Assembly: GCF_019352895.1 (NCBI RefSeq)
Contig: NZ_JAAAFX010000004.1
Coordinates: 62,001 to 126,000 of the forward strand
DNA from: Variovorax boronicumulans
Lineage (GTDB): Bacteria; Pseudomonadota; Gammaproteobacteria; Burkholderiales; Burkholderiaceae_C
Reading direction: 5' to 3'
DNA: 64,000 nucleotides
Below the pieces are notes generated by a model. That model made no database searches. It saw nothing but the letters and a program-made list of their open reading frames with translations, and was not told the DNA's origin. Shown piece after piece: positions 1 through 64,000 of this stretch (its first letter is position 1; each line of letters begins with the position of its first letter). The position numbers and the translations under genes were made by a program.

Positions 1-68
1 TGGTCGTCCGGGTAGTCGTCGTCGAGCCGAAGGTGCGCCTTGGCCGCGGGAAGTTCGATCAGGGCCAT
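1..68 (-). CDS. Phage head-tail connector (gp6-like), 5' end only
   Basis: Only the first 22 codons lie in the window; the gene runs off the left edge. The N-terminus (MALIELPAAKAHLRLDDDYP, then DD) matches the opening of gp6-like head-tail connector proteins, which begin with a short strand and an AKxHLRxDxxxxD helix. An AAGGAA ribosome-binding site lies just upstream of the ATG at 68. The connector forms the ring between portal and tail, and its place after the capsid gene on the same strand is the usual HK97-type head gene order. Confidence 0.7.
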   Translation of the reverse strand, partial: MALIELPAAKAHLRLDDDYPDD

Positions 69-92
69 CAAGGTTCCTTGGGCGCAGAGCGC

Positions 93-284
93 TTACTTCT
101 TGCTCTTGTTCTCGGGATCGGCGGCCTTCTTGTTCGACGCGGCGGGTGCCTTCTTGGCGCCCGCCTCCTCGACGAAGCCAGCCTTATGCAGATCCGAGGC
201 GATGCCATCGGGGATCTCGCGCTCTTCGCCGCGGTGCATTGAATAGATGCCGTGGACGAAAGAGGTTTTCGCTTTGACTTTCAT
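93..284 (-). CDS. Small phage protein, 63 aa, in the head operon
   Basis: A 63-residue protein starting at the ATG at 284, with a good AAGGAG ribosome-binding site. It has a basic, beta-rich start (MKVKAKTSFVHG), a middle with an EREIPDGIASDLHKAGFVEE pattern and a Lys/Ala-rich disordered tail. Small proteins of this type commonly sit between the major capsid and head-tail connector genes of tailed phages, but I cannot assign a function. It is clearly translated as part of the leftward head operon. Confidence 0.6.
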   Translation of the reverse strand: MKVKAKTSFVHGIYSMHRGEEREIPDGIASDLHKAGFVEEAGAKKAPAASNKKAADPENKSKK

Positions 285-302
285 GTGATGCTCCTTGAGA
301 GA

Positions 303-322
303 GCCCCGGCCGAAGCCGGGGC
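303..322 (-). terminator. Stable UUCG hairpin after the capsid gene
   Basis: A perfect 8-bp GC stem closes a UUCG tetraloop when read on the minus strand, a few bases after the capsid stop codon. There is no T-tract, so it may stabilise the 3' end of the abundant capsid mRNA or slow transcription rather than terminate it. Confidence 0.45.
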
Positions 323-328
323 GGAACG

Positions 329-1615
329 TTACGGTGCGGGAGTGATGTCGCCCTTGATGAAGGCTTCCGGCCGGTAGACGGCCAGGCCCAGGCGCTCTTC
401 CGCCAGGATCGTGACCATGTTCTTGATGAAGTCGTCCTCGTTCTCGGTCGCGATCATCACGTTGGCCTGCATGCGGTCGAACAGCTGGGCGCCGAGCTTG
501 AACGCACCCACCAGGAACGTGTCGACGGTCATTGCCTGCGTGCCCACCACCGGGCGGCCCCACAGCGTAGGCTGTGCCAGCGCTTGCGGGTTCGCGAAGA
601 TGTAGGCGCCGGTCGAGTCCTTGGTCAGCTCGATCGCAGCCCAGTCGGACGGATGCAGCACGATGCCGGTCGAGGGGTATTCGGCGAGCTCGGCCTGCAG
701 CATGGCCAGGCGCAGCACGTCGATGCGCGTCGGCGCCGCCACGGTGATCGGGGCCGCGTAGGCAGTCGCCTGCGTGTAGATACCGTTCAGGTTGTTGCCC
801 ACGCCCGAGCCCTTGAGCAGCTGGCCCTCCTCGACGTACGACAGCATGTAGCGCAGGCGACCGTCGATGTACGACTGCAGCATGGCGGCATCGGCCAGGA
901 TTTCGGTCGAGGCCTTGACGTAGGTCGCGATCTTTACCACGGCGCTCGAGACCAGGTCAAAGGTGATGTCGGACTTGGGCTTCGCCGCACCTTCGGCGAC
1001 GGTCGCCGCCATGTTCTGGAAACCCGTCTCCTTCACGTACTGGATCAGGTTCGAGCTCGTGCGGCCAGGCGTGAGCAGGTCGCGCACCGTCATGCGGCGA
1101 TCCGGCGCGGCGACGATGCCCGCGAGACGATCAGGAGCCACCGTGTCGCCAGCGCTGGCCGGGTCGGACGTGATGCTGACGATGGCCTTGACGGGCATGT
1201 TGAAGCCCTTCTTGTAGTTGCCCTCGGCGACGTACTTCTTGAACTCTTCCGAGTTCACGACTTCGGCGCCGGCCGTCTTGATCTGCTCGGCATTGCCGCC
1301 GGCACGGCGGTCGAGCTTCTGTTCGGCTTCGGTGAGGCGCGCTTGCAGCTCGCCCTGCTTCACGAGCATCTCGTCGACCTTGCCCTTCGTCTCCAGCGAC
1401 ATGTCGCCCGACTTCCTGGCCTCGGCTAGGGCCTTCTCGCCGAGCTCCTTGGTCTGGTCGCTGATCTTGTCGAGAGCCTTCTTGATCTCGAACGGACTGT
1501 CGTCGGCCGCGCGCAGCACCATGCCCACGCGGGTCATGTGGCTGAAGAGGATGTCGTGCAGCATGGCACCGATGGCGGCCAGAGCGACGAAGAGGTTGTG
1601 CTTGATGCGGGTCAT
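329..1615 (-). CDS. HK97-type major capsid protein
   Basis: A 428-residue phage major capsid protein of the HK97 gp5 family. Residues about 40-110 form a charged, coiled-coil-like segment (DKISDQTKELGEKALAEA and onward) typical of the delta/scaffold domain that the prohead protease removes. The rest carries the HK97 fold, including the family-typical stretch around SSAVVKIATYVKASTEILAD and a C-terminal AERLGLAVYRPEAF strand. It follows the protease and portal genes on the same strand, and a hairpin with a T-tract precedes it, so capsid expression may be uncoupled from the upstream genes. It builds the icosahedral head. Confidence 0.93.
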   Translation of the reverse strand: MTRIKHNLFVALAAIGAMLHDILFSHMTRVGMVLRAADDSPFEIKKALDKISDQTKELGEKALAEARKSGDMSLETKGKVDEMLVKQGELQARLTEAEQKLDRRAGGNAEQIKTAGAEVVNSEEFKKYVAEGNYKKGFNMPVKAIVSITSDPASAGDTVAPDRLAGIVAAPDRRMTVRDLLTPGRTSSNLIQYVKETGFQNMAATVAEGAAKPKSDITFDLVSSAVVKIATYVKASTEILADAAMLQSYIDGRLRYMLSYVEEGQLLKGSGVGNNLNGIYTQATAYAAPITVAAPTRIDVLRLAMLQAELAEYPSTGIVLHPSDWAAIELTKDSTGAYIFANPQALAQPTLWGRPVVGTQAMTVDTFLVGAFKLGAQLFDRMQANVMIATENEDDFIKNMVTILAEERLGLAVYRPEAFIKGDITPAP

Positions 1616-1632
1616 GGAATACCTTTCGGGAA

Positions 1633-1655
1633 TAAAAAAACCGCCCGAAGGCGGC
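1633..1655 (-). terminator. Hairpin plus T-tract between protease and capsid genes
   Basis: Read on the minus strand, a 5-bp GC stem with a UUCG-type loop is followed by a run of seven T. It lies between the protease stop and the capsid start and looks like an intrinsic terminator or attenuator inside the head operon. The same stem sequence recurs in the terminator at 9,970. Confidence 0.55.
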
Positions 1656-1679
1656 AGGAGAAAGAAGAGACGTGGACTG

Positions 1680-2345
1680 CTACAGCGTGAACTCGGTCAG
1701 CAGCTGCAGCGCTTCGCTGGTTTCGGCCACGCACTCCCGTGCCTGCCAGTTCTTGAAGCCGTGCACAGCGATATGCTCGGCGTCAGTCCGACTGAATCCC
1801 TTCTCCCGAAGGAACTCTTCGAATTCGCGGATGGTGGGCTTGTCGCCCGCCAGCAATTTGGACTTCACGGCATCGATCTGCGCCTCGGCGTTCGCCGGGA
1901 ACGTGACGATGCTGATCTCCTGCAGGTCGAGCTTGGTCAGCGTGCGGATGCCGGTCTTCTCGTCCATCGAGGAGCCCTCGACGTAGTAGCCAATCGACAA
2001 GCCCTTCACGACGCGGCGCTTCATCAGCACGTGCGCCTCGGCCGCGCGCGGGATCTCGTTCTTGAGCAGCCAGCCCTCCACCTTCAGGCCGCGCGCATCC
2101 TCCTCGAGTACGTCGTATCCGCCGATTGGCTCGCTCGAGTTGTGCTGCCAGAGCGCCGGCAAAGGGTCGCCAGACGCCTTGATCAGCTTCAGGCTGTCAG
2201 TGAACGCGCCCGGCGCCACGATCTCGCGGTAGCTGTCGAGGTTGCCGAACACCGAGCCGTAGCCCTTGAACGTGCCGTCATCGGCGACGGTCTCGGCCTT
2301 GAAGGCGAACTGCTTGTGCTTCAGCGCCATGTCTTTGCGGTTCAT
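1680..2345 (-). CDS. HK97-family prohead protease
   Basis: A 221-residue protein beginning MNRKDMALKHKQFAFKAE. It has the S78-type prohead protease pattern: an early GYGSVFGNLDSYREIVAPGA segment, a central LWQHNSSEPIGG with the conserved His, and KGLSIGYYVEG with the conserved Ser region, followed by IVTFPANAEAQI. The protease cleaves the capsid scaffold domain during head maturation. The start overlaps the portal stop codon by 4 bases, which indicates translational coupling. Confidence 0.92.
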   Translation of the reverse strand: MNRKDMALKHKQFAFKAETVADDGTFKGYGSVFGNLDSYREIVAPGAFTDSLKLIKASGDPLPALWQHNSSEPIGGYDVLEEDARGLKVEGWLLKNEIPRAAEAHVLMKRRVVKGLSIGYYVEGSSMDEKTGIRTLTKLDLQEISIVTFPANAEAQIDAVKSKLLAGDKPTIREFEEFLREKGFSRTDAEHIAVHGFKNWQARECVAETSEALQLLTEFTL

Positions 2346-3643
2346 TCGTTTTCCTTGTCGGTGATTCCCAAGAATGTCTTCAGTGCGTCCTGCGCTGTCA
2401 CGGCAGCGCCGCCCTGGCCGAGCTTGTCGATCGGGAGCATGTTGGCCTGCACCGTGAGCTCGTCGGCATTTCCACCCTTCGGCTCGAGGTTCTCCAGCCG
2501 ACGGCATTCGTCGCGCGTCATGATCCCGTTCTGGGTCATCGAGCTGTAGAACGAGGCGCGCGAGCCGCTGTCTCCGCGCAGCAGGCCCTCGAGGGCAAAC
2601 TCCGCGGAGTAGGTCAGGCGTTCGACCGGCGTCAGCAGGCTCTTGCGGATCGACTGTTCGATGCGCACCGCCCAGGGCCGCAACACGAAGGTCACGAAGC
2701 CGATCATTTGCTGCTCGATGCCTGTGCCCCAGCTCGTCGACTTCTCCGAATGCCCGACCATGAAGGGCGGCACACGGAACCAGCGGCAGATCTCCTCCAC
2801 GTTGAAGGCACGCGTCGAGAGCAACTCCGCGTCCTGCGGATTCATGGACAGCTGCTGGAAGCCCGCGCCCTTCTCCAGGACCATCACGCCGCCCTCGCGG
2901 GAGACCTTCCCGACGTGCCCACGGATCTCGTCGCGCTGGCCGGACTTGAGGATGGCATCCATCGTGATCAGACCGCTCGACTTCATGCCGTTCTTGAACG
3001 TCTCGGCGCTGGCCTCGTCCGCGGCCTGCGCACCGCCGAACACGTTGGCGCCCATGCGGATCGGGGACAACCCTTCGAAGCCGTCGACGGTAAAGGCAGG
3101 AGTGAACCACATCGACCGCTCGGCGATGGTGCGCAAGCGCTTGGTGATCGGATCGTTGTAGCGCCACAGCACTTCGCCGGTATCCGACACGGTCCAGTTG
3201 ATGCAGTCGGGCTGCAGGAACTCCAAGGAGGTGATCACGCCGGCTGAGCGGTGGATCTCGACATAGGACGCACCCCAGAGCAGCATGCTCGCGAGGTAGG
3301 TCTGCCAAAACACCGCCGCCGACATCTTGTCGTTCGGCTGGCTGTGCAGCAGGCCGTAGAGGTTGTGCTGCTTCGCGAGCACCTTCGCGTCGCCGCGATC
3401 CTGGTACACGTTCATCGGCAGAGTCGAGAGCGTCTCGGAGATCAGCCGCACGCAGGCCCATGCGGTGCTCAGCTGCAGCGCCGAGTTGACCGTCACCGAC
3501 TTGCCGCTGAAGTTGCTGGCGCCGTACCACGACGACCAGAACTTCCCGTCGCCGAGCGTGATGGGTCGACCCAGCCAGCCGGCAAACGCGCCAGCGAGGG
3601 CGGACTTGAACCGTCCCGGCTGCTCTTGCTTGCTTTGGGTCAT
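2342..3643 (-). CDS. Phage portal protein
   Basis: A 433-residue HK97-type portal protein starting MTQSKQEQPGRFKSALAG. Typical features are VTVNSALQLSTAWACVRLISETLSTLP near residue 60, SLEFLQPDCINW, SPIRMGANVFGGAQAADEA and the FNVEEICRWFRVPPFMVGH motif with a downstream GTGIEQQ. The portal forms the dodecameric DNA entry ring in the head. Its ATG overlaps the large terminase stop (ATGA) and its stop overlaps the protease start, so the three genes form a tightly coupled unit. A longer in-frame N-terminal extension exists but would overlap the terminase gene and is not supported. Confidence 0.93.
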   Translation of the reverse strand: MTQSKQEQPGRFKSALAGAFAGWLGRPITLGDGKFWSSWYGASNFSGKSVTVNSALQLSTAWACVRLISETLSTLPMNVYQDRGDAKVLAKQHNLYGLLHSQPNDKMSAAVFWQTYLASMLLWGASYVEIHRSAGVITSLEFLQPDCINWTVSDTGEVLWRYNDPITKRLRTIAERSMWFTPAFTVDGFEGLSPIRMGANVFGGAQAADEASAETFKNGMKSSGLITMDAILKSGQRDEIRGHVGKVSREGGVMVLEKGAGFQQLSMNPQDAELLSTRAFNVEEICRWFRVPPFMVGHSEKSTSWGTGIEQQMIGFVTFVLRPWAVRIEQSIRKSLLTPVERLTYSAEFALEGLLRGDSGSRASFYSSMTQNGIMTRDECRRLENLEPKGGNADELTVQANMLPIDKLGQGGAAVTAQDALKTFLGITDKENE

Positions 3644-5487
3644 ACGATGATTGGCTCCTTCAAAAACTCGCCCATGTCCGGCTCTCCGTCGCTGTGCACG
3701 CAGCGGCTCAGCGCCATGACCGCGGCAACGACACCGTCGATGCGGCCATTCAAATTGCTCTTCTTCTTGTCCGGCCGGAAGTTGCCGTTCGTGTCGAACA
3801 GCAGCGCGACGTTCATCGCGCACCAGCGCAGCACCGGATTTCCGCCGTGCGCCAGTCTCTTGCCGTAGACCAGCTCTTCCAGCGTCTTCGATCCGGGGTA
3901 CATCCCGCCAGTGTTCTGCGGCACCTCGACGAGTGGCACGCCCGCCTCCATCATTTCGTTGCACAGCTGCTGCGCGTTCCATCGGTCAAAGCCGATGTCG
4001 ACCACATCGAAGTCTTCAAGCGCCTTCATCACGGCGCGCCGCACGGGCCCGTAGTCGGTCACGTCACCCTCAGTGCCATTCAGCCAGCCTTCGGTCTGCC
4101 AGCGCTTGTACGGCGCGGCATCGTCATGCTCCTGTGAATCGATCTTTCCTTGCGGGCACCAGAACTGCACAAGGACGTGCCACTTTTCCCCAACCTCGTC
4201 CGGCGGGAAGACCAATGCAAACGCAGTCAAGTCGCGTGTGCTGCCCAGGTCCAAGCCACCAAAGCAGCGACGGCCGCGCAGCGATTCGACGTCGAACTTC
4301 TTCGCACCCTTGTCCCAGACGTTCATGTCGAACCAGCCATCGGCGCTGTTGCACCAGATGTTCAGGTCCTTCGTCAGGAAATTGGCCATCGCACCAGGCA
4401 GCGCGGCGGCCTTTCGAGCCATACCGCGCATGTACTCGAGCGTCTTCGACTTCCCCAAGCCAGGGTTCGCCTTGATCCAGTTCTTCTCCAGAAAGGGATC
4501 GTCGTCCACGTCCAGCGTGTAGATGTAGCCGAAGAAGGCGTCATCGACGCGCTTCCCTTCCAGCACCGAGATCAGGTAGCCTCGCACCTCGGTGCAGATG
4601 CCATCGAGGATGAAGCCAGCCGTCGTGATCGCCGACAGCAGAGGCTGCGACCGCGCGCCGAGCGCCGACTCCATCACGTCCCACACGTCGCGCGTCTTCT
4701 GCGCGTGCAGCTCATCGAACAGGATCGCTGACGGGTTCCGACCGTCCTGGTTCTCTGCATTGCTGGGCAGCGGCTCGAAGACGCTGCCATCCATCTCTAT
4801 CTTCTCCTGGTTCAACCCGGAGAACACCTTGAACGATCGCGCCACGCCAGCCGACCGCCGCACCCAACGCTTGATGTTGTCGAACGCCGGCTTGAACACC
4901 GTCATGGCCTGGGCACGCGTCGTGGCCACGGCATAGACCTCGGCCCCGATCTCCCCATCCATCGCGAACAGGTACGCGCCCTGCGGCCCCTTCCACGTGC
5001 TCTTGCCGTTTTTCCGCGCGACCTCTTCATAGCCGCGCGTGAAGCGCCTGAAGTTCGTCTCACGCCAACGCCAGCCGTACAGCACCGCCGTCCAGAACTT
5101 CTGCCACGGATCCAGCAGGATAGGCCTGCCTGCCAGCGGGCCCTTGATGTGCACGAAGAACTTCTCGATGAAGTCGATCACGTGCCAAGAATGTTCCACG
5201 CGAAACGCAAGGCCCCGCGCAGGCCCGTCTTTCAAGTCACGGTAGTGCCGCAGCACCGCCATGTAGACCAGCTTGCCGGCGACGATCTCGCCGCGCAGCA
5301 CAGGCAGGCCGTAGCCCTCGTCCCACTCCTCCAGCTGTGGCGGCGTCAGTGCCGCGACTGCGGCCCTGGTAAGGACGTGCCGTGCTTTACGAGATCGCCG
5401 AACAGGTCGTCCTGCTTGCCCGCCTCGCCCGTGTCCTTTCGAACCCGAGCCAGCGACGGGATAGTGAGACATGCTTTTGGCAGCCAT
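3640..5487 (-). CDS. Terminase large subunit
   Basis: A 615-residue large terminase. The ATPase domain shows a Walker A-like RKNGKSTW near residue 158, a Walker B ILFDELHAQ near 250, and a TTAGF coupling-type segment. The C-terminal nuclease domain shows GGLDLGSTRDLTA with its catalytic Asp, and GFDRWNAQQ. It packages phage DNA through the portal. The open frame begins inside the small terminase gene; the start could be the ATG at 5,487 or the one at 5,472, and neither has a strong ribosome-binding site. The overlap of about 140 bases is long, but I see no ATG, GTG or TTG codon between 5,472 and the small terminase stop. Confidence 0.93.
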   Translation of the reverse strand: MAAKSMSHYPVAGSGSKGHGRGGQAGRPVRRSRKARHVLTRAAVAALTPPQLEEWDEGYGLPVLRGEIVAGKLVYMAVLRHYRDLKDGPARGLAFRVEHSWHVIDFIEKFFVHIKGPLAGRPILLDPWQKFWTAVLYGWRWRETNFRRFTRGYEEVARKNGKSTWKGPQGAYLFAMDGEIGAEVYAVATTRAQAMTVFKPAFDNIKRWVRRSAGVARSFKVFSGLNQEKIEMDGSVFEPLPSNAENQDGRNPSAILFDELHAQKTRDVWDVMESALGARSQPLLSAITTAGFILDGICTEVRGYLISVLEGKRVDDAFFGYIYTLDVDDDPFLEKNWIKANPGLGKSKTLEYMRGMARKAAALPGAMANFLTKDLNIWCNSADGWFDMNVWDKGAKKFDVESLRGRRCFGGLDLGSTRDLTAFALVFPPDEVGEKWHVLVQFWCPQGKIDSQEHDDAAPYKRWQTEGWLNGTEGDVTDYGPVRRAVMKALEDFDVVDIGFDRWNAQQLCNEMMEAGVPLVEVPQNTGGMYPGSKTLEELVYGKRLAHGGNPVLRWCAMNVALLFDTNGNFRPDKKKSNLNGRIDGVVAAVMALSRCVHSDGEPDMGEFLKEPIIV

Positions 5488-5840
5488 TGGCCTAACTCCA
5501 TCTTCAGCCGCTTCTCGTCTTCAGCCCAAGGCGTCGACGCGACCCAGCCGTTCTTCGACGCCTGCGTGCGGCCCTCCCGCTCGCAGCGCTCATTCGCCGC
5601 GAGGTACTGCGCGACCGTGCGCACGATGAAGGAGATGGCCAGGCCCGACGTGGTGTGCTCGATGCCGGCCTTGCGCAGCGCTTCGCAGATTTCCTCGTAG
5701 AGGCCCTGCTCGACCTCCGTCAGCTGCATTGCTTTGGGCGGCGGCGGCGATTCGATCGCCTCGGCGTTGCCGACAACGTGAGCTCCGCCGACGGCGGGCA
5801 ATGCTGCGGCGAAGTTGACTTTGTCGTTCATAGGCCTCAT
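5346..5840 (-). CDS. Terminase small subunit (P27-like)
   Basis: A 164-residue protein directly upstream of the large terminase and overlapping it. The middle (LTEVEQGLYEEICEALRKAGIEHTTSG, then ISFIVRTVAQYLAANER) and the end (KLGQWLPKACLTIPSLARVRK-like helix) resemble the P27 family of small terminases that bind the packaging site. The start may be the ATG at 5,840 or the one nine bases inside it at 5,831. The likely packaging site is the intergenic region immediately upstream. Confidence 0.75.
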   Translation of the reverse strand: MRPMNDKVNFAAALPAVGGAHVVGNAEAIESPPPPKAMQLTEVEQGLYEEICEALRKAGIEHTTSGLAISFIVRTVAQYLAANERCEREGRTQASKNGWVASTPWAEDEKRLKMELGQWLPKACLTIPSLARVRKDTGEAGKQDDLFGDLVKHGTSLPGPQSRH

Positions 5841-6043
5841 CGCTTACCCCCCAGGGGGGTAGTTTTCGCTCTCCATAAATTCGCAGGTAGGGCGTCGGTT
5901 TCCAGTGGGGCCGAACTCGACTTTTCGACCCCCCTCTCCCCTCAAATACGAATAATTCGCATTTGATGATGAAAATGAGAGAAATTCGCGTTTGGCGCCC
6001 CAAATCGAGACACATTCGCACTGACGCCGCCCAATGGCCGGCA
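5841..6043. other. Intergenic region with ATTCGC repeats, candidate cos/packaging site
   Basis: About 200 bases without a gene between the HNH nuclease and small terminase genes. The hexamer ATTCGC occurs at 5,879, 5,955, 5,984 and 6,014; the last three are 29-30 bases apart. In HK97-like phages the segment between an HNH gene and terS usually carries cos, so these repeats are candidate terminase-binding sites. The overhang position cannot be read from sequence alone. Confidence 0.4.
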
Positions 6044-6403
6044 TCACACCGATCGGCCCCTTCCACGCCCTCTCATCGCCTCGGCCAGGGACTTCGATTC
6101 ATGGCAAAGGTCGCACAGACCCTGCGTGTTGTCGTCGTCATCGCTGCCACCCTCGGCGAGTGGCACGATGTGATCACGTTGAGTGGCGAGCACCACCAGG
6201 CCGACTGCCTGGCAATGGACACACAGAGGCGCATGCGCAAAGAGCGCGGCCCTCATAGCTTGGAGGCGCCTGCCTGTGATCCGCTTCGTCGCCTTCGGGC
6301 TCTTGACCCATGCATCACGCTCGTGCTCAGCACAACGCCCACCGCTCACTGCGAGCGATCTACAGCAGGGGAAGTTGCAGGGACGCGGAGCAGCAGAGGG
6401 CAT
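6044..6403 (-). CDS. HNH endonuclease
   Basis: A 119-residue HNH nuclease. Two zinc-binding Cys pairs are visible (CVHC near residue 62 and CDLCH near 97) around the QRDHIVPLAEGGSDDDDNTQG core, which holds the catalytic DH and the HNH Asn. Small HNH proteins next to terminase genes assist DNA cleavage at cos in HK97-like phages. The start ATG at 6,403 gives a complete N-terminus with an extra Cys-rich stretch (CNFPCC) and a second short CAEH motif. Confidence 0.88.
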   Translation of the reverse strand: MPSAAPRPCNFPCCRSLAVSGGRCAEHERDAWVKSPKATKRITGRRLQAMRAALFAHAPLCVHCQAVGLVVLATQRDHIVPLAEGGSDDDDNTQGLCDLCHESKSLAEAMRGRGRGRSV

Positions 6404-6433
6404 GATTCACATGCTGAGCCGATCCAGAAACAA

Positions 6434-6457
6434 GAAAGCCCTCCATTGCGGAGGGCT
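6434..6457 (-). terminator. Hairpin upstream of the head operon (tR'-like)
   Basis: An 8-bp stem (AGCCCTCC with GGAGGGCT) and a T-rich tail when read leftward. It lies between the possible late regulator gene and the HNH gene, where a Q-dependent phage carries the terminator that antitermination must overcome. That role is inferred from position. Confidence 0.5.
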
Positions 6458-6535
6458 CGTTCTCTGAGCCTTACCGGCACCGCCGCCTCCGTCATGGATG
6501 GGCGACCCTTATGCCAGTGCTCAGTCGTTGCGTGG

Positions 6536-6565
6536 ATTCTAGATGACAGTTTCCGAAACATGCAA
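6536..6565 (-). promoter_or_regulatory. Candidate late promoter for the head operon
   Basis: On the minus strand a TTGCAT box and a TAGAAT box are separated by 18 bases. They lie just after the possible Q-like gene and about 80 bases before the tR'-like hairpin. The -10 is good and the -35 weak, as expected of an activated or antiterminated late promoter. Assignment rests on position and boxes only. Confidence 0.35.
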
Positions 6566-6581
6566 CAGAAACTTCAGCACA

Positions 6582-6959
6582 TCAAACCTGGCGATTGATC
6601 AGCATCTGTCGTCCATCGCGGAGCAGCATGGCGAGGCCCTGCATCGAAGTCCCCAACGCAGAGCACGCGCGATGCGGGCTCACAGGCTTCACGTAGGCCC
6701 AGTTCACAGCAGCCCGGTGAGGCGCGGGAAGCGCGGCCACGGCCTTCGCCACAGTTGCTGCATCCATCCGATCTACTGCAACACCATTGGCATTGAGGTC
6801 ACCGCGCACGCGCGGCGGCGATGGCGTGAGCCTGAACATTGGCGAGCATTGGGGCGACGCCGTGCCATTGCACCAGCGCGCCCAGTTGCTGAGCCTCAGG
6901 TCGATCGCGCGCTGATGCTCCTCGACCACGTGGAAATCGACCTTGACCTTCATGAGCAT
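6582..6959 (-). CDS. Possible Q-like late gene regulator
   Basis: A 125-residue protein starting MLMKVKVDFHVVEEHQ, with AAGG six bases before the ATG at 6,959. The C-terminal half (MDAATVAKAVAALPAPHRAAVNWAYVK, then a short helix-turn-helix-like LGTSMQGLAMLLRDGRQML) resembles phage late regulators and sigma-region-4-like antiterminators. It is the last gene of the leftward early operon, followed by a candidate promoter and terminator and then the packaging genes, which is the lambda Q position. The functional call is mostly from position and a weak fold pattern. Confidence 0.45.
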   Translation of the reverse strand: MLMKVKVDFHVVEEHQRAIDLRLSNWARWCNGTASPQCSPMFRLTPSPPRVRGDLNANGVAVDRMDAATVAKAVAALPAPHRAAVNWAYVKPVSPHRACSALGTSMQGLAMLLRDGRQMLINRQV

Positions 6960-7183
6960 GTGGTGCCTTGCGTGTGAGTTTGTAGAACGGCGCGAGCGTC
7001 GATCGCTCGGCACCTATAGAAACGGAAGCCCGCGGCATTGATCCAGCTGACTTGCCTCGATGCGACCAGCGACTCCAGTTCGGACTTCAGTTCGTCGAAG
7101 GGCCAGCCGCAGATGTCGAACAGCTCAGGCAGGCGCAAGTCGCCGAGCGCGAGCAGCTTGAGCAGAGCTTCGGCGCGCGTCAT
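6950..7183 (-). CDS. Small winged-helix-like phage protein
   Basis: A 77-residue protein starting MTRAEALLKLLALGDLRLPEL. The pattern of three helices followed by VSWINAAGFRFYRC looks like a small winged-helix fold in which the wing carries the Gly-Phe-Arg turn. Its start overlaps the stop of the replication gene (ATGA) and its end overlaps the next gene, so it is translated as part of the early leftward operon. Function unknown; a DNA-binding accessory role is plausible. Confidence 0.6.
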   Translation of the reverse strand: MTRAEALLKLLALGDLRLPELFDICGWPFDELKSELESLVASRQVSWINAAGFRFYRCRAIDARAVLQTHTQGTTCS

Positions 7184-8091
7184 GCAGCACATCTCTCGGA
7201 CCAAACGCCATCACCAGCTGCGAGAAGGACTGCGCTCCGGTACTTGCGCCAATGCGCGGTGTGCTGGTCGTCGGTGTAGGCATTCCCCAATGCAGCGAGT
7301 GAGAACACCATGCCGAGCCTCTCACCCATAGCCTTGACTCCGTCCGTCGTGCCCCACCAATCCGCAGCGACCTGCGGACCCGTGTCATCGCGCCAACACG
7401 AGTTGCGCAGCCAGGTGGCAAGCTCAGGCACGAACTGCCCGTCGTCCTTCCGCCACTTCGGCGTGCGGCTCTGCGCCTCGATCGCAGCGAGCATGCGCTG
7501 CTGTAGCGCTTCGTCCGGCCGCAAGCGCATCCATCGGCGCTCTGCCTTGCCGCGGTTCGCCTTGTTCGGGTAGGCCGATGCGATCCGCTCAAACCCGACC
7601 GCCCCCCCATCGGGGGGTAGGGGGGAATTGGTTCTTGATGGTTCTGAAGATTCGGGTGTCATAGCTATGACACCCTTCTTGTCCTGGGTGACACCCTTCT
7701 TGTCGTAGATGACACCCTTTTGCGCTCCAAGAAGGGTGTCAATCTGACCTGCTTGTGGATAAGTGCAATCCACGTCTGTAACAAGCGTCGGGGCCAGCTG
7801 GGAAGGCAAAAGCTCACCCCGAATCCAGGCGGCAGAGATGCAGTATTCGTTCACGTAGCCGCGGCCGGTTTTCGAGCCGACACGCTCCAGCCAACCTATC
7901 GAGATCATCTTCGCGATCTGCCGCTGCACTGTGCTGCGGCTCTGCATCGTCTTGCTCGCGAGGGTATCCAGTGCCGGGTAAATGTGCGTCCCGTCGTCGT
8001 GCGCATGGTCGGCGATTGCCAACGCCAGCAGGCGCTCGCTGCCACCCACCGGGTAGCGGTCGAACACCATGGTCATGATCTTGATGCTCAC
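7180..8091 (-). CDS. O-like replication initiator with N-terminal HTH
   Basis: A 303-residue protein starting with GTG at 8,091, overlapping the CII-like stop. Residues about 1-90 form a helix-turn-helix domain (LDTLASKTMQSRSTVQRQIAKMISIGWLER) as in phage O/DnaT-type replication proteins. The centre is low-complexity with a repeated KKGV motif, and the C-terminal part (YPNKANRGKAERRW and WRKDDGQFVPELATWLRNSCWRDD) matches the helicase-loader type domain seen in phage replication proteins. The KKGV repeats are encoded by DNA iterons inside the gene, as in lambda O, where the origin lies within the gene. It probably initiates prophage replication. Confidence 0.75.
   Translation of the reverse strand: MSIKIMTMVFDRYPVGGSERLLALAIADHAHDDGTHIYPALDTLASKTMQSRSTVQRQIAKMISIGWLERVGSKTGRGYVNEYCISAAWIRGELLPSQLAPTLVTDVDCTYPQAGQIDTLLGAQKGVIYDKKGVTQDKKGVIAMTPESSEPSRTNSPLPPDGGAVGFERIASAYPNKANRGKAERRWMRLRPDEALQQRMLAAIEAQSRTPKWRKDDGQFVPELATWLRNSCWRDDTGPQVAADWWGTTDGVKAMGERLGMVFSLAALGNAYTDDQHTAHWRKYRSAVLLAAGDGVWSERCAA
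7654..7741. repeat. Iterons and palindrome inside the replication gene, candidate origin
   Basis: The 16-mer TGACACCCTTCTTGTC occurs at 7,668 and 7,689, a partial copy (TGACACCCTTTT) starts at 7,710, and an inverted copy (AAGAAGGGTGTCA) spans 7,729-7,741. The first copy also forms half of a perfect 22-bp palindrome at 7,654-7,675. Repeats within an O-type gene are the lambda arrangement for the replication origin. Confidence 0.65.
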
Positions 8092-8570
8092 GCGACCCTC
8101 AGTGCTGGCTTCGCTCCCACGTGCTTCGCCTTCAGTTCACAGAACGTCTGCACGCTGGCGGCGATACCTTCGATCAGCTCGCGCTGCAGGATCATCAGGC
8201 CGTTGTCCGAGAGACTGGGCGCCGAGTTGGCCGCGGACGCTGCCTGAAGCCACTCGCCGAGCTCCTTGAAGGTCGCAGAGAGGCTCGGTGCCAGGTCGCG
8301 CGTCGACGCGGTGTGCATCGGCATGGGCAGGTAGCCCAGTTCCATCGCCATGGCCAGGAACGCCGAGTGATCACCGGTGGTCTTGCACACCGTGACGAAC
8401 TCGGCCGGGCTAAGGTGCGACACAGGGTCGTTGGGGCTGACCTTGCGGCTCAAGCTGCCGTTGGACAGCCCCATCAGCTTCGACAGGCCCAGAGAGCCAT
8501 TCGAGCCGTTGCTGTCGGGACTGCGGTAGTTAGTCACTGCGGTCTGAAGGAGAGGTGTTAGGTCGTCCAT
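8088..8570 (-). CDS. CII-like phage regulatory protein (Phage_CP76 type)
   Basis: A 160-residue protein starting MDDLTPLLQTAVTNY at 8,570, with AGGAG upstream. It has the pattern of the phage regulatory CII/CP76 family: LGLSKLMGLSNGSLSRKVSPNDPVSHLSPAEFVTVCKTTGDHSAFLAMAMELGYLPMP. The family is found next to Cro-like and replication genes and is thought to control lysogenic decision genes. Its stop overlaps the GTG start of the replication gene. A hairpin resembling lambda tR1 lies between cro and this gene, so its expression may need antitermination. Confidence 0.75.
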   Translation of the reverse strand: MDDLTPLLQTAVTNYRSPDSNGSNGSLGLSKLMGLSNGSLSRKVSPNDPVSHLSPAEFVTVCKTTGDHSAFLAMAMELGYLPMPMHTASTRDLAPSLSATFKELGEWLQAASAANSAPSLSDNGLMILQRELIEGIAASVQTFCELKAKHVGAKPALRVA

Positions 8571-8671
8571 GGAGGCTCCTGTCAATTCGGTTCAGCTGTT
8601 GACGTTGTTCGTCGCGTCCGAAGCGGCGACAGTCAAGTCATGCACAAGGGAGAAAGAAAAAGGGAGGACGG

Positions 8672-8702
8672 AGCGCAGGCCGCTGGGGGGCTGGCCTGCG
8701 CT
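8672..8702 (-). terminator. tR1-like hairpin between cro and cII
   Basis: A perfect 10-bp inverted repeat (AGCGCAGGCC with GGCCTGCGCT) with an 11-base loop lies between the Cro and CII-like genes; leftward it is followed by a pyrimidine- and T-rich stretch. The position equals lambda tR1, so it is probably an intrinsic or rho-assisted terminator that limits early transcription. Confidence 0.55.
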
Positions 8703-8768
8703 ACCGTTTTGTGCGGCGATTGCGACGGATGGAAGTCCTTGCATGAGCTGGCACTCGAGTGGCTGGCT

Positions 8769-8909
8769 TCAGCTGCGCAACAGCGAGCACAGCGCCGCGA
8801 TGGCAGCACCGGCGAAGACCACCGCGGCAATGAGCGAGCCGGCGGCGAAGGCCTCTGCGGTGAACCACAGCAGGCCGACGATCAGCAGGACGCCAATGAG
8901 GGTGGACAT
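8769..8909 (-). CDS. Small two-segment membrane protein, 46 aa
   Basis: A 46-residue open frame starting at 8,909, four bases after the Cro stop codon. The sequence MSTLIGVLLIVGLLWFTAEA, then FAAGSLIAAVVFAGAAIAALC, gives two hydrophobic segments separated by a short polar turn, so it should insert in the inner membrane. It lies in the cro-cII interval, which in other phages holds small accessory or exclusion genes. No homologue recognised. Confidence 0.5.
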   Translation of the reverse strand: MSTLIGVLLIVGLLWFTAEAFAAGSLIAAVVFAGAAIAALCSLLRS

Positions 8910-8912
8910 GGG

Positions 8913-9149
8913 TCAGGCGCCGGCCTTGGCCTCGACCGCTTCGGGCAGCACGGCAGAGCCGTACACGTGATCAAAGGTGATGTGCACACCACGCCCGGCA
9001 GCGAAGTCGATCAGCTGCTTGGCGGCGTCCGGCGGGAGGGTCTGACCGTTCTCGTAGTGGTAGACATTCCCCTGCGTGCAGCCCATGCCATCAGCGAGGG
9101 CCTTCTGAGTCACACCGAGGAGTTTGCGGATGGCTTTGAGGTTGTGCAT
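8913..9149 (-). CDS. Cro-like repressor
   Basis: A 78-residue HTH protein (MHNLKAIRKLLGVTQKALADG, then GCTQGNVYHYENGQTLPPDAA) of the Cro/YdaS type, with the recognition helix near QGNVYHYE. It is divergent from the CI-like repressor, with three operator sites between them. The predicted -10 box ends only six bases before the ATG, so the mRNA is probably leaderless. It should repress the repressor promoter and promote lytic growth. Confidence 0.88.
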   Translation of the reverse strand: MHNLKAIRKLLGVTQKALADGMGCTQGNVYHYENGQTLPPDAAKQLIDFAAGRGVHITFDHVYGSAVLPEAVEAKAGA

Positions 9150-9155
9150 GACGAG

Positions 9156-9184
9156 ATACTAGCGGCCCTAGTCATCTCGGTCAA
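9156..9184 (-). promoter_or_regulatory. Leftward early promoter (PR-like) driving cro
   Basis: On the minus strand TTGACC and TAGTAT are separated by 17 bases. The -10 overlaps the first operator, and the second operator begins one base beyond the -35. The cro ATG at 9,149 is only six bases past the -10, which predicts a leaderless cro transcript. Confidence 0.65.
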
Positions 9185-9220
9185 TAGGCGCCCTAGTTGC
9201 TCGTCCAACTAGCCGCGCTA
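9158..9220. promoter_or_regulatory. Tripartite operator at cro/cI (OR-like)
   Basis: Three 13-bp sites: ACTAGCGGCCCTA at 9,158-9,170; TAGGCGCCCTAGT, in inverted orientation, at 9,185-9,197; and ACTAGCCGCGCTA at 9,208-9,220. All share TAG-N5-CTA. The same motif occurs three times near 11,600 at the opposite early promoter, so these are the binding sites of CI and Cro. Confidence 0.75.
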
Positions 9221-9964
9221 ATGATCGATGCTATGGAAAGCGCCGCGAAAAAGTCCAAGCAAGGCACCCTCACACCCGAGAACCTTGAGGAGTCGAAGAG
9301 GCTCAAGGCGCTCTACCTCTCGGCCCGGCACGGGCTGTCGCAAGAGAACTTCGGGCAGAAGTACGGCATCGGCAACCAGGGCGCCGTCTGGCAGTGCCTG
9401 AATGGCAAGGGGATGCCGATCAGCCTCAAGGCCGCTCGTGGGTTCGCGGAGGGCCTGCAGGTCGACATCGAAGCCTTCAGCCCGCGCCTGGCCGCCGAGG
9501 CTCTCAAGAACGCAGCGTTCGCTTCGACAGAGGATGAGTTCGCCCAGATCCCACGCGCCGACGTGACCTTCTCTCAGGGCCACGGGACGATCGTCTACGA
9601 CGAGGGCCAGAAGGCGCCCCTCACGTTCCGCAAAGACTTCCTCCAGAAACTCGGCGTCACCGAGCGCTCAGCTGTGATCGTGGACTCGATCGGACGGAGC
9701 AACGAGCCAGAGATTCCTAGCGGTGCGGTGCTGCTGGTGCACACGGCCCACGCTGCCAAGGAGCGCATCCAGGACAGCAAGTTCTACGCGTTCCGCTGCG
9801 ATGGGAAGCTGTTCGTGAAGAAGCTCTACCGAGGCACAGACGGCGCGCTGTTGGCTGTAAGCGCGAACCCAGACAAGTCGCTCTACCCCGACTCGCGCAT
9901 CGATGAGAAGACTGACGACTTCGAGCTCATAGGTCGCGCCATGTGGATGGGCGCCGAGCTCTAG
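9221..9964 (+). CDS. CI-like repressor with S24 peptidase-type C-terminus
   Basis: A prophage repressor of about 247 residues. The N-terminal HTH covers about residues 22-75 (ALYLSARHGLSQENFGQKYG, then NQGAVWQCLNG). The C-terminal half resembles LexA/CI S24 domains, with VDSIGRSNEPEIPSGAVLLVH around the Ser position and FVKKLYRGTDGALLAVSANP around the Lys position. The usual GDSM is changed to VDSI, so self-cleavage efficiency is uncertain. The start may be the ATG at 9,221 or the one at 9,233; neither has a ribosome-binding site. It maintains lysogeny by binding the TAG-N5-CTA operators on both sides. Confidence 0.88.
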   Translation: MIDAMESAAKKSKQGTLTPENLEESKRLKALYLSARHGLSQENFGQKYGIGNQGAVWQCLNGKGMPISLKAARGFAEGLQVDIEAFSPRLAAEALKNAAFASTEDEFAQIPRADVTFSQGHGTIVYDEGQKAPLTFRKDFLQKLGVTERSAVIVDSIGRSNEPEIPSGAVLLVHTAHAAKERIQDSKFYAFRCDGKLFVKKLYRGTDGALLAVSANPDKSLYPDSRIDEKTDDFELIGRAMWMGAEL

Positions 9965-9969
9965 ACGTG

Positions 9970-9993
9970 AAAAAGCCGCCCGAAGGCGGCCTT
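9970..9993. terminator. Bidirectional terminator between cI and the pilin gene
   Basis: A GCCGCC/GGCGGC stem lies between the two convergent genes. Leftward, the arm is followed by five T, which suits the pilin transcript; rightward, the tail is weaker. The stem sequence is the same as that of the hairpin upstream of the capsid gene. Confidence 0.6.
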
Positions 9994-10011
9994 GATGGCG
10001 AAGGCGAATTC

Positions 10012-10497
10012 TTAAACGCCAGGACATCCTGCGGGAGCGTACTTGGACGGTGCAGTGGTGCCGCAGGTCCAGGCGCCAGTTGCGGTACGCGTCCACGTAA
10101 GAGTCTTGGCAGTGGCAGCCTTAAGGGTTTCAGCAGCGCCACCAGCAAAAGTCGCAACGATGGTGCCAGTCTCCGAAAGTGCCGCGGAATTGGTCGTTGT
10201 CGTCAGAGCGGTGCCGGCGGTCGACACGAAGGGCACCGAATAGCTGGCGATGCTGGAACTGGTAGCACCCAGATCACAAGCGCCTGCAATAGTCTTGCCT
10301 TCGTTCAAGCATGTCTCGTAGGCGGTTTTCAATGCGCCGGTTTCACCCATCACCCGAGCCACCTGCGACTTCGCCACGTAGGTTTGATACTGCGGAAGCG
10401 CCACTGCAGCCAGAATACCGATGATCGCGACAACGATCATCAGTTCGATGAGGGTGAAGCCGGCTTGTGCGCGGCGAGCGATGGAACGACGGTTCAT
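10012..10497 (-). CDS. Type IV major pilin encoded in the prophage
   Basis: A 161-residue type IVa prepilin starting [13 protein letters not shown], with AGGAG upstream. The prepilin peptidase site AG^FTLIELM, with Glu at mature position 5, and the hydrophobic helix [20 protein letters not shown] are complete. The C-terminal Cys pair in [19 protein letters not shown] would close the D-region disulphide loop. The gene stands alone between cI and the rightward operator region, with no other pilus gene nearby, and is transcribed towards cI. In lambda this position holds the exclusion genes rexAB, so it is probably a moron expressed in the lysogen that alters host pili. Function inferred. Confidence 0.88.
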
Positions 10498-10646
10498 GGA
10501 AAACTCCTGGGTTGTTGAACCGGAGACCCTCCCCGGCATGCCAATTTAACTGCAGCTTGCGTGCCAGTTCCTCGAACACCGAAAGTGTGCCGAATAGTTC
10601 ACAATCACTTCAGTCCATGACATGCAACAACGTGTGACATGCCCTC

Positions 10647-11150
10647 ATGTCACCCCTTCCAACCATGACAGTCACACCGCGCAGCACGACAACGGCGATC
10701 TCGCTCGACACCGCAGCCATAATCTCGGAACGCAGCAAGCGAACATGGCAGCGGCGCTTGGCTGAAGGCGAAGTCATACGACTCGCTGACGACGCTCGCG
10801 GACGATCAATGGTGTGCCTGACGGATGTCGCGGCATTGATCTGCATCCCGCTGCAGGGAGACGATGTCGATCTCCTACTTGAAGCTGACGCCGGCTCGGC
10901 CGCGGCGCAACGTGATCTTGGCCAGCTCTTCGCGTCTCATGAAAAGTACGAGATCGCAGTGCACTGGCTCCGCCAAGCTGCCGAGCAGGGAGATGCTGAC
11001 GCGATGCAATGCCTCGGCGCCGCGCATGCTGCTGGCGAAGGGGTGGCCCAGGACAACGACCTTGCCCTCATGTGGGTGGCACGGTCGGCCGCCCAGGGCC
11101 ACGTCATCGCGCGCGCGCAGACGCGGGGCCTGTTATCGTGCGGCAGCTGA
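10647..11150 (+). CDS. Sel1-like repeat protein in the moron segment
   Basis: A 167-residue protein. Residues about 20-70 form an unassigned domain (ISERSKRTWQRRLAEGEVIR). Residues about 84-155 contain Sel1/TPR-like helices (AAAQRDLGQLFASHEKYEIA, WLRQAAEQGDADAMQCLG, AHAAGEGVAQDNDLALMW). Sel1 repeats mediate protein contacts. The start may be the ATG at 10,647 or 10,665. It is divergent from the pilin gene and overlaps the next gene by 13 bases. No signal peptide is seen, so it is probably cytoplasmic. Role unknown. Confidence 0.7.
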   Translation: MSPLPTMTVTPRSTTTAISLDTAAIISERSKRTWQRRLAEGEVIRLADDARGRSMVCLTDVAALICIPLQGDDVDLLLEADAGSAAAQRDLGQLFASHEKYEIAVHWLRQAAEQGDADAMQCLGAAHAAGEGVAQDNDLALMWVARSAAQGHVIARAQTRGLLSCGS

Positions 11151-11443
11151 TCGTCGCATGCGCTCTGGCAGCCCCGTCGCTTGGCCTGGCGGTCGAGCCC
11201 CTGGAACTCGCGGGCAAGGAAGCCGCGTTGAAGTGCAAGGCTGCCGGCGTCGAAACCTTTGGCGATTGCGCCAATCTTCAGGGCAAGGGTGAGGCGCGCT
11301 CTGCAGCCCGAAAGGCCGTGATCCGCGCCCTAACCTTGCGGTCGTCGTTCATCCAAACATGCGAATCGAGATCCACTTCGCAGCAGTGCGCCCATGAGGC
11401 CGACTGGCTGCTCGCTTCTGGGCTCTCATCAGCATCGAATTGA
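11138..11443 (+). CDS. Small secreted protein, 101 aa
   Basis: Starts with GTG at 11,138 inside the end of the Sel1-like gene. The N-terminus (MRQLIVACALAAPSLGLAVE) is a clear signal peptide with a likely cut near residue 18. The mature part is small and polar, with four Cys residues (KCKAAGVETFGDCANLQG, FIQTCESRSTSQQCAHEADW) that could form two disulphides in the periplasm. A strong intrinsic terminator follows. I recognise no family; it is cotranscribed with the Sel1-like gene as a two-gene moron. Confidence 0.6.
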   Translation: MRQLIVACALAAPSLGLAVEPLELAGKEAALKCKAAGVETFGDCANLQGKGEARSAARKAVIRALTLRSSFIQTCESRSTSQQCAHEADWLLASGLSSASN

Positions 11444-11462
11444 CACACCGCCGCTCTATCTA

Positions 11463-11488
11463 AGCCCGCCCTGCGCGGGCTTTTTTTG
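11463..11488 (+). terminator. Intrinsic terminator after the moron genes
   Basis: A 7-bp stem (AGCCCGC with GCGGGCT) is followed by seven T. It ends the Sel1/secreted protein transcript and insulates it from the downstream early promoter. Confidence 0.85.
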
Positions 11489-11566
11489 CGCCCGAGAACT
11501 CGCCGGGCCAGCCCGCCGACCCGACTGGAACCATCCCAAGCGACCCCTATGGGGATTTCCCGCTGC

Positions 11567-11643
11567 ACTAGCGGCACTGTTACAAAATAGTTGTCATCTT
11601 CACTAGCGGCCCTATTTACATCAATCACTAGCGGCCCTATTAT
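11567..11643 (+). promoter_or_regulatory. Rightward early promoter with three CI/Cro operators (OL-like)
   Basis: A strong promoter has TTTACA at 11,615, a 17-base spacer and TATTAT at 11,638. Operator copies lie at 11,567-11,579 (ACTAGCGGCACTG), 11,602-11,614 (ACTAGCGGCCCTA, touching the -35) and 11,627-11,639 (same sequence, overlapping the -10). They match the sites at cro/cI about 2.4 kb away, so one repressor should control both, and looping between them is possible. Confidence 0.8.
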
Positions 11644-11690
11644 TCACTCCACACCGCAGCCACCCCGGCAGCGGATGAGGAGAGAACGAC

Positions 11691-12050
11691 ATGCCAGCAG
11701 GAACCCCAGCAGCCTCCGCTCAGGTGCTGCGCCCTCTCGATGGAGCCAAGGCCGCCCCCACTTGCGAGATCTGGATTCGCACGGTCGGCTCGCGCCGCCA
11801 GGCATTCGCCCGGCCGATACAGCCCACCGGCCAGCGCACCCGCAACTGGCACGGCATGCAGGTCGCGCACGCTGAGAAGGCGCTGCGCACCGGCAAGCTG
11901 ACGGTGGGCGAGTTCGCCGGTTCAGCCGTTGTCGAACGCGCACCGTCCGCTGAGGACGAGCACCCGGCCGCCGCAGCGTTCCGCGAGAACGCGCAGTTGC
12001 TGAATCGCGACATCGACTCCCTCAACGCTGCCGCGCGAGGCGCGGCATGA
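11691..12050 (+). CDS. Hypothetical phage protein, first gene of the rightward operon
   Basis: A 119-residue protein starting at the ATG at 11,691, with GGAGAG upstream. It has a basic, beta-like middle (CEIWIRTVGSRRQAFARPIQ) and a helical C-terminus (FRENAQLLNRDIDSLNAAAR). It is the first gene transcribed from the OL-like promoter, the position of lambda N, but I see no Arg-rich N-type motif and cannot assign a function. The next gene starts within its stop codon. Confidence 0.6.
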   Translation: MPAGTPAASAQVLRPLDGAKAAPTCEIWIRTVGSRRQAFARPIQPTGQRTRNWHGMQVAHAEKALRTGKLTVGEFAGSAVVERAPSAEDEHPAAAAFRENAQLLNRDIDSLNAAARGAA

Positions 12051-12169
12051 CGCGCCGTCAATCCCTTGACGCCCTGCTGCGGCGCGAAGCCACCACTGTG
12101 GTCATCACACTGGCGGGCATTGCCGCGGCCGGCGGCATCGTGATCCTGGCCTTGAGGGCTTGGGCATGA
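12047..12169 (+). CDS. Single-pass small membrane protein, 40 aa
   Basis: A 40-residue open frame (MTRRQSLDALLRREATTVVI, then TLAGIAAAGGIVILALRAW) with one hydrophobic helix and a basic N-terminus, so it should sit in the inner membrane with the N-terminus inside. It starts in an ATGA overlap with the preceding gene and its stop overlaps the next start, which supports it as real. Function unknown. Confidence 0.5.
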   Translation: MTRRQSLDALLRREATTVVITLAGIAAAGGIVILALRAWA

Positions 12170-12444
12170 GCGCCGCGAAGCACACGCCGGGGCCCTGGGA
12201 GCCCGTGAGCCTTTTGCGCGGGCCTGGCGAAGCGCATGCGCGGCTGGTTGTGCGTCGGCTTGCCTGGGAAGGCGATACACCCAGGTCGGAATATTTGCCT
12301 GGAAGTTTCGATTCTCTGGACAGTGCGCGTGCTGCTATAGCCATGAGCAACGGAAGCATGACCTGCTGCCGCTTCAACCCATGCAAGCACCCCGGCATCG
12401 GGCCGTGCGACATGCCTGCCAAGGCCACCGGGACCGCATCGTGA
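12166..12444 (+). CDS. Hypothetical phage protein with KHTPGPW start
   Basis: A 92-residue protein whose N-terminus, MSAAKHTPGPWEPV, is a motif shared by many uncharacterised proteins of early phage operons. The rest has a beta-rich stretch (ARLVVRRLAWEGDTPRSEYL), a helix (SLDSARAAIAMSN) and a C-terminal Cys cluster (CCRFNPCKHPGIGPCD) that could bind a metal. It overlaps its neighbours on both sides by four bases (ATGA and GTGA). Confidence 0.6.
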   Translation: MSAAKHTPGPWEPVSLLRGPGEAHARLVVRRLAWEGDTPRSEYLPGSFDSLDSARAAIAMSNGSMTCCRFNPCKHPGIGPCDMPAKATGTAS

Positions 12445-12536
12445 GCACGCTCAAAACCTTCGCCATGCTGTCCGTGCCCGTGCTGCTGCCGGTCGTGTTC
12501 GCCGCAATGATCGCCTTCGGCTGGAGCACGCCATGA
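12441..12536 (+). CDS. Tiny membrane protein, 31 aa
   Basis: A 31-residue frame starting with GTG at 12,441 (MSTLKTFAMLSVPVLLPVVF, then AAMIAFGWSTP) that is nearly all one hydrophobic helix. It overlaps the preceding stop (GTGA) and the following start (ATGA). The continuous coupling suggests translation; function unknown. Confidence 0.4.
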   Translation: MSTLKTFAMLSVPVLLPVVFAAMIAFGWSTP

Positions 12537-12709
12537 CCATCGTCGTGCTCAAGCCCCAGCGCGTGCGCCGCGCGCCGCAGCAGATGCCCACTGGCCCTGT
12601 GGGCGGCCTCACCGACCCGCGCTTCCGCTACGTGCCTCAGCTCGAGACGGACATCGCCAAGACCTTCCGACGCGTGCGCGCCGAGATGGCCAGAGGAGAG
12701 CGCCTGTGA
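12533..12709 (+). CDS. Hypothetical basic protein, 58 aa
   Basis: A 58-residue Arg-rich protein (MTIVVLKPQRVRRAPQQMPT at the start, then DPRFRYVPQLETDIAKTFRR). It has a predicted C-terminal helix and high positive charge, compatible with nucleic-acid binding. It overlaps the preceding and following genes by four bases in the same early operon. No family recognised. Confidence 0.5.
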   Translation: MTIVVLKPQRVRRAPQQMPTGPVGGLTDPRFRYVPQLETDIAKTFRRVRAEMARGERL

Positions 12710-12981
12710 ACACCGCCGACCGCGGCGCGCGCGGCCTGCGCGACAACTCGCCCGAGCAGCTCGAAGCCATGCTGCACGTCGCACGCGAGTGCAGCGACAT
12801 GGAGCGCGCCCTGCGCCCCCTGCCGCCGCTCACGGCAGACGAAGCAGAAGAGCTGCTCATGGAGCAACTGCGCTCGCGAGTGCGCCCCCTCTCCCCCTGG
12901 GCGGTCGCAGCCGTATGGCTCGTCATCGTGGCGAGCGCTGTCGCGCTGGCCTTTGCGCCCGTCAGCTTCGTGAGGTTCTGA
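12706..12981 (+). CDS. Hypothetical C-terminally membrane-anchored protein
   Basis: A 91-residue protein starting with GTG at 12,706. Residues 1-65 are helical and acidic (DNSPEQLEAMLHVARECSDM, LTADEAEELLMEQLRSRV), followed by a single hydrophobic helix (WAVAAVWLVIVASAVALAFA), so it is probably a tail-anchored inner-membrane protein with a cytoplasmic helical domain. Part of the coupled run of small early genes; function unknown. Confidence 0.55.
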   Translation: MNTADRGARGLRDNSPEQLEAMLHVARECSDMERALRPLPPLTADEAEELLMEQLRSRVRPLSPWAVAAVWLVIVASAVALAFAPVSFVRF

Positions 12982-12982
12982 C

Positions 12983-13336
12983 ATGCCCACCACTGCAACC
13001 GGCCTCTTCTTCGTTGGCAAAGGCTCCGCGGCGCGCCCGGCCACCAGCACGCACAAGGACCCCGAGAAGGGCTTCATCCTGAAGATGCGCGTCGTCGACA
13101 ACCAGGGCCAGCACGCCATCGAGCCATGGGTCGTGCGCTGGATCGGCCCCGAGGCCGAAGCCTGGTGGCGCACGCACGGCGAGCTCAAGGCCGGCGACGC
13201 CCTCTCGCTCGAACTGATCAATCCCCGCGCCTTCCCCGGCGTGCGCACCCACGAGATTCACGCCCAGGTGCGCGCTTGTCGCCTGCTGCCGCCCCGCTCC
13301 ACAACGCAGCAGCAACCCGCTGCGCAAGCCTCCTGA
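12983..13336 (+). CDS. Hypothetical phage protein, possible beta-barrel fold
   Basis: A 117-residue protein with strands and turns (ATGLFFVGKGSAARPATSTH, EKGFILKMRVVDNQGQHAIE, WVVRWIGPEAEAWWRTHGEL, GDALSLELINPRAF) and a disordered Gln/Pro/Ser tail. The strand pattern is compatible with an OB-fold, and such proteins in early phage operons can bind single-stranded DNA, but that is a guess. It starts two bases after the previous stop. Confidence 0.55.
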   Translation: MPTTATGLFFVGKGSAARPATSTHKDPEKGFILKMRVVDNQGQHAIEPWVVRWIGPEAEAWWRTHGELKAGDALSLELINPRAFPGVRTHEIHAQVRACRLLPPRSTTQQQPAAQAS

Positions 13337-13340
13337 GCCC

Positions 13341-13526
13341 ATGTCTTTTCCCATCGTCTCCATCGACGCCGTGAAGGAGGCCGCCCACGCGGCAGCCGAG
13401 CGCGGCGAATCACTCAACGACTCCTGCCCTTGGCCCTTCTACAGCGATGCCGGCCGCCAGTTCAAGCAGTTCTTCATCCTCCGCAAGGCCGCACTCCAAG
13501 CAGCGGCCGCAGAAAGCCTCTCATGA
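13341..13526 (+). CDS. Hypothetical protein, 61 aa
   Basis: A 61-residue protein (MSFPIVSIDAVKEAAHAAAE, then RGESLNDSCPWPFYSDAGRQ) with a predicted helix at each end and an aromatic centre. It lies four bases after the previous stop and overlaps the next start (ATGA). No family recognised. Confidence 0.5.
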   Translation: MSFPIVSIDAVKEAAHAAAERGESLNDSCPWPFYSDAGRQFKQFFILRKAALQAAAAESLS

Positions 13527-14191
13527 GTTTCATGGTCACCGCCACCGGCATCGAGTACCACTTCACGGGCCCCGACTCGGTCACCGAGAAGGGCCGCCAC
13601 TTCCGCATCGAAGACATCGCGCACCACCTGGCGCAGCTCAACCGCTTCACCGGCGCGTGCAAGCGCCCGTACAGCGTGGCCGAACACAGCCTGCTGTGCA
13701 GCGAGATCGCGCAACGCGGCAAGGCATCGGTTCACGTGCAGCTCGCCGCCCTGATGCACGACGCCCACGAGGCCTACACCGCCGACCTGAGCAGCCCAGC
13801 GAAGCGCGCCGTGAACCAGCGCAGCGTCGCTGCCGGCGGCACCAACGCATGGACCGTGTTCGAGACCGAGCACGAGAAGGCCCTGCGCTCGCACTTCGGC
13901 ATCTCCACCGCCTTCACTTCGTATCGCGGCCTGCTGCGCGACATCGACCTGCGCGCGCTGGCAACCGAGCGCCGCGACCTGACCGCCTGGCGCGACCTGA
14001 CGCATTCGGGGTGGGAGATCCTCGGCGACGGCGCTGTGCTCGCGAGCGACCGCATCGAATCCATCGACTGGCTCTCGCTGGACACGTCCGAGCGCGAGGC
14101 CATGACGTGGAAGGACTGGCGCGCGGCGTTCCTCGACCGCTTCGCACTGCTGACCGCCAGCATCGTGGCCAGCCGCGGGAGCCGCGCATGA
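13523..14191 (+). CDS. HD-domain phosphohydrolase (YfbR-like)
   Basis: A 222-residue metal-dependent HD phosphohydrolase. His and Asp ligands are visible in CKRPYSVAEHSLLCSE (first His) and AALMHDAHEAYTADLSSPAK (HD pair), with a later D in VLASDRIESID. Enzymes of this kind act as 5'-nucleotidases on deoxynucleoside monophosphates, so it may shape the nucleotide pool during infection. It starts in an ATGA overlap at 13,523 and ends in another with the following gene. Substrate is inferred from the family. Confidence 0.8.
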   Translation: MSFMVTATGIEYHFTGPDSVTEKGRHFRIEDIAHHLAQLNRFTGACKRPYSVAEHSLLCSEIAQRGKASVHVQLAALMHDAHEAYTADLSSPAKRAVNQRSVAAGGTNAWTVFETEHEKALRSHFGISTAFTSYRGLLRDIDLRALATERRDLTAWRDLTHSGWEILGDGAVLASDRIESIDWLSLDTSEREAMTWKDWRAAFLDRFALLTASIVASRGSRA

Positions 14192-14613
14192 AGGCCCGCG
14201 CTGACCGCTCGCCGCTCGCGCTGACCGAAGGCGCCGCCGCGGCAATCGCTCTGCTGGCCGCCACGCCGCTGCTCGATGGTGCATCGATCTTCAACCACAG
14301 CGGCCAGGCCAACGACGTGGTTTCGTCGCTGTGCGATCGCGGCCTGCTGAAGCAGCAAGGAGGGCAGCGCCGCGACGGCGTGCAGGCCACGCTGTACAGC
14401 GTCACTCGCAGAGGCTTCTCCGCGCTCGACCGCTACAAGAGCCGCCGCAGCGCGCGCCCTGCCACCCACGTCGAGTACGCGCCTGCGCCCACCACCAAGG
14501 GCTACACGTGCCCTGAGCTGGGCCGCACCTGTCACCGCCCGGGCGCCTACGACGCCTTCTCGCTTCCCAGCCGCTTCGGCAACGAGTGGCGCATGCCGCG
14601 CGGCGCTGCCTGA
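14188..14613 (+). CDS. Hypothetical winged-helix-like protein
   Basis: A 141-residue protein. Residues about 10-80 look like a small winged-helix domain (LALTEGAAAAIALLAATPLL, VVSSLCDRGLLKQQGGQRRD, YSVTRRGFSALDRY), and the C-terminal part is Pro/Tyr-rich with a CPELGRTCHRPG motif. It is the last gene before the DGR target genes and sits in the same operon. It could be a regulator, but no family is recognised. Confidence 0.55.
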   Translation: MKARADRSPLALTEGAAAAIALLAATPLLDGASIFNHSGQANDVVSSLCDRGLLKQQGGQRRDGVQATLYSVTRRGFSALDRYKSRRSARPATHVEYAPAPTTKGYTCPELGRTCHRPGAYDAFSLPSRFGNEWRMPRGAA

Positions 14614-14652
14614 CCGCCTTCCGCCCACCACCAGATCACCACAGGAGCCACC

Positions 14653-15255
14653 GTGCAAATCATCATCACCGGCGACACCCTTCACCTGCATCTGCCCACC
14701 GGCGGCACGCAGGGCGCCATCAGCATCGACACGCGCGCCGCGGCAGCAGCACCGCCCGCGCCCAGCCCCAAGGCCACTGCGCTGCAGCCGCCTGCGGCGG
14801 GCGAGTACTGGGCCGACCAGGGTGGCTACTTCATCTGCACGCAGCCCGCGCTGCTCGGACTGCCCGCGCGCCACCTGATCTTCGGCGACCTTGAGCACGA
14901 CGAGCTTGCCTATGGCCCGTACGAGGACATCGAGGGCGCACGCAGCCAGCTCGACGGCGCAGCCAACACGCGCGCCCTGTTGGCCGCCAGCGATGAGCAC
15001 CAGGCCGCCAAGTGGGCCGCCACGTACACCGCCGACGGCCACACCGATTTCCACCTGCCGAGCCGCGTCGATCTGCTGATGGCCTACGTGTGCGCACCGC
15101 AGCTTTTCAAGAAGAGCGGCTGGTATTGGTCAAGCACGCAGACCTCGCGCTACAACGCCTTCGTCCAGGCCTTCGAGGACGGCGGCAGCAACTGGGACGA
15201 CAAGGACGACCGGCATCGTGCTCGGGCCTGCCGCTGGATTCCCTTGACCGCTTGA
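14653..15255 (+). CDS. DGR variable protein 1 (DUF1566/C-lectin-like)
   Basis: A 200-residue diversified target protein starting with GTG at 14,653 (CAGGAG upstream). Residues 1-50 are an N-terminal beta segment and a Pro/Ala linker. Residues about 55-200 form a DUF1566-type domain related to the C-type lectin fold: GEYWADQGGYFICT, GHTDFHLPSRVDLLMAY, GWYWSSTQTSRYNAF and the closing RARACRWIPL. The last 35 codons are the variable repeat, ending in the mutagenesis-homing region. The domain is about 60 percent similar by eye to variable protein 3 but quite different from protein 2. No signal peptide. It should display a variable ligand-binding surface; the ligand is unknown. Confidence 0.9.
   Translation: MQIIITGDTLHLHLPTGGTQGAISIDTRAAAAAPPAPSPKATALQPPAAGEYWADQGGYFICTQPALLGLPARHLIFGDLEHDELAYGPYEDIEGARSQLDGAANTRALLAASDEHQAAKWAATYTADGHTDFHLPSRVDLLMAYVCAPQLFKKSGWYWSSTQTSRYNAFVQAFEDGGSNWDDKDDRHRARACRWIPLTA
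15136..15234 (+). repeat. DGR variable repeat 1 (VR1)
   Basis: Aligned without gaps to the template at 17,157-17,255, VR1 differs at 8 of 99 bases and all 8 are template adenines. Variable codons read T, Y, N, A, D, G, N, D and D where the template has AAC or GAC. The 3' end (CATCGTGCTCGGGCCTGCCG) is identical in all copies and is the homing region. One base is inserted relative to the template just after. Confidence 0.93.
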
Positions 15256-15270
15256 ACCCTTCACCCCTTC

Positions 15271-15302
15271 ACCGACGTGAGCGTCGGTCGACGAATTTTT
15301 TT
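15271..15302 (+). promoter_or_regulatory. Hairpin 30 bases after VR1
   Basis: A perfect 7-bp inverted repeat (ACCGACG with CGTCGGT) with a 4-base TGAG loop, followed after six bases by a T-run. It lies 30 bases after the end of VR1 homology, and the same spacing holds at the other two variable repeats. In the Bordetella phage DGR a hairpin downstream of VR is needed for efficient homing, so this is probably a DGR target-recognition hairpin that may also act as an attenuator. Confidence 0.65.
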
Positions 15303-15319
15303 ACAGAACGGAGCTCCTC

Positions 15320-15832
15320 ATGATCGCATCCACCTTCACGCTGCCGGCCTTCGGCACCGTCATCGCAGGCCAAGGCGGCATCTTCGCCGCCATCCTGCGC
15401 GCACCGCTGATCGACGGCGTCGAGCAGCCGCCCTTCGCCCTGATCGCGTCGGACGCAGCCGAAGGCGAGGTCAAGTGTGCATGGGGCGAGTACGGCAAGG
15501 ACGTGCCGGGCACTAGCAGCCGCACCGATGGCCAAGCCAACACCGATGCGATGGTGAAGGCCGAATGCCCCGCTGCGCTGCAGCTGCGCGCGCTTGCCAT
15601 CGGCGGCCACACCGATTGGTATCTGCCCAGCCTGGGCGAACTCAACTCTGCCGCAGCCAATGTGCCCGAGATCTTCAGCAAAGACGGCTGGTATTGGACC
15701 AGCACGCAGCGCTCGCGCTACGGCGCCTTCGTCCAGGACTTCGAGGACGGCGACAGCGGCTGGCTCGACAAGGACAGCCGGCATCGTGCTCGGGCCTGCC
15801 GCCGGATTCAGCTTGACGCCTTGAACGCTTGA
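15320..15832 (+). CDS. DGR variable protein 2 (DUF1566/C-lectin-like)
   Basis: A 170-residue diversified protein starting at the ATG at 15,320, with GGAG upstream. It has the short DUF1566 layout: GQGGIFAAILRAP, a central SRTDGQANTDAMVKAECPAA, GHTDWYLPSLGELNSAAANV, GWYWTSTQRSRYGAF and RARACRRIQL at the end. It lacks the long N-terminal part of proteins 1 and 3 and resembles them closely only from GHTDW onward, so it belongs to a different branch that shares the same variable cassette. Its last conserved Trp is Arg (CRRI instead of CRWI). Confidence 0.9.
   Translation: MIASTFTLPAFGTVIAGQGGIFAAILRAPLIDGVEQPPFALIASDAAEGEVKCAWGEYGKDVPGTSSRTDGQANTDAMVKAECPAALQLRALAIGGHTDWYLPSLGELNSAAANVPEIFSKDGWYWTSTQRSRYGAFVQDFEDGDSGWLDKDSRHRARACRRIQLDALNA
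15704..15802 (+). repeat. DGR variable repeat 2 (VR2)
   Basis: VR2 differs from the template at 12 of 99 bases, all template adenines. Variable codons read R, Y, G, D, D, D, G, L and S. The inserted base after the homing region is C here and T in VR1 and VR3. Confidence 0.93.
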
Positions 15833-15839
15833 ACCCTTC

Positions 15840-15870
15840 ACCGACGTGCGCGTCGGTCGACGAATTTTTT
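15840..15870 (+). promoter_or_regulatory. Hairpin 31 bases after VR2
   Basis: The same 7-bp stem as after VR1 (ACCGACG with CGTCGGT) with loop TGCG, then a run of six T. The spacing from the end of VR2 homology is 31 bases. Confidence 0.65.
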
Positions 15871-15882
15871 CAAAGGACCAAC

Positions 15883-16554
15883 ATGACCAGCCTGGCAACA
15901 ACCTCCACAAGCCTCACCCTCCATCGCGCGACCGCAGCCTTCGAGAACTGGGAAAACAACTTCCGCGCCAACCCCGAGGTCTTCATGACCCAAGAGGAGA
16001 CGGCAGCGATGGCCGTAGCCACCCTTTCCGAAGGCCGCGGCATCCACTTCATGGCACTGCTGCGCGACCTGCCTGCGCTGGAGCTGCCGCCTGCCGCCGG
16101 CGAGATCTGGCCCGGCCAAGGCGGCCGCTTCATCTGCACGATCGCAGCGTCCGCAGGCCTGCCAGCGCGCCACCTGGTGTTCGGCGTCGACGAGGCCGAG
16201 GAACTCGCCTTCGGCCCCTACGAAAGCATCGCAGGCGCCGACAGCCACCTCGACGGTTCCGCGAACACCAAGGCGCTGATCGCCAGCGGCAAGGAGCACC
16301 CCGCCGCGGCCTGGGCTGCTGCGTACACGGCCGACGGCCACAGCGACTTCCACCTGCCGAGCCGTCACGACCTCCTGCTCGCATACATCCACGCGAAGGA
16401 GCACTTCGACACGGATGACTGGTATTGGTCGAGCACGCAGGGCTCGCGCGGCCTCGCCTTCGTCCAGGACTTCGAGGACGGCAACAGCTACTGGGCCGAC
16501 AAGGACTACCGGCATCGTGCTCGGGCCTGCCGCTGGATTCCCTTGACCGCTTGA
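15883..16554 (+). CDS. DGR variable protein 3 (DUF1566/C-lectin-like)
   Basis: A 223-residue diversified protein starting at the ATG at 15,883, with AAGGA upstream. Residues 1-65 are a distinct helical N-terminal segment (LHRATAAFENWENNFRANPE, EETAAMAVATLSEGRGIHFM). Residues about 70-223 form the DUF1566-type domain with GQGGRFICT, LPARHLVFGVDEAEELAFGP, GHSDFHLPSRHDLLLAY, DWYWSSTQGSRGLAF and RARACRWIPL. The domain is a clear paralogue of protein 1, so the pair arose by duplication. No signal peptide or coiled-coil trimerisation domain typical of tail fibres is seen. Confidence 0.9.
   Translation: MTSLATTSTSLTLHRATAAFENWENNFRANPEVFMTQEETAAMAVATLSEGRGIHFMALLRDLPALELPPAAGEIWPGQGGRFICTIAASAGLPARHLVFGVDEAEELAFGPYESIAGADSHLDGSANTKALIASGKEHPAAAWAAAYTADGHSDFHLPSRHDLLLAYIHAKEHFDTDDWYWSSTQGSRGLAFVQDFEDGNSYWADKDYRHRARACRWIPLTA
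16435..16533 (+). repeat. DGR variable repeat 3 (VR3)
   Basis: VR3 differs from the template at 11 of 99 bases, all template adenines. Variable codons read G, G, L, D, D, N, Y, A and Y. The codon aligned to template 17,199-17,201 is Asp in all three targets. Confidence 0.93.
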
Positions 16555-16569
16555 ACCCTTCACCCCTTC

Positions 16570-16601
16570 ACCGGTGAGCAGCACCGGTCAAAGTTTTTTT
16601 T
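16570..16601 (+). promoter_or_regulatory. Hairpin 30 bases after VR3
   Basis: A 7-bp stem of different sequence (ACCGGTG with CACCGGT) with a 5-base loop and a run of eight T, 30 bases after VR3. The structure and spacing are kept although the stem sequence has changed, which argues for selection on the hairpin. Confidence 0.65.
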
Positions 16602-16606
16602 AAGCC

Positions 16607-16981
16607 ATGGCCCTCTACAGCGATCTCCCCATCTACAAGCACGGTTGCGACCTGCTCTCGCTCTCTGTCGACGTGCAGACGCAGATGCCGCGCATGTTCA
16701 AGCGCTCGCTCGGCGAGAAGATTCACGACCTGTGCGTCGAGATGCTCGAGGCCATGGCCATGGCAAATGCCACCCGCGGCGAAGCGCGCATGGAGCAGAT
16801 CGAGAAGCTGCTCAAGTACCTGCGCGCCGCCACCGCGATGCTGCGCATCAGCCATGACAAACGACTGATCTCGCCCAAGCTCTGGGCGCAGTCCGTCGAG
16901 CTGCTTGACGCTGTCGGCTCCCAAGCTGGCGGCTGGCGCAAGCACACGCTCGGTACCCTTTCCGCAGCGCCTGCTGCATGA
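16607..16981 (+). CDS. avd: DGR accessory variability determinant (Avd)
   Basis: A 124-residue four-helix-bundle protein of the Avd family: it opens MALYSDLPIYKHGCDLLSLS, then VDVQTQMPRMFKRSLGEKIH, and continues with helices around EMLEAMAMANATRGEARMEQ and LLKYLRAATAMLRISHDKRL. Avd forms a basic barrel-shaped pentamer that binds the reverse transcriptase and template RNA and is needed for mutagenic homing. Here it lies between the last target gene and the template repeat, the usual DGR order. Its stop overlaps an ATG of an open frame that runs through the template into the RT gene. Confidence 0.92.
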   Translation: MALYSDLPIYKHGCDLLSLSVDVQTQMPRMFKRSLGEKIHDLCVEMLEAMAMANATRGEARMEQIEKLLKYLRAATAMLRISHDKRLISPKLWAQSVELLDAVGSQAGGWRKHTLGTLSAAPAA

Positions 16982-17156
16982 CGGTCAAGGCCATCATGCC
17001 CGTGCGTTTTATGAATCCGGTCAAGCCGCTGGGCCACAAGCCCACCGCTATGCGCACCACGGATACCGGCGAGCAGCAGCTCGATCTATGGTCCGGCGCA
17101 GTTCCCGAGCCGATCGGCGCAAGCCTTCGACCCGGCGACGTAGATAGCTCGACATC

Positions 17157-17255
17157 ACGCAGAACTCGCGCAACAACGCCTTCGTCCAGGACTTCGAGAA
17201 CGGCAACAGCAACTGGAACGACAAGGACAACCGGCATCGTGCTCGGGCCTGCCGC
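17157..17255 (+). repeat. DGR template repeat (TR)
   Basis: The 99-base template read in the frame of the variable repeats carries eight AAC codons (at 17,163, 17,172, 17,175, 17,199, 17,205, 17,211, 17,217 and 17,229). This codon can become any of 15 amino acids by adenine mutation and cannot become a stop. The 31 differences seen in the three variable repeats all fall on its adenines. Homology ends just upstream, where ATC at 17,154 faces AGC in every target. The downstream homing-region copy lacks one base relative to the targets. Confidence 0.95.
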
Positions 17256-17265
17256 GGATTCATCC

Positions 17266-17290
17266 GCCTCCCTCGTGGAGGCCCCTTTTT
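17266..17290 (+). terminator. Hairpin plus T-run between TR and RT
   Basis: A 6-bp stem (GCCTCC with GGAGGC), a 5-base loop and a run of five T, ending three bases before the RT start. It could end the template RNA. The only ribosome-binding site of the RT gene (GGAGG at 17,277) is part of the 3' arm, so folding would hide it. Confidence 0.6.
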
Positions 17291-17292
17291 CA

Positions 17293-18393
17293 ATGGCCGA
17301 GCTGGTGCAAGCCTGGCTCGACTGCCGGCGCAACAAGCGCCAGAGCGCGAGCGCGCAGGCCTTCGAGGCCGACGCCGAGCGCAACCTCTGCGCACTGCGC
17401 GCCGAGATGCTCGGCGGCAGCTACCAGCCCGGCCGCAGCATCTGCTTCGTGGTCACGCGCCCGAAGCCACGCGAGGTGTGGGCCGCTGACTTCCGCGATC
17501 GCATCGTGCACCACCTGCTCTACAACAAGGTCGCACCGCGCTTTCACGCCAGCTTCATCGCTGCGAGCTGCGCGTGCATCCCCGGCCGCGGCACGCTCTA
17601 CGCCGCGCAGCACCTGGCGCACGACATCCGCTCGATCACGCAGAACTGGAGCCGCCCGGCCTTCTACCTGAAGTGCGACCTCGCGAACTTCTTCGTCGCG
17701 ATCGACAAGCAGGTGCTGGCCCAACAGCTGGCCGCGCGCATCACCGAGCCATGGTGGCTCGCCCTTGCGCGCCTGGTGCTGCTGCATGACCCCCGCGCGA
17801 ATGTCGACGTGCGCAGCTCGCCCGCCCTGCTCGCACAGGTCGCGCCGCACAAGAGCCTATTCAACGCCCCGACAGACGTGGGCCTGCCGATCGGCAACCT
17901 GAGCAGCCAGTTCTTTGCCAACGTCTACCTCGACGCGCTCGACCAGTTCGCGAAGCATCAGATCCGCGCTCGGCGCTACGTGCGCTACGTCGATGACTTC
18001 ATCCTGCTGCACGAGTCAGCGCAGTGGCTCAACGACGCGCACGCACGCATCAACGCCTTCCTGCCCGAGCGCCTGCATGCGCGCCTGAATCCGAAGAAGA
18101 CCGTGCTGCAGCCCATCGCGCGCGGCATCGACTTTGTGGGCCACGTCATCAAGCCCTGGCAGCACACCACTCGACCGAGAACGATGCGCACCGCGCTGCG
18201 CCGCCTCGAGGTCATGCCCGCAGCCGACGTGCACACGGCCGGCAACAGCTATCTCGGGCTGGTGCGCCAGACCGAGAACAGCCACCAGGACCAGGTCGCC
18301 ATCGCGCGCGCGCTTCTGAAGCGCGGGCATGCGGTAGATGGCGGCCTGACTCGCGCGTTTCGGAGCCGACAAGCAGCGCCCACGAGCAAATAG
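17293..18393 (+). CDS. DGR reverse transcriptase
   Basis: A 366-residue retroelement-type reverse transcriptase. Motif A is YLKCDLANFF (catalytic Asp about 129), the DGR hallmark is GLPIGNLSSQ (about 197-206), and the active site is RYVDDFILL (YVDD at 232-235). It continues with LNPKKTVLQPIARGIDFVGH in the thumb region. It lacks maturase and RNase H domains, as DGR enzymes do. It copies the template RNA with errors at adenines into the variable repeats. The start is set at the ATG at 17,293 by homology length; the frame is open for 105 codons upstream, through the template, but in a frame that gives only low-complexity Thr/Ser/Arg sequence there. Confidence 0.95.
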   Translation: MAELVQAWLDCRRNKRQSASAQAFEADAERNLCALRAEMLGGSYQPGRSICFVVTRPKPREVWAADFRDRIVHHLLYNKVAPRFHASFIAASCACIPGRGTLYAAQHLAHDIRSITQNWSRPAFYLKCDLANFFVAIDKQVLAQQLAARITEPWWLALARLVLLHDPRANVDVRSSPALLAQVAPHKSLFNAPTDVGLPIGNLSSQFFANVYLDALDQFAKHQIRARRYVRYVDDFILLHESAQWLNDAHARINAFLPERLHARLNPKKTVLQPIARGIDFVGHVIKPWQHTTRPRTMRTALRRLEVMPAADVHTAGNSYLGLVRQTENSHQDQVAIARALLKRGHAVDGGLTRAFRSRQAAPTSK

Positions 18394-18409
18394 CAACCCG
18401 AGGATCACC

Positions 18410-19864
18410 ATGCCCCAGACCAACCAACGAGATACGCTGATCGCGGCCGAACGCACGCCGCAGGACTACGCCCTTGAACACGCCGGCTATCTGGTCGACG
18501 CCGCCGAGCGGTTCATTGCTGCAGTCTGCGTCGACGCCCAGGCCGCGCTGGACCACGATGAGCAAGACGTCATGGAGACCGCCAAAGCTGCCGACAAGGC
18601 CAGGGAGGATTCGGGCAAACACATGACCAGCCTTCGGGCCGCCATTCACGACTTCCGCGTCCATCGCAACCGCGCTCTCGCTGCCACCGCCCCCAATGCC
18701 GGGGCTCCGCTGGCGGGAAAATATTTCGACGCCTTCCTGTGCCGCGCGTGGGGCGAAACCGATCTGCCGAGCGCCGAGATTGTTTCGGGCTGGGAGGGTG
18801 TGCGGCGCTTCATGGCGCGCGAGTGGTTGGGCGAAGAAGGCGCGACCGACGATGACGGCGAACCGACGCTGGACCGATTCAAGGCTGATTTCGATGAGCA
18901 CGAAGAGGACAAGCGCGGCGGGCCCTACGTGTGCGAATTCGAGATTGGCGGCGTCAGCGTCGAGCGCATCACTGGCTGGTCCGCCGCACCCGCGCAACAG
19001 GCCGGGGCTCCGCTGCCACTGGCGCCCAGCGAGGCGGTGGCATGGGGCATCCGGCAGAAAGGTAGGACCCGGCCGCACATGATTACGCTGGTCAAGAAGA
19101 CAGCCGAAGATGACATGCGAGCCAACGAGCGGCGCGCACTGCATACCGGCTTGGAAACCTGCTTTGAGCTGGTGCACCTGTTCGACCACCCCACCCCGCA
19201 GCAGGCGCTGCCACTGGCGCCCAGCGCCGAGCTGATGAAGCTGTCGCAGTTCGCGCACACCGCCGCGCACATGAGCGAGGACCACATGCGCAACAACCTG
19301 CTCACCATCGCCGACAAGCTGATCGCTCTCGCCACCCCACCCCAGGCGCTGCCACTGGCGCCCAGCGAGGCACCGGGGTTGGCGAGCGCTGACACGAAAG
19401 GCTGGCTTGCGGCTTTGTCGGATGCCCGCTACGCGGCAAAGGCCAACGGCAATTCCTGGCTTGTCACAAAGCTCGCAGAATTGCACGTTGCCCTTGCCAC
19501 TCTCCCCGCCAGTGAGGCGGAAATGCGCGCCATCCTGCAAGAGCTGCACGACAAGTTCAACACGCGCGTTTACGGGACGGGCAGCTACATCAAGCGGGAC
19601 ATGCGCGACCGAATCGCCTCCATTCTCAACGCCACCCGCGCCCAGCCCCAGGCAGATGCGGCAGAGCCGGTGCCCTTTGCGGCGCGAGCAATGCAGCGCA
19701 TGAGGGATATGGACGACGCAGCGCGGTATCGAATGGTTCGTCGCGGCCAGCACTGGAGCGTAATCGACGGCGCTGGGAACGACCTCAGGGCTGAGGCCCT
19801 CGACGCGGCTGTCAATGCGGTCATCGCTGCACAGGCACCGGGTCCGCGGGGAGAGCAGGCATGA
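18410..19864 (+). CDS. Modular phage protein with repeated PLAPSEA linkers
   Basis: A 484-residue early-operon protein built of helical blocks separated by short near-identical linkers. The motif LPLAPSEA or LPLAPSAE occurs three times, encoded by an identical 21-base repeat. The first block (HAGYLVDAAERFIAAVCVDA) and later blocks (DYAL, GWLAALSDARYAAKANGNSW, EAEMRAILQELHDKFNTRVY) look unrelated to each other. This layout resembles Ead/Ea22-like accessory proteins that grow by recombination at the linkers. No catalytic motif recognised. It starts 17 bases after the RT gene and overlaps the next gene. Confidence 0.6.
   Translation: MPQTNQRDTLIAAERTPQDYALEHAGYLVDAAERFIAAVCVDAQAALDHDEQDVMETAKAADKAREDSGKHMTSLRAAIHDFRVHRNRALAATAPNAGAPLAGKYFDAFLCRAWGETDLPSAEIVSGWEGVRRFMAREWLGEEGATDDDGEPTLDRFKADFDEHEEDKRGGPYVCEFEIGGVSVERITGWSAAPAQQAGAPLPLAPSEAVAWGIRQKGRTRPHMITLVKKTAEDDMRANERRALHTGLETCFELVHLFDHPTPQQALPLAPSAELMKLSQFAHTAAHMSEDHMRNNLLTIADKLIALATPPQALPLAPSEAPGLASADTKGWLAALSDARYAAKANGNSWLVTKLAELHVALATLPASEAEMRAILQELHDKFNTRVYGTGSYIKRDMRDRIASILNATRAQPQADAAEPVPFAARAMQRMRDMDDAARYRMVRRGQHWSVIDGAGNDLRAEALDAAVNAVIAAQAPGPRGEQA
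19011..19367 (+). repeat. Three 21-base linker repeats inside one gene
   Basis: The sequence CGCTGCCACTGGCGCCCAGC, plus a final G, occurs at 19,011-19,031, 19,206-19,226 and 19,347-19,367, always in the same reading frame and each time encoding the LPLAPS linker. The identical DNA would allow recombination that swaps or deletes the intervening modules. Confidence 0.8.
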
Positions 19865-20112
19865 GTACCCGAATCGCCTGCACCGCGCTCACCGGGCGCA
19901 TCGTCCAGGGGCGTGTGAACGCCGCCGGCAACACCTTCACCGGCGTGAAGAAGGACATCACTAGCGACGTGCTCAAGGCCGTGATCGACAAGGCCGCATT
20001 TCATGGCGGCACGTTTGAAATCGTCGGCGACGGCAAGAAGTGGGACGTCACGGTCACAGAGGTCGCCGCCACTCAGGCACCCAGCGCAGCGAAGAAAGAA
20101 GGCCAGCCATGA
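19861..20112 (+). CDS. Small conserved phage protein, 83 aa
   Basis: An 83-residue protein (MSTRIACTALTGRIVQGRVN, then DITSDVLKAVIDKAAFHGGT, FEIVGDGKKWDVTVTEV). It matches the pattern of a small uncharacterised family common in Burkholderiales prophages: a beta-hairpin, a helix and a final strand pair. It starts in an ATGA overlap with the preceding modular gene and its stop overlaps the next start. Function unknown. Confidence 0.65.
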   Translation: MSTRIACTALTGRIVQGRVNAAGNTFTGVKKDITSDVLKAVIDKAAFHGGTFEIVGDGKKWDVTVTEVAATQAPSAAKKEGQP

Positions 20113-20633
20113 GCGCAGCACACGACACCCAGGCGCTGATCGAAGAGCTTGACGCCGCAGCCGAGCGCATTACGCGCTACTCAAACAACCCGCTCGATGG
20201 CCTCCTCAGCGCGGCGGCTCGAAAGCTGGAGAAACTCGCCGCTATCGCCTCCCGCCTCCAGGAGCAGGAGGGGCAGCCCGCGCTGAGTGAGCGCGAGCAG
20301 TTCGAGGCGTGGGTCAAGGAGGACCGCGGCGACCTCAGAACGTTCGGCAGCGGCTCCAACATGCACTATCGCAACAGTGCCGTGAACCAGGCATGGACTG
20401 GCTGGCACCGCCGCGCCACCCTTGCCGCAGGCTCTCAAGCTGTGCATGTGCCCGGGTGGAAGAACGTCCCAACGAAGCCCACCGACGCAATGCTGATGGC
20501 CGGCCGAGCCGTGGACGTGGAGTCGCCGGGATGGGCCACGAACCTCAGCATCACCAACGTGGGCAACATCTACCGAGCAATGCTCGATGCCGCCCCTCTA
20601 CAGCCTCTGGCTGGCGGGGAGGTGCAAGCATGA
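20109..20633 (+). CDS. Hypothetical phage protein, 174 aa
   Basis: A 174-residue protein with a helical N-terminal half (QALIEELDAAAERITRYSNN, LLSAAARKLEKLAAIASRLQ) and a C-terminal half holding REQFEAWVKEDRGDLRTFGS, then NQAWTGWHRRATLAAGS. These patterns occur in modular proteins of phage early regions, where the FEAWV/AWxGW block is a recurring unit. It overlaps both neighbours by four bases. No enzymatic motif seen. Confidence 0.6.
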   Translation: MSAAHDTQALIEELDAAAERITRYSNNPLDGLLSAAARKLEKLAAIASRLQEQEGQPALSEREQFEAWVKEDRGDLRTFGSGSNMHYRNSAVNQAWTGWHRRATLAAGSQAVHVPGWKNVPTKPTDAMLMAGRAVDVESPGWATNLSITNVGNIYRAMLDAAPLQPLAGGEVQA

Positions 20634-21382
20634 TGCCGCCCGAGATCATCAGCACCACGCCCTTCCCTGCCGCGCCCGCGGTGCGCGAGCGGCCCATCCT
20701 CTTCAGCGCGCCGATGGTGGGCGCGCTGCTGGCCGGCACGAAGACGCAGACGCGGCGCGTGGTGAAGCACGCCGAACACATCGAGCAGTTCGAACGCAAC
20801 GCGGACGGCAGCTTTTACTACGACTATCTGGACGAGCTGGACCCCGCCTATGTGCGGTCTCGCGAAGTACCTTGCCCCTACGGCCAGCCCGGCGACCGGC
20901 TGTGGGTGCGCGAGAACGGGTGGCAACGCCCGGCTGATCGCGCCGAGCAGGGCTGGCCCTACGCATATGACGCTGACGCTCCCTTCGGGATAGGTGCCGC
21001 TAACGAGGCCTATCGAGAAGAGGGCTGGAAGCGTCGTCCCAGCATCCACATGCCTCGCTGGGCCAGCCGCATCCTGCTGGAGGTGACCGACGTGCGCGTC
21101 GAGCGCCTGCAGGACATCAGCGAGACCGATGCGATCGCCGAAGGCATCGAACGCTCGCCCTCGATGGGCAAGCCTGGCGCATTTCAGTGGTGCGACTACC
21201 GCATCCCGCACGACGCTGCGGAGTGGTTCAACAGCCCCATCCATAGCTATGAAACGCTGTGGGACCAGATCAACGGCGCCGGCGCCTGGGCCGCCAACCC
21301 CTGGGTGTGGGCCGTTTCGTTCCGCCGCGTACCACCCACGGGTGGTATTTCCCAAACACCACCTGGAGGTAGTACGGCATGA
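20630..21382 (+). CDS. ASCH-like phage protein (labelled morphogenetic in databases)
   Basis: A 250-residue protein with the pattern PILFSAPMVGALLAGTKTQT, RRVV near the N-terminus, then PYGQPGDRLWVRENGW, RWASRILLEVTDVRVERLQD and DISETDAIAEGIE, ending NPWVWAVSFRRV. This is the ASCH/PUA-like fold of many phage early proteins loosely called morphogenetic protein; ASCH domains bind RNA or modified bases. It begins within the preceding stop and its own stop overlaps the AlpA-like start. The exact role is unknown. Confidence 0.7.
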   Translation: MMPPEIISTTPFPAAPAVRERPILFSAPMVGALLAGTKTQTRRVVKHAEHIEQFERNADGSFYYDYLDELDPAYVRSREVPCPYGQPGDRLWVRENGWQRPADRAEQGWPYAYDADAPFGIGAANEAYREEGWKRRPSIHMPRWASRILLEVTDVRVERLQDISETDAIAEGIERSPSMGKPGAFQWCDYRIPHDAAEWFNSPIHSYETLWDQINGAGAWAANPWVWAVSFRRVPPTGGISQTPPGGSTA

Positions 21383-21603
21383 CCGAGACCACGACCCCAC
21401 AACTTCAAGAACGCACCATGACGACCCAGACTGCCATCGCCTTCCAGATCAACCGCGTGGCGCAGATGCTCGACGTCTCACGGTCGACCGTCTACCGCCT
21501 GATCCGCGACAAGCACCTGACGCTGGTCAAGGTTGGCAAGCGCAGCAGCCGCATCACGGCGGCCAGCGTGAACGACTTCGTCAAGGCGCGCGAAACCGCC
21601 TAG
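21379..21603 (+). CDS. AlpA/Xis-like DNA-binding protein
   Basis: A 74-residue protein. From residue about 20 it is a MerR/AlpA-type helix-turn-helix: INRVAQMLDVSRSTVYRLIR, then DKHLTLVKVGKRSSRITAAS, the excisionase-family pattern. The start may be the ATG at 21,379 or 21,418. It is the last gene of the rightward operon, the position of lambda xis, but no integrase follows before chromosomal xthA begins 132 bases later. It probably directs excision together with an integrase outside the window, or regulates transcription. Confidence 0.75.
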   Translation: MTETTTPQLQERTMTTQTAIAFQINRVAQMLDVSRSTVYRLIRDKHLTLVKVGKRSSRITAASVNDFVKARETA

Positions 21604-21734
21604 GACCGCTACCATGACCGGGTGCCCCGCGCCCGCCTAGGCCTCGTATTTTGGGTAGCCAGGCGGGTAGCTAGGGTAGCTTTCGAGGTGTCATCCACCT
21701 CCAAGCCATTGATTTAAAACACCTTTTCTGTCAC
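21604..21734. other. Prophage-chromosome junction region with GGGTAGC repeats
   Basis: About 130 bases without a gene between the AlpA-like gene and xthA. GGGTAGC occurs three times (21,653, 21,665 and 21,674), 9-12 bases apart. These could be excisionase arm sites or part of the attachment region. The exact att core cannot be found because the other prophage end is outside the window. The xthA promoter must also lie here. Confidence 0.4.
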
Positions 21735-22520
21735 ATGAAAATCGCCACCTGGAACGTCAATTCGCTCACCGCCCGCCTGCAGCACGTGCTCGACTGGCTG
21801 ATCGCCAACCCTGTCGACGTGCTCTGCCTGCAGGAGCTCAAGATGAGCGACGACAAGTTCCCGCTCGACGTGCTGCAGTCGGCCGGCTACCAGGCCGCCT
21901 ACTTCGGCCAGAAAACCTACAACGGCGTGGCGATCCTGAGCCGCGCGCCGGTGAGCAACGTGGCGAAGAACATCGGCGGCTTCACCGACGAGCATTCGCG
22001 CGTGATCAGCGCCACCGTCGACACCGCCCACGGCCCGCTGCGCGTCGTCAATGGCTACTTCGTCAACGGCCAGGCGCCGGGCAGCGACAAGTTCGCCTAC
22101 AAGATGCGCTGGCTCAGCGCCCTGCGCGACTGGCTCGCCGCCGAGATGGCGGCGCATCCCGACCTCGTGCTGCTGGGCGACTTCAACATCGTGCTCGAGG
22201 ACCGCGACAGCTTCGACCCGATCGGCCTGAAGGAAACCATCCACCACACGACCGAGGAACGCGATCATTTCCGCGCACTGCTCGCGCTCGGGCTGACCGA
22301 TGCGTTCCGCCTGTTCGAGCAGCCCGAGAAGAGCTTCTCTTGGTGGGACTACCGCATGCTGGGCTACCAGAAGAACCGCGGCCTGCGCATCGATCACATC
22401 CTGGTGAGCGCGCCGCTGGTGCCGCGCGCCGTGGCCTGCAGCATCGACCGCGTGCCGCGCAAGTGGGAGAAGCCCAGCGACCATGCGCCGGTGGTACTGA
22501 CGCTCGACCAGGCGGACTGA
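21735..22520 (+). CDS. xthA: Exodeoxyribonuclease III
   Basis: A 261-residue AP endonuclease/3'-5' exonuclease of the exonuclease III family. Motifs are MKIATWNVNSLTAR with the metal-binding Asn, LCLQELK with the metal Glu, GYFVNGQ, VLLGDFNIVLEDRD (Asp/Asn pair), DYRMLGYQKNRGLRIDHILV and the final SDHAPV with the catalytic Asp-His. It repairs abasic sites. It is the first clear chromosomal gene to the right of the prophage. Confidence 0.95.
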   Translation: MKIATWNVNSLTARLQHVLDWLIANPVDVLCLQELKMSDDKFPLDVLQSAGYQAAYFGQKTYNGVAILSRAPVSNVAKNIGGFTDEHSRVISATVDTAHGPLRVVNGYFVNGQAPGSDKFAYKMRWLSALRDWLAAEMAAHPDLVLLGDFNIVLEDRDSFDPIGLKETIHHTTEERDHFRALLALGLTDAFRLFEQPEKSFSWWDYRMLGYQKNRGLRIDHILVSAPLVPRAVACSIDRVPRKWEKPSDHAPVVLTLDQAD

Positions 22521-22524
22521 CACC

Positions 22525-23052
22525 ATGCGTGCCACGCACGGCCGGCACCTTGCAGCAGTCGTTGCGATCGTGGCCGCCTTGCTGGCCGGCTGCGCGCCGC
22601 TGAAGCCCACGGCGGCGCCCGATGCGACCGCCACGCCGGGCGCGGCCGCCGAGGCCGAGACACCCATCGCGCCGACCTCCGCGGTCGAGCCCGTGCGGCT
22701 GATCACCAACCAGACCCCGGCCGTGCGCGCCTACCGCAAGCTGGGCTCGGGCCAGATCTACAAGACCTATCCGACGCGCATCTACAAGGGCAAGATCCCG
22801 CCGCTGGTCTATGCGGTGGTGGTGGTCGAGACCGACATCGACGCCACGGGCAAGGTGATCAACGTGGGCTTCAGCCGCCGGCCCAGCCATGCGCCCGAGG
22901 TGCCGGACATGATCGCCGAGCTGATCCGCAAGGCCTCGCCCCTGCCCCCGCCGGGCCGGCTGGGTGCGCACACCTATGTCGACACCTGGCTCTGGGACAA
23001 GAGCGGCAACTTCCAGCTCGACTCGCGCACGCTGGGTCAGAGAAGCCGCTGA
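22525..23052 (+). CDS. Putative lipoprotein with TonB-C-like domain
   Basis: A 175-residue protein with a lipoprotein signal: VVAIVAALLAGCAPLKPT, with the lipobox LAGC and the Cys near residue 22. An Ala/Pro/Thr linker follows. The C-terminal part (GQIYKTYPTRIYKGKIPPLV, VVVVETDIDATGKVINVGFS) resembles the beta-sheet of TonB C-terminal domains, where the pattern -xVDxxGxVxxVxxxxSS- binds other envelope proteins. It should be anchored in the outer membrane. It starts four bases after xthA and is probably cotranscribed with it. Specific function unknown. Confidence 0.65.
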   Translation: MRATHGRHLAAVVAIVAALLAGCAPLKPTAAPDATATPGAAAEAETPIAPTSAVEPVRLITNQTPAVRAYRKLGSGQIYKTYPTRIYKGKIPPLVYAVVVVETDIDATGKVINVGFSRRPSHAPEVPDMIAELIRKASPLPPPGRLGAHTYVDTWLWDKSGNFQLDSRTLGQRSR

Positions 23053-23056
23053 CCTT

Positions 23057-23348
23057 GCCCCACCCCCCGAAGGCTTCGCGCACTGCGTGTCGCTTAGCCC
23101 TCCCCCCTCAAGGGGGCCACACCGGCGGACCGGCGGAGCCGGTTCCGCAGCATCGCCCCACCCCCGAAGGCTTCGCGCACTGCGTGTCGCTTCGCCCTTC
23201 CCCCTCAAGGGGGCAACACCGGCGGCCCGGCGAAGCCGGTTCCGCAGCATCGCCCCACCCCCGAAGGCTTCGCGCACTGCGTGTCGCTTCGCCCTTCCCC
23301 CTCAAGGGGGCAACACCGGCGGCCCGGCGAAGCCGGTTCCGCGGTGTT
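23057..23348. repeat. Three tandem copies of a 97-98 bp intergenic repeat
   Basis: Units start at 23,057, 23,155 and 23,252. Each holds CGAAGGCTTCGCGCACTGCG, a CCCCCTCAAGGGGG hairpin and a GGCGAAGCCGGTTCCGC-type arm. Units 2 and 3 are almost identical; unit 1 differs at several bases. A related copy lies in inverted orientation at about 26,678-26,766. They fill the 330 bases between the convergent lipoprotein and ntrC genes and probably act as a bidirectional transcription end. No gene is seen here. Confidence 0.85.
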
Positions 23349-23383
23349 CCGCGCGCAGACAGAGGTGGCTAGGAGATAGCGGA

Positions 23384-24922
<1,539 letters not shown>

Positions 24923-24944
24923 GCAACTCCTTGTCGTCTTGCTG

Positions 24945-26021
24945 CTACGGCAGCGGTATCAATATCTTGAAATCGGTCCGGCCGGGCACGCTGTCGCACT
25001 CGATGACCCCATGGTGCTGTTGCACGAAGGTCTGCGCCAGCGTCAATCCGAGGCCTGTTCCGCCATCCCTGCCCGACACCAGCGGATAGAAGATGCGGTC
25101 CTTGATGGCATCGGGTACACCCGGTCCGTTGTCGATGACATGCAATTCCAATGCCAGTCGATACCACTGCTTGTTGAAGATGACCTGGCGCGCGATCCGG
25201 GTCTTGAAAGTGATGCACGCATCGCCGGCCGCGCGGCGCTCGACCAGGGCCTGCGCGGCGTTGTGGACGATGTTGAGCGTGGCCTGGATCAGTTGCTCGC
25301 GGTCGCCTCGGAACTCGGGGATCGACACGTCGAAATCCCGCTCGATGTGCAGGTCGCGCGGGAACTCCGCCAGGATCACCGAGCGCACGCGCTCGCAGAC
25401 CTCGTGAATGTTGACGTCGCCCACCACGTGCGGGCGGCGGTGCGGCGCGAGCAGCCGGTCGACCAGCGTCTGGAGCCGGTCGGCCTCGTGGATGATGACC
25501 TGCGTGTATTCGATGAGGTCGCGCGACTCGACCTCCATCTGCAGCAGCTGCGCCGCGCCGCGGATGCCGCCCAGCGGGTTCTTGATCTCGTGGGCCAGGT
25601 TGCGGATCAGTTCCTTGTTGGCCTGCGCCTGGTCGATCAGCCGCTCCTCGCGGTCCTGGCGGACCTGCTGCTCGAGCGGCGAAAGTTCGATGATCAGCTC
25701 GCCCGGCTTGTCGCCCTGCGCAAGCGTGACCTGCACCGGCATCAGCTCATGGTTGACGCGCCGCAGGAAGGCTTCGTAGCGCAAGGTCGCGAAGTCGTTG
25801 CTGCGGGCGCCGTCGATGGCGGTGCGCAGCACCTGCGGCTCCTGGAAGCAGGCGCCGAACTGCGAGCCCTCGAGCGTGCGGCGCGAGGTGCCCAGCGCAT
25901 CCTCGAGCGCGGCGTTGGCGAACAGCACCGAGCCGTCGTCCTTGACCACCGCGATGAGCGTGGCCAGCAGGTCGAAGGGCTGGAAGCGCTTGAGCGAAGA
26001 GGCTGTCTTGCCGAAAGCCAT
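24945..26021 (-). CDS. ntrB: Nitrogen sensor kinase NtrB (GlnL)
   Basis: A 358-residue soluble histidine kinase starting MAFGKTASSLKRFQPFDLLA. An N-terminal PAS domain is followed by the phospho-acceptor His at about 144 in NLAHEIKNPLGGIRGAAQLL, and the ATPase N, G1 and G2 boxes (NIVHNAAQAL, VIDNGPGVPD, GRDGGTGLGLTLAQ). There are no membrane segments, as expected for NtrB. It phosphorylates or dephosphorylates NtrC under PII control. It starts two bases after the upstream gene and is followed by ntrC. Confidence 0.95.
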   Translation of the reverse strand: MAFGKTASSLKRFQPFDLLATLIAVVKDDGSVLFANAALEDALGTSRRTLEGSQFGACFQEPQVLRTAIDGARSNDFATLRYEAFLRRVNHELMPVQVTLAQGDKPGELIIELSPLEQQVRQDREERLIDQAQANKELIRNLAHEIKNPLGGIRGAAQLLQMEVESRDLIEYTQVIIHEADRLQTLVDRLLAPHRRPHVVGDVNIHEVCERVRSVILAEFPRDLHIERDFDVSIPEFRGDREQLIQATLNIVHNAAQALVERRAAGDACITFKTRIARQVIFNKQWYRLALELHVIDNGPGVPDAIKDRIFYPLVSGRDGGTGLGLTLAQTFVQQHHGVIECDSVPGRTDFKILIPLP

Positions 26022-26022
26022 G

Positions 26023-26526
26023 TCAGTTGGCCGCCGCGGGCAGACGCCCGATCTCGCGGCGGATGCCGGCGATGTCACTCTCGTTGCGGGCGATCTCGGC
26101 CTTCATCTCGGCCACGCGGTCGAGGTACTTCTGATAGTTGCGCGCCTCGCCACCCTGCTTCTCGGGCTCGCCGTTGTTGTAGTCCTTGAGCAGTTCGGCC
26201 TGGCGCGACTCCGCCTTGCGCAGCTCCGACTGGAGCACCGAGCGGGCCTCGCCATCGCGCGCGCGCTGCTCCGTGCCTTCCACGCGCGGGCTGCCGGCCG
26301 GGGCACGGGCGGCACCGCCGCCACCCGACGAAGCGGCTGCGCCCGGGGGCCGCGCCCCCTGAACGATGGTGACGTTGCCGCCTTCCATGACCTTGCAGCC
26401 GCGCTTCTGCGCATCGGCGGCGTTGTTGGTGTATTCGTTGCCGCAGCGCCAGACGCGCTCCTGGGCCTGGGCCGGCAACAGGGCGGGCGGAAGAATCAAC
26501 AGCAGTGGGAAAAGTAGTTTCTTCAT
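26023..26526 (-). CDS. Periplasmic coiled-coil protein upstream of ntrB
   Basis: A 167-residue exported protein. A signal peptide (MKKLLFPLLLILPPALLPAQ, then AQ) with a cut near residue 22 is followed by VWRCGNEYTNNAADAQKRGC, with a Cys pair that may form a disulphide, then a Gly/Ala-rich linker and a long helix (VLQSELRKAESRQAELLKDY, YLDRVAEMKAEIARNESDIA) likely to form a coiled coil. It precedes ntrB by two bases and lies after glnA on the same strand. Similar small genes sit in the glnA-ntrBC interval of related bacteria, but the function is unknown. Confidence 0.7.
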   Translation of the reverse strand: MKKLLFPLLLILPPALLPAQAQERVWRCGNEYTNNAADAQKRGCKVMEGGNVTIVQGARPPGAAASSGGGGAARAPAGSPRVEGTEQRARDGEARSVLQSELRKAESRQAELLKDYNNGEPEKQGGEARNYQKYLDRVAEMKAEIARNESDIAGIRREIGRLPAAAN

Positions 26527-26610
26527 GGTCCTGGGAAGTCTGGGCGCGAAGCAAAGGGCATTTTGATGCAATTCGAGCAAGGCCCTGCCCTGGTGTTCCC
26601 CTCCAATGAA

Positions 26611-26634
26611 AAAGGACGGCCGGGGCCGTCCTTT
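26611..26634 (-). terminator. Intrinsic terminator after glnA
   Basis: A 7-bp GC stem (GGACGGC with GCCGTCC) extended by three A-T pairs, with five T on the minus strand. It separates glnA from the downstream periplasmic protein-ntrBC unit. Confidence 0.75.
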
Positions 26635-26677
26635 CAAATCACCAGCGCTGCGTCCACCTGGCGCAAGCTCCCTTCGT

Positions 26678-26766
26678 GAAACACCGAGGAACCGGCTACG
26701 CCGGTCCTCAGGTGTCGCCCCCGGCAGGGGGCGGGAGAAGCGACACGCAGCGCGCGAAGCCTGGGG
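26678..26766. repeat. Dispersed copy of the 97-bp intergenic repeat, inverted
   Basis: The segment just downstream of the glnA stop is the reverse complement type of the tandem repeat at 23,057-23,348: it contains CGACACGCAGCGCGCGAAGC, a GCCCCCGGCAGGGGGC hairpin and ACCGGCTACGCCGGT. It belongs to the same dispersed family, which marks transcript ends in this genome. Confidence 0.75.
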
Positions 26767-26774
26767 CGAGCCTC

Positions 26775-28190
26775 TTACAGCGAGTAGTACATGTCGAATT
26801 CGACCGGGTGCGTGGCCATGCGCAGGCGCGTGACTTCCTGCATCTTCAGGTCGATGTAGGCATCGATGTACGAGTCGGTGAACACGCCACCCTTGGTCAG
26901 GAAGGCGCGGTCCTTGTCGAGTGCTTCCAGCGCCTGGTCGAGGCTGTGGCAGACGGTCGGGATCAGCGCGTCTTCTTCCGGCGGCAGATGGTACAGGTCC
27001 TTGGTGGCGGCTTCGCCCGGATCGATCTTGTTCTCGACGCCGTCGAGACCGGCCATCAGCAGCGCGGCGAAACCGAGGTACGGGTTCATCAGCGGATCGG
27101 GGAAGCGTGCCTCGACGCGACGGCCCTTGGGGTTGGCCACGAACGGGATGCGGATCGATGCCGAACGGTTCTTGGCCGAGTAGGCCAGCTTCACCGGGGC
27201 TTCGAAGCCGGGCACCAGGCGCTTGTAGCTGTTGGTGCCGGGGTTCGTGATGGCGTTCAGGGCACGGGCGTGCTTGATGATGCCGCCGATGTAGTGCAGC
27301 GCGAATTCCGACAGGCCTGCGTAGCCGTCACCGGCGAACAGGTTCTTGCCGTCCTTCCAGACCGACTGGTGCACGTGCATGCCCGAGCCGTTGTCGCCGA
27401 CGATGGGCTTGGGCATGAAGGTGGCGGTCTTGCCGTAGGCATGGGCCACGTTCTGGATCACGTACTTCTGCAGCTGGACCCAGTCGGCGCGCTGGACCAG
27501 CGTGCTGAACTTGGTGCCGAGTTCCATCTGGCCGGCGTTGGCCACTTCGTGGTGATGCACTTCGACCGGGATGCCCAGGGCTTCGAGCACCAGGCACATT
27601 TCCGAGCGCATGTCCTGGAAGCTGTCGACCGGCGGCACCGGGAAGTAGCCGCCCTTGACGGCCGGGCGATGACCCGTGTTGCCGTGCTCGTATTCCTTGT
27701 CGGTGTTCCAGGAGGCTTCTTCGGAGTCGATCTTGACGAAGCAACCCGACATGTCGTTCTTCCAGCGAACGCTGTCGAACACGAAGAATTCGGGTTCCGG
27801 TCCGAAGAAGGCGGTGTCGCCCAGGCCCGAGGCCTTCATGTACGCCTCGGCGCGCTTGGCCAGCGAGCGCGGATCGCGATCGTAGGCCTTGCCGTCGGCG
27901 GGATCGATCACGTCGCAGGTCAGGATCAGCGTCGTCTCTTCAAAGAAGGGATCGATGTTGGCGGTGTTCGGGTCGGGCATGAGCTGCATGTCCGAAGCCT
28001 CGATGCCCTTCCAACCTGCGATCGACGAACCGTCGAACGCATGACCCGAAGTGAACTTGTCTTCATCGAAATGCGACACCGGCACAGTCACGTGCTGCTC
28101 TTTGCCGCGGGTGTCGGTGAATCGGAAGTCGATGAACTTGACCTCGTTTTCCTTGACGAGCTTCAGTACATCGGCGACGGTCTTTGCCAT
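26775..28190 (-). CDS. glnA: Glutamine synthetase type I
   Basis: A 471-residue GlnA, the usual length of type I enzymes. The start [20 protein letters not shown], the substrate motif [20 protein letters not shown], the metal-site stretch [12 protein letters not shown], the ATP-binding [10 protein letters not shown] and the active-site NRSASIRIP are all present. The adenylylation Tyr at about 400 is in [10 protein letters not shown], so the enzyme can be regulated by adenylyltransferase. It makes glutamine from glutamate and ammonia. Upstream there is a sigma-54 promoter and NtrC-like sites, and ntrBC lies downstream. Confidence 0.97.
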
Positions 28191-28241
28191 CAATTTCTCC
28201 TGGTTGAAAGGGTAGGGGTTGGAAATACGTACGCAAGGGAA

Positions 28242-28257
28242 TGCAGGTTCTGTGCCA
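28242..28257 (-). promoter_or_regulatory. Sigma-54 promoter of glnA
   Basis: On the minus strand the sequence TGGCACAGAACCTGCA has the -24 GG and -12 GC separated by exactly 10 bases. It lies 52 bases before the glnA ATG. The genes for the matching activator NtrC and its kinase are just downstream of glnA. Confidence 0.8.
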
Positions 28258-28316
28258 TTGCGGGGCATCCCGAATGCGGCTCTTTCGGGCCTTGCGCCCC
28301 GTCAGAGAGAGAAAAA

Positions 28317-28361
28317 CACGCTAATTTGGTGCAAGGCATCCTAACGCACCATTTCAGGGCC
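28317..28361 (-). promoter_or_regulatory. NtrC-like enhancer sites upstream of glnA
   Basis: A 17-base site at 28,317-28,333, CACGCTAATTTGGTGCA, matches the E. coli glnA NtrC site at 12 of 17 positions with one half-site (TTGGTGCA) intact. A second, weaker half-site (GCACCATTTCAGGGC) is at 28,346. Both are 60-120 bases upstream of the sigma-54 promoter, a normal enhancer distance. Confidence 0.5.
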
Positions 28362-29141
28362 AAGCCGTGCATCAAAAGCGTGCAGGCCGTCGATCAGCTG
28401 GCGATAGGCCGCCTCGAGGCGCACCGATTCGCCCTTGACGCCCAGTTCGATGTGCCGCCCGTACTCGGGATGGTCGACGCTCGGCAGGCTGAACACCTTG
28501 ACGCCCGCATGGGTCGCCTCGATGGCCAGCATCAGCGGCGTGAGGGTCGCCTCCATGGCGCCGAACACGATCACCGACTTCTCGGCCGCCTGGCCCTGTG
28601 CGAACAGCGGCGCATAGCGCTCGTCGAGCACCGATTCGATCATCGGCCAGGCCATGACCGGAAAACCCGGCACGAAGTGCACGTCGCCCACGCTGAAGCC
28701 CGGGATCTTGTTGTAGGGGTTGCGGATGATCTCGGCGGTGGCCGGGAACACGCCCATGTTCAGGCGATGGATGTTGTCCGGGCGCTCGGGTTCGTAGACC
28801 GTGCCCTGCTCGCGCGCCGTGTCCTGCATGCGCTCGCGGATCAGCTGCTCGGCCTCGGGATGCAGCACCAGCGGCACGCCCAGCGCGGCGGCCGCGCACT
28901 GGCGCGTGTGGTCGTCGGGCGTCGCGCCGATGCCGCCGGTCGAGAACACGATGTCGCCCGAGGCGAAGGCCCGCGCCAGCGCGGCCGTGATGCGCTCGGG
29001 CACATCGCCGACGTACTCGGCCCAGGCCAGCGAGAGGCCGCGTGCGGCCAGCAGCTCGATGACCTTGGGCATGTGCTTGTCCAGGCGCTTGCCGGAGAGG
29101 ATTTCGTCGCCGACGACGATCAGGCCGAAATTGCGGCTCAT
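28341..29141 (-). CDS. CinA-like molybdopterin-binding domain protein
   Basis: A 266-residue protein with the MoaB/MogA-type fold of CinA N-terminal domains: LIVVGDEILSGKRLDKHMPK, then DIVFSTGGIGATPDDHTRQC with the cofactor-binding GGIGATPDD, and MGVFPATAEIIRNPYNKIPG with FVPGFPVMAWPMIESVLDE. It has no C-terminal nicotinamide deamidase domain, so it is the stand-alone form. Such proteins act in ADP-ribose or nucleotide clearance, but the activity here is not shown by sequence. It lies directly upstream of the glnA regulatory region. Confidence 0.85.
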   Translation of the reverse strand: MSRNFGLIVVGDEILSGKRLDKHMPKVIELLAARGLSLAWAEYVGDVPERITAALARAFASGDIVFSTGGIGATPDDHTRQCAAAALGVPLVLHPEAEQLIRERMQDTAREQGTVYEPERPDNIHRLNMGVFPATAEIIRNPYNKIPGFSVGDVHFVPGFPVMAWPMIESVLDERYAPLFAQGQAAEKSVIVFGAMEATLTPLMLAIEATHAGVKVFSLPSVDHPEYGRHIELGVKGESVRLEAAYRQLIDGLHAFDARLGPEMVR

Positions 29142-29154
29142 GGTGGGTGTCCGA

Positions 29155-30015
29155 TCAGGAAGAAGGGCCGGGCACTGGCGCGGCCTCTTCGGAGGAAAGA
29201 AGGGGCGCCGCGGCGCTCGCGCGCTCGAGCCGCAGCTGGGCCAGCGCGTCGAGGCTGTAGTGCGCGAACCACAGGGCGGAGAAGGCGAACACCAGCGTGT
29301 AGATCCAGATCGCCAGCGGCACCAGCACGAAGAAGGCGGCGGCGAACAGCAGGCCCGACGCCCAGACGATGCTGGGCGCCGCGCCCAGGTAGCCGCACAG
29401 CACGCCGATGGTCAGCAGCGGCAGCCGGTGCCGGCTCAGCAGTGCCTGGCGTTCCTCGGGATTGGCATGCTCGGCCAGCGCATCGAAGCTCATCACGCGG
29501 TAGGTGAGCCAGCCCCAGATCAGCGGCGGCAGGATCAGCACCAGCGGCGGGATCAGCCACAGCGGCATCGACACCACCAGTGCCAGCAGCGCCAGCACGG
29601 TGAAGGCCAGCGAGCGCAGCACGCTGCCGATGAAGGACGCGCCCTTCTTGCGCTCCAGGGTCGGGAAGCGGCGCTCGGCCACCAGCCGCGTGAGCGGCCC
29701 GGCCATCATGCCGGCGACGATCAGCAGCGACACCAGCACGATCAGCGGCGTGGCGGCGAAGATCACCACCAGCGGCGCCAGCATCGACGGCACGTCGCTG
29801 GAGAACAGTCCGCCGATCCAGCCCCAGAAACTCGACAGCATCGGCCAGGCGTCGAGCGCCTCGCGCGTCCAGGCCACGCTGGCGCTCCAGAAGAAGTAGC
29901 CGAAACCCGCCGCCAGCAGCACCATCAGGGCCAGCGGCAGCAGCGACAGCAGGATCACCCGGGGCCGCATGCAGTAGGCGACGGCACGCCAGAAGGAGTC
30001 GAGAAGAAGTGGCAT
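29155..30015 (-). CDS. EI24/CysZ-like integral membrane protein
   Basis: A 286-residue polytopic membrane protein starting MPLLLDSFWRAVAYCMRPRV. Hydrophobic segments occur near residues 22-44, 75-110, 140-180 and 200-245. The signatures LDSFWRAVAYCMRPRVILLS and VAERRFPTLERKKG fit the EI24 domain family, which includes the CysZ sulphate permease. Substrate is not evident. It follows the CinA-like gene by 13 bases in the opposite reading direction of transcription order (it is transcribed first), so the two may share a transcript. Confidence 0.8.
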   Translation of the reverse strand: MPLLLDSFWRAVAYCMRPRVILLSLLPLALMVLLAAGFGYFFWSASVAWTREALDAWPMLSSFWGWIGGLFSSDVPSMLAPLVVIFAATPLIVLVSLLIVAGMMAGPLTRLVAERRFPTLERKKGASFIGSVLRSLAFTVLALLALVVSMPLWLIPPLVLILPPLIWGWLTYRVMSFDALAEHANPEERQALLSRHRLPLLTIGVLCGYLGAAPSIVWASGLLFAAAFFVLVPLAIWIYTLVFAFSALWFAHYSLDALAQLRLERASAAAPLLSSEEAAPVPGPSS

Positions 30016-30073
30016 GGGGTGCCGAGGATAACGCCGTCGCGCGACGGCGTGTCGAACGCGGGCCGGCGTGGCC

Positions 30074-31045
30074 TCAGCCGCGCCCGACCAGCCGGCGCAA
30101 GCCGTGCCACTGCTGCGACCAGAAGCCGCTGCCGTAGTCGCGCAGGCGCCCCTGCGCATCGGGCTCGACCTGGTCGCGGATGCCGGTGGCGTCGTAGCGC
30201 GGCTCGAAGTTCACGGTGCGAAACAGCATGTCCCACCAGGGCAGCAGCACGCCGAAGTTGTGGCCCCCGAGCGTCTGCGGGCCCTTCGATTCGTGGCCGA
30301 TGCCGATCGCATGGTGCAGCCGATGGAAGCGCGGGCTGATCCACAGCCGCTCGCCGATCGCGCCGAAGCTCCAGCGCAGGTTGGCATGCTGCAGGCTTTC
30401 GCTGAGCTGGGTGAAGGCCACGATGGCGATGAACTGCCCGGGCGCCACGCCGATCAGCTGCGCGACGATGACGATGATCACGTCGTGGATCACGTCGTCG
30501 AGCAGGTGGTTGCGGTTGTCGCTCCACATGGTCATCTGGCGCTGCGAATGGTGCAGCGAATGCAGGCTCCACCACCAGTTGAAGCGATGCTGGCCGCGGT
30601 GGATCAGGTACTCGACGAAGTCCAGCACCACCAGGTACACCGCGAACGCGACCCAGGGCACGTCGGTGATGCCGGGCCAGAGCTCGTCCAGGTGCAGCGA
30701 GCCCCAGCCGGCGCCGCGCAGCAGCCCCAGGCCGTCGTCGAACACCGGCTGCAGCAAGAAGAAGATGCCCAGGCGGAACAGCCCGAGCCGATGGACCAGC
30801 GTGTAGAGCACGTCGGTGCGGATCGCGCGCCGGTCCACCACCGGCTCGACCGGCTTCCAGCGCTGCAGCGGCCCGATCACCGCGATCAGGATGGCGACCT
30901 GGATCAGGCCGACCAGCAGCCAGCCGGTGGCGTCGAAGGCGTCCTCGACCCAGCCACCCAGCCCGACCGCATAGACCAGCGGCTGCACCACGGCCTCGAA
31001 AAGCCATTGCTGGCAGCCGGCAAAAAGATCAGTCAACCATTCCAT
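30074..31045 (-). CDS. Sterol desaturase/fatty acid hydroxylase family protein
   Basis: A 323-residue membrane di-iron enzyme. The His clusters of the fatty acid hydroxylase superfamily are visible: EYLIHRGQHR, LHSLHHSQ and SPRFHRLHHAIGIGHES, plus a later GGHNFG. Several hydrophobic segments fill residues 10-70 and 85-165. Enzymes of this family hydroxylate or desaturate lipids with oxygen; the bacterial substrate is unknown here. It stands between a membrane protein gene and a deacetylase gene on the same strand. Confidence 0.88.
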   Translation of the reverse strand: MEWLTDLFAGCQQWLFEAVVQPLVYAVGLGGWVEDAFDATGWLLVGLIQVAILIAVIGPLQRWKPVEPVVDRRAIRTDVLYTLVHRLGLFRLGIFFLLQPVFDDGLGLLRGAGWGSLHLDELWPGITDVPWVAFAVYLVVLDFVEYLIHRGQHRFNWWWSLHSLHHSQRQMTMWSDNRNHLLDDVIHDVIIVIVAQLIGVAPGQFIAIVAFTQLSESLQHANLRWSFGAIGERLWISPRFHRLHHAIGIGHESKGPQTLGGHNFGVLLPWWDMLFRTVNFEPRYDATGIRDQVEPDAQGRLRDYGSGFWSQQWHGLRRLVGRG

Positions 31046-31073
31046 ACCGTGTCCACGCGGGCGTTCAGGGGCG

Positions 31074-31880
31074 TCAGGGGTGGGAGGCGATCCAGGCAGC
31101 GTACTGCGGATGCTGGCGCAGCGTCTGGAAGCAGAAGCCCTTGGCCTTGAGGCCGACGATCAGCGGTTCCAGCACGGCCGGCGCCCAGGGGTCCTTGCGC
31201 GACCAGATGCCCAGGTGCGCCAGCAGGATGTCGCCGCTGCGGATCTTGTCGAGCGCCTGCTGCAGCAGTTTGTCGTTGCTGAAGGTCTCGCTGGGCAGTT
31301 CGTCGCCCAGGAAGCCCGCGGGCGCCCAGCCCACGTATGCGTAACCGCAGGCCTTGGCGGCCGCCAGCAGCTTGGGCGAGGTCTTGCCGCCCGGCGCGCG
31401 GAACAGCGGCAGCGGCTTCTTGCCCGTGATGTGCTGCAGCCGCTCGCTGGCCTTGGCGATGTTCTCGCAGTACTTGGCTGCGCTCCAGGTGAACTCGCGC
31501 CCGGCCAGGGCGCCCGCCGAGGGCCGGACGCGGAACTGGGGCTCGGTGCCGCGCACGTCGCCGCGCCAGTAGACGTGGTCGTAGGTGTGCGAGGCGAATT
31601 CGTTGCCCTCGGCCGCCCTCGCCTTCCACCAGGGCGCCCAGTGGTTGTCGAGGCTGTCGCCGTCGGTCTGCGTGCGCTCGGCCGCGCCGAAGAAGGTCAC
31701 GCGCACGTCCTGGCGCTTGAGCACCTCGGCAATCAGCGGCGCCACGCCCATGTGGCCGGTGTCGAAGGTCAGGTACAGCGGCTTTTCGCACCTGGCCTGG
31801 GCCACCGCGCCACCCGCCACGCTCAGGGCCAGCAGCCCGGCGACGAGACGGCGGCGCGCCAGGCGCTCAGCGCTTGGCAT
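31074..31880 (-). CDS. Polysaccharide deacetylase family protein
   Basis: A 268-residue exported protein with a signal peptide (RRRLVAGLLALSVAGGAVAQ). The NodB-type domain shows motif 1 as YLTFDTGHMG, motif 2 as EFASHTYDHVYW with the two metal His residues, motif 3 as PLFRAPGGKT and a late LLAHLG. In motif 1 the usual second Asp (TFDDG) is Thr, so metal binding may differ from classical chitin or peptidoglycan deacetylases. The start at 31,880 overlaps the end of the upstream beta-propeller gene, which suggests a coupled pair acting in the envelope. Confidence 0.85.
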   Translation of the reverse strand: MPSAERLARRRLVAGLLALSVAGGAVAQARCEKPLYLTFDTGHMGVAPLIAEVLKRQDVRVTFFGAAERTQTDGDSLDNHWAPWWKARAAEGNEFASHTYDHVYWRGDVRGTEPQFRVRPSAGALAGREFTWSAAKYCENIAKASERLQHITGKKPLPLFRAPGGKTSPKLLAAAKACGYAYVGWAPAGFLGDELPSETFSNDKLLQQALDKIRSGDILLAHLGIWSRKDPWAPAVLEPLIVGLKAKGFCFQTLRQHPQYAAWIASHP

Positions 31881-32865
31881 GGTCCAGGGTCCACACGCCA
31901 TGCGGCGAGCGCCCGACATTGACCTGCCGCACGACCTTTCGACTCACCAGGTCGATCACGCTGAGCTTCTTGGCCCAGCGCGAGGTGACGTAGAGCGTCT
32001 TGCCGTCGGCCGACAGGTCCATGCAGTCGGGGCCGCCGGGCACGGCGTAGCTCTCGATCACCTGCAGGGTCTTGAGGTCGATGCGGCTCACGGTGTTGGC
32101 CACGCGGTTGCTCACGAACACGCTCAGGCCGTCGCCGGCCGAGCGGAAGGCATGCGCGCCCTTGCCGGTCGGGATCTTGCCGACGATCTTGGGCTGCGGG
32201 CCGGCCACGTCGAACACCTGGACGCCGTCGCTGCCGGTCAGGCCGACCAGCAGCGTGCGGTCGTTGTGGACGCCGAAGATGTCCGCCGGCATCGGGCCGG
32301 TGGCGGTGCGCCACTTGATGGTCTGCGTGGGCAGGTCGACCGCGATGAGCTCGTCGCTGTCCTGCATGGTCACGTAGGCGATGGTGCTGGTGGCGTCGAT
32401 CCAGATGTGGCTGGGCGTCTTGCCGGTGACGATGCGCTTGGCGAGCTTGAGGTCCTTGCCGTCCCAGCGGTAGATGTCGACGTGGTTCAGGCGGTTGGCC
32501 GCCGTGACGAACCACTTCATGTCGCGCGAGAACTGCAGCTGGTACGGATCGATGATGCCGTAGACCACGCGCTGCACTTCGGCCGTGCGCGGGTTCAGGA
32601 AGGTCAGCGAGTCGCCGGCGGAATTGGCCACGATGACCGACTTCTCGTCGGGCGTCATGTAGATGTGGTGCGGCTCCTTGCCGGTCGGGATGCGCTGCTT
32701 CTCGGTCCAGGTGAGCGGATCCACCACGCTGACCGTGGCGTCCAGCGAATTCAGGACGAACAGCGGGGGCGGCGATGGCGGGGCGGCCGCGGCGGGCAGC
32801 ACCTGGAAGGCGCAGGCCAGGAAAAAGGCCGCGAGGCGGCCGGTCGGGGGTGCAATGAATCGCAA
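31867..32865 (-). CDS. Periplasmic YncE-like beta-propeller protein
   Basis: A 332-residue protein starting with TTG at 32,865 (GGAAG seven bases upstream). A signal peptide (RLAAFFLACAFQVLPAAAA) precedes a seven-bladed propeller with repeated blade signatures: LFVLNSLDATVSVVDPLTW, SVIVANSAGDSLTFLNPRTA, SVFVSNRVANTVSRIDLKTL and TLYVTSRWAKKLSVIDLVSR. YncE-like propellers bind ligands or partner proteins in the periplasm. Its stop overlaps the start of the deacetylase gene by 14 bases. The longer frame to 32,937 has no ribosome-binding site. Confidence 0.8.
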   Translation of the reverse strand: MRFIAPPTGRLAAFFLACAFQVLPAAAAPPSPPPLFVLNSLDATVSVVDPLTWTEKQRIPTGKEPHHIYMTPDEKSVIVANSAGDSLTFLNPRTAEVQRVVYGIIDPYQLQFSRDMKWFVTAANRLNHVDIYRWDGKDLKLAKRIVTGKTPSHIWIDATSTIAYVTMQDSDELIAVDLPTQTIKWRTATGPMPADIFGVHNDRTLLVGLTGSDGVQVFDVAGPQPKIVGKIPTGKGAHAFRSAGDGLSVFVSNRVANTVSRIDLKTLQVIESYAVPGGPDCMDLSADGKTLYVTSRWAKKLSVIDLVSRKVVRQVNVGRSPHGVWTLDHAKR

Positions 32866-32975
32866 GGGAAAGCTTCCGTGACAGCAGTCTGAACGATAAC
32901 GTACCAGCCTTGCCTGTGGCTGACCGCGCGCACGCAAAAAGCTGCCGCGCCCCCTATTCCGTCACCCTTTGCGCG

Positions 32976-33716
32976 TCACCCTTTGGATCGGGCGGTGCGC
33001 AGGGCCTCCACTTCCTCGGCCGTGAGCCAGCGCCACTGGCCCGGCGCCATGGCCTCGGGCAGCGCCAGGCCGCCGATGCGCGAACGGTGCAGCGCCTCGA
33101 CCCGGTTGCCCACGGCCGCGACCATGCGCTTGACCTGGTGGTACTTGCCTTCGGTCAGGGTCAGGCGCAGGTGCAGCGGCCCGACCGCCTCGCAGGCCGC
33201 GGCGCGCACCGGCTTCGGATCGTCGTCGAGCACCACGCCGTCGAGCAGCTTCTGCACCTGGGCCTCGTCCAGCGGATGCTTGACCGTGACCTCGTACACC
33301 TTGGGCACATGGTGCTTGGGCGATCCCATGCGGTGGATGAACTGGCCGTCGTCGGTCAGCAGCAGCAGGCCGGTGGTGTCCTGGTCGAGCCGGCCGATGG
33401 CCTGCACGCCCTGCACCGCGCCCTTGTTGGGGCGCAGCCGCAGCGGCGAGGGCAGCAGGGTGTAGATGCTGGGCCAGGTCGAGGGCTTCTGCGAGCACTC
33501 GGTGCCGGCCGGCTTGTGCAGCAGCACATAGGCCTTGTCGTGGTATTCCCAGGCCGTGCCCTGTACGGTGAAGGGCATGCCCTCGGTCACGGCGATGTCC
33601 TGGCCGGCGTCGGTGACGGGTTCGCCCGCCACCGTCACGAAACCTTGCTGGACCAGGCCGGCGCAGACGCGTCGCGTGCCGAAGCCCTGGGTGTAGAGGA
33701 TGTCCTGCAGATGCAT
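32976..33716 (-). CDS. rsuA: 16S rRNA pseudouridine synthase (RsuA family)
   Basis: A 246-residue protein with an N-terminal S4 RNA-binding domain (LQDILYTQGFGTRRVCAGLV) and the RsuA-type catalytic domain, with the active-site Asp at about 111 in AIGRLDQDTTGLLLLTDDG. HHVPKVYEVTV and LTEGKYHQVKRMVAAVGNRV follow as in the family. It is expected to make pseudouridine 516 in 16S rRNA, although RluE/RluF-type specificity cannot be excluded. Start ATG at 33,716. Confidence 0.88.
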   Translation of the reverse strand: MHLQDILYTQGFGTRRVCAGLVQQGFVTVAGEPVTDAGQDIAVTEGMPFTVQGTAWEYHDKAYVLLHKPAGTECSQKPSTWPSIYTLLPSPLRLRPNKGAVQGVQAIGRLDQDTTGLLLLTDDGQFIHRMGSPKHHVPKVYEVTVKHPLDEAQVQKLLDGVVLDDDPKPVRAAACEAVGPLHLRLTLTEGKYHQVKRMVAAVGNRVEALHRSRIGGLALPEAMAPGQWRWLTAEEVEALRTARSKG

Positions 33717-33768
33717 CGAAAGAAAAGCGGCCGCGCGGGGCGGCCGTCGAGAAGTTGAAAAAGAAGGG

Positions 33769-35505
33769 TCAGTAACCGAGCGCCAGGCCCGAATTGCGCC
33801 GCGGATCGTTGGCGCCGTAGAAGCGATTGTTGCCGACCGGCTTGCCGCCCAGCGAGGGCGCCCCCACGATGATCGCCGCCAGATGGTTGGCCGGCTGCGG
33901 CACGCCCAGGTTGTGGCCCATGTCGACCAGGATCTTGCGCGTATCGGGCGACAGCGCAAAGGTCTCGACGTTGGTCACGTCGGGCAGCCATTGCTGGTGG
34001 AAGCGCGGCGCGTCGACCGCCTCCTGCACGTTCATGCCGTAGTCGACCACGTTCAGGATGGTGTGCAGCACCGCCGTGATGATCCGGCTGCCGCCCGGCG
34101 TGCCGACCACGAACACCGGCTTGCCGTCCTTGCTCACGATGGTCGGGCTCATCGAGCTCAGCGGGCGCTTGCCCGGGGCGATGGCGTTGGCCTCGCCCTG
34201 CACCAGGCCGTACATGTTGGGCACGCCGATCTTCGAGGTGAAGTCGTCCATCTCGTTGTTGAGCAGCACGCCGGTCTTGGCCGCCGTGACCTTGGCGCCG
34301 AACCAGTCGTTGAGCGTGTAGGTCACCGAGGCCGCGTTGCCCCACTGGTCGGTGATCGAGTAGTGGGTGGTGTTGCTGCCTTCATGCGGCGCGACGCCCG
34401 GCTTGATGTCCTTCGACACGCCGGCCTTGTTCGGATCGATCACGGCGCGGATCTTCTCGGCGTAGCCCTTGTCGAGCAGGCGGTCGAGCGGGTTCTTCAC
34501 GAAATCGGGGTCGCCCAGGTAGCTGTTGCGATCGACGTAGGCATGGCGCATGGCCTCGATCTGGTAGTGCACCGACTGCGCCGAGCGGAAGCCCAGGTCC
34601 TTGAGCGGGTAGCCCTCGAGGATGTTGAGCATCTCGCAGATCACCACGCCGCCCGAGCTCGGCGGCGGCGCCGAGACCACGCGGTAGCCGCGGTAGTCGC
34701 ATTCCACCGGCGCCAGCTCGCGCGTCTTGTACTGGTCGAGGTCGGCCTGTGTGAGGATGCCCTTGCCGGCCTGGCTCGACGCCACGATGGCGCTGCCGAC
34801 CCAGCCCTTGTAGAAGCCGTCGGTGCCCTTGGCGCTGATCGCCTTCAAGGTCTTGGCCAGGTCCTTCTGCACCAGCTTCTGGCCGACCGCGAAGGGCTGG
34901 CCCTTGTTGAGGAAGATCGCCCCCGACACCGGATCCTTCTGAAAATCGGCGGTGGCGGTCTGGAACATGTCGATGTCGCCCTGGTCGAGCGCGAAGCCCT
35001 TCTCGGCCAGTGCGATCGAGGGCGCGATCAGCGCGGCGCGCGACAGGGTGCCGTATTTCTCGCGTGCGTACTCCATGCCCGACACCGTGCCGGGCACGCC
35101 CACGGCCAGGTGGCCATTGGTGCTCAGGCCCTTGATGACGTTGCCCTCCTTGTCGAGGTACATGTTGGCCGTGGCCGCCAGCGGTGCCTTCTCGCGGAAA
35201 TCGAGGAAGGTCTTGCGGCCGTCGGCCAACTGCAGCGTCATGAAGCCGCCGCCGCCGAGGTTGCCCGCGGCCGGGTAGACCACGGCCAGCGCGTAGCCCA
35301 CGGCGACCGCCGCGTCGACCGCGTTGCCGCCCTTTCGGAGCACATCGACACCGACCTGCGAGGCCAGGTGCTGCGCCGTCACGACCATGCCGTTGGGCGC
35401 CGCGACCGGCGCGACCGAGGCGGCATGCAGGGGCGCCGCGGCGGCCAGCACGACCGCGGCCGCAACCGTGAGGCGCAGCGGGGAAGTCCATAGGCGTGTC
35501 GTCAT
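33769..35505 (-). CDS. ggt: Gamma-glutamyltransferase
   Basis: A 578-residue periplasmic enzyme with a signal peptide (PLRLTVAAAVVLAAAAPLHA). The family patterns are VGVDVLRKGGNAVDAAVAVG, GNLGGGGFMTL, the autoprocessing region EGSNTTHYSITDQWGNAASV with the nucleophilic Thr at its start, and FVVGTPGGSRIITAVLHTIL. The precursor self-cleaves before this Thr into two subunits. It hydrolyses or transfers the gamma-glutamyl group of glutathione and related peptides. Single gene with no operon partners evident. Confidence 0.95.
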   Translation of the reverse strand: MTTRLWTSPLRLTVAAAVVLAAAAPLHAASVAPVAAPNGMVVTAQHLASQVGVDVLRKGGNAVDAAVAVGYALAVVYPAAGNLGGGGFMTLQLADGRKTFLDFREKAPLAATANMYLDKEGNVIKGLSTNGHLAVGVPGTVSGMEYAREKYGTLSRAALIAPSIALAEKGFALDQGDIDMFQTATADFQKDPVSGAIFLNKGQPFAVGQKLVQKDLAKTLKAISAKGTDGFYKGWVGSAIVASSQAGKGILTQADLDQYKTRELAPVECDYRGYRVVSAPPPSSGGVVICEMLNILEGYPLKDLGFRSAQSVHYQIEAMRHAYVDRNSYLGDPDFVKNPLDRLLDKGYAEKIRAVIDPNKAGVSKDIKPGVAPHEGSNTTHYSITDQWGNAASVTYTLNDWFGAKVTAAKTGVLLNNEMDDFTSKIGVPNMYGLVQGEANAIAPGKRPLSSMSPTIVSKDGKPVFVVGTPGGSRIITAVLHTILNVVDYGMNVQEAVDAPRFHQQWLPDVTNVETFALSPDTRKILVDMGHNLGVPQPANHLAAIIVGAPSLGGKPVGNNRFYGANDPRRNSGLALGY

Positions 35506-35545
35506 GTTGTCTCTTCCTTCTGGTTGGATCAAAAAAACGGGGACT

Positions 35546-37141
35546 TCAGGCGGTGAGCAGGCCCTTGCGCCGCAGTTCCTCGAGCGCGCGCGCCACCTGC
35601 TCATCGGCGAAGGGGCGCAGGGCACCGGGGTCGCGCAGCGGCGCGCCGTCCGCATGGAAGCTCAGGCGGTCCGCCCTCGCCTCGCCGACCAGGTGCTCGG
35701 CCAGCGCCGCATGGTCGTGCGCGCCGTCGAGCAGCGGCAGCAGACAGCGTTCGACCGGCGACAGCGCGACCTGCTCGTGCCAGAGGTTGCAGACGATGGC
35801 CGAGGGCCCCGCCGCGAGCGGCAGGCCCGGGTCCAGCCGCACCGCGGGCAGCGCGCGCGGCCGCGCCGAGACCTGCGCCGCCAGTTCGATCGGGCTGAGC
35901 CGAATGCGCACCGCGCCCAGGATCAGCAGCTCCTCGAGCAGCGCCATCACCAGCGCCTCGACCTGGGCCGCCGGCGCACCGGTGTGGCGGCACGCCTCGG
36001 CGACCAGCACTTCGGGCGGCACCGCAGCGGGATAGTGCCGGTCGAGCACCTGCGCCACGACCTTGTGCAGCGGCACCCGCAAGCTGACCTTGATGTTGCG
36101 GATCGCGGTGCAGCGCTGCTCGGGCCCGTCGAGCGCGATGGCCGCGCCGTCGTCGGGCCGGAACACGCCCGCATAGGACAGCGCACGCAGGCGCGCGGCG
36201 TCGATGCCGTAGCGGATGCCGCCGGCGCGCGCCTGCTTGACCAGCAGCGTCTGGCGGAAGGTGCGGTTGACCAGGAAGTCGAGGTACTGCTCGATCATGA
36301 GCTGGCTGCCGCCGCATTCGCGCAGCAAGGGCTCGCGCACCTTCTCTGCGTAGTTCTGCACGAACATGGTCGAGGGCTCGGCATCGGCAAGGTAGGCCAG
36401 TCCGTGGTGCTCGGCGCGCTCGACGAACTGCTTGAAGTAGCACGGCGCGTTGCAGGGCTCGAGGAACTCGTGAATGAGATAGGAGCTGTTCTGCGTGCGC
36501 ACGATCGGCATCGTCTCCTCGAGCGTCTTCTTGAGCACGCTGTCGGGGCGCGCCGATGCCTCGAGGAAGTCGAGCATGCCGCGTGCGTAGGCCAGCTTCT
36601 CCGCCGGCAGTTCGCGCGGCCCGCCGCGCAGGATCATCGCGTCGCGCACGATCTCGCGCGCCTTCCAGCCCGGGTAGACGTTGTAGCTGACGTAGGCCAC
36701 GCCGTGGGGTGCGAGGTTCTCGGAGCACACGCGCAGGATCGCGTCCTGCACCGACGGCGGCACCCAGCTGTAGACGCCATGGCAGATGATGTAGTCGAAC
36801 TGGCCGAAGGAGGCATCGATCTCGGAGATGTCGAAGGCCCGCAACTCGACATTGCCGAGCCGAGCCCGGCCGATCGCCTGCACGCCCTGGGCCACCTGCA
36901 CGCTGGAGAGGTCCACGCCCAGGGCACTGCTTTGTGGATGGCGCGCGGCGAAGGGCAGCAGATTGCCGCCCGACGCACAGCCCAGCTCCAGCACCCGCGC
37001 CTGCGCCGGCGGCCGGCTCTCGAGCCCGAACAGGAAGGCCAGCGCTTCCAGATGCTCCGCCGCGGTCTGCGGAAACGGATGGGAGTCGTAGGGCACCGCA
37101 TCGTAGTAGTCGGTGAGCACGGTGGTCAGGTCGTCCGGCAT
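35546..37141 (-). CDS. Class I SAM methyltransferase with regulatory domain
   Basis: A 531-residue protein. Residues about 45-170 are the SAM-binding fold, with ARVLELGCASGGNLLPFAAR as motif I and FDYIICHGVYSWVPPSVQDA after. Residues about 215-300 match the methyltransferase regulatory domain that follows this catalytic part in its family (YLIHEFLEPCNAPCYFKQFV). The C-terminal 200 residues are helical and less conserved. Substrate unknown. It lies between ggt and a divergent membrane protein gene. Confidence 0.85.
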   Translation of the reverse strand: MPDDLTTVLTDYYDAVPYDSHPFPQTAAEHLEALAFLFGLESRPPAQARVLELGCASGGNLLPFAARHPQSSALGVDLSSVQVAQGVQAIGRARLGNVELRAFDISEIDASFGQFDYIICHGVYSWVPPSVQDAILRVCSENLAPHGVAYVSYNVYPGWKAREIVRDAMILRGGPRELPAEKLAYARGMLDFLEASARPDSVLKKTLEETMPIVRTQNSSYLIHEFLEPCNAPCYFKQFVERAEHHGLAYLADAEPSTMFVQNYAEKVREPLLRECGGSQLMIEQYLDFLVNRTFRQTLLVKQARAGGIRYGIDAARLRALSYAGVFRPDDGAAIALDGPEQRCTAIRNIKVSLRVPLHKVVAQVLDRHYPAAVPPEVLVAEACRHTGAPAAQVEALVMALLEELLILGAVRIRLSPIELAAQVSARPRALPAVRLDPGLPLAAGPSAIVCNLWHEQVALSPVERCLLPLLDGAHDHAALAEHLVGEARADRLSFHADGAPLRDPGALRPFADEQVARALEELRRKGLLTA

Positions 37142-37376
37142 GGGTCTCCTCCGTTGAATGAATCAATCTGGAATCCGCGCACTATAGCGGCAGCCCCCCG
37201 CCGTCGCGAGGCCCGCTGCGTCACCAACCGATGCTTTCGTTTACAGCCCATTTACCGCGCGGACAACTTCAGGCGCCCGCCCGGTGGCCCACTCTCTGCA
37301 TGCACGAAAGCCCACACGCGCCCCGTGCCCTGGCGGGGTGGCCCGACGCATTCCGACACCGCCTTGCGAGCCGGCC

Positions 37377-37955
37377 ATGCTGAGCAGCACGAACGCCACC
37401 ATCTTCACGGAGTTCCGCTTCTGGGCGCTCGTCTCGTTCTCGCTCGTGCTGCCGAGCGCCATCTTCTTCACGCTGTTCGTGCGGCGCGCGTTCTCGAAGA
37501 CGACCGTGCTCGTCTTCGGCCTGCTGCTGGTGGCGATGGCCAGCGTGGACCTGGTGCTGCTGCGCGCGCTGTCGAGCGCCGCCCTGGCCACGCCCTCGCT
37601 GGCCGACGATCGGGTCTTCGCATCGGAACTCTCGATTGCGCTCTACATCCTGCCGGCCGCCTTCGGCACCCTGGGCATCAACATGGCCTCGCATGTGCTC
37701 ATGCACTACCTGCGCAAGAAGGAACAGCGCTTCGAGGCGGCGCATCCCGCTGCGGCCCTGCCGATCGTCGTGCGGGCGGTGCGCCGCGGGAGCCGACCGA
37801 TCGGCACGGCTCTGGCGGCCGAGGCCCGAAGCCAGGCCTTGCAGGTCGGCCTGCGCGACACACCGCGGCTCAGGACAGGCGTGACGCCCTCCCCTCGTCC
37901 GCCACAGCGGGCCGGCGTCACGAGGCGGGCCGGAAGACGCGCACGGCGCTGGTAG
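37377..37955 (+). CDS. Small polytopic membrane protein
   Basis: A 192-residue protein starting MLSSTNATIFTEFRFWALVS. Three hydrophobic helices lie near residues 15-40, 45-70 and 95-115 (FSLVLPSAIFFTLFV, VLVFGLLLVAMASVDLVLL, LSIALYILPAAFGTLGINMA). The C-terminal 70 residues are Arg-rich, low in complexity and less protein-like, so the true end of the conserved part may be near residue 140. No family recognised. Confidence 0.6.
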   Translation: MLSSTNATIFTEFRFWALVSFSLVLPSAIFFTLFVRRAFSKTTVLVFGLLLVAMASVDLVLLRALSSAALATPSLADDRVFASELSIALYILPAAFGTLGINMASHVLMHYLRKKEQRFEAAHPAAALPIVVRAVRRGSRPIGTALAAEARSQALQVGLRDTPRLRTGVTPSPRPPQRAGVTRRAGRRARRW

Positions 37956-37997
37956 GCGGGCCACTGCGGCGCGTTGCCAGCGGGCGTCCATGGCCGC

Positions 37998-38501
37998 TCA
38001 GTTCAGCCGGCAACTGACCCGCTCGACACCCCGGTCGGGCGGCTCGTCGAATCCGGCCTCCAGCCCGTGCTTGCGCATGAAGGCCAGCATCCGCAGGTTG
38101 ACGTCGAGCACGTCGCCGTAGAGATGGCGCAGGCCGGCATTGCGCGCGCCGGCCACGAGCACCGCCATCAAGCGGTTCGCGACCCCCGAGCCCTGCCATC
38201 CGTCGAGCACGCTCAGGGCCAGTTCGGCGCTGCCGCGCTCGGGGTCCGCGACGAACCAGCCGGCCTCGCCGACGATCTCCTCGCCGTGGCGGCCCCAGGT
38301 GCAGGCCACCCAGGCCGCATGCCGGATGCCATCGGCGTTGACCAGGTAGGCCACCAGCTTGGGCGACGCGCCGCTCACGCCGCCATGGAAGCGATTTCGC
38401 CGCGACGGCGCGCTCAGCCCCAGCAGGAATTCCTGCATGGTCTGCGCGTCTTCCGAGCGCACGCGACGGACGAAGACGATGGGTCGAACGGGTGATTTCA
38501 T
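37998..38501 (-). CDS. GNAT family acetyltransferase
   Basis: A 167-residue GCN5-type acetyltransferase. The fold pattern is FVRRVRSEDAQTMQEFLLGL, then GEAGWFVADPERGSAELALS, the acetyl-CoA loop LDGWQGSGVANRLMAVLVAG (QGxGxA type) and LYGDVLDVNLRMLAFMRKHG in the C-terminal helix. Similar domains occur as the acetyltransferase part of protein-lysine acetyltransferases. Substrate unknown. It sits just after the signalling operon and may be cotranscribed. Confidence 0.85.
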   Translation of the reverse strand: MKSPVRPIVFVRRVRSEDAQTMQEFLLGLSAPSRRNRFHGGVSGASPKLVAYLVNADGIRHAAWVACTWGRHGEEIVGEAGWFVADPERGSAELALSVLDGWQGSGVANRLMAVLVAGARNAGLRHLYGDVLDVNLRMLAFMRKHGLEAGFDEPPDRGVERVSCRLN

Positions 38502-38533
38502 GGTGGCGCACTCGGGGTGAATTCTCGAAAAGG

Positions 38534-39733
38534 TCAGGGCCCGGCAACGCCAGGCGGTTCATGCACCAGGCAGAGCAGCGTCACGTCGTCGTGCGGCTCG
38601 AACACGCCCACATGCACCGCCAGCTGCGTGCACACGGCGTCGACCACGGCCTGCGCGGACGCGGCCGGCCGCGCCAGCGCCTGCCCGAGCGCCTCTTCGC
38701 CATACGGCCCCGAAGCGCCCTGCGCCTCGGTCACGCCGTCGGTGTACAGCAGCAGCCGGGCGCCCGGCGGCAGCGTCAGGGTCTGCACGGCGCAACGCTT
38801 GCCGGGCAGCAGGCCCACGGCCGGCCCGGTGATGCCGAGCCGCAGCGCGCCGCCGCCGTCCGCCGCCTGGACAAAGGGTGCTTCATGGCCGGCATTGAGG
38901 TAGTGCATGCGCCCGCTTCCGGGTGCCAGGATGGCGAAGAACAAGGTGGCGAACATGTTTTCATGGCCGTGCACCGTGGCGATGTAGTCGTTGACGAAAG
39001 CCACGCTGCGCACCAGCGTGGCGGGCAGCGCCTCGTCGGGCGTCGCCTGGCTGGCCATGGCCCGCAGCAGCGTACGGAACAGCGCCATGTAGAGCGCCGC
39101 GCCGACCCCCTTGTCGCAGACGTCGGCGACCACGAAGGCCAGCGCCCCGCCCGGCAAGGCATAGGCGTCGTAGAAGTCGCCGCCGACCTGCCGGGCCGGC
39201 GTGCAGCAGGCGCCCAGCGACCACCCCGCCAGGCTCGGCAACGCGGCCGGCAGGAAGCCCTGCTGGATGCGCTGGCCGATCTGCAGTTCGCGCGACAACG
39301 CCTGCAGCAGCTGGCTCTTGTGGTCCTGCAGCCGTTTCTTCGCCAGCGACGATTCGATGCGCGCCTGCAGCACCACCGGGTTGAAGGGCTTGGGCAGGTA
39401 GTCGTCGGCGCCGAGTTCCAGACAACGCACCACGCTGTCGCTCTCGTCGATGGCCGAGACCATCACCACCGGCAGTTGCGCCGACGCGGGCGCAGCGCGG
39501 ATGTGCCGCAGCGTCTCGTAGCCGTCCATCTCGGGCATGGTGATGTCGAGCAGCACCAGGTCCCAAGCCTGCTCGCGCAGCTTCTCCAGCGCATCGCGTC
39601 CGTTGACGGCCAGGCCGGCCTCGTGGCCCAGACGCTGGACGCGGCGCGACAGCAGATCGCGATTGATCTCCAGATCGTCCACCACCAGGATGCGCATCGG
39701 GCGCTCTGCAGGCGCCATGGGCGTGGGCATCAT
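38534..39733 (-). CDS. Response regulator fused to PP2C/SpoIIE phosphatase
   Basis: A 399-residue protein. The receiver domain (MRILVVDDLEINRDLLSRRV, with the phospho-Asp in LVLLDITMPEMDGYETLRHI) is followed by a linker helix and a SpoIIE/RsbU phosphatase domain (GGDFYDAYALPGGALAFVVA, DVCDKGVGAALYMALFRTLL, LLLYTDGVTEAQ) with the metal-binding Asp residues. It should dephosphorylate a phosphorylated STAS protein in response to a kinase. It is the last gene of a seven-gene operon that also encodes the STAS protein and its kinase. The start ATG at 39,733 has GAGGGG upstream. Confidence 0.9.
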   Translation of the reverse strand: MMPTPMAPAERPMRILVVDDLEINRDLLSRRVQRLGHEAGLAVNGRDALEKLREQAWDLVLLDITMPEMDGYETLRHIRAAPASAQLPVVMVSAIDESDSVVRCLELGADDYLPKPFNPVVLQARIESSLAKKRLQDHKSQLLQALSRELQIGQRIQQGFLPAALPSLAGWSLGACCTPARQVGGDFYDAYALPGGALAFVVADVCDKGVGAALYMALFRTLLRAMASQATPDEALPATLVRSVAFVNDYIATVHGHENMFATLFFAILAPGSGRMHYLNAGHEAPFVQAADGGGALRLGITGPAVGLLPGKRCAVQTLTLPPGARLLLYTDGVTEAQGASGPYGEEALGQALARPAASAQAVVDAVCTQLAVHVGVFEPHDDVTLLCLVHEPPGVAGP

Positions 39734-39764
39734 GCGATGGGTCCCCTCGTTGCCGGCCACGCGC

Positions 39765-40652
39765 TCACGCCGCGACCGCGTTGAGGCGTTCGCGGTCCGC
39801 GTCGAGCAGCGCGCGCAGGTAGGGCAGCTGCTGCAGGGCGGCCTGCTCGCCTTCCTCGATGATGTAGGGCACCTTGTCGGTGTCGAACAGGCGCACGCGC
39901 TGCTTGAACTGCGGCAGGATCAGGATCATCTCGGAATGGTGTGCCGCGCTCTGGAAAGCCAGGCGCGAGTGCAGCAGGTTGTTCGCCAGGATCGCGCTGA
40001 GCTGGGCCGCGAAGCGACCGGCACTGCGGATGTTCTCCTGGTAAGGGCTGTCGAAGCCGACCGCGACGATCACGCGGCTGCCGTTCTTCATCGCCACGCT
40101 GACCGGCAGCGGGTCGGCCATGTAGCCGTCGACCAGCAGCCGGCCGCCCAGCTTCACCGGCGCGAAGGCCAGCGGCAGCGAGACGCTGGCGCGGATCGCA
40201 TCGACCATGTCGCCGCGCGTGATGTCGACCAGCTCGCCGTTCATGAAGTCGGTGGCCGTGATGTGCAGCGGAATCGGTGTGTCCTCGATGCGCCGCTGCC
40301 CGAAGACCTCGTGGAAGGCGGCGACCATCGGCGCATCGTCGCGCAGGCCGAAGTTGTCCGCGCGCAAACCGAACAGCCGGGGCGCCAGCAGCCGCAGGAA
40401 GCCCATGTGGTTGCGCTTCGAGGTCATCTTGCGGGTCCAGGTGCGCAGCGTGATGTCCGTCATCCGGGGCGCGTCGAAGCCGAGCGCGACGCCGGCCGCG
40501 AACAGCGCACCGCCGCTGCAACCGACCACGCGATCGATGCCGATGCCGGCCTCGGTCAGCGCCTTGACCACGCCGATGGAGGCCGCGCACTTGACACTGC
40601 CCGAGCCGATCACCAGCGTCACCGCCGGCCCCTGGAGCGGTTCGCGCTTCAT
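39765..40652 (-). CDS. Patatin-like phospholipase
   Basis: A 295-residue patatin-family protein. The oxyanion-hole loop GSGSVKCAASIGVVKAL, the nucleophile elbow GCSGGALFAAGVAL (GxSxG) and the catalytic Asp in LLVDGYMADPLPVSVA are present. Enzymes of this family hydrolyse acyl chains of phospholipids. The oxyanion motif is GSGSVKCAA instead of the usual GGGxKG. It overlaps the STAS gene by four bases and lies between it and the phosphatase gene, so lipid hydrolysis may be an output of the switch. No signal peptide is visible. Confidence 0.85.
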   Translation of the reverse strand: MKREPLQGPAVTLVIGSGSVKCAASIGVVKALTEAGIGIDRVVGCSGGALFAAGVALGFDAPRMTDITLRTWTRKMTSKRNHMGFLRLLAPRLFGLRADNFGLRDDAPMVAAFHEVFGQRRIEDTPIPLHITATDFMNGELVDITRGDMVDAIRASVSLPLAFAPVKLGGRLLVDGYMADPLPVSVAMKNGSRVIVAVGFDSPYQENIRSAGRFAAQLSAILANNLLHSRLAFQSAAHHSEMILILPQFKQRVRLFDTDKVPYIIEEGEQAALQQLPYLRALLDADRERLNAVAA

Positions 40653-41014
40653 GCGAGCTCCGTGAAGCTCTCCACCGCGTGGCGCACGTCGGGGAAGAGC
40701 TGGAGGATGCTGGTGAAGCCCGCGATCTCGAGCACGCGCCGGACCTGCGGCTGCACCGCGGCGATGCGCAGATCGCCCCCGGCCAGACGGCAGCTCTTGA
40801 CGGTGCCCAGCAAGGACCGCAGCCCGGCGCTGCTGGTGTAGTTCACCAGCGCGAAGTCGGCGACCAGGCGCACCTGGCCCTGGGCGATCGATTCCGCGAA
40901 GCGTTGGGTCAGCTCGTCGGCGTTGAGGCTGTCCACGCTGCCGGTGATGGCCAGGACGAGGATGGTGCCGTGGGGGGTGGTGGCGATTTGCAAGCGCGTT
41001 CTCCTGGAGTCCAT
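40649..41014 (-). CDS. STAS-domain anti-anti-sigma factor
   Basis: A 121-residue STAS protein. The core is ILVLAITGSVDSLNADELTQ, then VRLVADFALVNYTSSAGLRS, where the Ser phosphorylation site is in the NYTSSAGLR pattern, and the helix SCRLAGGDLRIAAVQPQVRR. When unphosphorylated it should bind the RsbW-like kinase encoded just upstream. Its stop overlaps the start of the patatin gene. Confidence 0.92.
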   Translation of the reverse strand: MDSRRTRLQIATTPHGTILVLAITGSVDSLNADELTQRFAESIAQGQVRLVADFALVNYTSSAGLRSLLGTVKSCRLAGGDLRIAAVQPQVRRVLEIAGFTSILQLFPDVRHAVESFTELA

Positions 41015-41019
41015 GGGTG

Positions 41020-41490
41020 TCAACGGGATGCCGGCGGCATCAGGTATTTCTCGACGGTGAGGACGTTGCCGCGCAGCGGATGGCGCTGGTAGTGCTGGCG
41101 GTCGGACAGCTGCCGGATCAGGTGCACGCCCAGGCCGCCCGGCACCCTTGCCTCGGCCGCCGCGGCGGTCTCGACCGGGGCGACCGACAGCGGGTCGAAG
41201 GGTCGTCCCTGGTCCTCGACGCTCAGCACGATGCGGCGCGGGCCGCCGTCGCGCACCATGCGGACCTCGAGCGCCATCGGGCCGCCCTGACCTGCCGGAT
41301 AGGCGTGGTGCATGACGTTGACGCAGGCTTCCTCGGCGATGAGCCGAAGGTCGTGGCGCGCCGGCTCGTCGATCTGCTCGCGACGGCACACGGCGGCCAC
41401 CAGGCCCAGCAGCAAGGGCAGCCTGGCCAGCGTCGCGTCGCAGGCGATGCGATCGGACGCGCCCGCGGGTCCGGTGCGGGGGGCCGTCAT
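41020..41490 (-). CDS. RsbW-like serine kinase/anti-sigma factor
   Basis: A 156-residue GHKL-type ATPase. The N box is RLIAEEACVNVMHHAYPAGQ, the G1 box VLSVEDQGRPFDP and the G2 part VPGGLGVHLIRQLSDR. This is the RsbW/SpoIIAB type that phosphorylates the STAS protein and sequesters a target. No sigma factor gene is present, so the output protein is unknown. The start ATG at 41,490 overlaps the end of the upstream histidine kinase gene, and the STAS gene follows five bases after its stop. Confidence 0.9.
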   Translation of the reverse strand: MTAPRTGPAGASDRIACDATLARLPLLLGLVAAVCRREQIDEPARHDLRLIAEEACVNVMHHAYPAGQGGPMALEVRMVRDGGPRRIVLSVEDQGRPFDPLSVAPVETAAAAEARVPGGLGVHLIRQLSDRQHYQRHPLRGNVLTVEKYLMPPASR

Positions 41491-42911
41491 GCGACGCCTC
41501 CGGATCGGGGGCCGGACGCGTCGTCTCTCGGCCTGCCGGGCTGCGGCAGCCAGACGCTGAAGCAGGAGCCCGCGCCGGGCGTGCTGCGGACCGTGATGTC
41601 GCCGCCCATCAGGCGGCACAGGCGGCGGCTGATCGCCAGGCCCAGGCCGCTGCCGCCGAAGGCACGCGTGCTGCCCTCGTCGGCCTGCAGGAAGGGCTGG
41701 AACAGCCGGTCGATCTCCCCGGACGTGAGGCCGATGCCGGTGTCCTCGACATCGAAGCGCACGTCCCGATCGCCGGCTGGCCGCTCATGCACCGACACAT
41801 GCAGCCGCACGTGGCCGTGGGTCGTGAACTTGGCCGCGTTCGACACCAGCGCGATCAGCACCTGCCGCAGGCGCTGCGCATCCACATGGATCAGCGCCAG
41901 GCCCGGCGCCACGTCGACCTGCAGGCGATTGCCGTTGGCGCCCAGCAGCGGCTGCACGGCGGCCTCGACCGAGGCCAGCAGGCCGCGCAGGTCGCAGTCC
42001 TCGGGGTGGAGCTGGAGCTTGTCGGCGTCGAGCCGGGTCAGGTCCAGCACGGCGTTGATCATCGACAGCAGTTCCTTCGCCGCATGCTTGATGCGCCCCA
42101 GATCGGCCCGCGCCGCCGGGGGCGTGCTGTCGGCCAGTTCCTCGTCGAGCAGTTCGGCATAGCCGATCACGGCATTGAGCGGCGTTCGCAGCTCGTGGCT
42201 CATGTTCGCCAGGAAGGCGCTCTTGGCCTTGTGGGCCTGCTCCGCCAGCTGCCGCGCCTGTTCGAGATGCACGGCCTGGGCCTCGATCTCGCGGTTGCGC
42301 TCCTCCAATGCGGCGCGCGCCCTGGCGGTGCGCAGCGATTCGGAGTGCACCGCGTGGCCGAAGAGCGACAGGTAGAGCATCGCCGCCGCGGCCGACAGCG
42401 CGATGGTCAGCAGCGAGGTGTCGGGTCGCACTTCGAAGCCGGTGGCGGCGGCCCCCGCCACCACCCCCAGGCCCATGGCCAGCAGGCCGCGCAACGCATG
42501 CCGCACACCACCCGACCCGACGTTGGAGGCGTGCATCGCGCCGCCCAGCGCGACGATGATCCAGAGATTGAAGCCCGAGAGGCCGCCGTAGGCACCGATG
42601 AGGAATGAATCGACGAGCAGCGCGCGCATCTCGCTGCGCCGGCTGTCGACGGCCCGGCAGCTCAGCCGGTAGGCCACATGCGGCCAGGCCAGCATGACCA
42701 CCAGCGCACACCACAGCGCCGCCGGCGGGCGCGTGGTGAAGACCGAGCCGAGCAGCAGCGCGGCGGCCAGGTGGGCGCCGATGCGCACCGGGTAGTTCAC
42801 CCGGACCCCGCCGTAGAGATGTCGTTGCCTGGGTGACGCCCTGCCGTCCGCGCCCGGCGCTTCCGGCACCCTGTCGACGCCCGCCACAGGCAGGCCAGGC
42901 GACGCCGTCAC
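41487..42911 (-). CDS. MASE2-domain sensor histidine kinase (first)
   Basis: A 474-residue membrane sensor kinase starting with GTG at 42,911. An N-terminal MASE2-type domain (YPVRIGAHLAAALLLGSVFT, ALVVMLAWPHVAYRLSCRAV) has about five transmembrane segments. A coiled linker leads to the HisKA domain with SHELRTPLNAVIGYAELLDE, then the ATPase boxes VSNAAKFTTHG, DTGIGLTSGE and GGSGLGLAISRRLCRLMGGD. The gene starts in a GTGA overlap with the receiver gene and ends in an ATGA-type overlap with the RsbW-like gene. It is a paralogue of the kinase at 43,269. Confidence 0.92.
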   Translation of the reverse strand: MTASPGLPVAGVDRVPEAPGADGRASPRQRHLYGGVRVNYPVRIGAHLAAALLLGSVFTTRPPAALWCALVVMLAWPHVAYRLSCRAVDSRRSEMRALLVDSFLIGAYGGLSGFNLWIIVALGGAMHASNVGSGGVRHALRGLLAMGLGVVAGAAATGFEVRPDTSLLTIALSAAAAMLYLSLFGHAVHSESLRTARARAALEERNREIEAQAVHLEQARQLAEQAHKAKSAFLANMSHELRTPLNAVIGYAELLDEELADSTPPAARADLGRIKHAAKELLSMINAVLDLTRLDADKLQLHPEDCDLRGLLASVEAAVQPLLGANGNRLQVDVAPGLALIHVDAQRLRQVLIALVSNAAKFTTHGHVRLHVSVHERPAGDRDVRFDVEDTGIGLTSGEIDRLFQPFLQADEGSTRAFGGSGLGLAISRRLCRLMGGDITVRSTPGAGSCFSVWLPQPGRPRDDASGPRSGGVA

Positions 42912-43267
42912 AGCAGTCCTTCGATCTTCGCCACCAGGCGCTCGAGGTCGATCGGCTTGGTGTCGAAATCGTCGCAGCCTGCGTCCAGCGCGCGCTGGCG
43001 GTCGCCCTCCATCGCGTGGGCGGTGAGCGCGATCACCGGGATCGATCGCAGATCCGGGATGGCCTTCAACCGGCGCGTGGCCTCCCAGCCGTCCATGATC
43101 GGCAGGCTCATGTCCATCAGGATCAGTGCCGGCCCGGCGCTCGCGGCCAGGCTCAGGGCTTGCGCGCCGTCGAGTGCCATCACCACCTCGTAGCCGCGCC
43201 GCCACAGCCGGCGGGACAGCATGTCCCGGTTGAGTTCGTTGTCCTCGACCAGCAGGATCTTCGGCAT
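42908..43267 (-). CDS. Single-domain response regulator
   Basis: A 119-residue CheY-like receiver. It begins MPKILLVEDNELNRDMLSRR, has the phospho-Asp in LILMDMSLPIMDGWEATRRL, and ends with VIALTAHAMEGDRQRALDAG and DDFDTKPIDLERLVAKIEG, where the conserved Thr and Lys are kept. There is no output domain, so it may relay phosphate between the two neighbouring kinases and the receiver-phosphatase. It lies one base after the upstream kinase and overlaps the downstream one. Confidence 0.94.
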   Translation of the reverse strand: MPKILLVEDNELNRDMLSRRLWRRGYEVVMALDGAQALSLAASAGPALILMDMSLPIMDGWEATRRLKAIPDLRSIPVIALTAHAMEGDRQRALDAGCDDFDTKPIDLERLVAKIEGLL

Positions 43268-43268
43268 G

Positions 43269-44678
43269 TCAATCCACGCGCTCTCTGGCGACGACCGGCA
43301 GTTGCGCGCGCACCGTCGCGCAGAACAGGCTGCCCGTGCCCGGCGTGCTGATGGCGCTCACGTCGCCGCCCAGCAGCCGACACAGGCGCCGGCTGATGGC
43401 CAGTCCCAACCCCGTGCCGCCGTACTTGCGCGTCGTCTCGGCATCGGCCTGCACGAAAGGCTGGAACAGCCGGCCCAGCTGCGAGGGCGTCATGCCGATC
43501 CCGGTGTCGCTGACCTCGAAGACCACCGTGGGCTCGCCACGCGCGTCGAGACCGCCGGCGGCCGCGATCACGATCGCGCCGTCGCTGGTGAACTTGGCCG
43601 CATTCGACACCAGGTTGATCAGCACCTGGCGCAGCTTCGTCAGGTCGGACTGCAGCGGGCCCAGGCCCGGCGCGCGGTAGACCTGCAGGCTGTTGCGGTT
43701 GACGGCCACCAGCGGCTGGGTGGTCGAGACCACCTGGTCCAGCAGTTCGGCCAGGTCGAAGGACTCGACGTGCAGCTCCATCCTGTCGGCCTCGATCTTT
43801 GAGAGGTCGAGCACGTCGTTGATCATCTGCAGCAGATGCCGCGCGGCCCCCTTGATGCGGCCCAGGTCGGCCAGCGGGGCGGCGTGGTCGCCGCGCGCCG
43901 CGAAGTCCTCCTCCAGCATCTCGGTGTAGCCGATCACCGCATTGAGCGGCGTGCGCAACTCGTGACTCATGTTGGCCAGAAAGGTGCTTTTGGTGAGGTT
44001 GGCCGTCTCGGCCTGCTCACGGGCCCGCTCGGCGATCGTCCGGGCCTGCTCCGCGGCGACCCTGGCCAGCTCGAGGTCGGCCTTCTGCTGCTCGATGACC
44101 TGGTTGCGCGCGTGAACGGCGCGCTTGGCGCGGATGGCCTGGCGCGTCTGGAAATGGGAGGCCAGGCCGAAGGCGGCCGTGTAGGTGACGACGGCCAGCG
44201 CCGTCATCGCCTGCGCCAGCAGCGGAACCGGCAACACCTCGAAGCCGGTGTGCAGTCCCGCGCCCAGGATGCCCAGCACGAAGCACCCGGCCCCCATCAG
44301 GCCCAGCCGCAGCCCGCCGATGCTCAGATTGGCGGCGTTGATGGCGGTGAAGGACACCACGCAGATCCACGGGTCCAGGCCGGTCAGCGACGTGAACACG
44401 CCCATGAGGACGCTGTCGACCAGCAGGTTGCGCCGCTCGGCCGCCTTGCTGTCGCGCGCACGGCTCGCGACCTGATAGGCCAGGTGCGGCCACAGCAAGG
44501 CGATGCCGCACATCAGCACCACGACGCCGATGGGCATGGCCCGCAGTTGCAGCACCGCCAGCGCCACGGCGCCGAAGAATCCGTGCCCGACCACGCGCAG
44601 CCCGTAGTCCAGGCGCACGGTCGGGTGCACGCGCTGCGGTGCGCGCGGGAAAGGCAGGTCGTGCGAGGCGGTGTTCAA
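43269..44678 (-). CDS. MASE2-domain sensor histidine kinase (second)
   Basis: A 469-residue kinase starting with TTG at 44,678, although the start is uncertain because the ribosome-binding site is poor. MASE2 segment: LDYGLRVVGHGFFGAVALAV, VVVLMCGIALLWPHLAYQVA and further membrane helices to about residue 180. The kinase core has SHELRTPLNAVIGYTEMLEE, then LVSNAAKFTSDG, SDTGIGMTPSQLGRLFQPFV and GGTGLGLAISRRLCRLLGGD. It is the first gene of the signalling operon; a palindrome at 44,828 lies 150 bases upstream. Confidence 0.92.
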   Translation of the reverse strand: MNTASHDLPFPRAPQRVHPTVRLDYGLRVVGHGFFGAVALAVLQLRAMPIGVVVLMCGIALLWPHLAYQVASRARDSKAAERRNLLVDSVLMGVFTSLTGLDPWICVVSFTAINAANLSIGGLRLGLMGAGCFVLGILGAGLHTGFEVLPVPLLAQAMTALAVVTYTAAFGLASHFQTRQAIRAKRAVHARNQVIEQQKADLELARVAAEQARTIAERAREQAETANLTKSTFLANMSHELRTPLNAVIGYTEMLEEDFAARGDHAAPLADLGRIKGAARHLLQMINDVLDLSKIEADRMELHVESFDLAELLDQVVSTTQPLVAVNRNSLQVYRAPGLGPLQSDLTKLRQVLINLVSNAAKFTSDGAIVIAAAGGLDARGEPTVVFEVSDTGIGMTPSQLGRLFQPFVQADAETTRKYGGTGLGLAISRRLCRLLGGDVSAISTPGTGSLFCATVRAQLPVVARERVD

Positions 44679-45068
44679 GAAAAAACTCTGTGCGGATCGG
44701 CGGGATGGCGTCTTGGGGGTGCCGCTCAGAACCTGCGAATGCGGTTCGTCCGGCGCTCACTCTCCCCTCGAGCCCACGCAATTGCGACCCGGCATGGCCC
44801 TGGGCGTGTGGTGGGGCGGCCGGATTTTAATACGTATTACTTTTGGTTGGCAAAGTTGTTTTTTTCGGCTTGAAGCACGCGGGAAGGGCTGGCGCAAAAC
44901 GCGCCGGACAAGACCGGTCGGCCGCATGCATCGGCTCTCGGGGGGCGCGCAGCGCAAGGGGTATCGGCTGGAGCGCGGACACGCGGACATAGGGGCGTCG
45001 CAGGCCGCGAAAAGCGGCATGCGATGGCGGCTGCGGTGGCCCCGACAGCGCCGAGCCTGGCCCGTCGC
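44679..45068. other. Intergenic region with a 12-bp palindrome
   Basis: About 390 bases with no convincing gene between the signalling operon start and the TctC gene end. The perfect palindrome TAATACGTATTA is at 44,828-44,839 in a short AT-rich island that is the best candidate promoter region. Its AAT-N-CG-N-ATT core recurs at 46,125 next to the LacI gene. The rest is GC-rich and featureless to my reading. Confidence 0.5.
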
Positions 45069-46058
45069 CTACAGCGGCTCGATGCGCGCGGCCGCTGCCA
45101 AGGCCTGCAGCTTCACGACGTCCGTCGCGTAGAAGCGTGCAGCGTCGGCGAGGGACATCGGTGACGGGACGCTCCCCCCCGCGACATCGATGGCCTTGCG
45201 GACGTCCGGGTGATCCAGCGCGTCCGCGACCACCTTGTGCAGCTGCTGGCTGACACCTTCGCTCGTTACAGCCGGGATCAGCAGGCCGACCCAGATGCCG
45301 GGCCGGCCGAAGGCGGGGGCCGACCGGCTTTCGTCGAAGGTCGGGGCGACAGGGAAGCGCCCGAGGCGCCGCGCGGACGTGACGCCCAGCACCTTCATCC
45401 GGCCGCCGGCGACCATGCTGCCCAGCAGCGCATCCACGGGCAGCATGGTGAAGTCGATCACCCCGCCCTGCAGGTCCGTCAGCAGCGGCACGCCGCCGCG
45501 GTAGGGCACGTGCATGGCCCGCGCACCCGTGGCCCAGAGCAGCTTCTGCGTCACCAGGTGGAACAGGGAACCCTGCCCCGTGCTGCCGTAGCTCAGCGGC
45601 CGGCCGACGCCCTCGCGCGACAAGGCGACGAGTTCGTCCAGGTTGTCGGCGGGCAGGTCGCTGCGCGCATACAGCGCCAGCGGCGAATCGTTGAGCAAAC
45701 CCAGGAGCCGGAAATCGCTGGCCTTGTACCGGACCGCGCGCAGGGTCAGCGGCGCCAGCACGGTCTCGGAGGGCGATCCGACGAAGAGCGTGGAACCATC
45801 GGGCGCGGCCGCCAGCAGCCGATGGGCGGCAATGGAGCCGCTGGCCCCGGCGATGTTCTCGACCACCGCGACGCGCCCCAAGCCGCGCCCGAGCGCGGGC
45901 GCGACGGCGCGCGCAAAGACATCCGTGATGCCACCGGCGGGCTGCGCGACAAGAAGGGTGAGGTGGCCGGCACGGGATTGGGCATGAAGGGACGGCGTGG
46001 CCACGAGCGACGATGCGCTCAGCCCCGACAGGGTGAACGCACGACGTGAGATGTTCAT
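45069..46058 (-). CDS. TctC/Bug-family periplasmic binding protein (Tat-type signal)
   Basis: A 329-residue binding protein of the Bug (Bordetella uptake gene) family. The signal peptide MNISRRAFTLSGLSASSLVA carries the twin-arginine motif SRRAFTL. The body has LLVAQPAGGITDVFARAVAP, VVENIAGASGSIAAHRLLAA, DGSTLFVGSPS, and VPYRGGVPLLTDLQGGVIDF, as in carboxylate-binding family members. Such proteins deliver organic acids to tripartite tricarboxylate transporters. No transporter genes adjoin. It is divergent from a LacI-type regulator that probably controls it. Confidence 0.92.
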   Translation of the reverse strand: MNISRRAFTLSGLSASSLVATPSLHAQSRAGHLTLLVAQPAGGITDVFARAVAPALGRGLGRVAVVENIAGASGSIAAHRLLAAAPDGSTLFVGSPSETVLAPLTLRAVRYKASDFRLLGLLNDSPLALYARSDLPADNLDELVALSREGVGRPLSYGSTGQGSLFHLVTQKLLWATGARAMHVPYRGGVPLLTDLQGGVIDFTMLPVDALLGSMVAGGRMKVLGVTSARRLGRFPVAPTFDESRSAPAFGRPGIWVGLLIPAVTSEGVSQQLHKVVADALDHPDVRKAIDVAGGSVPSPMSLADAARFYATDVVKLQALAAAARIEPL

Positions 46059-46122
46059 GGAGAAATCCTCGTTCTTGCGGGCATCATCCCATCCGAGGCC
46101 ACGACGCTCACATCGAGCGCAC

Positions 46123-46138
46123 CATAATGCGAATTATG
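46123..46138. promoter_or_regulatory. Putative LacI-type operator between tctC and lacI-like genes
   Basis: The sequence CATAATGCGAATTATG is an inverted repeat (CATAAT/ATTATG) centred on CG, typical of LacI-family operators, 15 bases before the regulator ATG. Its core, AAT-N-CG-N-ATT, is shared with the palindrome at 44,828. It probably mediates autoregulation and control of the divergent binding protein gene. Confidence 0.5.
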
Positions 46139-46152
46139 GATTGATATTCAGC

Positions 46153-47247
46153 ATGAAGAATCCAAAAACCAGCACCCCCAAGGCCGCCGCGCCCCCTGCT
46201 GCGCCGGCCGCTACCGGCGGCAAGCCCAAGCCGCCGCGCACGCCGACCCGACGTCCCACGCAGCGCGACATCGCCGTCGCCACGGGCATGTCGCAGACCG
46301 CCGTGTCCCTGGTGCTCAATCGCGTGGAGCCCTGCACGGTGTCCGAAGACGCGCGCCAACGCATCCTGCAGGCCGCGCAACGGCTCGGCTATGTGCCCAA
46401 CCGGATGGCCCGCAATCTGCAGTCCGCGCGCACGCACACGCTGGCCTGCATCGTGCCGGACATCACGAACCCGACCTATCCGGCGCTGATACGGGGCTTC
46501 CAGTCCGCCGCCGATGCGGCCGGATACGACACCATGATCTTCGACACCGACGGCACGCCCGAGCGCGAACGCCGGGCGCTCCAGTGGCTCGCGCAGGGAC
46601 ATGTCGACGGCGTGCTGGCGACGTTCTTCCACGTCGACGAAGCCGAGTTGCTCGAGACCGTGCGCGGCGGCATGGCCATCGTCCAGGTGGTGAGCCAGGC
46701 CTACAAGCCGTCGGGCGAGATCGACAAGGTCTACATCGACAACGCGGCGGCGGCGAAGGCCATGACGCAGGTGCTGATCGACAAGGGGCACGAGCGCATC
46801 GCCATGCTGTCCTGCCCGATGGGGCCGGGTGCGGAGCGCCAACGCGGCTTCCAGGCAGCGATGCGAAAGGCCAGGCTGTCCCCCTGCTTCATCGCGGTCG
46901 ACGATTTCACGCAGGCCGCGGGCGCGCGCGCCATGGCGGCCGAACTCGCCGGCGACTTTCCCTACAGCGCGGTGTTCGCGGCCAACGACCTGCTGGCCAT
47001 CGGTGCCATGGCCGCGCTGCGCACGGCGGGACGACGCATTCCCGAGGACGTCGCGGTGGCCGGCTTCGACGACATCCCGGCCGCGCAGTTGCTGCTTCCG
47101 GCACTGACCACCGTGCGCCGATCCGAGCAGGCCATGGGCCGCTTCGCGGCCGATCTGCTGATCGCCCGCCTGGACGGCCCCGATGCGAACCGGCCCGGCC
47201 GTGGCTTCGAACAGCCGTTCCAGCTGGTCCTGCGCGATTCAGCCTGA
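46153..47247 (+). CDS. LacI-family transcriptional regulator
   Basis: A 364-residue regulator with a Lys/Pro/Ala-rich N-terminal extension of about 33 residues before the HTH (RPTQRDIAVATGMSQTAVSL, then VLNRVEPCTVSEDARQRILQ, AAQRLGYVPNRMARNLQSAR). The sugar-binding-type effector domain follows (LACIVPDITNPTYPALIRGF, VFAANDLLAIGAMAALRTAG, VAVAGFDDIPAAQLLLPALT). It is divergent from the TctC gene, with a CG-centred palindrome between them. The effector is unknown but probably an organic acid related to the binding protein's ligand. Confidence 0.92.
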   Translation: MKNPKTSTPKAAAPPAAPAATGGKPKPPRTPTRRPTQRDIAVATGMSQTAVSLVLNRVEPCTVSEDARQRILQAAQRLGYVPNRMARNLQSARTHTLACIVPDITNPTYPALIRGFQSAADAAGYDTMIFDTDGTPERERRALQWLAQGHVDGVLATFFHVDEAELLETVRGGMAIVQVVSQAYKPSGEIDKVYIDNAAAAKAMTQVLIDKGHERIAMLSCPMGPGAERQRGFQAAMRKARLSPCFIAVDDFTQAAGARAMAAELAGDFPYSAVFAANDLLAIGAMAALRTAGRRIPEDVAVAGFDDIPAAQLLLPALTTVRRSEQAMGRFAADLLIARLDGPDANRPGRGFEQPFQLVLRDSA

Positions 47248-47440
47248 GCCTCCGCCGCGTCGCCTGGCGACGGAGGCGGCGTGGCAGCGCCTTCGTCCCC
47301 GCAACACATCCGATTGCGTAAAGTCACCGAGGCTTTACAGCGCTGTCATCAAGACGGCCGCCTTGCCGGGCGAACATCTGTCGTCATCCTCGGTATTCGG
47401 CCGGCACGCGCCGGCGGATGTCGCAAGAACAGGAGAGCGC

Positions 47441-47905
47441 ATGACATCCATTGCAACACCCCTGGGGGCCCCATCGCCTGCAGGCCAGGCGCCGGCGTCC
47501 GACATGGCGATTCCCGCGCTGGTGGCGCAGGTCTATGAATCGGCGCCGATGGAAGCGCGCTGCCACCTGCTCGAAACGCTGCTCAAGCCGCTGGGCATCC
47601 TGTCTCTGGTGGCGATCGCCAACGGCGTCTTCGCGAAGATCCGCTTTCGCACGGCGGGGCACGAGCTCCGCGTGCGCGCCGACGACCTTCAGAACGTCCA
47701 TCCGGCCGACCTGGTGGCGCTGGTCCATCATGCCCAGCAGGTCAGCGTCGAGACCGTCGACAGCCTGGTGTCCCTGCTCACCAGCTCGGGCAGCGTGGCG
47801 AGCTCCTCGGCGGCAGCGCTGCTGATCGGTCTGCTGGTGCAACGCGCCTGGTCGCGGCGCAACGGGCGCGCCACATCGCTCGATACCTCCCTCGACCCGG
47901 AGTGA
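47441..47905 (+). CDS. Hypothetical protein with one hydrophobic segment
   Basis: A 154-residue protein starting at the ATG at 47,441, with AGGAG upstream. The N-terminal part is Ala/Pro-rich, and the centre (MEARCHLLETLLKPLGILSL, VAIANGVFAKIRFRTAGHEL) and the end (SLVSLLTSSGSVASSSAAAL, LIGLLVQRAWSRR) hold hydrophobic helices. A short region, DLQNVHPADLVALVHHAQQV, looks globular. The pattern is seen in uncharacterised Burkholderiales proteins; function unknown. Confidence 0.6.
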   Translation: MTSIATPLGAPSPAGQAPASDMAIPALVAQVYESAPMEARCHLLETLLKPLGILSLVAIANGVFAKIRFRTAGHELRVRADDLQNVHPADLVALVHHAQQVSVETVDSLVSLLTSSGSVASSSAAALLIGLLVQRAWSRRNGRATSLDTSLDPE

Positions 47906-47978
47906 GCGGGCCGCGTCACGCCGAGCTGGCCCGGCGCCGGCTTCGCGCGCGCGTCCCCGTACCTTCCTGCTTGCATCT

Positions 47979-48872
47979 TCAGCGTCGCAATGCACCGAGT
48001 GTTTTGAAGGCGTCCCGCACGCAGTCCGCCATCCGGTTCGCAAGGAAGCCGGCCGGAAAATGGTCGGACTTCACGCAGTAGCTGTGGAACTCCGTCTTCG
48101 CGGAGAACGCGATCTCACGCACGCCCGGCATGCGAAGCGAGCGTGACACCAGCGGGTTCACGATCGAGACGCCAAGCCCCTTCCCCACCATGGCGCAGAT
48201 GGTCGCGGCGTAGGGCGTCTCGATGGAAAGAACCCGCGTGTCGTTGACGAAATGGCGATCGATCGTGGCCCGGTTGAAGCTGCCCGAGGGCAGGGAGATG
48301 AAGTTCTCGCCGTCGAAATCGGCGGGCTTGAGCGTCTTGCGCGCGGCCAGCCGGTGCGCGCTGCCGACGATCGCCACGCCGCGCGCGGTGTGGATGCGTT
48401 CGTAGCGCAGGCCCGGCAGATCGGTGGGGATCGAGCAGAAGCCGATGTCGCAGAAGCCGCTCGCCGACCATTTGGCAACCACGTCGGAGCCGCCCATCTT
48501 GACCACGATCCGCACGTCCGGGAACGCGGCCCTGAACAGCCGGATGGCCTCCGGCAGCACGAACTCGGTGATCGACCCCACGGCCCCCACCCGCAGCAGC
48601 CCCGTGCCGCGCTGCAGGATCGACTCCGCGCTGCTGCCCAGCGACTCCAGGCCGATGAAGGCGCGCTCCACCTCTGTGTAGAAGGCCTCCGCCTCGGGGG
48701 TCGGGATCAGCCGGGTCCCGTTGCGCTGGAACAGCCCGAAGCCCACCTGGCGCTCCAGCAGTGCGATCCAGCGGCTCACGTTGGGCTGCGAGGTGTGAAG
48801 AAGACCCGCCGCCGTGGTCATGGAACGCGTCTTCATGACCGCACGGAAGGCCTCGACCTGCTTGAAGTTCAT
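47979..48872 (-). CDS. LysR-family transcriptional regulator
   Basis: A 297-residue LysR-type regulator. The winged HTH is at the N-terminus (MNFKQVEAFRAVMKTRSMTT, then AAGLLHTSQPNVSRWIALLE), followed by the periplasmic-binding-like effector domain (GLLRVGAVGSITEFVLPEAI, ENFISLPSGSFNRATIDRHF). It is divergent from the ArgH-like lyase gene 158 bases away, the usual LysR-target arrangement, so it probably activates the lyase-binding protein-porin operon in response to the substrate. Confidence 0.93.
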   Translation of the reverse strand: MNFKQVEAFRAVMKTRSMTTAAGLLHTSQPNVSRWIALLERQVGFGLFQRNGTRLIPTPEAEAFYTEVERAFIGLESLGSSAESILQRGTGLLRVGAVGSITEFVLPEAIRLFRAAFPDVRIVVKMGGSDVVAKWSASGFCDIGFCSIPTDLPGLRYERIHTARGVAIVGSAHRLAARKTLKPADFDGENFISLPSGSFNRATIDRHFVNDTRVLSIETPYAATICAMVGKGLGVSIVNPLVSRSLRMPGVREIAFSAKTEFHSYCVKSDHFPAGFLANRMADCVRDAFKTLGALRR

Positions 48873-49030
48873 CTCTGTCTCTCTGTGCCGGGGCGTTGGC
48901 TCGAACGCCGACCGATGGGCTTTCTCGATGCCCGACCAGCATATCAAAAATGCATCCGTCAAAGAGAAATGCTGATTTGACGCATGGCAGGCCCGGCAGG
49001 AGACTGAGGCCTTCTATACGAGACATAGCC

Positions 49031-50575
49031 ATGGAATCCAAGATCAGCCGACGCCTGAAGCAGCCTCTTGCCAAAGAGGTCATCCAACACATTTTCCTGC
49101 CGCGCTTGAACCGGGAGTTCTTCGCCAACTTCGATCTGCTCAATGAGATCAACCTGGCGCACCTGCTCATGCTCCACGAGCAGGAGATTCTCGATGCGCG
49201 TGCTTCACTGCCTCTGGCCGAAGCCCTGCTCCAGATGCAGGCGGACGGGCCCCACGCGGTGGAACTCGACCCCGCGCGCGAAGAGGCCTACTTCAACTAT
49301 GAAGCGCATCTCATCAGGATGGTCGGTCCGGACCTCGGTGGCCGCCTGCACACGGCCCGCAGCCGCAACGACATCGGCGCCACCATCGACCGCATGCGGG
49401 CACGGGATTTCACGACGCGCATCGGCCAGGCCCTGATCGGTCTGGCCGACGCCGCCCTGACCCGGGCCGGCGAATTCGCGAACTGCGTGATGCCCGGCTA
49501 CACCCACATGCAGGCCGCGCAGCCCATCACCTATGGCTACTACCTGTCGGCGCTGGCCGATGCCTGGACGCGCGACGTCGACCGGCTGCTGCATGTGCTC
49601 GACAGCACGGACGGCTCGCCGCTCGGCGCCTGTGCGCTTGCGGGCACGTCCTTTCCCATCGATCGCGTCGGCCCCAGTGCATGGCTGGGTTTCACGCGGC
49701 CGCTGGCCAATGCGCTGGACGGCGTCGCCTCGCGCGACTTCGCATTGGAGCTGAGCGCCACGCTCTCGATCATGATGATCACCTGCAGCCGGATGGTGCA
49801 GGACTTCTACATCTGGTCGACGGCGGAGTTCGGCTACCTGTCCTTTCCCGACAGCGTCGCGAGCACTTCGAGCATCATGCCGCAGAAGAAGAATCCGGTC
49901 GTGCTGGAGTACCTGCGCGGCAAGACCGGCCACCTGATCGGCCTGACCTCGGCCGCCTTCTCGACCGTCAAGTCGACCCATTTCACCCACTCGGGCGACA
50001 GCAGCCGCGAAAGCACCCGGACCTGCTGGGAAAGCTGCGAGGAAGCGTTGAAGGCGCTCGAACTCATGCGGCTGCTGGTGGAACAGGTCGAGCCCGACCG
50101 CCAGCGCATGCTGTCGCGCGCCGCGCAGGACTTCTCGGCCGTCACGGACCTGGCCGACCTGCTGGTGCGCAAGGGCGACATCTCGTTTCGCGATGCGCAC
50201 CACGTGATCGGCGCGGTGGTGCGCCATGCGCTCGATCTCGGCATCCCTGCGCATGAGATCAGCGCCGAGACGATCAACGCGATGGCTTCCGAGCAGCTCG
50301 GCCGGCCGGTGCGGCTGCAGCAGGCGGACGTGAGCCAATGCCTGGACCCGGCGTCGAACGTCGCCGCGCGCCAGTCGTACGGCGGGCCGGCGCCACAGCA
50401 GGTGCTGCGGCATGTCGAAGCGCAACGGCTTGCACTGGCCGAGAAGGCCAGGCGCTTCGATGCCACCGCGCAGCGCGTGAGCGAAGCCCGCCAGGCCCTG
50501 CAGCGGCGCATCCAAGCGCTCGTCTCGCCCGCCACCGGATCGGCCACACCCACCGCCGGCGCCCTTGCCGGCTGA
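49031..50575 (+). CDS. ArgH-like C-N lyase (argininosuccinate lyase family)
   Basis: A 514-residue member of the aspartase/fumarase superfamily. The regions LGGRLHTARSRNDIGATIDR (first), GYTHMQAAQPITYGYYLSAL (second) and the mobile-loop signature SSIMPQKKNPVVLEYLRGKT (third) are intact. It is about 50 residues longer than typical ArgH at both ends. The neighbours are a LysR regulator, a TctC-type binding protein and a porin, and no arginine gene, so a catabolic lyase acting on an N-substituted aminodicarboxylate, as in EDDS lyase, is more likely than arginine synthesis. The substrate is inferred from context only. Confidence 0.8.
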   Translation: MESKISRRLKQPLAKEVIQHIFLPRLNREFFANFDLLNEINLAHLLMLHEQEILDARASLPLAEALLQMQADGPHAVELDPAREEAYFNYEAHLIRMVGPDLGGRLHTARSRNDIGATIDRMRARDFTTRIGQALIGLADAALTRAGEFANCVMPGYTHMQAAQPITYGYYLSALADAWTRDVDRLLHVLDSTDGSPLGACALAGTSFPIDRVGPSAWLGFTRPLANALDGVASRDFALELSATLSIMMITCSRMVQDFYIWSTAEFGYLSFPDSVASTSSIMPQKKNPVVLEYLRGKTGHLIGLTSAAFSTVKSTHFTHSGDSSRESTRTCWESCEEALKALELMRLLVEQVEPDRQRMLSRAAQDFSAVTDLADLLVRKGDISFRDAHHVIGAVVRHALDLGIPAHEISAETINAMASEQLGRPVRLQQADVSQCLDPASNVAARQSYGGPAPQQVLRHVEAQRLALAEKARRFDATAQRVSEARQALQRRIQALVSPATGSATPTAGALAG

Positions 50576-50591
50576 ACCCAGGAGTAAAGCG

Positions 50592-51554
50592 ATGCTGAAA
50601 TATGTCGCGGCCCTTGCCGTCACCCTCGGATCCTGCCTGGGCGCCAGTGCCCAGACCTACCCCACCAGGCCCATCACGCTGGTCGTGCCCTTCGCGCCCG
50701 GCGGCACCGTCAACCTGATGGGCCGCATCCTGGCGACCCGCATGTCCGAGCTGCTGGGCCAGACCGTCATCGTTGACAACAAGGCCGGCGCAGGCGGGAG
50801 CATCGGGGCATCGTTCGTGGCCAAGGCGCCGGCGGACGGGTACACGCTGATCTTCGCGACCCAAGGCCAGCAATCGATCCAGCCCCTGCTGTCGAAGAAG
50901 CTGCCTTACGACGCGCTCAAGGACTTCGCGCCGATCGCGCTGTTCTCGACGGTGCCGAACGTGCTGGCCGTGTCGCCGGACACCCCGGCGAAGAACGTGG
51001 CCGAGCTGCTGCAATACGCCAAGGCCCATCCCGGCGAACTGAACATGGCCTCGGCCGGCATCGGCTCGGTGAACCACCTGACGGGCGAGCTGTTCATGCT
51101 GCGCACCGGCGTCAACTTCACGCACACGCCCTACCGCGGCGCGGGGCCCGCCACGGCCGACCTGCTCGCGGGCCAGGCGCAAGTCATGTTCGCCAACCTG
51201 CCGAACGTGCTGCCGTACATCGCATCCGGCCGGGTCAGGGTGCTGGCGATCGCCAGCGACAAGCGCAACGCGGCGATACCGGACGTGCCCACGCTGGCCG
51301 AAGCGGGGATCAAGGACGCGACGGTCGAGTCGTGGTACGGGGTCATGGCGCCTGCGCGCACCGACCCGAAGATCATCAAGAAGCTGCAGGACACGGTGAT
51401 CGCGATCGCCAACGAGAAACCCATGATTGCGCATCTGGCCGACCAGGGCGCACGCCCCTTTCCTGGCACCAGCGAGGACATGGCGAAGCTTTCCAACGAC
51501 GAGACCCGGCGCTGGGCCGATGTCATCAAGCACGCCAGGATCCAGCTGAACTGA
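50592..51554 (+). CDS. TctC/Bug-family periplasmic binding protein (Sec signal)
   Basis: A 320-residue Bug-family protein with a normal Sec signal peptide (MLKYVAALAVTLGSCLGASA). The family motifs are complete: YPTRPITLVVPFAPGGTVNL, VIVDNKAGAGGSIGASFVAK, ADGYTLIFATQ and HTPYRGAGPATADLLAGQAQ. It follows the ArgH-like lyase by 16 bases and so probably captures its substrate, a carboxylate, in the periplasm. Confidence 0.93.
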   Translation: MLKYVAALAVTLGSCLGASAQTYPTRPITLVVPFAPGGTVNLMGRILATRMSELLGQTVIVDNKAGAGGSIGASFVAKAPADGYTLIFATQGQQSIQPLLSKKLPYDALKDFAPIALFSTVPNVLAVSPDTPAKNVAELLQYAKAHPGELNMASAGIGSVNHLTGELFMLRTGVNFTHTPYRGAGPATADLLAGQAQVMFANLPNVLPYIASGRVRVLAIASDKRNAAIPDVPTLAEAGIKDATVESWYGVMAPARTDPKIIKKLQDTVIAIANEKPMIAHLADQGARPFPGTSEDMAKLSNDETRRWADVIKHARIQLN

Positions 51555-51688
51555 GCGCAGGCGAGACACCTGCGCCCCGGGGCGCCACCGCAGCGCCCAC
51601 CCCCTCCCCTCACCGCGCCAAAGGATGCGGATCGCCGAGCGATCCACGCAAGCGCCGCCCTGCGCCCCAAGAATCTCGGAGACACACG

Positions 51689-52819
51689 ATGAAAAACAAG
51701 ATCCTCTCGGCCGTTTCACTGCTGGCCTGCGGCGTGGCAGGCGCCCAATCCTCTTCCGCGACGCTGTTCGGCGTGATCGATGCCGGCATCGCCCGATTCA
51801 GCGCCTCGGGCGGTGCGCATGCCACCGGCCTGGGATCGGGCGGCAACGGCACCTCCCGCCTGGGATTTCGCGGCATCGAGGATCTGGGCGGCGGCTTCAG
51901 CGCGGGCTTCTGGCTCGAGGGCCAGCTGAACAACGACGTGGGAGCGGGTGCCACGCAGAACACGGGGCTCGACTTCGCGCGCCGCGCCACGGTGAGCCTC
52001 GGCGGCAGCTTCGGCGAGTTGCGGCTGGGCCGCGACTACGCGCCCACCTACCTCAACATGAACCAGTTCGACGCCTGGGGCCAGCGCGGCCTGGGCACGG
52101 TGGAAACCACCGGTTCCTCACGCGGCGGTGTGGGCAGCTACACGCGAAGCTCCAACGGCATCGCCTATTTCCTGCCCGCCGACCTGGGCGGGCTGTACGG
52201 CACGGTGCAATACGCCTTCGGCGAGCAGCTGTCGAACAAGACCGCGGTCGCCAATGCGGCGGGCCTCTCGAACAGCGCCGCCAACGCAAGCACCGAACGC
52301 ACCGGCAGCTACCGCGGCGGGCGCATCGGCTATGCCCGCGGTCCCTTCGACGTGTCGGCCTCGTACGGCGTGTTCCAGGACGCGGTGCGCAACGCGGGGG
52401 CGGCCTTCTACGCCGGCGACTACCGGATCGCCAACCTCGGTGCGTCCTTCGATGCCGGCTTCGTCAAGGCGCTCTTCCTCTACCAGCGCGAGACGATCGG
52501 GGGTCGCGACGCGGTTCCGGATTTCGGCTTCCAGACCGTGGCGCTCGGCGCCACCGCACCGGTGGGCGCCGGTCTGTGGCGGGCCCAGGTGGCGCGCTAC
52601 AGCCAGTCGAACAGCCGCAACGACTTCGACAAGTACAGCGTGGGCTATGTGCACTACCTGTCGAAACGGACCCAGCTCTACGGCGACCTGGCCCGGCTGC
52701 GCAACAAGGGCGCAGGCACCGTGGCGTTGACGAACCTCAGCGCATCGGTCAACGCGCCGGTGCCGACCGCGGGCGGCAGCTCGACGGGCTACATGCTCGG
52801 CGTCAAGCACAGCTTCTGA
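51689..52819 (+). CDS. Gram-negative porin
   Basis: A 376-residue outer-membrane porin. A signal peptide (MKNKILSAVSLLACGVAGAQ) precedes the beta-barrel, which opens SSATLFGVIDAGIARFSASG and has the typical SRLGFRGIEDLGGGFSAGFW and LEGQLNNDVG strands, the AYYLNMNQ-like constriction region (YAPTYLNMNQFDAWGQ) and a C-terminal GVKHSF ending in Phe. It is the third gene of the lyase-binding protein-porin group and should let the substrate cross the outer membrane. Confidence 0.93.
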   Translation: MKNKILSAVSLLACGVAGAQSSSATLFGVIDAGIARFSASGGAHATGLGSGGNGTSRLGFRGIEDLGGGFSAGFWLEGQLNNDVGAGATQNTGLDFARRATVSLGGSFGELRLGRDYAPTYLNMNQFDAWGQRGLGTVETTGSSRGGVGSYTRSSNGIAYFLPADLGGLYGTVQYAFGEQLSNKTAVANAAGLSNSAANASTERTGSYRGGRIGYARGPFDVSASYGVFQDAVRNAGAAFYAGDYRIANLGASFDAGFVKALFLYQRETIGGRDAVPDFGFQTVALGATAPVGAGLWRAQVARYSQSNSRNDFDKYSVGYVHYLSKRTQLYGDLARLRNKGAGTVALTNLSASVNAPVPTAGGSSTGYMLGVKHSF

Positions 52820-52836
52820 GCCCCCCGCAGGCGCAG

Positions 52837-52893
52837 GTCGATTCGACCCGACACAAGTCGAATCGACAACAACACAGGCAATGTCGATTCGAC
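52837..52893 (+). promoter_or_regulatory. Three GT-N7-AC enhancer sites for NorR
   Basis: Palindromes GTCGATTCGAC at 52,837-52,847, GTCGAATCGAC at 52,857-52,867 and GTCGATTCGAC at 52,883-52,893 match the NorR half-site rule GT-N7-AC. Three sites upstream of a sigma-54 promoter is the arrangement of the E. coli norVW enhancer. Confidence 0.75.
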
Positions 52894-52935
52894 CCGATCC
52901 ACCCCCAAGTCGTTGATTTCAATCAGCTCGCCGCG

Positions 52936-52951
52936 CGGCACGGCCATTGCG
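52936..52951 (+). promoter_or_regulatory. Sigma-54 promoter of hmp
   Basis: CGGCACGGCCATTGCG has GG at -24 and GC at -12 with 10 bases between, 43 bases downstream of the last GT-N7-AC site and 49 bases before the hmp ATG. It predicts NorR-activated, nitric-oxide-inducible transcription. Confidence 0.7.
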
Positions 52952-52999
52952 ATGGACAAGACCTCCATTCCATCGGCCTCAGCGCCCCATCGAGCTTTC

Positions 53000-54187
53000 A
53001 TGATCACTCCCGCCCAACGCGCCATCGTCTCGTCCACCGTGCCCCTTCTCGAACGGGGCGGCGAGGCGCTGACCACGCATTTCTACCGGCTGCTGCTGGC
53101 CGAGCACCCCGAGCTTCGCCCCTTCTTCAACGAGGCCCATCAGGCCAGCGGCGAGCAGCCGCGCGCGCTGGCCAACGGCGTGCTGATGTACGCGAAGAAC
53201 ATCGACCGCCTGGAAGCCATGGGCGCGCTGGCCACGCAGATCGTCCACAAGCATGTGGCGCTGCAGGTGATGCCCGCCCACTACCCGATCGTCGGTGCCT
53301 GCCTGCTGCGTGCGATCCGCGAGGTGCTGGGTGCCGAGCTCGCGACCGACGAGGTGATCGACGCCTGGGCCGCGGCCTACGGACAACTCGCCGAGATCCT
53401 CATCGGCGCCGAGAAGCAGCTGTACGACGCACAGGCCGCCGCCCCCGGCGGCTGGCACGGCACGCGCGAATTCACCGTGCTGCGCAAGGTGCCCGAAAGC
53501 GCCGAGATCACTTCGTTCCATCTGGCGCCCACCGACGGCGGCGCGCTGATGGACTTCGCGCCCGGCCAGTACATCGGCCTGCGGCTCGAGGTCGGCGGCA
53601 AAAGCCTTCGCCGCCACTACTCGCTGTCGGCTGCGCCCAACGGCAAGAGCTACCGCATCAGCGTGAAGCGCGAGCCGGGCGGCGTGGCGTCCAACCATCT
53701 GCACGACCAGGTGCAGGTGAGCGACACGCTGCAATTGCTGCCGCCGTCGGGCGAATTCGTGCTGGCCGAGAGCGAACGTCCGCTGGTGCTGATCAGCGGC
53801 GGCGTCGGCATCACGCCCACGCTGGCGATGCTCGAGCAGGCGCTGGCAGGCGGCCGGGAGGTGGTGTTCATCCACTGTGCGCGCCATGCCGAGGTGCATG
53901 CCTTCCGCGAGCAGGTCGAATCGGCCGCTGCGCGGCATCCACGGCTGCAGCGCTTCTACTGCTACGACGAACCGAGCATCGGCGCCGCGCCGGCGCCTCA
54001 CGCGACCGGCCGGCTCGACGTCGAACGCCTGAACGCCTGGCTGCCCGCGCACACGCGCGACATCGACGCCTACTTTCTGGGGCCCAAGCCCTTCATGCAA
54101 CTGGTGCGACGCGGGCTGCGTGCCTGGGGCGTGCCGGATGCGCAGTCGCGCTTCGAGTTCTTCGGGCCGGCTTCGGCGCTGGAGTGA
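53000..54187 (+). CDS. hmp: Flavohaemoprotein, nitric oxide dioxygenase
   Basis: A 395-residue Hmp. The globin domain has HFYRLLLAEHPELRPFFNEA with the B10-type Tyr, and VHKHVALQVMPAHYPIVGAC with the proximal His. The FAD domain has LRRHYSLSAAP, and the NAD domain has LVLISGGVGITPTLAMLEQA with a C-terminal YFLGPKPFMQLV. It converts NO to nitrate with oxygen and NADH. A sigma-54 promoter with NorR sites lies upstream, and the norR gene is convergent downstream. Confidence 0.96.
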   Translation: MITPAQRAIVSSTVPLLERGGEALTTHFYRLLLAEHPELRPFFNEAHQASGEQPRALANGVLMYAKNIDRLEAMGALATQIVHKHVALQVMPAHYPIVGACLLRAIREVLGAELATDEVIDAWAAAYGQLAEILIGAEKQLYDAQAAAPGGWHGTREFTVLRKVPESAEITSFHLAPTDGGALMDFAPGQYIGLRLEVGGKSLRRHYSLSAAPNGKSYRISVKREPGGVASNHLHDQVQVSDTLQLLPPSGEFVLAESERPLVLISGGVGITPTLAMLEQALAGGREVVFIHCARHAEVHAFREQVESAAARHPRLQRFYCYDEPSIGAAPAPHATGRLDVERLNAWLPAHTRDIDAYFLGPKPFMQLVRRGLRAWGVPDAQSRFEFFGPASALE

Positions 54188-54205
54188 AGAAAGAAAGCGC
54201 GGGCT

Positions 54206-55780
54206 TCAGCCGCGCGCAATGCCCAGCCGCTTCGCCATGCGCGCGAGGTTGGCCGGATCGATGCGCAAGGCACGCGCTGCAGCGGCCCATTGCTGGCCAT
54301 GCTGCTCCAGCGCCTGCAGCACCATGCGGCGCTCCAGGTCGGCCACGGCGTCGCGCAGGCCAAGGCCTGGAAGCGACGCGTCGGCGGCAAGGTCGCGGGC
54401 GAAGACCTGCGCGGGTGCAGCGGCCACGGTGCCGAGCCCGAGATCGTCGGCACCCAGCGTCAGGATGCGCGGGCGCTGCGCATGCCGCCCGAGGGCCTTG
54501 ACCACGCTGCGGCCCAGCAGGTGCTCGAGTTCGCGCACGTTGCCGGGCCAGTCGTAGGCCAGCAACGCAGCCTGGGCACCGGCGTCGAGCCGTACCGCGC
54601 CCAGGCCCATGCGCGAGCGTGCCTCCTCCAGAAAGAAGCCGCCGATCGGCAGCACGTCGCGCCCACGCTCGCGCAGCGTCGGCACCTGCAGCGGGTACAC
54701 GCTGAGCCGGTGGTAGAAGTCGGCGCGCAGCCGGCCCGCGCGCACTTCCTCGGCCAGGTCGCGATTGCTCGCCGCGATCACGCGCACGTCGACGCGGTGC
54801 TCGCGATCGGAGCCCAGGCGCTGCAAGTGGCCGCCCTGCAGCACGCGCAAGAGCTTGGCCTGCACCTGCAGCGGCAGCTCGGCCACTTCGTCGAGGAACA
54901 ACGTGCCGCCGTCGGCCAGTTCGAACTTGCCGCGCCGGTCGCCGACCGCACCGGTGAACGCGCCTCGCACGTGGCCGAACAGTTCGCTCTCGACCAGGCT
55001 GTCGGGCAGCGCCGCGCAGTTGATGCTGACCAGCGGCCGCTTCGCGCGCGCCGAGGCTGCATGCAGCGCCTGCGCCACCAGTTCCTTGCCGGTGCCGGTC
55101 TCGCCCTGGATCAGCACACAGAGTTCGGTCGGCCCGGCCAGCGCGATGTCCTTCATCAAGCGTTTGTGCGCCGCGCTGTGGCCGATCAACTGGCGCGGCC
55201 CGTGTGCCGGGGACTGCGCGTAGCTGTCGGCACGCAGCCGCTCGTCTTCGGCGCGCTCGGCCAGGCCCTGCATGCGCCCGGCCGCCGCAACCGTTGCAGC
55301 GGCCAGGCTCGCAAAGGCTTGCAGCACCTGGAGGTCCGCGCGCGAGAAGCGCCCGACATCGAGTGCATCGAGCGTGAGCACGCCCCAGGGCCGGCCATCG
55401 ACACGCAGCGCGCAACCCATGCAGTCGTGCACCGGCAGGTGGCCCTGCACCGCCTCCACCAGACCGTCGAAGGGATCGGGCAGACCGCAATCGGCCGCAA
55501 AGCGCACCGGTGCGCTCGCCTCGAGCAGTTGCACGAAACGCGGATGCTCGGTCACGCGAAAGCGTCGGCCCAGCGTGTCGCGGCTCAGCCCGTCGACGGC
55601 CAGCGGGACCAGCCAGTCGCCGTCGAGTCGCAGCATGGCGGCAGCGTCGCAGGGCAACAGAACGCGCAGCGTTTCCAGAAGCCGTCGATGGCGCTCGGCC
55701 TCGGGCAGATCCTGCGCGAGGTCGGCCATCAAGGGGAGCAGAGCGGTCAGCAGGCTGGGCGGGTTCATGGGGTCGGTCAT
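54206..55780 (-). CDS. norR: Nitric-oxide-responsive activator NorR
   Basis: A 524-residue sigma-54 activator. An N-terminal GAF domain (residues about 20-170), where NorR binds NO at a non-haem iron, is followed by the AAA+ domain with GETGTGKELVAQAL (Walker A), RGAFTGA and LFLDEVAELP, and a C-terminal Fis-type HTH (WAAAARALRIDPANLARMAK). It is convergent with hmp. A GT-N7-AC site overlaps its own start. The start may be the ATG at 55,780 or 55,768. Confidence 0.94.
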   Translation of the reverse strand: MTDPMNPPSLLTALLPLMADLAQDLPEAERHRRLLETLRVLLPCDAAAMLRLDGDWLVPLAVDGLSRDTLGRRFRVTEHPRFVQLLEASAPVRFAADCGLPDPFDGLVEAVQGHLPVHDCMGCALRVDGRPWGVLTLDALDVGRFSRADLQVLQAFASLAAATVAAAGRMQGLAERAEDERLRADSYAQSPAHGPRQLIGHSAAHKRLMKDIALAGPTELCVLIQGETGTGKELVAQALHAASARAKRPLVSINCAALPDSLVESELFGHVRGAFTGAVGDRRGKFELADGGTLFLDEVAELPLQVQAKLLRVLQGGHLQRLGSDREHRVDVRVIAASNRDLAEEVRAGRLRADFYHRLSVYPLQVPTLRERGRDVLPIGGFFLEEARSRMGLGAVRLDAGAQAALLAYDWPGNVRELEHLLGRSVVKALGRHAQRPRILTLGADDLGLGTVAAAPAQVFARDLAADASLPGLGLRDAVADLERRMVLQALEQHGQQWAAAARALRIDPANLARMAKRLGIARG

Positions 55781-55786
55781 TCTGAC
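55776..55786. promoter_or_regulatory. NorR-type site over the norR start
   Basis: GTCATTCTGAC fits GT-N7-AC and overlaps the first codons of norR, which would give NorR binding and autorepression as known in other bacteria. Confidence 0.45.
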
Positions 55787-55872
55787 CGGAGGCCCAATCC
55801 CGCACACGGGGACGGTGCTCGCCAGGGCGGCACGCACGCCGCGCCCACGCGGTGGCCGCAGCCCCGGGCGCC

Positions 55873-56298
55873 TTACCTGGCGGAAGCGCGCGCGGCGTCT
55901 GCCTTCGCCTTCGCCGCATCGGCCTTCTTCTGCAGGTCGGCGGCTTCCTTCTCGGCGGCCTTGGCTTCGGCCTCCTTCGCGTCCTTGTTCGGCGACGCCA
56001 TGGCGTTGCCGGCCATGGAGCCCACCGCGCCGCCGACCACCGCCGCGCCAGCGATGCCCATCAGGCCGGGGCCGCGCGCGGCCGGCGCGGCAGCCGCTGC
56101 CGGTGCCGCCGCCGCGGGTGCCGCCGCTGCGGGCGCAGGCGTTGCCGGTCGTGCCGCCGGCGCGGCCGGTGTGGTGCGCCCGAAGCTCTTGCCGCCGCCC
56201 ATGCGCTTGGCATGCGCCAGGTTCGGAACGGCCAGTGAGGCGAAGGTCAAGGCGATGACGGCTGCAGCGGTGGAACGAAGGGAAATGGAACGGCGCAT
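55873..56298 (-). CDS. Secreted Ala-rich protein with GGGKSFG motif
   Basis: A 141-residue exported protein. The signal peptide is MRRSISLRSTAAAVIALTFA, with a cut near AHA. The mature start AKRMGGGKSFGRTTPAAPA is shared by a family of uncharacterised Burkholderiales membrane-associated proteins. A Pro/Ala linker, one hydrophobic glycine-rich stretch (GLMGIAGAAVVGGAVGSMAG) and a C-terminal Ala/Lys/Glu-rich coiled coil (EAEAKAAEKEAADLQKKADA) follow. Function unknown. It is upstream of norR on the same strand. Confidence 0.7.
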   Translation of the reverse strand: MRRSISLRSTAAAVIALTFASLAVPNLAHAKRMGGGKSFGRTTPAAPAARPATPAPAAAAPAAAAPAAAAAPAARGPGLMGIAGAAVVGGAVGSMAGNAMASPNKDAKEAEAKAAEKEAADLQKKADAAKAKADAARASAR

Positions 56299-56795
56299 GG
56301 GTGGTCCTGGGGAATTCTTTCGCCGCGCACACCGCGCGACGTTGGACCGATCCTAGAACGGCACCTTCCGCGCGGTTCTGGAAATACGCACTTTCTGGAC
56401 GGGATTGCGGCGAGCGAGACAGCGCACCGCGGGTTCTCATCGACCGCACCGGCGTCGGGCCCACCATCGGAAAGCCGTTCAAGCCGCGGCGCAGCGGCTC
56501 GACACGGGGCACTGAACGACCTCTTCCCCGTGCGAATTCCCTCGAGCCAGGAGCAAGCGCGTGGCGGATCGCCTCGCCAACGCGATCCTTCGGGCCCGAA
56601 GAACGAAAGGCTTGCCGAAGGTCTCGCACGGCAGGCGCCGCCATCCGGGGTGGTGCTCGGTAAATCCAAGCTCCAAGCGCCGACGCGAATCTCAAGAGGG
56701 GCTTTGTCCATGCGGTTTCAAAGGCTCACCCAGGCAAAGGCGTGAGCAGCGAGTGAAGGCAAAACCCGGCGCAGCGGCAAAGCGCACAATGGCCA
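56299..56795. other. Gene-less region containing a degenerate ssrA-terminator-like repeat
   Basis: About 500 bases without a credible gene. Positions 56,529-56,660 resemble the region at 59,868-59,991, just downstream of and including the 3' end of ssrA. Shared blocks in the same order are GTGCGAATT, ATCGCCT, CGGGCCCG, GGTCTC and GGCAGGCG, ending near GTGGTG. Both copies contain a hairpin at the equivalent place. It may be a decayed attachment site. Confidence 0.5.
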
Positions 56796-57485
56796 ATGAA
56801 TATTCTGGCCGACGACTTCATTTGCCCTGCATGCTTTGCGCGCGTGGAGTGGGGTGCGCCGGGCACGGTGGACATGCGAACGCTGATCACCGTGGGCCGA
56901 AAGCGGCTCGGTCTTTCCGTCACGGCTTTTGCGCTGGCCCTGGGCGTGACCCGGGGCGCCGTGCAGCAATGGGAGCGTCCCGACGGCACCGCGCCAAAGC
57001 GCTCTCGAATGGCACGCATCGCGGCGCTGCTGAGCATCTCAGCGGGGGAATTGCAGTTCGGAGGGCCGCCGGATCGACCCCTCATCTCGAGCCGGCAGCG
57101 CGTCCGGGTGACCTCCGAAGTCGAGGCCGGAGGCTTCTCCAACATCGACAACTTCGCGGATGGCAAGCCGTTCGAGACAGTGGCCGTGACCGTCGAGGTC
57201 AAGCGCCACACCTTCGCGCTCAAGGTTCACGGCAACAGCATGTGCAGCCCTATCGGCGAGTCGTTTCCCGAGGGAACCTTGATTGTGGTGGAGCCTGAGA
57301 TGACCGCAGAGCCGGGCGATTACGTCATCGCCCTGAACCACAACGACCAGGGGACCTTCAAACAGCTGCTGCTGCGGGACGGCGTGCTGTATTTGCACCC
57401 GCTGAACAAGCGCTTCAAACCGGTTCCGCTGGGCACCTCCAAGATCATCGGCGTGGTACGCGAGGCGATCCGGCGATTCCGCTGA
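56796..57485 (+). CDS. XRE-S24 repressor-like regulator
   Basis: A 229-residue (or, from the internal start at 56,874, 203-residue) regulator. An HTH (RKRLGLSVTAFALALGVTRG, then AVQQWERPDGT) is followed by a LexA/CI-type S24 peptidase domain: EVEAGGFSN with a possible Ala-Gly cleavage site, KVHGNSMCSPIGESFPEGTL with the catalytic Ser, and GTFKQLLLRDGVLYLHPLNK with the Lys. Such proteins are phage repressors or SOS-type regulators. No prophage genes adjoin, so it may be a relic of an element inserted near ssrA. A TAG-containing inverted repeat lies 44 bases downstream. Confidence 0.8.
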   Translation: MNILADDFICPACFARVEWGAPGTVDMRTLITVGRKRLGLSVTAFALALGVTRGAVQQWERPDGTAPKRSRMARIAALLSISAGELQFGGPPDRPLISSRQRVRVTSEVEAGGFSNIDNFADGKPFETVAVTVEVKRHTFALKVHGNSMCSPIGESFPEGTLIVVEPEMTAEPGDYVIALNHNDQGTFKQLLLRDGVLYLHPLNKRFKPVPLGTSKIIGVVREAIRRFR

Positions 57486-57528
57486 GACCCAGCATCCGCC
57501 CACTCGAGTGCCTCCGGCCGACACGAAG

Positions 57529-57545
57529 CGCTAGTCAATCTAGCG
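57529..57545. promoter_or_regulatory. Inverted repeat CGCTAG-N5-CTAGCG
   Basis: A perfect 6-bp inverted repeat with five bases between the arms lies in the 190-base gap after the S24 regulator gene and before a small gene. It is a candidate operator for that regulator. Confidence 0.4.
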
Positions 57546-57678
57546 GATAGAGTGCCTGCTCAAATTCCCGTCGGGCAGATGTTCTGTCTACCATGAGGGC
57601 TGGTTCTCCTCTTCCTCGCTTTCGTCGTGCACGCCTTTTGGCTGCCCCATGCCATGGAAAGAGGACTGGAGGGCGCGC

Positions 57679-57918
57679 ATGAAATTTGTCATCATCCCCG
57701 AGCTGAAGGGCTGCTGGATCTGGGAACTCAGAGGGCCCGACGGCGTCCCTGTATCGAGGAGCCCGCGGCGCTTCACCGACAAGGCAGAGGTCATCTCCGA
57801 GATCAGGAAGGTGCGGCTCGCAGCAGGACGCGCCCAGATCTTCGACCTTGTCGGCGAACTCCAGGAAGAGGTTCTGGCGCCGACCCCAATCGGCCTGGCG
57901 CGCCCCCTGCCCAAATAG
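57679..57918 (+). CDS. Small DUF1508-like protein, 79 aa
   Basis: A 79-residue protein starting MKFVIIPELKGCWIWELRGP. The pattern WELRGPDGVPVSRSPRRFTD, then KAEVISEIRKVRLAAG, resembles a single YegP/DUF1508 unit with the xWxWxLxxxxGxxVxxS core. Function unknown; such domains are small beta proteins. It stands alone between the S24 regulator and a small hypothetical gene. Confidence 0.6.
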   Translation: MKFVIIPELKGCWIWELRGPDGVPVSRSPRRFTDKAEVISEIRKVRLAAGRAQIFDLVGELQEEVLAPTPIGLARPLPK

Positions 57919-58035
57919 AAGGCGCCGGACACACCCGGCGCGAGATCAGGGCCGTCGCGGCTTCTTTACGCTTTCGATCGTAGGACGTCGACTCCTGTGC
58001 GCGGCGGCCTGTCAGCAGGACTTCAGAATCTCTGC

Positions 58036-58284
58036 ATGATCGAGCCGACCCAACTGCAAGACGAAGAGTTGAGCCAACTGGCCACACTGTGGCGCAGCCA
58101 TGCGCTCCGGGGGGACCTGAATGCACGCGGCATCGCGCACCAACTGGAGACCGAGCTGCGGCGGCGCAACGGAGCGCCCTTCCCGGCATTCGACACCCTC
58201 GACATGCGCTCGCTGGAGAGCCGACAGAGGCGCCCGATGCAGTGGCGATTCTGGCGGCGCGCCAACGACCAGCACCTGGGATAG
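58036..58284 (+). CDS. Hypothetical protein, 82 aa
   Basis: An 82-residue protein (MIEPTQLQDEELSQLATLWR, then HALRGDLNARGIAHQLETEL) with two predicted helices followed by an Arg-rich, Trp-containing tail. The helical part resembles small uncharacterised Burkholderiales proteins. No domain recognised. Confidence 0.5.
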   Translation: MIEPTQLQDEELSQLATLWRSHALRGDLNARGIAHQLETELRRRNGAPFPAFDTLDMRSLESRQRRPMQWRFWRRANDQHLG

Positions 58285-58375
58285 ATGCGCCGGGTCGCCA
58301 GGCCAAAGGCTCCGCCTCCAACACCGTTCGGCCCAGCGCTTCCGATCTGGCGCAGTGCCCGGCGAGCACGCCGAA

Positions 58376-58843
58376 TCAACCCCTGATCATGGCGGGGCGA
58401 ATCAGCTTGGCGGCTTGCTGAAGAAGCTCAAACTCCGCTGCTTCCAACCGCTGGGAACACGAATCGAAATGGCACAAGGTCCCGATGACCTCGCCCGCGC
58501 CAAATTGTTCGGTGATCGGCACACCCGTGTATGCCACCACCACGCCCTGGTAGGGATGACCGGCGAGTCGACCGTCGGACCCACTGTCTGAAGTGCTGAA
58601 CACCCCGTCTCGCAGTACAAATTGGCAGAAGCTGATGCCCAACGGAACCGAGGCCAGATCATCCGGCAGCACGGCTCCGAGCTTGTCGAAGAGCGAGTGG
58701 TTGTGCAGCATCGCGTCTTCGAGCCGGTACACAGCGGTGTACCGATGGGGAACATTCCGGTTCAACACTGCAAGTGCCTGCGAGAGCCCCTCATCGGCCA
58801 GAGCGGCATAGAACGCGTCGAAACGGGCGGAGCGGGTGGGCAT
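58376..58843 (-). CDS. GAF-domain protein
   Basis: A 155-residue stand-alone GAF domain: ALAVLNRNVPHRYTAVYRLE, PLGISFCQFVLRDGVFSTSD, HPYQGVVVAYTGVPITEQFG and GTLCHFDSCSQRLEAAEFEL. GAF domains bind small ligands or haem and sense signals. No output domain is attached. An AGATAG/CTATCT inverted repeat lies about 30 bases upstream of the start. The role is unknown. Confidence 0.8.
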   Translation of the reverse strand: MPTRSARFDAFYAALADEGLSQALAVLNRNVPHRYTAVYRLEDAMLHNHSLFDKLGAVLPDDLASVPLGISFCQFVLRDGVFSTSDSGSDGRLAGHPYQGVVVAYTGVPITEQFGAGEVIGTLCHFDSCSQRLEAAEFELLQQAAKLIRPAMIRG

Positions 58844-58875
58844 GGCGCACTCACTCTATCCCTCTTCCAGAAAAA

Positions 58876-58892
58876 AGATAGATTTACTATCT
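58876..58892. promoter_or_regulatory. AT-rich inverted repeat upstream of the GAF gene
   Basis: A perfect 6-bp inverted repeat, AGATAG and CTATCT, with a 5-base spacer (ATTTA) lies within an AT-rich stretch upstream of the GAF-domain gene start at 58,843. It is a candidate operator or promoter element. Confidence 0.4.
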
Positions 58893-59104
58893 ATTTGCGG
58901 AATTTCATCCGGCGGCCCCGCCATCGCACACTTTGAACCCTCCGCGCCGAACACCTGCGCACCCGAGCACGCCCCTGATAGAGAGCGAGGAGGAACGGCT
59001 CCCCCGACCCAGGCCGCGCCGACGAGAGCGGCCCAGGGCCTGCTCATTTGCGACGTTACGTGCGCTTCGCTCTCGCCTGCGAGACATCGTGTGCAGAATG
59101 GGAG

Positions 59105-59578
59105 ATGACCACCGCACCCTTTGCTCCCCTTGCCCCAGACCATCTGGCCGTTCTTCGCACCGTTGCACGCATGGACCTGTCGCTTGGCGCATCCATCGGC
59201 CAGAACCTGGGCAGACCGGTGTCGGACGATCTGGCGGCGTTGCGCGCACAAGGCTACATCCGGGAGATTTCCAGCCCTCGGACAGACGGAACGCCAAACC
59301 ATCTGCACACGATCACCGACAAGGGGAACGAGGCGCTGCAGCGGCAGGCGGAGCAGAGCCCTTCCGCGCCCGTGCCGACGATCGGCCCGAGGGCTCCGCT
59401 GCGCCGCGAAACGTACACCGGCACCGAGATGCATCCCTTCACGGGGCGAGCGGGCTCGATGGATGCACTGAAGTATCCGAGCCGAGTCGGCGACCAACTC
59501 CGCTATCGCGACGATGCCAGCGCACCTGCCGCAGAGCAGGCAGCACCGGCTGCAGCCAAGGCACCCAAGCGACGCTGA
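59105..59578 (+). CDS. Hypothetical winged-helix-like protein
   Basis: A 157-residue protein. Residues about 10-75 look like a MarR/PadR-type winged helix (DHLAVLRTVARMDLSLGASI, GRPVSDDLAALRAQGYIREI, and the wing TPNHLHTITDKGNEALQRQ). The second half is Arg/Pro-rich and less structured. It may bind DNA, but no family is certain. It precedes a gene-less stretch that leads to ssrA. Confidence 0.55.
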   Translation: MTTAPFAPLAPDHLAVLRTVARMDLSLGASIGQNLGRPVSDDLAALRAQGYIREISSPRTDGTPNHLHTITDKGNEALQRQAEQSPSAPVPTIGPRAPLRRETYTGTEMHPFTGRAGSMDALKYPSRVGDQLRYRDDASAPAAEQAAPAAAKAPKRR

Positions 59579-59979
59579 AGGCGGGCTCGACTCCAAGCAT
59601 GCTTCGATCGAAGGCATGGCAGCCCCCTGTTGCCGGGACGCGCAATTCGGTTGCAGGCTCGCGCAACGGTGCGCTGACCGCCCGGTCGTGGACAGGTCAA
59701 GAGTTGCAAGACCGAGGGCGTGCATCGCGCCATCGAGGAGCAGGAGATGGCCACCAGGACCGGCATCCGCGACCCGATGCCGCGGCGGCGAACCCTGTCA
59801 TCGAAGCGCGACGCCGCATACAGGCTGCTCAGGGCCGGGCGTGAGGCGCCTCTGCCGCGTGCGAATTTCCCCCGTTCCACGAGCGAAAACGGTGCGAATC
59901 GCCTGCCAAAACGTGACCCTCCGGGCCCGGAAAACACAACGCCTGCCAGTGGTCTCCCATTGGCAGGCGTCGTCATGAG
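59579..59979. other. Gene-less region with repeat arm and ssrA terminator
   Basis: About 400 bases without a credible gene. It contains the second copy of the imperfect repeat (from 59,868) and the tmRNA terminator: a 10-bp stem, ACGCCTGCCA with TGGCAGGCGT, at 59,939-59,971, with a T-rich tail read leftward. An open frame across it has no homology and overlaps the tmRNA, so I do not call it. Confidence 0.5.
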
Positions 59980-60366
59980 TGGTGGAGCTGGGGGGATTTG
60001 AACCCCCGTCCGCAAGCCTTCATCGCACAGATCTACATGTTTAGCGGTCTGATTTAGATCTCGCTTCCGGAGTCGCGCAGTCGCACGCTACACCGGACGC
60101 CAGTACCCTATTTTCTTGCCTCGACCCAAGGTACCCGGATCGAGACCAGCCCATGTAATTATCCTTGCAGCCGGGAGGCGTCAGATTGCTCTGTCACCCC
60201 CTTGCCCAGCCCATCGGCCAACTGTTGCAAGGCTCACTGGCAATTAAGCAGCGAGTGCGAAACGTTCGTCGTTTGCAGTTAGTTTTTTTGAATCTGTTTT
60301 ACGAGCGCATTCAGCTCGACATGCACCGCTGCGATTCCGAACCCACGTCGAAACCAGTGCAGCCCC
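59980..60366 (-). ncRNA. ssrA: Transfer-messenger RNA
   Basis: About 387 bases on the minus strand, from GGGGCTGCACTGG at 60,366 to the 3' CCA at 59,980. The ends pair as the tRNA-like acceptor stem, and the T-arm pattern GGGGTTCAAATCCCCCC-like sequence is visible near the 3' end. The internal tag frame (60,247-60,276) encodes ANDERFALAA followed by TAA, the beta-proteobacterial tag. It rescues stalled ribosomes. Confidence 0.95.
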
Positions 60367-60378
60367 AAGCGGCCTATT

Positions 60379-61047
60379 TTAGGCCCTATTCAGCCATTGC
60401 AAGAGCGCCATCGGAGAATCGATGGCGCCATCGGCCTGCCACAGCGCGGCATCGGCCTGTGCGCCCATGTAGCCGTAGGTGGCGGCCACCGTCCGCATGC
60501 CCGCGGCGCGCCCGGCCACGATGTCGCGTTCGTCATCGCCCACGTAGATGCACTGCGCCGGCGCCAGCCCCAGCCGGCGCGCGGCCTCGAACAAGGGTTC
60601 GGGATGCGGCTTGGCGTGCGGCGTGGTGTCGCCGCTCACCACCGCACCGGCGCTGGCGAAGACCGGGATCGAACGGGCCAGGGGATCGGTGAAACGTTTC
60701 GACTTGTTGGTCACGATGCCCCAGGCCAGCCCGCGCCGGGTCAGGCTGTCGATCAGTTCCGCCACCCCGTCGAAGACATGGGTGTTGAGCAGCATCCGGG
60801 CTTCGTAGTTCACGAAAAACTCTTCGCGCAACGCCTCGAAGCCGGGGGATTGCGGCGTGATGTCGAACGCGATGCCCAGCATGCCGCGCGCGCCGGCACC
60901 GGCCATCGGTCGGTAGCGCGCCAGCGGGAGCGAGGGCAGACCGCGGTCGGTGCGCATCTTGTCGGCCGCGGCGCCCAGTTCGGGCGCACTGTCGACCAGC
61001 GTGCCGTCGAGATCGAAGAGCACGGCGCGGAGCATGTCGTCGGCCAT
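60379..61047 (-). CDS. gph: Phosphoglycolate phosphatase-like HAD hydrolase
   Basis: A 222-residue HAD hydrolase. Motif I is AVLFDLDGTLVDSAPELGAA with the nucleophilic Asp, motif II is GIVTNKSKRFTDPLARSIPV, motif III has the Lys in TTPHAKPHPEPLFEAARRLG, and motif IV is IYVGDDERDIVAGRAAGM. It fits the phosphoglycolate phosphatase family, which is often next to ubiG in beta-proteobacteria. Its ATG overlaps the ubiG stop by one base, so the two are translationally coupled. Confidence 0.93.
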   Translation of the reverse strand: MADDMLRAVLFDLDGTLVDSAPELGAAADKMRTDRGLPSLPLARYRPMAGAGARGMLGIAFDITPQSPGFEALREEFFVNYEARMLLNTHVFDGVAELIDSLTRRGLAWGIVTNKSKRFTDPLARSIPVFASAGAVVSGDTTPHAKPHPEPLFEAARRLGLAPAQCIYVGDDERDIVAGRAAGMRTVAATYGYMGAQADAALWQADGAIDSPMALLQWLNRA

Positions 61048-61757
61048 CAACCCGGCTTCCTGGTGGCGAACATGTAGTTGACGCTGGTGTCGGCGCTGAG
61101 CCAGTAGCGCCGCGTCAGCGGATTGTGTTCGAGCCCCCGCGTGTGCCGCAGGTCCAGGCCCGCCGCGCGGCAATGCGCGGCCAACTCGCTCGGGCGGATC
61201 ATCTTCTGGTATTCATGGGTGCCGCGTGGCAGCATGCCCAGCACGTACTCGGCGCCGACGATCGCAAGCAGGAAGGCCTTGGCGTTCCTGTTGATGGTGG
61301 AAAAGAACACCCAGCCCCCCGGCTTGACCAGCTCCGCGCAGGCGCGGACCACCGATGCAGGCTGCGGCACGTGCTCCAGCATCTCCATGCAGGTCACCAC
61401 ATCGAAACTGCCCGGCTGTTCGGCGGCCAGCGTCTCGACGCTGACCTCGCGGTACTTCACCCCTTGGGTGGACGCTTCGAGCGCGTGCAATTGCGCGACC
61501 TTGAGCGCCTTGTCGGCCAGGTCGATCCCCAGAACCTCGGCGCCCTTGCGCGCCATCGAATCGGCCAGGATGCCGCCGCCGCAGCCCACATCCAGCACCC
61601 GCTTGCCGGCGATGGGCGCCAGGCCCTCGATCCACTCGAGGCGCAGCGGGTTGATTTCGTGCAGGGGGCGGAACTCGCTTTCCAGGTCCCACCAGCGGTG
61701 GGCCAGCTCGGAGAATTTGGCGAGTTCGGCCGGGTCGGCGTTCACTTGATCTGTCAT
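61047..61757 (-). CDS. ubiG: Ubiquinone biosynthesis O-methyltransferase
   Basis: A 236-residue SAM-dependent methyltransferase starting MTDQVNADPAELAKFSELAH. Family marks are RWWDLESEFRPLHEINPLRL, motif I VLDVGCGGGILADSMARKGA and TCMEMLEHVPQPASVVRACA. It methylates hydroxyl groups in two steps of ubiquinone synthesis. It is followed by gph in an overlapping pair. Confidence 0.95.
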   Translation of the reverse strand: MTDQVNADPAELAKFSELAHRWWDLESEFRPLHEINPLRLEWIEGLAPIAGKRVLDVGCGGGILADSMARKGAEVLGIDLADKALKVAQLHALEASTQGVKYREVSVETLAAEQPGSFDVVTCMEMLEHVPQPASVVRACAELVKPGGWVFFSTINRNAKAFLLAIVGAEYVLGMLPRGTHEYQKMIRPSELAAHCRAAGLDLRHTRGLEHNPLTRRYWLSADTSVNYMFATRKPG

Positions 61758-61781
61758 GGCAGCCATTATGGAAGAGCCCAT

Positions 61782-61807
61782 AAAAAAACCCCGCCGAGGC
61801 GGGGTTT
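61782..61807 (-). terminator. Intrinsic terminator after ompA
   Basis: A CCCCGCC/GGCGGGG stem with a 2-base loop and seven T when read leftward, between ompA and ubiG. Confidence 0.85.
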
Positions 61808-61827
61808 CATTCGAAGATTCTTTCGAA

Positions 61828-62487
61828 TCAACGGTTGGCGCGGGTGCCGACCACTTCGATTTCCACGCGACGGTTCTTCGCGCGGCCTTCCTTGGTGCGG
61901 TTGTCAGCCACTGGCTGCTTCTCGCCCTTGCCTTCGGTGTAGACGCGATTGCGTTCGATACCCTTGGTCACCAGGTAGGCCTTGACGGCTTCTGCACGGC
62001 GAACCGACAGGCGCTGGTTGTAGGCATCGGTGCCGACCGAGTCGGTGTGACCCACGGCGATGATGACTTCCAGGTTCACGTCACGGATCTTCGACACGAG
62101 GTCGTCGAGCTTGGCGCGGCCTTCAGGCTTCAGAACCGACTTGTCGAAGTCGAAGAAAGCGTCAGCAGCGAAGGTCACCTTCGAAGCCACGGGCGGTGCC
62201 GGGGGTGCCACAGGCACGACCGGAGCGGGCGTAGCAACGGGAGCGACAGGAGCAGCAGCCGGAACCAGAGCACCGTCGCAACCCGCAGCAGCGGTAGCAG
62301 GCGTCCAGTTGGCATCGCGCCAGCACAGTTCGTTGGTGCCGTTCTTCCAGACCAGCTCGCCAGTACCGTTTTGCCAGTTGTCGATCACGGGACCGCCATT
62401 TGCTGCGGTGACACGGTTCTGCGCGCCGGCGGCAGTGGCGAGCGCAGCGACTGCAAACATCATCGCCACTTTATTCAGTTTCTTCAT
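61828..62487 (-). CDS. ompA: OmpA family outer-membrane protein
   Basis: A 219-residue protein. The signal peptide (MKKLNKVAMMFAVAALATAA) is followed by a short N-terminal segment with a Cys pair (GTNELCWRDANWTPATAAAG, then C), a Pro/Val/Ala linker and the C-terminal OmpA peptidoglycan-binding domain (ADAFFDFDKSVLKPEGRAKL, IIAVGHTDSVGTDAYNQRLS). It lacks the eight-strand barrel of enteric OmpA, as is common in Comamonadaceae. It is divergent from gyrA and has a strong terminator. Confidence 0.93.
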   Translation of the reverse strand: MKKLNKVAMMFAVAALATAAGAQNRVTAANGGPVIDNWQNGTGELVWKNGTNELCWRDANWTPATAAAGCDGALVPAAAPVAPVATPAPVVPVAPPAPPVASKVTFAADAFFDFDKSVLKPEGRAKLDDLVSKIRDVNLEVIIAVGHTDSVGTDAYNQRLSVRRAEAVKAYLVTKGIERNRVYTEGKGEKQPVADNRTKEGRAKNRRVEIEVVGTRANR

Positions 62488-62709
62488 GGTTCTCCTCTTG
62501 GGGAAAAAGCCGCAGCCGCGCTGCGAATCAAGGACGCTTTAAGTGACCACCACCCAAAACGTTGAGGCGATTGTGCCATAGGGTCTTTGGCAAACAGCCC
62601 GCCAGAGGGGTACGAAGCGTAGGACGGCGGCGGAATACGGGCCTTGTGTTGCTGTGGCACGACACCGCCAGAAGCGTAAAATTCGCTCCTTGCCGTCTCC
62701 CTGCTGCCC
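62488..62709. other. Divergent promoter region of ompA and gyrA
   Basis: About 220 bases between two divergent highly expressed genes. It must carry both promoters. No long repeat, palindrome or small gene is visible; the ompA ribosome-binding site (GAGGAGAACC) is clear. Confidence 0.5.
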
Positions 62710-64000
62710 ATGACCTCGTTCGCCAAAGAAACACTCCCCATCAGCCTCGAAGAGGAAATGCGTCGCAGTTATCTCGACTACGCCATGAGCGTGATCGTGG
62801 GCCGCGCGCTGCCGGACGCGCGTGACGGGCTCAAGCCCGTGCATCGCCGCGTGCTGTTCGCGATGCACGAACTGAACAACGACTGGAACCGGCCGTACAA
62901 GAAGTCGGCCCGTATCGTGGGCGACGTGATCGGCAAGTACCACCCGCACGGCGACCAGTCGGTCTACGACACGATCGTGCGGCTGGCGCAGAACTTCTCG
63001 ATGCGTCACATGCTCGTCGACGGGCAGGGCAATTTCGGCTCGGTCGACGGCGATATGGCCGCAGCAATGCGGTATACCGAAATTCGACTGTCGAAAATCG
63101 CCCACGAAATGCTTGGTGATATCGACAAGGAAACAGTCGATTTTCAAGACAATTACGACGGCTCGGAAAGAGAGCCCGCCGTGCTGCCGAGCAAATTGCC
63201 GAATTTGCTGGTGAATGGCTCCGGCGGCATTGCCGTCGGGATGGCCACCAACATCCCGCCGCACAACCTGAACGAAGTCGTCGACGCCTGCCTGCACCTG
63301 CTGCGGCACCCCGAGGCCAGCATCGATGAGCTGATGGAGATCATCCCGGCGCCCGACTTCCCCACGGCCGGCATCATCTACGGCATCAACGGCATCAAGG
63401 ACGGCTACCGCACCGGGCGCGGCAAGGTCGTGATGCGCGCGCGCTGCCACTTCGAGGACATCGACCGCGGCCAGCGCCAGGCGATCATCGTCGACGAGCT
63501 GCCCTACCAGGTCAACAAGAAGACGCTCCAGGAGCGCATGGCCGAGCTGGTGCACGAGAAGAAGATCGAGGGCATCAGCCACATCCAGGACGAGTCCGAC
63601 AAGTCGGGCATGCGCCTGGTGATCGAGCTCAAGCGCGGCGAAGTGCCCGAGGTCGTGCTCAACAACCTCTACAAGCAGACGCAGCTGCAGGACACCTTCG
63701 GCATCAACATGGTGGCGCTGGTCAACGGCCAGCCGAAGCTGTGCAACCTGAAGGACCTGATCCAGGTCTTCCTGCAGCATCGCCGCGAAGTCGTGACGCG
63801 CCGCACCGTTTACACGCTGCGCAAGGCGCGCGAACGCGGCCACGTGCTCGAAGGCCTGGCCGTCGCGCTGGCGAACATCGACGAGTTCATCCGGATCATC
63901 CGTGAATCGCCCACGCCGCCGGTAGCCAAGGCCGAGCTCATGACCCGCCCCTGGGACAGCAAGCTGGTGCGCGAGATGCTCACCCGCACGCGCGCCGACG
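62710..64000 (+). CDS. gyrA: DNA gyrase subunit A, 5' part
   Basis: The first 430 codons of gyrA; the gene runs off the right edge. [20 protein letters not shown], the winged-helix region and the catalytic Tyr in [11 protein letters not shown] are present. The quinolone-resistance region reads [20 protein letters not shown], so the residue aligned with E. coli Ser83 is Gln and Asp87 is kept. Gyrase introduces negative supercoils. The start ATG at 62,710 is the family start. Confidence 0.96.

What the first reader, a model, noticed from the sequence alone, without database searches (positions are those of the whole stretch)
14653..18393. Prophage DGR with three tandem target genes and one template
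Seen in sequence: three consecutive genes end in 99-base repeats that align without gaps to one template upstream of a reverse transcriptase with GLPIGNLSSQ and YVDD motifs, and an Avd gene lies between. VR1, VR2 and VR3 differ from the template at 8, 12 and 11 bases; all 31 differences fall on template adenines and none elsewhere. This is the signature of adenine-directed mutagenic retrohoming. Most characterised DGRs have one target; three in a row fed by one template, each with a different solution, is unusual.
Basis: partly seen in the sequence, partly recalled or inferred. Interest (0 to 1): 0.95.

Follow-up and report, generated by a model that had tools for sequence, protein, structure and literature searches.

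The report
Prophage hypermutator with lassoed template RNA
A dormant virus in this bacterial genome carries one template copy that matches the ends of three neighbouring lectin-like genes everywhere except at 31 adenines, so it likely rewrites all three genes independently, and relatives show that its template RNA is predicted to be tied into a loop by a leader placed on the opposite side from the textbook example.

Summary
One 100-base template repeat (TR, 17156-17255) matches three variable repeats (VRs) ending three tandem genes. They differ from it at 8, 12 and 11 bases, all 31 on template adenines. Avd, a DGR-type reverse transcriptase (RT) and C-type-lectin-fold targets complete a diversity-generating retroelement (DGR) in a 38-kb prophage.

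"Three targets from one template" is not new. Among 124 related loci with 6 kb or more upstream, 112 have two or more VRs and 30 have three or more; three close together occurs in 7. Multi-VR DGRs are in print. Natural activity in the clade is visible: contigs L187 and L189, identical over 4,321 bases outside the VRs, differ in one of three VRs at 14 adenine sites only.

The less expected part is the RNA. Rfam's RT-15 lies before the RT in 22 of 22 clade loci scanned and ends at the TR start, whereas BPP-1 carries a different RNA after its TR. A linker of RT-15, unpaired in Rfam's model, pairs with the TR 3' end, with compensatory changes. The template is therefore predicted to be looped out between two helices at its borders. 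Function is untested.

The parts
14653..15255 (+). Target gene T1 (GTG start), 200 aa, lectin-fold family protein ending in VR1
   Evidence: phrog_4245 4.9e-22; Lcl_C 26.5 bits, below the curated cut-off of 34.9
15135..15234 (+). VR1: 8 differences from the TR, all on TR adenines
15271..15288 (+). Hairpin (7-bp stem, 4-nt loop) then T-run, 36 nt after VR1: putative homing hairpin
   Evidence: in the clade hairpin plus T-run after 39 of 324 VRs vs 4 of 1620 control stretches
15320..15832 (+). Target gene T2, 170 aa, ending in VR2; AlphaFold2 model pLDDT 95.4, C-type lectin fold
   Evidence: phrog_4245 4.5e-28; Lcl_C 33.9 bits, just below the cut-off of 34.9
15703..15802 (+). VR2: 12 differences, all on TR adenines
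15840..15857 (+). Hairpin (7-bp stem, 4-nt loop) then T-run after VR2
15883..16554 (+). Target gene T3, 223 aa, paralogue of T1, ending in VR3
   Evidence: phrog_4245 1.7e-25; Lcl_C 24.7 bits, below cut-off
16434..16533 (+). VR3: 11 differences, all on TR adenines
16570..16588 (+). Hairpin (7-bp stem of another sequence, 5-nt loop) then T-run after VR3
16607..16981 (+). avd, 124 aa
   Evidence: bAvd PF22296 42.3 bits, cut-off 40; phrog_3206 2.1e-23; NF033474 46.1 bits, below its cut-off of 80
16965..17159 (+). RT-15 RNA (RF03018): structured leader on the 5' side of the TR
   Evidence: 175.4 bits, 1.4e-42; alignment
17011..17019 (+). Linker of RT-15, unpaired in Rfam's model: 5' strand of the lasso helix
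17021..17026 (+). Outer helix of RT-15, 5' strand (3' strand 17147-17152, just before the TR)
17156..17255 (+). Template repeat (TR), 27 adenines
17255..17263 (+). 3' strand of the lasso helix, starting at the last base of the TR
17293..18393 (+). Reverse transcriptase, DGR type (ATG 17293; the frame is also open from ATG 16978 through leader and TR)
   Evidence: RVT_1 1.3e-12, phrog_1423 6.5e-109, PDB 8ub7 4.4e-37
21735..21751 (+). attR: 17-bp core at the 5' end of the exoIII gene; the same 17 bp lie at window position -16560, near an integrase-like ORF

Best explanation
This is a diversity-generating retroelement of a lambda-like prophage whose single template repeat likely rewrites the ends of three adjacent lectin-fold genes by adenine-mutagenic retrohoming, with its template RNA predicted to be held as a lasso by a structured leader on the 5' side. 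Shown in sequence: one TR, three VRs that differ only at TR adenines, avd, RT, targets of a lectin-fold family, a hairpin after each VR, RT-15 RNA directly 5' of the TR, and a covarying helix between an RT-15 linker and the TR 3' end. Shown in relatives: one VR of three rewritten while the rest of the locus stayed identical. Inferred: transcription runs through leader and TR, Avd-RT binds RT-15, cDNA starts near the lasso helix at the TR 3' end and stops near the outer helix at the TR 5' end. The adenine-mutated cDNA would then replace one VR at a time, guided by TR-VR identity and the downstream hairpin. The targets likely act as small variable binding proteins; what they bind is unknown.
Against: No transcript, cDNA or population reads for this strain. 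None of 99 other genus genomes searched has the RT at E 1e-40, so activity here is inferred from relatives. Ten of 11 locus pairs with identical backbones and detected VRs have identical VRs, though 8 of these 10 pair a genome with a viral record and are probably the same genome twice; L182/L183 has 12 backbone differences and none in its VRs. The window RNA alone folds no better than shuffles (z -0.57). The lasso could not be anchored in 12 of 113 loci, and its pair 6 is Watson-Crick in only 57 of 101. One small RT-15 helix pairs in only 31% of cells. No clear fall in synonymous variation at the RT 5' end. A hairpin with T-run was found after only 39 of 324 clade VRs, and the window's loops (TGAG, TGCG, AGCAG) do not fit the GRNA loop reported for phage DGRs (PMC3240598, passages).
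Confidence: 0.85

Rival explanations
1. The DGR core is as described, but RT-15 is not part of the template RNA: it is a separate regulatory RNA, such as an attenuator or translational switch between avd and RT, and the lasso pairing regulates RT translation.
For: The RT frame is open through the whole TR in 115 of 137 loci against 87 and 62 for the other frames, and 69 of 137 have no ATG, GTG or TTG in frame between TR and RT match, so leader structure could act on RT translation. In the window a GGAGG lies inside a predicted hairpin before ATG 17293.
Against: The TR borders fall -1 to 7 nt from the outer helix and 0 to 9 nt from the lasso start in 28 loci, which a translation switch would not require. 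BPP-1 has Rfam's DGR RNA on the other side of its TR.
Confidence: 0.2
2. An inactive relic: the VRs were diversified long ago and are now inherited as ordinary paralogues.
For: No near-identical strain was found to show change in this prophage; most identical-backbone pairs show unchanged VRs.
Against: 0 of 219 non-adenine VR cells differ although the T1/T3 bodies are 72% identical. RT, avd and all three target frames are open. In two relatives' pairs one VR changed at adenines with 0 and 1 other differences.
Confidence: 0.1
3. Ordinary gene duplication plus positive selection in a lectin loop, without reverse transcription.
For: T1 and T3 are paralogues, and duplication is the published proposal for the origin of multi-VR DGRs (PMC3521204, passages).
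Against: A separate template holds the same 100 nt, change is confined to its adenines with all other sites identical, and a DGR-type RT and Avd adjoin it.
Confidence: 0.01
4. The RT belongs to an antiphage defence (DRT) or retron system and the repeats are incidental.
For: 56 PADLOC models hit the RT (generic RT 8.1e-38, RT_UG4 8.7e-23).
Against: NCBIfam Drt2, Drt3a and retron St85 hits are far below their cut-offs (27.6 of 390, 37.1 of 200, 41.3 of 235 bits); phrog_1423 6.5e-109 is stronger; avd and the TR/VR set adjoin the RT.
Confidence: 0.01

Closest known systems
BPP-1 DGR (Bordetella phage, mtd/avd/TR/brt)
   Same: Order target-avd-TR-RT on one strand, adenine rule, lectin-fold target (recalled for Mtd), hairpin after the VR (PMC3240598, passages)
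   Different: One VR is annotated in the stretch fetched; avd abuts the TR (0 nt) and 144 nt lie between TR and brt, holding RF03022 Phage_DGR. Here 174 nt, holding RT-15, lie before the TR and 37 nt after it. BPP-1's target is annotated as tail protein; these genes lie at the lysogeny end of the prophage.
Burkholderia phage Magia and Pseudomonas phage Haboob DGRs
   Same: RT 60-62% identical, RT-15 RNA before the RT, DGR on the same strand as CI-like repressor and integrase
   Different: Magia's annotators name two possible targets, one of them remote. In Haboob T3 matches one gene.
Polaromonas sp. OV174 (L009) and UViG 2643221495 (L133)
   Same: Three targets in tandem from one TR; outside the VR T2 is 68-74%, T3 71-77% and T1 53-60% identical to the counterparts
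   Different: L133 has a fourth VR about 7 kb upstream; target order differs in L009.
Multi-VR cassettes G2/G4 of Yan et al. 2019 and multi-VR DGRs of Schillinger et al. 2012
   Same: Several VRs, usually one TR, G2/G4 more often in Proteobacteria
   Different: The passages and section read describe cassette order, not RNA structure; whether this clade is their G2/G4 branch was not tested.
Lcl C-terminal domain (Legionella adhesin)
   Different: No collagen-like part in the 170-aa T2; a shared fold shows no shared function.

Membership tests
Diversity-generating retroelement | TR and VR nearly identical, differing at TR adenines | tested here: met
   31 of 31 differences on adenines, three VRs
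Diversity-generating retroelement | RT of DGR type beside the TR | tested here: met
   phrog_1423 6.5e-109; PDB 8ub7 4.4e-37 (that 8ub7 is the BPP-1 enzyme is recalled); GLPIGNLSSQ and YVDD in the translation (the motif rule is recalled)
Diversity-generating retroelement | Accessory protein Avd | tested here: met
   bAvd above cut-off, phrog_3206; NF033474 below its cut-off
Diversity-generating retroelement | VR at the 3' end of a lectin-fold target gene | tested here: met
   VR positions; fold modelled for T2 only
Diversity-generating retroelement | GC-rich hairpin after the VR | tested here: met
   3 of 3 in the window; loops differ from the published GRNA
Diversity-generating retroelement | Mutagenic retrohoming observed | not testable with these tools
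   Not in this strain; natural traces in two pairs of relatives
BPP-1-type DGR RNA (RF03022) | Phage_DGR RNA between TR and RT | tested here: not met
   No RF03022 match at gathering score in the window; found in BPP-1 and L098
RT-15 RNA (RF03018) | Covariance model match above gathering score | tested here: met
   175.4 bits vs 82
Tailed temperate prophage | Capsid, portal, terminase, repressor, integrase and att repeats | tested here: met
   Pfam for head genes, TerL and repressor (the small terminase hit is below its cut-off); 17-bp att repeat, and a relative in which the two flanks lie together. The integrase call rests on my reading of the 422-aa ORF at -16373..-15105, not on a profile.

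The most novel reading that the evidence does not exclude
There are at least two mirror-image classes of DGR template RNA. In the BPP-1 class the structured scaffold lies 3' of the template. In this clade Rfam's RT-15 lies 5' of the template and reaches round with a linker to clamp the template's 3' end, so that both borders of the mutable stretch, where cDNA starts and where it stops, are set by two neighbouring helices of one lasso.
Probability: 0.7. Interest if true: 0.72.

Novelty: new variant of a known kind. Interest (0 to 1): 0.6.

Why it matters
In the BPP-1 model the 3' spacer recruits the enzyme and primes cDNA (PMC12875486, section 4). A clade that has little room for that spacer and carries a covarying 5' clamp makes the question of how template borders are chosen directly testable, and gives an Rfam RNA named only after its neighbour gene (RT-15) a concrete proposed job. 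The pair L187/L189 suggests that one template can rewrite one of three targets and leave the other two alone.

Tried and rejected
Rejected: a recent triplication as origin of T1-T3. T2 and T3 are closer to their counterparts in L133 and L009 than to one another. T1 is less clear: 60% to L133's T1 over 156 residues, 67% to the window's own T3 over 107.

Rejected: a structured RNA inside the RT 5' end. Third-base identity of same-residue pairs is 0.59 and 0.57 in codons 1-40 against 0.55 overall (113 loci).

Inconclusive: translation of leader and TR as an N-terminal part of the RT. The frame is open through the TR in 115 of 137 loci and closed in 22. Overlap of TR and RT ORF is already in print (PMC3521204 group 3, passages).

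Inconclusive: single origin of the three-in-a-row state. The RT tree of 99 loci needs 7 changes for 9 such loci.

Weak first test of the lasso: exact complements of 7 nt or more in 56 of 113 loci against 156 of 2260 shuffled; 6 loci had fewer than 5 nt. Searches are the better tests.

First VR count counted the template against itself; one search drops those and two weak segments (L052, L173). The scan penalises non-adenine mismatches, so its 4003 of 9895 A cells against 119 of 22495 other cells is biased; the unbiased evidence is. Target gene calls were often in the wrong frame and are not used; one search repeated them by a motif, and some starts there are still wrong. Hairpins of 7 bp or more: 67 of 324 VRs against 22 control stretches; of 6 bp or more 117 of 324 against 164 of 1620.

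AG-context adenines change in 2% of 1494 cells against 62% and 43% for AA and AC. This resembles the low NAG rate for BPP-1 (PMC12875486 section 7), but selection on those codons is not excluded.

Paper searches on the RNA: 0 papers with all terms; 48 papers, 10 listed, none of the listed on RT-15 and DGRs; 4 papers with DGR and Rfam, listing only; 3; 0 for RF03018. Rfam's source paper was not found in the library, so prior mention is possible.
Full report
Observation. The repeats are real and exact. Without any adenine rule, the repeat finder gives four copies in register. The stretch shared with the template is 100 nt (17156-17255); VR1, VR2 and VR3 differ at 8, 12 and 11 bases, all 31 on template adenines, 16 of the 27 adenines being used. 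A search of the own genome gives only these places above weak short hits.

Anatomy. T1 14653-15255, T2 15320-15832, T3 15883-16554, avd 16607-16981, RT-15 RNA 16965-17159, TR 17156-17255, RT 17293-18393, all on the plus strand. Each target ends in its VR and is followed, 36-37 nt on, by a 7-bp hairpin and a T-run. The stem after VR3 has another sequence than those after VR1 and VR2. Over the clade a hairpin with a T-run follows 39 of 324 VRs against 4 of 1620 random stretches, so it is enriched but was found in a minority.

Setting. The window's first 6 kb carry capsid, protease, portal and terminase genes on the minus strand; a CII-like gene and an S24 repressor follow. The right end abuts exoIII at about 21.7 kb; in a related genome (G200) the two flanks lie within about 165 bases of each other. 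A 17-bp repeat of the exoIII gene start lies at window position -16560, near a 422-aa ORF that reads as an integrase. The prophage is thus about 38.3 kb, and the DGR lies at its lysogeny end, not in the head and tail block, as in Magia and Haboob.

How common are several targets? The best 80 genome loci and best 80 viral loci (both lists capped) with RTs 59-83% identical were scanned. Of 124 with at least 6 kb upstream, VR counts are 0: 6, 1: 6, 2: 82, 3: 27, 4: 3. Three within 2.5 kb of the RT: 7 of 124 (10 of all 160: L009, L051, L057, L133, L134, L162, L164, L179, L187, L189). The sets share some records, so these are not independent. Published surveys agree that multi-VR DGRs with one TR are frequent (PMC6642488, passages and section 10; PMC3521204, passages).

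Activity in the clade. Twenty-two locus pairs were compared. L187 and L189 have no difference in 4,321 bases outside the VRs, none in VR1 and VR3, and in VR2 14 of 31 adenine sites and 0 of 77 others. L168/L169: 14 of 35 adenine sites, 0 of 72 others, 1 of 2,126 outside (one VR covered). Ten further pairs with no outside difference have unchanged VRs; eight of them pair a genome with a viral record and are probably one genome twice. Two more pairs without outside difference have no detected VR. L182/L183 has 12 outside differences and none in the VRs. Seven pairs with more diverged backbones differ mainly at adenine sites (0-2 other sites per VR), except VR1 of L077/L081 (37 of 74 other sites), where the partner has no VR.

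The RNA. RT-15 was found in the window and in 21 of 21 further clade loci scanned, in 0 of 5 loci with more distant RTs (L094-L098) and not in the BPP-1 stretch, which has RF03022 between TR and brt. In six genome loci the RT-15 end lies 0-8 nt from the TR start. Spacing in BPP-1: avd-TR 0 nt, TR-brt 144 nt; here 174 nt and 37 nt. Over the clade the TR-to-RT-match distance has a median of 28 nt.

The lasso helix. A linker that Rfam's RT-15 model leaves unpaired (17011-17019) is complementary to the TR 3' end (17255-17263). On 28 loci that I chose for spread, out of 113 with distinct RTs and a VR, the full structure pairs 89.8% of cells (80.6% shuffled; at most 38.7% slid), the lasso helix 91.3%, with 4 of its 9 pairs changed on both sides; one small RT-15 helix pairs in only 31%. 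RNAalifold, given no structure, predicts seven of its pairs; one has G-C 16, U-A 8, C-G 3 and A-U 1. Of the 113 loci, 101 could be anchored: the second pair is Watson-Crick in 101 (U-A 94, C-G 7), the seventh in 94 with four types, the sixth in only 57. Cells paired at variable positions are 379 of 505 against 288 (sd 6.3, maximum 307) shuffled; unslid 320 of 404, slid 17 of 303 and 82-164 of 404. Twelve loci lacked the anchor and were not counted. The TR borders fall -1 to 7 nt from the outer helix and 0 to 9 nt from the lasso start in 28 loci. Single-sequence folding also forms the helix, but the total energy is not special (z -0.57).

Mechanism. For BPP-1 the literature has cDNA primed by the 3' spacer at the TR 3' end and stopped by a motif in avd (PMC12875486, section 4). 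By analogy I infer that RT-15 takes over both jobs here. That is not shown.

Verdict. A genuine DGR; a new member by its targets, a variant by its RNA layout.

Noticed in passing
10012-10539, minus strand: A type IV pilin gene (PF00114 3.2e-20 plus N-methylation motif) lies inside the prophage next to the repressor; a possible lysogenic-conversion gene that could alter the host's pili.
   Followed up: no
13523-14191: Predicted deoxynucleoside monophosphate phosphatase (phrog_318, 4.4e-40) just upstream of the DGR; could shift dNTP pools during reverse transcription, untested.
   Followed up: no
16978-17292: The RT reading frame is open from an ATG overlapping the avd stop through RT-15 and TR; 69 of 137 related loci have no start codon in frame between TR and RT match, so RT may start in or before the TR there.
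   Followed up: partly
clade-wide TRs: Adenines followed by G hardly ever change (2% of 1494 cells) while those followed by A or C change in 62% and 43%; in the window 0 of 15.
   Followed up: partly
L202, VRs 1536 and 836 bases upstream of the RT: VRs almost identical to the TR: 1 adenine and 1 other change, and 3 adenine and 3 other changes. Idle element, fresh reset or old drift.
   Followed up: no
L131: The nearest RT relative (83%) keeps one target near the RT and two 3.9 and 4.6 kb upstream, so target sets differ between close relatives.
   Followed up: no
59980-60525, minus strand: tmRNA gene (tag ANDERFALAA); the permuted tmRNA model also just passes its cut-off over the neighbouring stretch.
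   Followed up: no
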